The position numbers and the translations under genes were made by a program. Source: Punctularia strigosozonata HHB-11173 SS5 (Eukaryota; Basidiomycota; Agaricomycetes; Corticiales; Punctulariaceae). From it: 28,628 nucleotides of DNA. This document shows, in pieces, positions 1-28,628 of this stretch; the stretch's first letter is position 1, and each line of letters begins with the position of its first letter. The notes under the pieces were generated by a model. It was not told the DNA's origin, did not search any database, and saw only the letters and a list, made by a program, of their open reading frames with translations. Where the stretch lies: assembly GCF_000264995.1 (NCBI RefSeq), contig NW_006767447.1, positions 392,307-420,934 on the forward strand, written 5' to 3'.

Positions 1-987
1 ATGTTGTTGATAGCTGGAGCAAAGTCACATTGCAAGCAGGTCAACAGATCACGAATAGTGCTGTAAGTACGTTTCCTTTTCTCCTGCCACGTATCTGCTG
101 TAACCAGAGACGTTTAGTTTTTAGCGTAATGACCCCATATCCCAAAATGAAAGGTGTCAGTGCTGGTGTTGGATCTATCGTGTGTGCTTTGAGTCGAGTT
201 TTATGAGAGCCCAAAAGAGCTCAAACAGTCTTCAGCACTTCTCTGAGAGAAGACGTTATCGAAGACAGCGAGAGGGTACGGCAAAAAGCATTTCGGGACC
301 TTTGTGAGGGTAGGGTTCACGTAAAACATAACTGAATGATCGTGGGTGATGGGAGGTATCTTCAGCTTATGAGGGTTTAAGCCTTGGCTATAGCTCCCTA
401 GCGCACTCTCAAATGTTTTCGTGCCTAATTTGAATCCTCATGCTGACAAGGTTAACTGGTGTGGCCAGGTTTGGATGCGATTGGAGTCCGGTGTACTGGC
501 GCCTGGTAAGCACCCCACTACCTATAAATCATGTCTCTGATGTGCGGATATGACCAGGATTCTTAGAAGGAGTTACAGGAGTTATGTATGATGACACCAC
601 AAGTCCTATGCATATATTAGGGTACTGTGGGATCTATGTGCCAGCAGCCTCCATCATGTCTGACATGGAAGAGCGGTGAACTGGTCGCCAAGTGGAGGTT
701 GCTGGGCTATATCCTCTTTTGTGCACGTTGGATCCTTGTTGGCACTTCCCTATTTCTGATGGGGCCCATTTTTGGGGTGAGCGGCTTACTTCATGCATAT
801 AATCATTTGAAGCATGTGAAGCTGTACATGGTGGCTGTCATATGGAGGTGGTTTCATTACTTCTTTGCAATAAACACCCTTGAACTTGCAGCCGTCGTGC
901 CACGACCCTTACGTGAGTGGGGTAAAAAAATGTTGCATCAAAAGTTAATGGTCAACGAAAGCCACATGGGCTGTCACTTCTGCAATG
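1..987. other. Left flank with no supportable gene
   Basis: I see no conserved motif, RNA gene or repeat end here. An open frame of 130 codons (627-1019, plus) is hydrophobic in its middle and resembles nothing I know; its composition and lack of any usable context make it a weak candidate. The stretch may be decayed transposon DNA or an intergenic region. Confidence 0.4.
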
Positions 988-1137
988 GTCAGCACCAAGA
1001 GGCCAACAAAGAACACTGATGGTGTTTAAGGTGAACTTGGTCAGCACCAAACGGTCGAGATACACTGGTGTGTTTTGAGGCGAGCCCAGTCAGCACTAGG
1101 GGGCCGATGGAGATCACTGATGGCATTTGAGCCCGGT
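988..1137. repeat. Degenerate 3 x ~50-bp tandem repeat beside an LTR
   Basis: Three units start at 988, 1040 and 1089, each opening with GTCAGCAC(C/T)A and containing a segment like ACTGATGGTGTTT near position 30 to 40. Unit lengths are about 52, 49 and 48 bp. The last unit stops exactly where the 5' LTR of copia-1 begins, so the element may have entered the array. Confidence 0.6.
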
Positions 1138-1595
1138 TGTTGAGGTTGGTGATGGATCAGTCTAGGTGGTTACCATCCATCATTCCCCTTGGTCACCGCT
1201 TTTCTGGCTGCTCTGATCATCCTTTGATGCTGGTCTCCTGGCTACATGTCTCCCATCTGTTCACATCAGTTGGCATCAGTTGGTTGACTACACAACTGAT
1301 GCAACCGGTCCAACAGTCAGTTGGTTGCTCAGATCACTGATCCCAACTGTCCATCTCCACATGCTTGATCCCTATCTTTGATATCTCCTCTTGTTACTTG
1401 TTACCATAGCTTCCATCATAGCTAGATGTATCTAGGGAGCAGGGATGGAGCCCAGAGTCCTCAGACTTGGACTCACAGCTCCAGTCCCTTGCTCCCAGGT
1501 CTGTCCCTAGTTGTATCTCAATAGACTTCGACCCACAGCTCCATTCCCTTGCTCCCAGCTCGCTACAGCGCGTCAGACAGCCTCCTACGCTGTTA
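1138..1595 (+). repeat. 5' LTR of copia-1
   Basis: It begins TGTTGAGG and matches 6525-6987 along its whole length, including the shared tract from the TCAGTCTAGGTGG region to the GCGTCAGACAGCC region near the end. The outer end is fixed by the repeat match and by the polypurine tract next to the other copy. The inner end is set by where the match stops, just before the primer-binding site. The last base or two is uncertain because the usual CA end is not evident. Confidence 0.9.
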
Positions 1596-1612
1596 GGTTA
1601 TGAGCCCTGCGC
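1596..1612 (+). promoter_or_regulatory. Primer-binding site for half tRNA-iMet
   Basis: GGTTATGAGCCCTGCGC is the reverse complement of the anticodon-arm segment GCGCAGGGCTCATAACC of fungal initiator tRNA-Met, as I recall the yeast sequence. It sits directly after the LTR. Drosophila copia is known to prime from the 5' half of tRNA-iMet cleaved in the anticodon loop, and this site implies the same mode. The rest of the leader up to about 2232 shows no coding signal. Confidence 0.75.
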
Positions 1613-2232
1613 TCTGACCGCTTGTTTCGACGCTACTGCTGCTGCACACACGCCTCTGCCGCTGTTGCAAGCCTCCTGCCTTCCCCTGGCACTCCCTGCA
1701 CATCTGTGCGGTGCTCTATGCTCCCCAGTGTCTCCCTGCGCTCCCTGCGCCTCCTCCGTCCCCTCCTGCGCATTTCCCGTGCTGCCACAGGCTTTAACGG
1801 TCCCTTGATCTCCTGCGAGCACTTGTAGATACATAGGGCTTCCACAGCTACACATAAACACTTGGGTGGGCAGAACTTGGAGTGGGTTTATCCCCGTCTA
1901 CCTTGATTGGCTTCGCCGCCTTTCAGCCCTGGAATAAGCCACACCGGGTATCCATTCCTTTGTGTGTGTGGCAGGGGTCAAATTCGTGTCTGTGTGGCTC
2001 TCCCCATCTATAAGTAACTAGTTTTGCGTGATTTGCGTGATCTACGGGCTCTTCTCGCTTTTCTACATCGTTAGATAGCTTAGACAGACTCTTCTTCGCG
2101 CCTGGGACGTCCTACACGCACCGCACACCCTCCTACACCTCCACAACTCGGCTCACCTCGCCCTCCTTGCATCATCATCACCATATCTCACCTACTTCAC
2201 CTATCTCCACCTCACTCCAGCATCAGGACACC

Positions 2233-3140
2233 ATGTCCTCGTCTAAAGAGCTCACCTCCTCTCGTGGTCTCGCCCCTGAACGACGTCAACTATGCCCAAT
2301 GGGCGGAGATGCGGGCCTACTTGGCTGAGAACAAGCTCTGGTTCCTAGTCATCCGAACCATCAAGGAGCCGAGTGCAGGGGACCCGGAGCACATCACCTA
2401 CCTCGAGAAGTCGGCTCAGGCCGCTGGGGCCATGTTCCTTGCTGTGGATGCGTCCCAGCATGTTCATTTTACCGGGATCGAGTTGGATGCACCTCTGATC
2501 TGGGCCAAGCTCCAATCCGTCCACCTTCAGAAGGTTTCTGGGGCGCATTACAACGCTCTGGATGCTGTTTTCGCCGTCAGAAAGCAGCCTGACGAGTCAC
2601 TGCCTTCCCTGGCCTCCAGGGTGGACACCCTCGTTCAGACCTTCAAGGACTTGTGCCCGGACAGCTACACGCTCGAGCAGCTGCTCGCAGATCTAGCTGC
2701 CATGTCCATGCTTCGATCCCTGCCCCAGGAGTATGACTCCTTCACTTCAGGTCTCATTCAGCGGGATGCCACCAAGTCTGAGATTGTTCAAGCTCTCGTG
2801 CAGGAGCACCAGACGCGGAATGGCCGCCAGGATGGTTCCGCCTCTGCAGAAACCCTTGCCATGCGCGTGGCAACGCCTACAGCTAGCAAGGCGGACCTCA
2901 TGTGCGATTTCTGCGAGATGAAGGGTCCCGACGAGGAGCACTGCTTTGCCAAGCGCGATGCGCGCTCCGCTGCTCGTCAGAAGGCTGCCGAAAGGCGCCA
3001 GAATCGCCGCAACAACAAGAAAGGAGGCTCACAGCAGGCCCAGGAGGCTGCTGCAGTCCCCAACTCCACTCAGGCCGTCTCTATGGCTTATGCCGTCGAG
3101 CACGCCCTTGACGTGAGTTCTCCTGCCTTGAACGGCCCTT
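2233..3140 (+). pseudogene. copia-1 gag region (fossil)
   Basis: This segment encodes the structural protein of a Ty1/copia element, which would form cytoplasmic virus-like particles. The translated text contains the copia gag pattern NYAQWAEMRAYLAENKLW near the N-terminus (UBN2-like gag), the LPQEYDSF motif at mid-length, and a cysteine/histidine knuckle around residue 214 (CDFC, then a histidine-cysteine pair) followed by an Arg/Lys-rich stretch. An ATG in good context lies at 2233 about 600 bp behind the LTR. It is part of a broken element and is described only as a fossil. Confidence 0.85.
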
Positions 3141-6100
3141 CACGCGATCCCAGCGCTGATTGGAACGCAGACACAGGCGCCACTTGTCATATGACGCCTC
3201 ACCGTGACTGGTTCTCTTCCTACAAGCCCCACAAGATACCCCTTCGCCTTGCAGACTCCAAAGTGATCTACTCGGCCGGTGTGGGCTCTGTGCGCTTCAT
3301 GCCGCAGATAGGAGGGAAGCCTGGGCGGTTGCTCGAGTTTGAGCATGTCCTGCATGTTCCTCACCTCGGGTCTAGTCTCCTCTCCGTGCTGTATTTTAAC
3401 TCGCGAACGTGGTTTCTCTGTCTCGATCGAGCGCGACGTAATCTCCTTCCGCCGATCAGGAGCTCTGCTGTTCACCGCGACGTGCAACTCCAACAATGCC
3501 GCTTACCTCGACGGCAGGACAGTCCCACCTCTGCAGTTGGCTCAGCCGGCGAGTACCGTCCCTCTGGACCTGTCTCTGTGGCACAAGCACTTTGCCCGTG
3601 TCCACCACGCGGCGATAAAGCAGCTGATCGACCAGGGACTTGCCAAGGGCGTTGTCATTGCTTCCCCTGCAGGCAAGCAGCGGCGTCCCGACGTGCCCAG
3701 GATTGCTCAGCACCGCGCCTCCAAGCCTCTGGATCTGCTGCACATGGACTTGCATGGTCCTGTGCCGGTCAGGACTCCGGAAGGCTACCGGTACTGGCAC
3801 CTGATTGTAGACGACTGCACGCGCATCTACGGCCTCTTCCTGCTTCGCAGAAAGGCCGAGGCCTTCCCAGCTTTGCGACGCTTCGTCCAATGGGCGGAGA
3901 ACAAGCTCGGGACGCGTGTTAAAAGGGATGACAAAGGCGGCGAGTGGATGTCCAAGGAGCAGGAGCGATGGTGGATAGAACGAGGCATCGAGAGGCAGCA
4001 CACCGTTTGCGACGAACCTCATCAGAACGGTGTTGCGGAACGAGCTAACCAGTCCCTGGCCAACGGTGCAACCTCTTTGCTCGTTGAGTCAAACTTGCCC
4101 CCATCGTTTTGGGGTTATGCCGTTCAAACCTACGTCTATGCGCGCAACAGAGCGCCTACCTCTGCTCTGCCTGCATCTCTGACACCCTACATCGCCTTCT
4201 TTGGGGAGAAACCGGATGTGGACCACCTGAGGGCTTTTGGATGCGCTGCCTACGTGCACGTACAGAAGGACCAACGCCGTGGCCTTCAATCCCACACCCA
4301 GAAGTGTGTGTTCATTGGTTATCCCTCGGAGTACAAGGGATGGCTCTTCTACAACCCGGAGACAAAGAAAGTTCTAATCTCCAATGCTGCCATCTTCGAT
4401 GAACGCAGTTTTCCGGGTTTGAAGTCGGCCGCATGGGACGTTTCCAAGGACTTCTTGCTCGAGTCGTTGCCTTCAGAGTTGCCGGATCAGGTGGGAGTGG
4501 TTCCACCGCCCCCGGAGCACCCCCAAGACGAGCAGAAACCTGCCGTCCAAGCCTTGCCTGGTCCGGTGGGAGTGGGTGATCCTGCACCCCTTCCAGCAGC
4601 TCCTGATGCGCCTGCAGAAGGTCCTGAGCTCCCTGCACCTGCCCCGCCTCCTGAACATCTCCAGCCTGCTCCACAGGACGCTCCAGGTCCCAGTAGACGG
4701 CCCAGAACGCGTCAAGCGTCCAAGCGTCGTGCCAGCTCTTCACCACCTCCAGAGCTTTGTCGCAGCACTCGGCACAGGACTCCACCCAAGCCTTGGTGGG
4801 AGGTTCCTAAGCTTCGCCCTCGCGAGCCAGCTCCTGTCATCGAGTCCGAGAGCTCCGAGAGTTCTGAGGACGAGCTGGACTTGCTCAGGCCGGGTGCAGA
4901 TGACCCTGACTTGCAGGAGGCTCATATCGCCGCTGCAGTCGAGGCAGGCATTGACTTCTTGGCTGGTGACTTCTTGGAGTTAGACGACGCTTTCCAGAAC
5001 GCATTCGAGACGTGTGCTCTCAAGGCGGCTGCTCATAGCCCAGAGCCTCGCTCATACAAGGATGCTATGCGTCGTCCTGACTTTGACAAGTGGCATCAGG
5101 CGGCCGTTGAAGAGATCGAAGCACACATGCGCAACGGGACTTGGACCCTCGTTCAGCTGCCTCCAGACCGGAGAGCCATAGGCTGTCGCTGGGTTTTCAA
5201 GGTCAAGCGCAACGCAGACGGCTCCCTAGAGCGCTATAAGGCTCGATTGGTGGCCAAGGGCTTCAGCCAGCGCCCTGGACTCGATTACAACGAGACCTTT
5301 GCCCCTACAGCCAAGTGGGCCACTCTGCGAGCCGTCCTTGCCATGTGTGCCCTGGAGGACTACGAAGCAGACGCCGTAGACATCTCGAATGCGTTCCTCA
5401 ACGGGGATTTAACGCAGGACGTCTACATGCTTCAGCCTGAGGGGTTCGAGCAGGGTGACAAGGACATGGTCTGCAAGCTCAACCGTTCTCTGTACGGTTT
5501 GAAGCAGGCCTCACGGGTCTGGTACCAGAAGCTGGACGGTGCTCTGCAGGAGATGGGATTCGCTCGCACCCGGTGTGATCACTGCGTGTTTGTTTCGAGA
5601 AAAGGCACCACCCACGTCATCGTGCCGGTCTACGTCGACGATCTGACGATCGTTGGCAGGCCCAAGGCAGACAAGGATGCCGTGAAGGCTGAACTTGCTC
5701 GCCGTTTCAAACTGCGTGATCTCGGGCCCATCTCCTTGCTGCTGGCCGTCGGTATCACTCGGGACCGCGCCAAGCGTCAGTTATCCATGGATCAGCGCCG
5801 TTACACTCAGGACATGCTTGACACCTTTGGAATGACCGACTGCTCGCCGGTGCTCACTCCTATGGACCCAAACACTCGCTTGTCGGCGTCCATGTCACCC
5901 CAGACTCCGGAGGAGAAGGCGGAGATGGTGGGAGTTCCCTACATCAATGGCGTGGGCGCCCTGCTCTACCTGGCCATTGCCACTCGTCCAGACATTGCCC
6001 ATGCGGTGGGAGTGCTGTCCCGGTTCTCCAAGGCCCCAGGTCCGCGTCATTGGACCGCCGTGAAGCATCTGTTTCGCTACTTGAAGGGCACGCTGGACTA

Positions 6101-6473
6101 CAAGCTGACCTTTGGGCCGGACGAGTCAGGAGAGCCGTTCACCTCCTTTGTGGACGCCGATCACGGTGGAAACCCTGACAACGGGCGCTCTACCTCCGAA
6201 TTTGTGCTCAAGAGCGGCTCTGGAGCTGTCAGCTGGTCCAGCAAGCTCCAGACGACTGTTGCACTGTCTACAACGGAAGCCGAGCATGCGGCAGCCTGCT
6301 ATGCCGGCAGAGAGGTCCTTGGGCTTCGCAACCCGCTCTCTGAGCTCAGATTCGAAGCTACAGCCGCTCCCTCCAGACTCCGGATAGACAACCAGTCTGC
6401 CATCTCTGTGGACTACATCCCAAATGTCCCAGATGCCTGCAGACGCTTTGACCAAGGCTTTAGGTGCTGCTAA
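3141..6473 (+). pseudogene. copia-1 pol region: protease, integrase, RT, RNase H (fossil)
   Basis: Domains follow copia order. The aspartic protease shows its DTGA motif near 3170. The integrase lies at about 3560-4500, with the LHMDLHGPV and VDDCTR segments, NGVAERANQSL, and the FGCAAYVH segment behind the core. A proline- and acid-rich linker spans about 4490-5020. Reverse transcriptase lies at about 5100-5780, with GCRWVFKVK, ARLVAKGF, DISNAFLNG, YGLKQASR and the catalytic YVDD near 5635. RNase H lies at about 6100-6400, with FVDADHGG and LSTTEAEH. The coding text ends at 6473, some 50 bp before the 3' LTR, as usual for copia. The element is old and broken. Confidence 0.9.
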
Positions 6474-6515
6474 GGTTGCAGAGCGCGCCAGGATGATGGG
6501 ATTGACTTCTTCATC

Positions 6516-6524
6516 AGGTGGGAG
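6516..6524 (+). promoter_or_regulatory. Polypurine tract of copia-1
   Basis: AGGTGGGAG is all purine apart from one T and touches the TGTTGAGG start of the 3' LTR. This is where plus-strand DNA synthesis is primed in LTR retrotransposons. Its position independently confirms the LTR edge. Confidence 0.7.
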
Positions 6525-6987
6525 TGTTGAGGATGGTGCTGGATCAGTCTAGGTGGTTACCATCCATCATTCCCCTTGGTCACCGCTTTTCTGGCTGCTC
6601 TGATCATCATTGGATGCTGGTCTGCTGGCTATATGTCTCCCATCTGTTCACATCAGTTGGCACTGGTGGGTTGACCACACAACTGATGCAACCGGTCCCA
6701 CAGTCAGTTGGTTGCTTAGATCACTGATTCCAACTGTCCATCTCCACATGCTTGATCCTTATCTCCCTAGCTTCGATGTCTCCCTTTGTTACCTGTTACC
6801 ATAGCTTCCATCATAGCTAGATGTATTTAGGGAGCAGGCAGAGTCCTCAGACTTCGACTCACGGCTCCATTCCCTTGCTCCTAGGCCTGTCTCTAGTTGT
6901 ATCTCAATAGACTTCGACCCACAGCTCCATTCCCATGCTCCCAGCTCCCAGCTCGCTACAGCGCGTCAGACAGCCCCCTACGCTGTT
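6525..6987 (+). repeat. 3' LTR of copia-1
   Basis: It is the partner of the LTR at 1138. It starts TGTTGAGGATGG and ends in the shared GCTGTT at 6987. Beyond this point the sequence turns into minus-strand reverse transcriptase of copia-2, so copia-1 either landed inside copia-2 or lies at a rearranged junction. The copia-2 continuation is not found on the far side near 1137, which favours a rearranged or eroded junction. Confidence 0.88.
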
Positions 6988-8084
6988 GGTAAGCGACGTC
7001 GTCAAGAGTGCTGGGAGCCACGGAGGTCGACAAGCAGAGGTTGAGGTCTATAGGAGTCTTCACCGGGCTGCAGGTGCTGAATCTGTAGGTGTTGAAGATG
7101 TCGAGGACGTACTGGTGCTGATCTGGTGCTGATCCAGAGTCATGGTGCGGTTGGGGTGGTCCCAGGTGATGTGCACGCCGAGTAGGTGCGAGACAGGACC
7201 CAGGTAACGAAGCTTGAAGCTCCGGGAGAGCTCCTCGATAACCGCATCCTTGGCCTCCTTGCTCTTGGAGACGATGGTCAGATCATCTACAAACACCGGC
7301 ACGATCACCTCGACACTGTCGCGCTCCCAGACGCAGATGCTCTTGTCGCAGCAGACCCGGGAGAAGCCCATCTCCTGCAGGGCGGCGTCGAGCTTCTGGT
7401 TCCAGATGCAAGGAGCCTGCTCAAAGCCGTCGGGCTGGTACATGTAGACCTCCTCCACCAGATCACCGATGAGGAAAGCGTTGGAGATGTCCACCAAGTC
7501 GACCTCCCAGTCTTCGAGGGCGCAGATGGCCAGGATAGCGCGGAGAGCGGCCCACTTGGCTGTAGGAGCAAAAGTTTTGTCGAAGTCGACTCCAGGGCGC
7601 TGAAGCCCTTGGCGACGAGGCGGGCCTTGTAGCGCTCCACAGAACCGTCGGCCTTGCGCTTGACCTTGAACACCCAACGAGAACCGATGGCCTTGCGTCC
7701 GGGAGGCAGCTGGACCAGTTCCCAAGTCCCATTGGCGACGTGGGCCTCGATTTCCTCCATGGCGGCCTTGTACCAGAGATCCGAGTCAGGACGCTTCATG
7801 GCCTCGCGGAAAGACCTAGGCTCGTTGCCCCGCGCCTCAGCCTTCAGTGCGCAAGTCTGAAAGGCAGCCTCAAGGCTCTGAGGGAAGGAGAGGTGGTCTG
7901 GCGACGAAGGAGCGGTGTAGACGGCGTCGAGGCCAGCTAGCACCAGCATGGCGTCTTCCGGCTCAGCGGCGGCCAGGGGATCTTCGGAGGAGGTGTTGTC
8001 CTCGTCCTCTCGCTGCTCTCGATGGCTGGAATGGGCTCCCGGTAGGCCTGAGGGGCTGGAGAGCGAGAGGGAACAATCCACCAA
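6988..8084 (-). pseudogene. copia-2 reverse transcriptase region (fossil)
   Basis: Minus-strand text carries the copia RT hallmarks: GSRWVFKVKRKADGSVERYK, ARLVAKGF, LVDISNAFLIGDLVEEVYM, and FVDDLTIV at the catalytic site, followed by a segment like the SPVLTPMD part of copia-1. Upstream of RT lies an acid- and serine-rich linker as in copia-1. Coding similarity stops where the copia-1 3' LTR begins. It is part of a broken element. Confidence 0.88.
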
Positions 8085-8219
8085 GGCTGCACGGGCTTGG
8101 GGGAATGTGTTGTCTGTGGTGACTTGCCAGCTCTCTGGCGCTTATTTCGCGTGGCTGTGGCCGCTTTAGCTCGTAGGCTGTGCTGACAGTTTTACTGGAG
8201 AGCCACAGACGAGTTGGGC

Positions 8220-8308
8220 ACTTCATTCTGCTCACTGTCTGTGCTCTCCAGGTAGGATAGCCCTTTCCATGTATTTACTTCATTCTGCTCACTGTCTGTG
8301 CTCTCCAG
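8220..8308 (-). repeat. Tandem duplication in the copia-2 linker
   Basis: A 32-bp segment at 8220-8251 is repeated without visible change at 8277-8308, a 57-bp period. On the minus strand both copies read LESTDSEQNEV, in the acidic linker between integrase and RT, a region that is length-variable in copia elements. Confidence 0.8.
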
Positions 8309-8530
8309 CTCGTTCTCGAGTGTTGTCCAGCTGCTAGACGCCCTCAGACAACAGAATGGCGCTCGCATCTGAGGGCCAGAGGAGGAGTCGGAGGGCATTC
8401 AAAAGGCGTAGGAGGGCGCTCCGGGTCCGGTGACGGCACTGCGGAGCGGGGGACAGGCGATGGGGAGGCCTCAAGCGAGGCAGAACCAGTGGGAGGCGAG
8501 GACGAAGCCCGAGGAGACAGCAGAGGCATC

Positions 8531-9378
8531 TCAACTCTGGCAGGAGCGACAGGCAGCACATGGGGTGGTTCCAGAGTTCCCCCCCAGTTCAGGGAGGTCC
8601 TGGGCATCCTGAAGCAGCAGTAGTGCCATATCTCCCGCCGGAACCAGCGCAGGTGCATCAGGAGGAGAGCCAGGAGCGCCGTGCAGCGAAGGCAGGGCGC
8701 GGAGAAGGAAGTCAGAGGCAGCAGAGTCCCAGCTGGCGGTAGAACGCACTCCGGGGAAGTACTGCTCATCGAAAATAGCGGTGTTGGAGACGATCCGCTT
8801 GTGGGTGTCTGGGTTGTAGAAGAGCCATGCCTTGCAGTCCTCTGAGTAGCCAACAGAGATGCACTTCTCAGAGTAGGAAGAGAGGCCACGGTGCTTGTCC
8901 TTCTGGATGTTAACATAAGCAATGCACCTGAAGACCCGCAGGTGTTCCACAGAGTGCTTGATCCCGTACCAGCCAAAGTAGGGTGTTGCGCCCTTGGGCA
9001 AGGCAGTGGAGGGCGTCCTGGATGTAGGTGGCAATGGCGAGGCCCGAGAATGACAGAGGCAGGTTGGACCCACTAAGGAGAGCGGTGGCGCCCTCGGCCA
9101 GATTCCGGTTGGCGCGTTTGGCGACGCCGTTCTGGTGGGGCTCGTTGCAGATGCTGTGCTCACGTCGGATGCCTTCGGAAGTGCAAAGGTCATCCCAGTC
9201 CTTCGAGATGAACTTGGTGCCCTTGTTGTTGCGCAGTCCACCGATTCTGCGTCTGGTGAGCCGCTCAGCAAAGGCCTTGAACAGCAGGAAGACCTGGAAC
9301 ACGTTGCTCTTATGCCGGAGCAACACCATCACTCAGAAGCGGTGGGCATCGTCGACAAAGATCATCAGTACAACATCC
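8531..9378 (-). pseudogene. copia-2 integrase core and C-terminal region (fossil)
   Basis: The minus strand shows the DDE-type integrase core: IFVDDAHRF, LRNNKGTKF, EPHQNGVAKRANRNLAEG, then HLRVFRCIAYVNIQKDKH and GYSEDCKAWLFYNPDTHK, each with a clear counterpart in copia-1. Similarity stops at about 9378, where unrelated DNA begins; the N-terminal integrase continues only beyond 12028. It is a fossil, part of a broken element. Confidence 0.85.
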
Positions 9379-12028
9379 AAGTGCAATTGTTTTCTTCTCA
9401 CCAGTTCCTCAGCCCAGAAGCGATGAGTCTCACAGAAGATCAACTTTGAAGCCCTCGCACACAGCTGTGGCTTGTCGATAGATCGCCCCATGAGCCCTGT
9501 CTCCCCAACTTCTTTTCCACCATCCTCTCCAGGACTCCATGCCAAAAGGGTCCGAGTAGAGGTTAGATAACGTAAAGATGACCCACAATGTGCCTTACAT
9601 CATGTTATGGTGCTACCTTCCTTCGATATTAGTTGCCTGGAGAAGGGATCTCAATATGATGTGGAATGGGCCACTGTGCATCCAAGTGCCGTCGATAATG
9701 TAACGGTTGAAGCTGTCAGAATGGTGAGTTCAGAATCAGCTACATTGTCCCATGTTAAGTGACCCTTCCATGCTTCAGTCGCACAAAGCTCTGCACAGAA
9801 CTTCAGCAACGTATTGAGAGGTGAACTGTTGACTTGTATACACACTTGGATTGCAAAAATGCAAGAAGCCTCTGACGACGAATGCTGGAAACAAATTCTA
9901 TGGACTGTCACGCCCATGGGCACCAAGGAGATCTTTGTTTCACATCTCAATGAGAGACAGGCACACCTGAAGGCGGAGAAGAACCAGCTGAAGGGCCTTC
10001 CTGAAATTCAGAACCTTTTGGGAATAGTTAGTGGTCCCATTGAATATCAGCTAGCGCATGTTGTGTTGAATATATGAAACCTATGTTTAGCTGGAGAATG
10101 GACAGGATACTGCTAATCCAGGGGCAGTTGAAGGACTGTGGCAGTTTGTTTGGAATGTTGTTTGCCAGAAACACCACTATGGGGACTCTGAATCTAAGGT
10201 CCACAAAATGTTTATTGAGCGTGCACGGCCGATGAAGAATACTCTGCTTCATGTCAAGAAAGCAGTGAAGATGATCAGAAAAGAGGCAATAGGGCTTGGT
10301 TACACCCAGTCAATTTCTTTTATATTGTATCAGCAGATCGGTGTTTTTTAAGCGGTGAAGTTCTTAGGGTTAGCAGGAAAGGCTATGTTTGAATCTAAGG
10401 CATCTTTCACTCAAGCCTTAGAGAGTGGTCAGATCCTTGACCATCATGTTATTTGTCTGGAGGAGGACAACTTTCACCTGGTGAAAGTGCCTGATGATAA
10501 GAAAGCTGTCGCATACATATATTATGGAAGAAGGACGATGATGCAGATACTGCTCCTCATGAAGACAAGGTAGTATGTGTTGTTGCAGTCACCCTGAGCA
10601 GTAGCAGACTAATTTTCCTAATTACAGTTCAGATACGTGGTTTACAATTTTGACCAACTGCTGAATGCGGTTCTCCAAGACGACATCGTACAAGCACTCA
10701 AGGACAGTAACATGTACTGTTTGCTTGCTGACCAATATAGCACTGCTGTGACACACTCAGACAAAAAGGCATCTATGGGCCTAATGACAAAGGCCCAGAA
10801 TTCTGTGCATCAGACAAACAATGCACCCTACATCCCAGCGGACAGACTATCTAGTCATAGGGGGCTCTTTGACCCTGCAGCACCCCAGTTACGACTGCCA
10901 TTACGTGTGGGTGAGGCTTTAATGGGTATGTCACAAAGTTGGGATCATCGTATCACTACTGAGCATTTGCATAGTCCAGCAAGCAGTCAACTTTATGCTG
11001 CTGGAAGCATTTATGCCACATCAGGCCAAGATCATGATGGTGAACAGATTTTCGACTTTTATTGGTCCATGATTTTTTTTAGAACTCTCTAGACCAAAAC
11101 CCAAGAAAGTCATTCATTGAATGCATTGGGATATCCAAATTTGTCCCGCTTTGCATCATATGCTTATTGTGCAGGGCTGTATCTAGACAATGATGCCAAA
11201 GTTTCTATGAGAGAAGTCGTACATCGCCCTGAATCTGTAGGCTCATTGCATTTCTCATGTGACTTATCTGACAATAGTGCAAGATGAGTCCACAAGAAGG
11301 AAACTTTGTCTACGGTAATTACAAGGTCGCTGTCGAACTTAAGGGGGGAACATGGTGGTGTTGGGTTGCTACCAATGATCAACATGGTACAACCATGAAC
11401 TCCTTAGCAGTGACCAACCCATGTAGCTGGACGACTGCAGCTTGCTACTGAAAACTGGCCATAGAAGGATGTTGGACAATTGTGGATGTGATACCGAAGA
11501 AGGTCTACAGCTCATTGGTAGCCTGACTGGTGCTCGAACGGGATAAGAATCCATTGTATTAAGTACAATGTCACCAGGATATGTATTCATGAATCTCCCT
11601 ATAGCCCACTGTAGGTAGTACTATCTAATCGTGTTGTGTCTCCTGGGCAAAGGCCAACACCGCATCTGGGCATATCGTATCTGCAGCACTGAGCATGATA
11701 ATTCCCATCTTGTAGAGACAGCTTTCCAGCTACGGTAGAGTGATTGAAGAGTGTTTGATTGAGGTCATCGTGAGCCTCAGCATTCTTGCCCCCCTAGTCG
11801 GCGATGCCTGCTGAAAGCAGAGCTCAAGAGCGTCAAAATCTGGAGAATCAAAAAGGAACTTACCATGGGCGGCTCCTTCGACACCTGACATTGCTTCTTG
11901 GACTTGCGCTGAGATTGCTGCACCTCAAAGGTGGGGGGCAATTAGCCTAACATGCAGACACGTAGATAGAGCAGAGTTGAACTCACATCCTCCCTGGCAC
12001 CAGTAAACTGTCGTTGTGTTCTTTGAGC
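9379..12028. other. ~2.65-kb unrecognised segment inside copia-2
   Basis: This block separates the two halves of the copia-2 integrase. Its edges, placed by where copia similarity stops, are good to perhaps 30 bp. I see neither terminal inverted repeats nor a target duplication at the edges. The middle (about 9814-11290) is coding-like on the plus strand. The part from 11300 to 11950 shows no gene I can support. It could be a mobile element, a captured gene or filler DNA. Confidence 0.6.
9814..11092 (+). pseudogene. Unrecognised coding remnant with a candidate intron
   Basis: Three stretches read like protein. The first (about 9814-10077) includes WIAKMQEASDDECWKQILWT and an acidic/lysine-rich helix. 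The second (about 10355-10569) includes SGQILDHHVICLEEDNFHLV and an acidic end. The third (10628-11092) includes YNFDQLLNAVLQDDIVQALK and a segment rich in Ser, Asp and His. Between the second and third lies GTAGTATG...GACTAATT...TTACAG (10570-10627, 58 bp), with good splice ends, a branch-point-like CTAAT and the length typical of basidiomycete introns. I do not recognise the family. The region does not read through as one frame, so it is probably dead. It may be a captured host gene or part of an unknown element. Confidence 0.45.
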
Positions 12029-12780
12029 CGCCTGCGTCCACAATTGGACTGGACAGGGATAGGACCGTGGACGTCCATGTGAATGAGGTCCAGGGCCTCT
12101 GACGCCCACCAGGAGGCCCTCAGAGGCACAGGAGGCCAGTGCAGCTTGCCCAAGATGCAAGGCTCATAGATGGCATCTGGAGCGGTGTCTGAGTTGAGCT
12201 TGAGGCTGGAGACGCTGTCCTCCTTCAGCATCCGGCGCACGTAGTCCACGTTGACGTGCCCAAAGCGCCAATGCCAGAGCTCCAGGTCCAGGGCGCAGGT
12301 GCTGGCAGGCTGGGCGTGCTCCAGGGCTGGCAGGGTGCACCTGTTGACAATGGTGGCATTGGAATCACTCACAGACACGGTGAACAGCTTGGTGGTACCT
12401 CGAACAAAGGCCATAAGGCCCCTGGTGATCACAACACGAATGGATTTGTGCTGAGTGAGATACAGGACTGATAGGAGGTTAGAGCAAAGCTCTGGGACAT
12501 GTAGCACCCTGGTCCACTCCACTAGATGTGATTCCTGACCCTCCACCACTGGCTGGAAGTGAACGGAGCCAACACCGATGGCATAGACGAGTATGTGAGT
12601 CAGCAGGGCAAATGGGGACGTTGTAGGGCATGTAGGAGACGAACCAGTGATGGTGAGGTGGCATATGAGCAGTGGCCCCTGTATCGGCGGTCCAGTCAGC
12701 GCTGGGGACGTCTAGAACAGTGGGGAGGGGCTCAGGCAACAAGGAGACACTTGCATTGCCAGCCAACTCGACATGGATGG
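12029..12780 (-). pseudogene. copia-2 protease and N-terminal integrase (fossil)
   Basis: The minus strand shows the aspartic protease (PSADWTADTGATAHM), the hydrophobic LHVPELCSNLLSVLYL segment, the integrase zinc-binding region (LELWHWRFGHVNVDYVRRML with downstream cysteine), and LDLIHMDVHGPIPVQSN, the start of the integrase core. All have counterparts in the same order in copia-1. It lies next to the LTR at 12781. It is part of a broken element. Confidence 0.85.
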
Positions 12781-13228
12781 TGTCAGGGTAAGCACTGGAC
12801 CTCCTAGGAGCAGCGTGGATCCCTTGGGATGGTGGCAGAGACGCTGTCGCACAAGCCAGGAAAGCAACTGAGAGAACAAGTCTGAGTTGCTCCCCGGTGC
12901 AACAGGCGACTATATAGCAGCTGAATAATCCATCAGCAAAACAAGGGACGGTCCAATGAGAGAGAGGGAGGCTCCTCAGGTGCCTGGCACGTGACCAGTG
13001 TAACGGCCTAGGAAGGCTGCACAATGTGCAGAGGCCCTAGGAGTGCTGAGTGGCAGAGCCAACAGGGGAAATGCCAAAAGGAGCATGCGGGAAGCCTAGG
13101 AAGGTGTGGGAGAGTATGGCCAAATAGGGAAGTGGAAGCATTAGGAGGTATGAGCAAATGGGGAAAGAAGTGGAACCAAAGGGGAAACAATGGGGGCATG
13201 AGGCAAGTGTGGGAGGCATGCCCTGACA
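12781..13228 (-). repeat. LTR of copia-2
   Basis: On the minus strand it runs from TGTCAGGGCATG to a CTGACA end, with 6-bp inverted termini TGTCAG/CTGACA. It matches the solo LTR at 20791-21303 throughout except for an extra duplication in that copy. A TATA-like CTATATAG lies at 12910-12917. No target duplication is visible here. It is the left (5') LTR in the orientation of copia-2. Confidence 0.88.
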
Positions 13229-13241
13229 CCCTCAGATTGGA

Positions 13242-14490
13242 GGACATATCTACTATTCTAAGACATAATAAAGATAAAGAAGGAGATGAATACCTTCTAA
13301 TACTGCTACTGAAGCAACACATGAAGGACAGCCGAGCTGAAGACCTTGGACTGGTGGAATGGTTCAATATCAGACCTAAGGAAGAGAAGGCCGATGAGGT
13401 TGATAACCATGAGGTCAACAAAAATAGAACAAACAAAACAACGATGCCTACTGCACACCAATTATTCATTGCTCCACAGGTGATGGCAATAAAGACGATA
13501 CAGAAGATGATCTGTACGCGTTGCTGGATCCTGTTGATGGGAACCGAAGAAACAGTACACCACAACTGATGGGAACAGCCCCACCACCATGTGCCCAAAC
13601 TCCCCTAGCACAGGCTGTAATGGCATCACCCACTCACTGTAAGCCACCAGATGAGTAACATACTATTGAGTATAGGCTCTGGGAGTAACCTCAGTAATGG
13701 TAGTAGTAGCTCCAGGAGTAGTGGAAGAAGCCGACTACCAGACAGACAGGGAAACACACCTTGGAGCACCCCAGGAAGCAGGGGAAATTCTGGATCAGAC
13801 CTGGATGACAACAGTGATGGCAACCCTGAGAATGATTTGTGGATGCCAACACCCAGACTGCCAAGAAATGATGAGCACCCTGCTAGAGAAGAGTTGTACA
13901 TACCATTCAGTAATGAATTCACTGGACGTAGTCTACGAAGTATCTATCATAAAAAGATTAGATATATGATAGAACTGTATGTAGGGACATACAGTGAACC
14001 AGTCCTAAATACAAAGAATCAAAAACCACCAAGCCCAGACCGATGGGACACCCAGAATGATGTAGACAAATTCTTAGATTGGCCTGAGTCGCTTCTCAGA
14101 TATTCCATACTCACCAGTCTGTCTGGACGAAATCAAGATCTCAATCGTAAGCTGCACATACTGGCCCGATTAGGTCAGAAGGTGTGTCATTGGTGGTGCT
14201 TGAAAGTGTCTAGAATGAATCCCAGAATGCCGATCCTGACATTTACAATTGATATGTTCAACCACTTTGTGGTCAATATAACTCTTGAGAAAGCTATCCA
14301 AAAAATAAAGAAATCAAGTTTGATCCCAAAGCCAGAGTACAGTGTTTCTACAATGAATTGATGGAAGCATCATGGAGGTTATTACAGCCTCCATCGGAAG
14401 TGGATATGTCAGAACATTTCTTACAAAATTACCTACTCCGTATATGATGCACCTAATGTGCAATAAGGATGTACAAACTGGTATTACTAA
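13242..14490 (+). pseudogene. Ty3/gypsy-type gag fossil, running into the gap
   Basis: The plus-strand text, in more than one frame, resembles the gag of fungal Ty3/gypsy elements: a Ser/Asp/Glu-rich N-terminal region, then PSPDRWDTQNDVDKFLDWPE, SLLRYSIL, a tryptophan pair near 14190 (HWWCLKV) and FYNELMEASWRLLQPPS near 14350, the pattern of the Retrotrans_gag family. Local composition is more AT-rich than the copia elements beside it. No LTR of this element is seen on the left, where the copia-2 LTR ends at 13228; the right side is lost in the N gap. It is an old, broken fossil. Confidence 0.7.
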
Positions 14491-14537
14491 ACTACAAGAT
14501 ATGGTTGGGTAGGCAATTGCATACGAGAATGACTAAC

Positions 14538-15496
14538 NNNNNNNNNNNNNNNNNNNNNNNNNNNNNNNNNNNNNNNNNNNNNNNNNNNNNNNNNNNNNNN
14601 NNNNNNNNNNNNNNNNNNNNNNNNNNNNNNNNNNNNNNNNNNNNNNNNNNNNNNNNNNNNNNNNNNNNNNNNNNNNNNNNNNNNNNNNNNNNNNNNNNNN
14701 NNNNNNNNNNNNNNNNNNNNNNNNNNNNNNNNNNNNNNNNNNNNNNNNNNNNNNNNNNNNNNNNNNNNNNNNNNNNNNNNNNNNNNNNNNNNNNNNNNNN
14801 NNNNNNNNNNNNNNNNNNNNNNNNNNNNNNNNNNNNNNNNNNNNNNNNNNNNNNNNNNNNNNNNNNNNNNNNNNNNNNNNNNNNNNNNNNNNNNNNNNNN
14901 NNNNNNNNNNNNNNNNNNNNNNNNNNNNNNNNNNNNNNNNNNNNNNNNNNNNNNNNNNNNNNNNNNNNNNNNNNNNNNNNNNNNNNNNNNNNNNNNNNNN
15001 NNNNNNNNNNNNNNNNNNNNNNNNNNNNNNNNNNNNNNNNNNNNNNNNNNNNNNNNNNNNNNNNNNNNNNNNNNNNNNNNNNNNNNNNNNNNNNNNNNNN
15101 NNNNNNNNNNNNNNNNNNNNNNNNNNNNNNNNNNNNNNNNNNNNNNNNNNNNNNNNNNNNNNNNNNNNNNNNNNNNNNNNNNNNNNNNNNNNNNNNNNNN
15201 NNNNNNNNNNNNNNNNNNNNNNNNNNNNNNNNNNNNNNNNNNNNNNNNNNNNNNNNNNNNNNNNNNNNNNNNNNNNNNNNNNNNNNNNNNNNNNNNNNNN
15301 NNNNNNNNNNNNNNNNNNNNNNNNNNNNNNNNNNNNNNNNNNNNNNNNNNNNNNNNNNNNNNNNNNNNNNNNNNNNNNNNNNNNNNNNNNNNNNNNNNNN
15401 NNNNNNNNNNNNNNNNNNNNNNNNNNNNNNNNNNNNNNNNNNNNNNNNNNNNNNNNNNNNNNNNNNNNNNNNNNNNNNNNNNNNNNNNNNNNNNNN
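14538..15496. other. Assembly gap (959 N)
   Basis: This is a run of N. True content and possibly true length are unknown. It follows a gypsy gag, so the collapsed or unresolved sequence is probably repetitive. Confidence 0.99.
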
Positions 15497-16152
15497 AATA
15501 TTTGAAAAAGCAGTAAATTTAATTAAAAGCATGCTATGTAGAAGTAGGTCAGTTGCTATTTAGTGCTATATAGAAATTATACGTAATATAGTTCAAAGTA
15601 CTAGTTACATAGTGATATATAGCTTATAGGTGCAGTCAATATAGCACTCATAGATTTGGTATGTATCTGTATAGTGGTGATAGCAGGGCTCCCAACTTAC
15701 ACCTACCATGATTGAAGTCAGTGTCAGGTCCTGAACTGTAATGTTAGCTTATACATTATCAGATATATGCATGAATAAAATATGTACAAGGTGGCTAAGT
15801 ATCAAGGAGCTTCTGCTATGTGAATGGACATAGTGGCCAACGCGGACTTAGAGATTCAACGTGAAATCATGTGTCACGTGACAGCCTCCGGTTTGTCATC
15901 TTAGCCCACCGTGCTGGCAAGTACACTCAACATTGCGCTGGCAAGAGCGTTGTGATGTGAATAAGATCAAGAGTGATCAAAGTGTGTTCACATGGTTAGT
16001 ATCTCAAGTGGCACAATCAGAGAGTTCAAGTCTTGTAACTAAGCAACTTGAGAAGTTACAAAAGTTGCCCCTCCTCTGTTGGGACCTTGGTGTACTTATA
16101 TTCTACCGTAAGTCCCTAATAATATAGAAGTGGAGCATGCTGATGAATCAAA
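15497..16152. other. AT-rich stretch without a supportable gene
   Basis: The first 150 bp carry TATAGC/GCTATA-like motifs and an ATATAGTTCAAAG segment, resembling the subterminal parts of TE1 and TE2, so a further copy of that family may be partly hidden in the gap. The remainder shows no open frame or motif of note. It ends at the left inverted end of TE1. Confidence 0.4.
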
Positions 16153-16164
16153 CATCTGAAAAAA

Positions 16165-16420
16165 TCTAGATCACTATATGGCACTACATAGTCCTATGTA
16201 GCCTCCATAGGTCCATAGCAATGTCCTTTTGCTACCCATGCTAAATATCTGCAAGCCAATGCTATCATAGTGCTACAGGTGCTATAGTAGGTACTGTTAT
16301 GGCTACAGTAGCTATGTAGGTCACACCTCAGTGCTACATAGCTCACACATCAGTGCTATTGAAACTATATATCCCATGTAAACTCTACAGCCACCATATG
16401 CTCAATGGATATTGTAGTCA
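16165..16420. repeat. Left subterminal TATAGC/GCTATA-rich tract of TE1
   Basis: Many short copies of GCTAT, CATAGC and GCTACATAG occur in both orientations. The matching tract of TE2 (22450-22690) shares the order of motifs, including CACTACATAGTCC near the start and an ATATGCTCA segment near the end. Clustered subterminal motifs of this type are binding sites for transposase in some DNA transposons; that role here is inference. Confidence 0.55.
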
Positions 16421-16722
16421 TCTAAGTAAAAGTGCTTTTTATTTACTTATTATTTAACACATGTAATCATTCAAAGAATTATTGATTTCATCATATCATA
16501 TACAACTTACAAAAGTGTAACCAATGCTACTCGTCAACGTATCAATTACATAAGCACTACAGACATGCAACAGATGAGGTCAGACAGACAAGGGGGCCAT
16601 GGTAAATGCACGGTGCATGCATTGCGTTGACCGGACCGGGCACATTGCATCGGCCAGGAAGAAGGCAGGGCAAGAGGCGGGGAGGCACTGGACAAAGGCT
16701 GGTGTTTGGTGGGGAGGCAAAG

Positions 16723-17272
16723 CCAAGCATGACCGCATTCACAGCTGGGGCTCATGCTTGGGGGAAGGAGGGCAAAAGAGGAAGCCGAGCCTGATCACGT
16801 TGGTGGCTCGGGCTCTGTGACGGGCGGAGGTAGGCCAGGCATTAGGTGGAGGTGGGCCAGAGGCAGGAGGGTGGCAGGGAAGCGACACCAAACACAGCCA
16901 CGTTGGCAGCCTGCACTTGGTGTTGGACGAAGGGGGGAGTGAAGGGGGCCACGAGGGTGAGAGGCGACACCGAATGTGATCGCACTGGTGGCTCACGTTC
17001 GGCATTTGATGGAGGGCACGAGGGTGAGAGGCAACACCAAACACAACCATATTGGCAGCTCGTGTTGGGCAAAGGAAGCCGCAAGGGTGAGAGGTGACGC
17101 CCAATGTGAGCACATTGGTGGCTCGTGTTTGGCGTTGGGCAATGGGGGCTGCGAGGGTGAGAGGCGATGCCAAATGCAACCACGTTGGCGGCTTGCATTT
17201 GGTGTTGGGCAATTGAGGGTGCAAGGGAGGTAGGCAATGCCAAGCCTGACCACATTGGCGGCTCATGCTTGG
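16723..17272. repeat. Array of ~8 hairpins with changing arms and constant loop
   Basis: Units begin at 16723, 16785, 16888, 16970, 17037, 17100, 17170 and 17240. Except for the first (19-base loop), each is 10-base arm, 13-base loop, 10-base arm. Perfect or nearly perfect examples are CCAAGCATGA/TCATGCTTGG, CCGAATGTGA/TCACGTTCGG (one G-T pair) and CCAAATGCAA/TTGCATTTGG. Loops follow roughly NCACGTTGGYRGC. Arms differ between units but remain complementary, with paired changes at arm positions 3 and 5 to 9. The units at 16888, 17037 and 17100 pair less well. Linkers carry GAGGGTGAGAGGCGA-like sequence, with a period mostly of 62-70 bp. Open frames crossing the array look like by-products of GC-rich repeats. 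Confidence 0.75.
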
Positions 17273-17353
17273 TGGGGTGTGCACTTGTCGGCACAGAGAG
17301 GGCAACGGCACACTTGCCAGTGCCGCGTCCAGTGCCTTTGCAAGCATGTGAGC

Positions 17354-17497
17354 CAGTGCACTGGCAAGCCCGGCAGATAGTGCACTTGCCAGCACGGTGG
17401 GCAGCACACTTTCCAGCACGGTGAGCAGTGCACTTGCCAGCGCGATGGGCAGTGCTTTTGCCGGCACGGTGGGCGGTGCACCTGCAAGTGCGGTGGA
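17354..17497. repeat. 24-bp tandem array (about 6 units)
   Basis: Clear units start at 17378, 17402, 17426, 17450 and 17474, with a weaker one before. The consensus is close to CAGTGCACTTGCCAGCACGG plus TGGG. Read on the minus strand it encodes an eight-residue repeat like CTAHRAGK, but I see no evidence for translation. It lies in the core of TE1, right of the hairpin array, and is absent from TE2. Confidence 0.75.
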
Positions 17498-17764
17498 CAA
17501 AGACAGTGAGCTGGACTCGGAGACTTGAGTTAACCAAATATGTCATGATTTGATCATGTGACCTGTGTCAGGTGCCACGTTGATTTGTCTTGAATGTATA
17601 AGTCCAAGTGCCTCCCTCAGATAGCACAAACTTATTCACCTTGTAGATAGTTAGAAGTATATATCATCTAACAGTATATAGAGATATTGACATTGCAGTT
17701 CAAGACCTGAGTAATGAAGGTATATGAGAGACAGGACGGAGTGCGAACGGAACAAGCGGCTGGT

Positions 17765-17922
17765 CTAGTAGATAGATAAGTCTCACTGCTCGGGTATGGG
17801 AACAAGTCCATATTCATGTACCTAGTAGATAGATAACTACGGTACATTAGCTTTCGGTACAGGGTATATACAAAAGAGGGACTCACGTCTCACTGCTCGG
17901 GTATGGGAGCAAGTGAGACGTG
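17765..17922. repeat. Short direct repeats and a strong hairpin in TE1
   Basis: CTAGTAGATAGATAA occurs at 17765 and 17822. A 28-bp segment starting GTCTCACTGCTCGGGTATGG occurs at 17780 and 17887 with one difference. The second copy forms a hairpin at 17884-17922: CACGTCTCACT pairs with AGTGAGACGTG, then GCTC with GAGC past one unpaired base, around an 8-base loop. A further AGTGAGAC follows at 17933. Confidence 0.7.
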
Positions 17923-18104
17923 CACTCGCGAAAGTGAGACGATTATCTGAGGCAGAAGTATAAGTTTTCGTGTCCTAATAAGTCCATACCATGCGAAGGC
18001 ACACGCGCCGTGCGCGCAATGGCCGACACGACGTCCGTTTGCATGCTCATCAACCGTTTATCTCCAGCACTGAGACTGGTTTATATCATGGTATTGTGAA
18101 ATGG

Positions 18105-18350
18105 CAGACCTGCTATCACCACTATACAGATACATCCCATATTTATGGGTGCTATATTGACTGCACCTATGAGCTATGTATCATTACATAGCTATAGCAC
18201 TGCACTATGTTGTCTTTAAATACTATATAGGGCTATGTAGCAACTGACCAACATCTACATAGCACTCATAGCACTCTATAGCAACTAACCTACATCTATA
18301 TAGCACCCATAGCACTACAATAGTGACTATAGTTCTGAGGGGCAGCTATA
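18105..18350. repeat. Right subterminal TATAGC/GCTATA-rich tract of TE1
   Basis: It has dense GCTATA, TATAGC and CATAGCACT motifs, ending in AGTTCTGAGGGGCAGCTATAT just inside the right inverted end. TE2 has the same order at 23480-23735, ending AGTTCAAAGGGGCAGCTATA. This supports common descent of the two elements. Confidence 0.6.
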
Positions 18351-18372
18351 TGGATCAAGATTTTCTCAGATG

Positions 18373-19161
18373 AAGGGGACACGTAAGCATCCAGCAAACA
18401 AAAAAGGAAAGTAGCGAGGGTGTCGACAGTGTCAACGACCAAACCGCTACACAGGCCCTCCTGAAGTGGAAACTGCTTCACCAAAACAGGTAATGTCCCA
18501 CCCTCCTTCACTTGTGGCGGCGCTCACACCATATCATCTCTCTTCACCTTAGCCCGCACACTCCCCATCAACACATAGTTGATAACATCCAGATCCGAAA
18601 ACGAATAGTCTCGGCACCCATGAAGTTCAACACCTGCTGCGGGAGAATTGCAAGAGTCTGGGTTATTTCTTGGCAGGTGGTGGTGGTTGGATGGCTCATG
18701 GTGTGGACAACAACAGCTACAGATGGCCTTGCAAATAGCGTTGGGGAACAGGATTGATTGAGTCCTTGAATGTTGGCATGGGTTTCATTCTTGGCACTGA
18801 TATCATGGTCGAGTAGGGATAGCGAGGCGGCCAATGGATTGATGACCCCATGAATGGCGGTCCAAAGTTCATTGTACCCCAAAGGGATGGTTTCTTCAAG
18901 GATGGCAGAACTGTCGCAAACACTGTCGTCATAGCGAGGAAGTTGGTCAACAAAGCACCAGTGCCAGACCGTGAAAGGGCTGCCAGCTGAAGGTGGGGGG
19001 ATCTGATCAATCCAGAACTCCAACAGGTGGCATTCGTCCAATGCAATATTGTACCAAATTCCGCCAATGAAGACCTGAGGATTGTCAACACGGCCGTGAG
19101 AGTGCAACTCGAGATTGTACCTGTGAGCTCGCTGGCGGGAAAGCCTGATTGTGGGAGACAC
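18373..19161 (-). pseudogene. Unrecognised minus-strand coding remnant cut by TE1
   Basis: A minus-strand frame of 197 codons (18568-19161) reads like protein, with segments such as NPQVFIGGIWYNIALDECHL, FWIDQIPPPSAG and PFTVWHWCFVDQLPRYDD. A second frame continues leftwards (DLDVINYVLMGSVRAKVKRD, then, past one TGA, LVVDTVDTLATFLFCLLDAY) up to the right end of TE1, where it stops. I do not recognise the family. The change of frame near 18600-18750 could be an intron or a lesion. TE1 removed or displaced its 3' end; what lies left of TE1 does not read as its continuation. It is probably a dead host gene or part of an unknown element. Confidence 0.4.
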
Positions 19162-19951
19162 CTACAGACAAGCTGTTATCTAAGTCTGCCTTGACTTGAT
19201 GTCTAATTTTCAGATCCTCTAGATCTTCCACGATGAGGGTTCCTGGCGACAAGGGAAAATATCATGAACACAACCCTGACGATTCCAGCGAGGATGAGGA
19301 CGATGAAGGGCACATCGAGGATGAGGATGACAAACTCTGGTCCCAATGCAAGCCGCTGCCCAATTGGGTGTTGATAAATCTGACTGCACTTGTCCTCGCG
19401 GGCAAAGTGGTGGTATCCTCTTCACCTCCAAAACAGCCCAGAGATGACTCTTCTGCGATGTCCCCTCGAGCATCCAGATCCGAGTGTGCAGTCTCTTGTA
19501 CTTGAGAGGGGGACGTGACAGACCTGCCTCTGCCATACAATCTCATTTCGCTGGGAACACCCTTAGTAAACCACCTGTCCATGCCCAGGCCTGCCGAAGT
19601 TCCTCAAGCGATCACGACTACCAATCTGCTGCCAGCATGGGCAGCCACTTCTAAGGTACAGGGAAGTACTTGGCGATGAGGAACACCCGGTGGCCCCCCC
19701 GGTTGTCCGTCAGACCCTGGCCCTTCACCTAGCTTCAACGCATCCTGTGGCAAGCGAGGAAGGGGATATGTTGTCGCTTGGAGTGATCCCAGTTCTGCTG
19801 CGCCCACCCGTGCATTTCTCAAAGATTGGTGCACCGATGAGTCTGGCTTGCTCGATCAATTCCTTACCAATATCATATCAGGTCATCTGCTGGGGTGCTG
19901 CACTTGTCCACCCCCGGCAGCACTGTCCGCCGGGTCCATCGTGGGTGTCAC

Positions 19952-20146
19952 TGTCATTATGCCTACTATGTCATTTACCACAGTCCCGATGTCAGTGTCG
20001 TCAACTCTTGGTGCGCAGTCCCCTCCTCCAGCTTTCCAGCCTGACCCATCTTGGTAGGGAGGCATGTTATCATATGGTGGAGAATATGAGTCGCGCTCGC
20101 TATAAAGGTTTCGATAGCCTCCGTGAAGCACAAGAGGACTGGACCA
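19952..20146 (+). pseudogene. Possible Cauli_VI / RNase H1 N-terminal-like domain remnant
   Basis: Two plus-strand pieces recall the small domain found at the N-terminus of RNase H1 and in many mushroom proteins (YYVV..G...GV...W......G..GA.YK.F.S..EA). The first is CHYAYYVIYHSPDVSVVNSW at 19952-20011. The second is ARYKGFDSLREAQEDW with the preceding VENMS, ending near 20146. They lie in different frames and no longer form one protein. The match rests on my memory of the motif only, and the opposite strand also reads well. Confidence 0.25.
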
Positions 20147-20484
20147 GGGCATTTGGTAGCTTCATTGAGGGTGTGATGGCCAACTGTTCCCGGAGGTCGA
20201 GTTGGTGTGAAGCGAGATTGTTCTTCTATGGTCAATGCAATGAGCCTTCCTGTGGTCATTAGTATACATTAAAACATGATAGCTATATTATCACCTCATT
20301 GCGATGCAGCAGAGTGACAACTTGTTAATCCTCCGCATCATGGTGCAAGGCTCACAGCAAGGTCACTAATTAGCGGTGGTACAAGGTCGTTGCGGAAGCA
20401 CCACTGAATCAGACCTGCCTCATGATTCAGAGCTGACAGGGATTACGACTCGTTCAATATGGGGCAGACCAGTTGGCCTCAATG

Positions 20485-20559
20485 GAATGTATCTGCAAAT
20501 GGAATACATCTTGGCCTGCTACGGCTGCAGGAGAACCTTGACTATCTGCAGATACATTC
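20485..20559. repeat. 13-bp perfect inverted repeat
   Basis: GAATGTATCTGCA (20485-20497) and TGCAGATACATTC (20547-20559) are exact reverse complements separated by 49 bp. No terminator or element end can be assigned to it. Confidence 0.6.
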
Positions 20560-20790
20560 TGATACACCCAGACAACGCACACCCTCAGAACCTCAGCTCA
20601 ATCCGACAAAAAAGAGGCAAAGGGCATGGATAAAATACAAAGTATATATACATGGACACACACAACTTTTATGTTTGACCAGAACCAAGTGAAGAATCGG
20701 GAGGAGATACAGGATGCCCGCTGCAAATCCACGTCACATCATCGCGGAAGCTATCAACTAGTCTCGCCTGAGCCTCCACATTAGAGATAC

Positions 20791-21303
20791 TGTCAGGGCA
20801 CGGCTCCCACACTTGCCTCATGTCTCATTGTTCTCCTTTCTGCTTCCGCTTCTATCCCATTTTGTTCATTTCCCCTAATACTTCTGTCTCCCTATTCGGT
20901 CACGCTCTCCCGCGCCCTCCTAGGCTTCCCGCGCCCTCCTTTTGGCATCTCCCCTATTTTGTTCCATCGCTCGGCGCTCCTAGGGCCTCCGCACCCCGCG
21001 CGGCCTTCCTAGGCCACTCCACTGGTCACGTGTCGGGCACCCGAGGACCCTCCCCTGCTCTCATTGGACCATCTTTTGTTGCGCTGATGGATTACTCATC
21101 TACTATATAGTCGCCTGTTGCACCAGGGAGCAACCCAGACTTGTTCTCTCAGTTGCCTCCCTGCCTTGTGCGACAGGTATGTGTACTTCTCCTCATATCT
21201 TCGTATATATACTCAGTTGCCTCCCTGCCTTGTGCGACAGCGTCTCCACCGCCGTCCCGGGGGATCCGCGCCGCTCCTAGGAGCTCCAGCGCGTACTCTG
21301 ACA
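20791..21303 (+). mobile_element. Solo LTR of the copia-2 family with GATAC target duplication
   Basis: It runs from TGTCAGGGCACGG to ACTCTGACA, with inverted termini TGTCAG/CTGACA, and matches the copia-2 LTR. GATAC stands directly on both sides (20786-20790 and 21304-21308), a perfect 5-bp target duplication. Solo LTRs arise by recombination between the two LTRs of a full element. This copy contains an internal repeat: a 29-bp segment at 21148-21176 recurs at 21212-21240 with 35 extra bases between. The LTR lies antisense to the surrounding coding text. Confidence 0.93.
21063..21110 (+). promoter_or_regulatory. LTR promoter elements
   Basis: ATTGG (a reversed CCAAT box) at 21063-21067 precedes CTATATAG at 21103-21110 by about 36 bp inside the solo LTR. 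The same pair is kept in the copia-2 LTR. It would drive transcription rightwards, antisense to the interrupted gene, if still active. Confidence 0.5.
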
Positions 21304-22928
21304 GATACTATGTCCTCCCGGTTGGTGGAGACATCTATTGAACTCCGGACTGTCCTCAGCCTGTTGAGTGTACCCTCTCTTGTTGGCTACAGCAAGAAGT
21401 GCATCCTTCAAAGTGCTTATGAGCCACCAACAGGCAAAATTTTCCAGTATGCAGAGCTCGCGACCGACAGGGCCTAGTTCACCGAGTGAGATGTGGTCCA
21501 AGTTCTGCCTGTCATTGCGGTACACAACGAGTGGCACGTAGTGCCATATGGGTTCAGGCGACGCATATTGACCCTCTGAGCTGGGCTCTACAGATGGAAG
21601 GGAACGGCCATGGATGCTTATGTGGAACAGAACATCTGCCAGGATAGTCAAACACTGCCCTAAAAGGGTGCATGGGATGAACCGAAACCAAATCGCCGAT
21701 CCGTCCACTTCAATTCCTACTGCACCACCGCATGGCACCTCCTAACAGCCTGCCAAACCGGGTCTTTCGGAGATATGAGCGTACGGGCGGTCGCCTTCAC
21801 GAACCCGAGCATGTCGACAAAGCGGATGAGCATGGGTCCATGTTCATGCTCCTTGCCTGGAGCATAGTAGCAAATTTCTAACAATAGACTGCCGCAGATG
21901 TTATTGTCAGACGAGAAAAGGATAATGTGGCATGGCGACTTTACATTTGATTGGCGACATTGCCTCTGCCCTTTTGCAGTTTGCATATGACTTTACTCCG
22001 ATGGTCGTCGATTACTTTGACTGGATCTGCTTTGCGCAGACTCTGTCGTGAGGCCTTGGAGTGGACTTTGCCTGATCCTGATGGTGCCAGGGAAGGACCA
22101 TCGACTGCCATTGCGGAGGGTTTTGGCAGTCATAGATGTCATCCAGATGATGAGGACAGATCAACACATCAGGGGCGTACCTCTCGATGGGATTAGAGGT
22201 CTTGGGGAAACCAAGGCGGATACCGAGAGTGTGCACAACCTCCTCCAGGTTGTTCAGCAAGGCATGAAGACGTGGGCGATCGACACAGATCTCTTTTCCG
22301 AAAGGGCCCAACGTGCGCAGATCAAGCGTACAACGAGCAGGCCAACCACCAACGCCAGGAGGTTCAGATAGGGCCCGAGGAATGTAATGCGCTGCGGGAA
22401 ACGTTTTACCATCCAGATCTTGAGCGTAATCATCTGTAAAAAATCCCATGACTATACAGCACTACATAGTCCAATATAGCATACATAGTTCCATAGCAAT
22501 GTCAATTTGTGTAGGTGCTATGGAGCTGCCTGCAGTTGCTATAGAGGTACCTGCCAGTGCTATAAAGTGCTATGGGTGCTATAGATCACACTGCAATGGC
22601 TATATAGCACAGTGCCAATGCTATGGGCACTACAGATACTATGGCAATTTGGTAGTCATCATATGCTCAGTAGATGCTATGATTAATCAGACAAGAAACT
22701 AAAATACTCAGAAACTAAAATACTTCAATAATGTTTGATTTTGAAAACAAATATTTGGATTGCATAATTTTCTACAAAATTACACCAGTGCTACCAGCCA
22801 GCTTACGTAAGCATCTCACACAAACATAACCCTACATAGGTAGAGTCAGAGGTGAGGATGGAGGTGGAGGCGGAGGCGAGTTGATCAACGAGCCCCGCGC
22901 AGCTCGTCGAGGGGGGTGGGAGGTGAGG

Positions 22929-23083
22929 CCAAGCCTGACCACGTTGGCAGCTTGGGCTCGGGGCTGGTCAAAGGCCGGCACGGGGTGGGGGGGCCAACAC
23001 CAAGCCCAACCGCGCTGGTCGGAGGCGGGTGCGGGGGACGGGATGCGACACCAAGCCCGATTGCGTTGGCAGCTCGGGCTCAG
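22929..23083. repeat. Two TE1-type hairpins in the TE2 core
   Basis: At 22929-22961 the arms are CCAAGCCTGA/TTGGGCTCGG with loop CCACGTTGGCAGC; pairing is 7 standard, 2 G-T and one mismatch. At 23051-23083 the arms are CCAAGCCCGA/TCGGGCTCAG with loop TTGCGTTGGCAGC; the seven loop-proximal pairs are perfect. A third site near 23000 has the left arm but no matching right arm. Arm and loop lengths are those of TE1. Confidence 0.6.
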
Positions 23084-23659
23084 GGCTGGTCAAAGGCAGG
23101 CGCAGGATGGGGTGGGAGCCGTGCCAGGCTCGTCGACAAGGGAGGCGGCGGGGTCGTGGCTTGTTGAGGGTGGGGAGGGCGGGGGCAGGGGCGTGGACTG
23201 ACTTGTGTTGACGGGCTGTGGCCACGTCAAACATGGGTCATGTGACCATTGGTTGGTGGCAACGTGTGCCGCGGTAACATTGGTCACATGACCACCGGTC
23301 CAAACCCAAATGGATCCTAGTATACTGTGTTATAGTTAATGTTCATATATAAGCTTATATGATACTATACACTGATACTTCACTGTACAGGCTGAATATT
23401 ACCCCAGAACTAATGAAGATCATAACATAGTGTGAGTTGGAAAGTCTGCTGTAGTTTCTATATAAGTATGTACCAAAACTATGTGTGCTATATAGACATA
23501 TATCCAAAGCTATGGGTGCTATATGGACGTCACTATGAGCTATGCATTGCTATATAGCTGGTGTATTAAGCTATAAATTGCTATGCAGCACCCCATAGTG
23601 ACCGTCATAGTCTCCATAGCACCCTATAGCGACTGTTATGGTCTACATAGCGCTCTATA

Positions 23660-23864
23660 GCAGCTAGCTGATCACTCTATAGTGCACATAGAGCTACTAT
23701 AGCAACAATAGTTCAAAGGGGCAGCTATATAAATTTGGGTTTTTTCAGATCAAGTTCGTCTTAGCTTTGCCATCGCAGCTAGCTGATCACTCCATAGTGC
23801 ACATGAGCTACTATAGCAACAATAGTTCAAAGGGGCAGCTATATAGATTTGGGTTTTTTCAGAT
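23660..23864. repeat. Duplicated right terminus of TE2
   Basis: A segment of about 90 bp starting GCAGCTAGCTGATCACT and ending GGGTTTTTTCAGAT occurs at 23660-23750 and 23775-23864 with few differences. The 24-bp spacer starts CAAGTTCGTC. Either the terminus was duplicated in place, or a second truncated copy lies at the end. Confidence 0.8.
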
Positions 23865-23865
23865 G

Positions 23866-25510
23866 ATTGTGTCTGGTCAGCTGTGAGCCTAATTCCTGTC
23901 CTCGCTTGTACCGCTCGGCGTGCTTCGGCGGTTTCTTCTGGTGGGCATCTCCCAAGGGTCTGGAGGTTTTTGTGATAGTCCCTGGCTGTTTTTGCCATCT
24001 TCATTGAGTTGGTGATGAACTCTGGTTCTCTTAGGTGTCTGAACTTGGGGTTTCGGAGCTTCGTGAGTGTATCTCTCAGGTGTCTGTCTTTGTTCACCGC
24101 GGACCAGTATTTGGATACTACTTTTCCTTTTATCTGGTTGTGTGCTGCTGAGTTCATGCGGGTCTTCGTGTGTTTTTCCTGCCTCTTGTCTGCTATTTTT
24201 TTTTTAATATGGTGCACATAGTGGCGCGTTCTCCTTCATCTGTTTCTGTGTCGTTTAACATTTTCTCGAGCTCCTCCTCGAGGGATACTATATCTTGGTC
24301 TATTCTTGGGATCATTTTGCATTGTAAGTCCCGCGTACTTCTTTCTAGATCCTTTTTGAATTCTGCCAGTAGTGTTTGGGGGTTCCACATCAGGGATCTG
24401 CATTTAGCGCGCATGCACTGTTAATGTCTTTTTGGAGTTCCTTTGCTCGTTCTCTCAGTGTCTTGATTAATGTGTCATTCTTTAGCATGTGGGTGGGCAT
24501 CGCCCATCTGCCTTTCCCAATGTAGGGTTTACTCATGTCGGTCAGTTTCACCAAGACCATTTTGTGGTCAGTTTCTATGGCACTGGGCTGTTCTATTTGC
24601 CATCCGTCGCATCCCCAGAGGGTGTCCTCCATTGCGTAGATTCAGTCGATTTGTGAGTGTGAGCTTACCACATTCTGAGTGTAGCTGTATGCGAGTTTGC
24701 CCTCGTGGTCTATCCTCCAGCCGTCGTGCATATTCATTTTTGCTTTTAGGGTGCGAAAGGATTCCGTGGCTTTGCCCTGGTCCTTGTACATCAGCAGCCT
24801 GTCTAGTTTGTCCTCCACTATATTGAAGTCTGCCATCATGAAGTTGGGTTTTGGGAGCTTCTCCCATCTCCACTTTCGTTAGATGTTACGCCAGAAGTCG
24901 GAGTTCTGCTGCTCGTCGTTTGGTGCATACACTCCTAGGATTCTGAGTTCTCTGTCCTGGTGCCATGGTATCTTTAGCAGCAGTACTCTTCCTGGCAGTA
25001 TGTCTGTTACTTCTGCACCTTCTGCATTCGTTAGTTCTCGGTCCAGCACAAATGCTAGGCCTCTTGCGGCGGTCGGTGCGTCTTCGTCTTCGGAATTCAT
25101 GATTTGCAGTCTTTTGCTGAAAACTGACTCTATCTGTCCTTCCAGTTCGTGTGTTAGGTGTGTCTCCTGTAGGAGGAGTATTCCGATTCAGCTGTCCCAT
25201 ACAAGTTGGTTTATTTGGAACCATTTGTTGTAGGGTCAGTCCGTGCTTAGGTTGGTCGTGTCACCTCTGCCTCTCATGTTCAGGCTCGCTATTTGACTGT
25301 CGCTATAGTGTTTTTGCAACACTTAGGTTGTCCTGGGATCTTGCCCGGTTTGGGCATTTCTTCCGGTTCCCACATTGCGTCTTCGTCAATTTCGAAGGTG
25401 CAGTCGTCCCAGGGGTGGTCGTCCCCATCTTTGTCAAGGGCTCCATCTTCATCTTGCGGCGGGGAGCGATCACAACTGGTCATCTCCGATCTCACTTCAT
25501 CTCCATCCAT
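23866..25510 (-). pseudogene. LINE ORF2 remnant: AP-like endonuclease and linker
   Basis: ORF2 of such LINEs encodes an endonuclease that nicks the target and an RT that copies the RNA there. Seen here: an acidic lead (MDGDEV..., 25510-25290), then, in another frame, IASLNMRGRG near 25280, QETHL near 25165, RGLAFVLDRE near 25055, RILGVYAPND near 24930, MADFNIVEDKLDR near 24830 and AIETDHKMV near 24575. These are the exonuclease-endonuclease-phosphatase motifs (Asn, Glu, Tyr, Asp-Phe-Asn and Asp-His, with TDH for the usual SDH). Lysine- and glutamate-rich linker follows to RLTADQTQ at 23870, where TE2 starts. In-frame stops occur at 25239, 25190, 24881 and 24644, with frame changes near 25290 and 24400. 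It is dead. Confidence 0.8.
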
Positions 25511-26060
25511 CTTGCTTGTCGGGCTTTCGTTCGCCCTCCCTCGTTGGCCTAGAGGGCTTCCAGTTGCCCTCGGTTCTCACATATCTGTCTGTGGTGTCCG
25601 AACCTTGTAAGCTCCACCACAGGGCGGGGGTTTTGTTTTGTTTATACTGTGCACCTCCTGCCTGTGCACAGCAGACCGTGCTCTTGTCCCAAGGCCGTCT
25701 CCCAGTCCTGGGCAACAGTCTGCGCTAACTCTGGATGTATTAGGTGTGCTATTCATGGGTTGTGTGGTTTTGAGGTGTGGTTGTGTTCTCATCTTTTGGT
25801 TCGCTGGCTTAGGCCACGGTAGCCTTCGAACTTCCCATCCTTACTTGGTGGTTCAGATTGCCCGTTATGGCTCATGGCATGTATTAATGCTCTCCCCTGC
25901 CTTATCGGGCGTGCCACATGGTTAAGCGTGGGGTGTGCTCCCGTTCGGTCAGTCTTGGTATTTTGCACATCTCGGGGACGTTGCTCACGGGAGAGGGCCT
26001 CTTGGTCTCTCCCCGTCTCTTATTCTCATGCAGCGGTGTGATCGTCTCTCTCCTTCACTT
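25511..26060 (-). other. Spacer between the third ORF and LINE ORF2
   Basis: Minus-strand frames here are short and overlapping (for example 25792-25577 and 25715-25497). They are rich in Arg, Lys, Ser and Pro and show no known motif. ORF2 may start inside this stretch, but I cannot fix a start codon. Confidence 0.35.
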
Positions 26061-26066
26061 TTTATT
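26061..26066 (-). terminator. AATAAA poly(A) signal after the third ORF
   Basis: AATAAA on the minus strand lies 50 bp past the TAG at 26116. Fungal 3' ends often use such a motif. It fits an independent transcript for the third ORF, but a single hexamer is weak evidence. Confidence 0.4.
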
Positions 26067-26115
26067 GCATCAGGGGTGTCATGTGGGGCTCTGGGTGCCG
26101 CTAACTGTGTCTACA

Positions 26116-26618
26116 CTATATAGGCTCCGCCCACTCCGCGTTGAGGCCCACCGGGACATCTTGATTGAAGAGGCCTTTGGCCCGTGCTACAAGCCAGCGC
26201 CACCATGGTATGCCTAGGTTTCTTTCCTCCGATCTTGGGATGGTGAGTAGTGTGGTCGCATAGATTGACTGTTTGCCCTCAGCAATTGTGGGGGGATTTG
26301 AGTGGGTGCAGATGTTGGTGATGCTCCAGGTACCCATCCCGGTCACGCAGAAGGTAATGTAGTCATTTATTTGGTCGATTTCCAGGGTTCCCCATGCCAC
26401 CGCCCCCAGGTTGTTGTAGAGCTGTACTTTGGCCCCGTTCCAGGTAGGGGGTGCGGGTTGTCGGGTGTCAATTGGTAAGCTTGCCAGTGACCATCGCATC
26501 TGCCCGCCATAATTCTTGTCCCTCTAATTAGGGTGTATTCGGCTTTGAAGGGGGTTGCCATGCTTTGGGGGTTTCTGGGGGGGCTGGGAGGTGAGGTTGA
26601 CATGTCTAAGTCGCTCAT
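26116..26618 (-). pseudogene. Unrecognised third ORF between LINE ORF1 and ORF2
   Basis: The minus-strand text starts at ATG 26618 (MSDLDMSTSPPSPPRN, then ATPFKAEYTLIRGTRIMAG) and continues after one frame change between about 26500 and 26370 as KVQLYNNLGAVAWGTLEIDQ, YITFCVTGMGTWSITNIC and GIPWWRWLVARAKGLFNQDV, ending at TAG 26116-26118. It would be about 165 residues. I do not recognise the fold; there are several tryptophans, a likely beta-rich middle and a basic, tryptophan-rich tail. A TATA box stands about 65 bp upstream of the ATG and AATAAA 50 bp after the stop. Tad1 LINEs normally have only ORF1 and ORF2, so this is either an accessory ORF of this lineage or an unrelated inserted gene. 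Confidence 0.5.
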
Positions 26619-26680
26619 TTGGTTCAGCGTACCGGTTTAAAGAGAGTGTGGGGTTGTTTTGGGAGGGTCGACATTCCCCG

Positions 26681-26696
26681 CCTATATTTTATAGTG
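26681..26696 (-). promoter_or_regulatory. TATA box upstream of the third ORF
   Basis: The minus strand reads CACTATAAAATATAGG, a strong TATA match, 63 to 78 bp before the ATG at 26618. The distance suits a fungal core promoter with a short leader. No other promoter element was identified. Confidence 0.5.
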
Positions 26697-27081
26697 TCCC
26701 TCCCTGCTTTGATTCACATGGCCACTAACCGAGGGTCGAGGCAGGATGTGGTTTGATTGCAGATATCAAATTGTGGCCCTTTGTATTTAAGGGGATTCAG
26801 TCCTAAGTGACATAACACTTATCGCTGTTTACTTATGTTTCATAGTTTGTTTCGCCTGGGGTCATAGCTGACGCGTGGGTGGCTGTGTTTGCCTTTTCCG
26901 GGTGTGCGTGTCATGTGTCTGTTTTGCTCCGCATCCATTTGGCGTCTCGCCTGTGCGACTGGGTTATCGATTCGGGGTGTTCATAGGTAATATCTTTTTA
27001 TCGCGGTCTACAGTGGTCGTTTACGGTAGTTATGTACATTCTGGGGGCGGGTGGGCCCCGGCGACGCGCCACGGGTATACT
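26697..27081 (-). other. Spacer between LINE ORF1 and the third ORF
   Basis: The stretch has many stops in all minus frames and no recognisable motif, and lies between the ORF1 TAG (27082-27084) and the TATA box of the next ORF. I see nothing else in it. Confidence 0.5.
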
Positions 27082-28141
27082 CTAGTTACCTCCTCTGCTT
27101 CTTCCACCTCTATTCCTTCCTCCTCTGTTGTTGCCACGGTTCTTATTGCCGCTGCCGCCGTTGCAGGGTTGGGAGGCATTGGAGGGTTTGATGGCGATGA
27201 CTATTCCCTGTCTGGGCTGGGCTTTTGGGGCTGTTTTATCAGTGTCCATCCAGTTTGCGAGTGTTTGGAACTCGCAGGTGGACCTCTGGTGGTCAATTCC
27301 TGAGCAGTAAGTGCATCACATCATGCCGGCGTCGGTTCTGGTGCCCCATTTTGTTGTAGTCAATGCCTCGCAGCAGGGAGACCCAGTTCGTGTGGAGGTC
27401 ATTGTGCATGGGGCAGTTGACGTAGAGGTTCCAACGTCTTTCGTAGCCGTCAGCGTCGTTGTCTCCTTGGGGTATGCGCAGAGGCCAGATGTGGACGGAG
27501 TCCAGGGTCGTCTTTGCAAGGACGTCAATACCCTCCTGGTCGTGGATGTCGTTCTCTGCTGCGCCGACCGTAATCATGTTCACGACACCAGGGTCGGTCT
27601 TCAGGACGTCGATGATGACGTTGCGGAGGACATGCCAGAAGTTGTCTTGGCATGTTAGAGCCTGGATTGATACCGCGAAAGTGGGGGTTGGTACTGGATT
27701 CGGGAGGACGAAGAATGTCCCGACTTTTGATGACCATATGGATTGGGAGCGGAGTGTGTGTGCCACATTGCGGTTGAGGCCGGTGACCATATAGAAGGGC
27801 TCGACGTGGGTGTTGTTCAACGCTGGTTGGTTGACAAGGATATCCCGCAGCGTCTCTTCATCTGGAGGGCCGAACCGCTCCTGGGCTGAGGGGCACAGGT
27901 ATTTGAGCATGGCGAGGAGGTACTCAGCGCAGACATCCGGGTTGGCGAACTTGGCTGGGCGAGGGGGGTATATGATCACAGATGTTTCCATGTCTTGTTC
28001 GCCCCACGCGTCTCACTGTGCCGGCTTTGTGTTCAGGAAGATATCCTGCCACTTGCAGGTTTGGACTATAAGGAATTGGCCGTTTGCGGGCTTGGCGTAG
28101 ATCCCTTCAATTTTGAGTAGGGTTGGGGGAGGTGGTTCCAT
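27082..28141 (-). pseudogene. LINE ORF1: gag-like protein with CCHC knuckle and RG tail
   Basis: ORF1 proteins of Tad1 LINEs bind the element RNA. The minus-strand text from ATG 28141 (MEPPPPTLLKIEGIYAKPAN) continues past one TGA at 28015-28013 into ETSVIIYPPRPAKFANPDVC and a region with SVHIWPLRIPQGDNDADGYE and WNLYVNCPMHNDLHTNW. After a frame change near 27310 a CX2CX4HX4C knuckle follows (CTYCSGIDHQRSTC, 27315-27274), and an Arg/Gly/Asn-rich tail (RGGRNRGGRSRGGN) ends at TAG 27084-27082. The knuckle resembles the C..CHG.DH....C pattern I know from mushroom LINE ORF1 proteins. The frame is open further up to 28300, but a TATA motif at 28205-28216 favours the ATG at 28141. Confidence 0.7.
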
Positions 28142-28204
28142 GGCACCTTGGTCACCCCCTAGACATGGGTATATTATGTGTAACTCTATCAGCAACGTGT
28201 TTGA

Positions 28205-28216
28205 CATTATATAGCC
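28205..28216 (-). promoter_or_regulatory. TATA-like motif upstream of LINE ORF1
   Basis: GGCTATATAATG on the minus strand lies about 65 bp before the ATG at 28141, the same spacing as in front of the third ORF. Many LINEs use internal promoters, so this may mark the 5' region of the element rather than a host promoter. Confidence 0.35.
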
Positions 28217-28628
28217 TGTTGTGCTTGGTCGAGCCAATATGTCGCTGCGCACTTGGGAGCACCGCAATCCCAGCAGCATGTGAGAGGCCGGTGCTACCAT
28301 ATTGCACCTCCCATCGCAATAAAATACGGCTGGATTGGCGTTTTGTGCTACTTCGTCCTCGTAAAGTGGCCGCCCACCCTCATGTATGCAGTACCCATGA
28401 TGCAGAGCCTACATACGGATTCTGGGATGCACCGGCAGCGGTCCCGTCGTTAGTTGCGGCCCCAGGCGCCCTACCTGGCCTCCGCCGTATTACCCTCTTT
28501 GCTCGGTTGCCCTCACATTTGAGCGGTATCCCCCGCCTCCAGTACCATCGAAACGTCTCATCGTTGATACCGGCCCTAGGAGAGGAACGTCAGAATCACG
28601 CATTGTACGCAATCGTAGGATCTGGATG
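28217..28628. other. Right edge, no supportable gene
   Basis: Minus-strand frames such as one reading TNDGTAAGASQNPYVGSASW look mildly coding-like but are broken and match nothing I know. This may be the LINE 5' leader or flanking DNA. Confidence 0.35.

Follow-up and report, generated by a model that had tools for sequence, protein, structure and literature searches.

The window, by which we mean the whole stretch of 28,628 nucleotides analysed here, was taken from the 33.6 Mb genome of Punctularia strigosozonata (32 contigs), where it occupies C15:392307-420934 on a 749-kb contig. Within it lie a DNA transposon, TE1, and a related element, TE2, both carrying copies of a short hairpin unit. 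The features are as follows.

16153-18372, + strand: TE1, DNA transposon of 2,220 bp in which no gene was recognised, delimited by end motifs and target duplication
16723-16761, + strand: hairpin unit 1, arms CCAAGCATGA/TCATGCTTGG, loop of 19 bases
16785-16817, + strand: hairpin unit 2, arms CCGAGCCTGA/TCGGGCTCTG
16888-16920, + strand: hairpin unit 3, arms CCAAACACAG/CTGCACTTGG
16970-17002, + strand: hairpin unit 4, arms CCGAATGTGA/TCACGTTCGG
17037-17069, + strand: hairpin unit 5, arms CCAAACACAA/TCGTGTTGGG
17100-17132, + strand: hairpin unit 6, arms CCCAATGTGA/TCGTGTTTGG
17170-17202, + strand: hairpin unit 7, arms CCAAATGCAA/TTGCATTTGG, paired at 10 of 10 positions
17240-17272, + strand: hairpin unit 8, arms CCAAGCCTGA/TCATGCTTGG
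17354-17496, + strand: second tandem array in TE1, with a 24-bp unit (CAGTGCACTTGCCAGCACGGTGGG) present in six copies
22431-23865, + strand: TE2, related element with B-type ends, AT/AT flanks
22929-22961, + strand: TE2 hairpin unit, arms CCAAGCCTGA/TTGGGCTCGG
23051-23083, + strand: TE2 hairpin unit, arms CCAAGCCCGA/TCGGGCTCAG

The original prediction of about eight repeated units with 10-base arms at 16723-17272 of the window, inside TE1, was borne out with eight units. The proposed design of a 10-base arm, a 13-base loop and a 10-base arm holds nearly throughout, with a 13-base loop in seven of the eight units and unit 1 as the exception.

TE1 terminates in CATCTGAAAAAA (left CATCTGAAAAAATC..., right ...GATTTTCTCAGATG) and is flanked by AA/AA. 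The termini of TE1 and its relatives read CATCTG and then a run of A, and in 13 two-ended copies a CATCTG-type sequence is present at both termini as inverted terminal repeats. A genome-wide search for the end pattern gave 42 matches at no more than one mismatch, and the element ends fall into two sets, A (TE1) and B (TE2). Leaving aside an alternative right end of TE2 that lies further in, a 2-bp target duplication (TA, TA, TG, AC, TT, AA, AT, AG, CA) was found in nine of the 13 two-ended copies and was mismatched in four. The right end of TE2 stands in a tandem duplicate (23691-23754 and 23805-23869, 98% alike over 60 nt), the inner copy of which starts with GATCTG instead of CATCTG.

KDZ and Plavaka transposases were found elsewhere in the genome, which, with the copia-type ORFs of the window, would suit a mushroom-forming fungus or a relative of one. 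One KDZ fragment (C3:1090394-1091073) is some 7 kb away from the left end of the one-ended copy C3:1098027. Among the best candidates for Plavaka (PF18759), KDZ (PF18758) and DDE_Tnp_4 (PF13359), none was located between two recognised ends, several of the copies containing N stretches. Two minus-strand ORFs of 253 and 234 aa span the TE1 hairpin array. The Pfam scan returned no family for these two or for three ORFs from retrieved stretches, the latter chosen from up to three ORFs listed for each of 15 stretches. The transposon family carrying the hairpin arrays is probably non-autonomous.

A hairpin unit shared by 24 arrays

A loop-only search of retrieved regions of the same genome yielded 158 hairpin units in 24 arrays. 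A unit was accepted when at least 12 of 13 bases matched a degenerate loop pattern and a neighbouring unit lay on the same strand, and clusters in chosen regions were kept. Unit 1 of TE1 does not satisfy this loop criterion and was included manually for the TE1 difference, per-array, CpG-pair and re-pairing tests. At least one recognised element end is present in the DNA examined for 21 of the 24 arrays, the exceptions being C1_372900, C6_1791500 and C15_371300. As N runs lie in or beside several arrays, these may exceed their readable length. Such arrays form a satellite-like tandem repeat, with a spacing often near 70 bp, inside inverted-repeat DNA transposons.

The intact unit, CCGAGCGCGA-CCGCGTTGGCGGC-TCGCGCTCGG, occurs verbatim in four of the 158 units, with one further match at C17:397736. 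In B-type elements CCGAGCCCGA/TCGGGCTCGG or near forms are frequent. The intact unit folds at −28.5 kcal/mol with 14 bp paired: a stem of 10 bp is separated by a bulged C from an inner stem of 4 bp, which is closed by a GTTG loop. An open 13-base loop is ruled out by the pairing of CCGC with GCGG within it. On C17, between 396700 and 398850, hairpin units adjoin on opposite strands, perhaps as two neighbouring or nested insertions.

In TE1 the arms form Watson-Crick pairs at 67 of 80 positions, or at 72 counting G.U. When the eight left and right arms were re-paired, the mean was 52.6 Watson-Crick pairs and 67 or more were reached in 22 of 40,320 re-pairings (p 0.0005 with all positions, 0.0009 when position 5 is left out and 0.0038 for the CpG columns alone). 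Under a strict rule of at least nine Watson-Crick pairs of 10 and a loop of 10-19 bases, the array contains four hairpins, whereas 200 dinucleotide shuffles gave 0.10 on average and never more than 2.

The pairing excess extends to the other arrays. Own arms form on average 7.65 Watson-Crick pairs of 10, compared with 7.29 after shuffling within arrays and 6.98 after shuffling across all arrays. None of 2000 within-array shuffles was as high, the own arms pairing slightly better than shuffled ones. Without TE1 the values are 7.70 versus 7.43 (z 4.2). In a per-array test of the 20 arrays, out of 24, that contain at least four units, five gave p<0.05 (TE1 0.0010, C1_372900 0.0007 and three at 0.03-0.05). 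Over the 14 arm and inner pairs, 85.9% of cells are standard, and sliding the partner by 1-3 columns lowers this value to 30-38% (153 units). Five units fold much better than their own shuffles, with z from −4.1 to −5.9; in several units most of the pairing of one arm is lost.

CpG decay of arms and loop

The TE1 units differ from the intact unit at 52 arm positions; C>T and G>A account for 44 of the differences, and 35 of the 44 fall on CpG sites. The observed/expected CpG ratio of the TE1 array is 0.57 (TG+CA 1.67), in contrast to 1.27-1.51 in arrays on C10, C17 and C13, and TE1 therefore looks like an old, decayed copy. According to the accessible part of PMC4352252, transposable elements of basidiomycetes show C>T changes at CpG that are linked to deamination of 5mC. 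The CpG-depleted TE1 shares with those fungal elements (PMC4352252, same part) the C>T and G>A changes at CpG in repeats; its decay is read here from sequence, and methylation would be the presumed cause.

The arms of the intact unit carry three CpG sites, each of them opposite a CpG of the other arm, so that independent deamination yields seemingly compensated pairs about half the time. After two independent hits, TG with CA is compatible and TG/TG or CA/CA is incompatible, with roughly equal chances. For this reason the premise of the original prediction that pairing would be lost under neutral decay does not hold here, most of the decay being C>T on both strands at CpG sites that mirror each other. 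Its second premise, a loop that stays constant, did not hold either: transitions per site at CpG columns of TE1 amount to 0.381 in the loop and 0.345 in the arms (seven units with 13-base loops). Non-CpG loop columns do change less (any change, loop 0.082, arms 0.196), and the loop looks constant mainly on account of these columns, which hardly change. In family A (126 units) the corresponding CpG-column transitions are 0.135 in the loop and 0.157 in the arms; counting any change, its CpG columns vary more in the arms (0.230) than in the loops (0.140), the units having been collected by their loop.

Arm CpG pairs outside TE1 (149 units) were compatible in 27, incompatible in 21 and one-sided in 105 cases, against 23.6, 22.3 and 109.2 expected if hits within an array are independent. 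The 27:21 ratio of double hits gives a one-sided p of 0.24. Within TE1 it is 12:2 (p 0.0065), and over all arrays 39:23 (one-sided p 0.028), or 49:34 with the inner site included; given the TE1 value, the pooled lean comes mostly from TE1. One-sided G.U and A.C pairs are balanced outside TE1 (52:53) and stand at 3:1 within it.

Origin of the paired differences

Two-sided Watson-Crick changes relative to the intact unit had been proposed for arm positions 3 and 5 to 9; they were seen there and also at position 10. TE1 stands out among the decayed arrays: compensated and one-sided changes occur in it in a ratio of 18:10, compared with 4:30, 7:21 and 7:30 in the three arrays next lowest in arm GC. 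Among 132 close unit pairs, defined by at most eight differences across flank and loop and sharing units with one another, 28 compensated arm differences face 269 one-sided or broken ones. The 37 closest pairs (at most four differences over 53 flank and loop sites) give one compensated difference and 52 others.

Two misregistered matches (C10:667538 and C8:241055) were omitted from the tree-based tests, as also from the per-array, close-pair, CpG and slid-column counts given above. A tree-based null was simulated with Fitch-fitted column rates on trees built from 53-73 columns, which are weak for that reason. The pairing excess summed over 19 pairs was greater than in all 400 simulations. Three of the 19 reached p<0.05 on both measures, namely 5-29 and 7-27 strongly and 8-26 weakly; none of the other 16 did so, one outer pair passing on a single measure. 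The proposed covariation is thus present beyond the tree null at positions 5 and 7 and weakly at 8. Covariation above the phylogenetic null in most helix pairs, as looked for in a structured RNA, was not found. Over the ten arm pairs, the compensated changes in which both sides alter within one branch add up to 18 on the full tree, and to more on a tree built without the arms.

In an all-against-all ranking of 1,075 column pairs, for which two further units with N in their flanks were omitted (153 left), 7-27 came first, 5-29 second and 8-26 34th. Restricted to family A (1,198 column pairs) the ranks were 19th, 7th and 53rd, among unpaired spacer columns, so that position 7 largely reflects the split between families A and B. 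The old unit types differ by G-C/A-T at position 5, which lies outside any CpG, by G-C/C-G at position 7 and by C-G/A-T at position 8. Intermediates are found at all three positions (11 A-C, 8 G-G and 7 A-G, respectively), and with those at positions 5 and 8 stepwise change suffices. At all three, the paired differences look like genuine differences between a few older unit types.

Taken together, we consider it likely that a hairpin founder unit was amplified in a satellite of the transposon and that subsequent CpG decay mimics covariation. The arm matches mostly look like C-to-T decay of a mirror-image sequence and are no proof of a purposeful fold. The founder would already have been a near-perfect hairpin when it was amplified, presumably by unequal exchange or slippage. 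Units may have spread both with the element, moved by a transposase probably supplied in trans, and by tandem duplication, one unit type being present in 24 arrays. They would then have decayed mainly by C>T at CpG on both strands of a putatively methylated (5mC) element. At mirrored CpG sites independent hits would turn G-C into A-T, G.T or A.C, and two-sided pairs would appear without selection. Several results weigh against this decay explanation: the own-arm excess, in TE1 also without position 5 and at CpG columns alone, the excess over all 400 simulations, the top ranks of 7-27 and 5-29, the CpG-free position 5, the higher rate of any change in arms than in loops at CpG columns of family A, the TE1 ratio of 12:2 with the pooled 39:23, and the CpG-richer array C1_372900, which is as extreme as TE1 and, with a CpG ratio of 1.11 in the part measured, is not CpG-poor.

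Some of these results would be met by hairpin template switching (quasipalindrome correction), in which the strand folds back in the course of replication and one arm is recopied from the other, so that both arms would change at once and the hairpin would be restored without any selection. According to the part of PMC8794818 at hand, compensated changes in hairpins can arise by template switching. Such copying agrees with the unit types whose arms differ in pairs at positions 5, 7 and 8, with own-arm pairing above within-array shuffles and with the compatible double hits of TE1. It also agrees with unit 7 of TE1, since three compensated pairs and zero one-sided changes separate this unit from its close relative C13:65196. 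Yet the closest unit pairs are almost devoid of compensated differences, intermediates are common at positions 5 and 7, and CpG sites outside TE1 are without clear coupling; chance alone would moreover be expected to leave all three CpG pairs compatible in about one of eight fully decayed units. Paired two-arm changes without selection would result here as in the template-switch hairpins treated in that part of PMC8794818; unlike those, the changes in our arrays are mostly one-sided and of CpG type, and intermediates are present. Since the TE1 units share ancestry and the array was picked for its pairing, the TE1 excess gives a modest hint of templated correction only. Fold-back arm copying that re-perfects the hairpins of TE1 and of a few founder units while their sequence drifts, without selection, is an unlikely account of the data.

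Selection might also act on the pairing itself, whether it serves a structured RNA or a fold-back DNA site for a protein; we regard this as very improbable. Own-arm pairing above shuffles, the five strongly folding units and the contrast between in-register and slid columns are in line with selection, but inherited, decaying hairpins also predict the slid-register contrast, and several units have lost most of the pairing of one arm. A selected RNA would favour one-sided G.U over A.C; RNA selection was rejected on the equal numbers outside TE1, the 269 versus 28 differences of the close pairs lend it no support either, and no Rfam family was found at the array. The single Rfam match in the window lies elsewhere and reaches 27.1 bits versus a gathering score of 84, and was rejected. 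Selection for a DNA fold has little support from the double hits, which lean to compatible pairs when TE1 is included and hardly do so outside it. The two readings first offered for the hairpins thus fared differently: RNA selection is unsupported and selection of a DNA fold finds little backing, while hairpin-templated copying is possible for the old types and TE1, though not required. Chance hairpins from GC-rich repeats can be dismissed with near certainty. Tandem repetition and a high GC content would favour them, and the folding of the full 550-nt array surpasses that of shuffles only moderately (z −2.81 as RNA; z −3.56 as DNA, other strand), but the strict-hairpin count, the recurrence of the unit in 24 arrays and its pairing in register only rule them out.

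The proposed amplification of a hairpin founder followed by CpG decay has a practical consequence. Inverted repeats that decay at CpG can mimic RNA covariation, with paired changes about half the time, and a null model that takes CpG into account is needed when repeat-derived hairpins of methylating genomes are tested for covariation. Nothing fitting on this caveat was found in the open-licence PMC literature searched. If fold-back arm copying were true, a hairpin shape would be inherited without selection, against neutral CpG decay in sister arrays. With CpG-rich and CpG-poor arrays in one genome, a natural system for testing fold-back copying in eukaryotic repeats is available.

Related elements and neighbouring repeats

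Non-autonomous DNA transposons with internal tandem repeats are a known kind of element, and the hairpin unit makes the TE1 family a variant of it. Repeated hairpin units also occur as double-hairpin elements in fungal mitochondrial genomes; unlike these, the units described here lie on a 749-kb contig, inside a transposon and in tandem arrays. No fungal element with the hairpin-array design of TE1 was found in the open-licence PMC literature searched. The original claim of a design without a described fungal counterpart thus stands for that literature, while the kind of element is known.

The closest comparison is Tetris, a foldback DNA transposon of Drosophila virilis with internal TIR-220 tandem repeats (PMC4079207, in the part consulted). 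Like TE1, Tetris is apparently non-autonomous and has expanding internal tandem repeats, and in that part of PMC4079207 no transposase copy is reported for it. The Tetris repeats measure about 220 bp and lie in the terminal inverted repeats, whereas the hairpin unit of TE1, spaced at about 70 bp, is interior and the terminal repeats are short (PMC4079207, same part). Long terminal inverted repeats of the Tetris-like foldback type were not found in TE1, and among the inverted repeats of at least 25 bases listed none has both arms within the element. For the foldback-like Galileo, PMC4079207 mentions, in the same part, extra transposase sites in internal tandem repeats. By analogy, the internal tandem repeats of TE1 could multiply protein-binding sites, and the array may once have given a transposase extra places to bind; the Galileo sites are reported (PMC4079207, as mentioned there), those of TE1 are a guess, no transposase being known for its family.

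Further repeats accompany both elements. AT-rich zones lie near the ends of TE1 and TE2 (16160-16400, 18100-18372, 22440-22660 and 23440-23865) and appear by eye to consist of short palindromes resembling CTATATAGC/TAGTGCTATA, a second repeat type. The right part of TE1 is repeated to the left of the element and outside it, as an inverted match of 15532-15701 with 18095-18264 (80% complementary). A truncated minus-strand relative, its extent judged by eye, seems to extend from the N stretch at 14538-15496 in the direction of TE1. At a distance of about 8 kb, inverted repeats at 12770-13228 and 20791-21314 (77-85% complementary) bracket the TE1 region. Direct repeats at 1138-1594 and 6525-6987, 85-98% alike depending on the segment, flank ORFs with copia-type gag and reverse transcriptase domains (Pfam); together they are an LTR retroelement.
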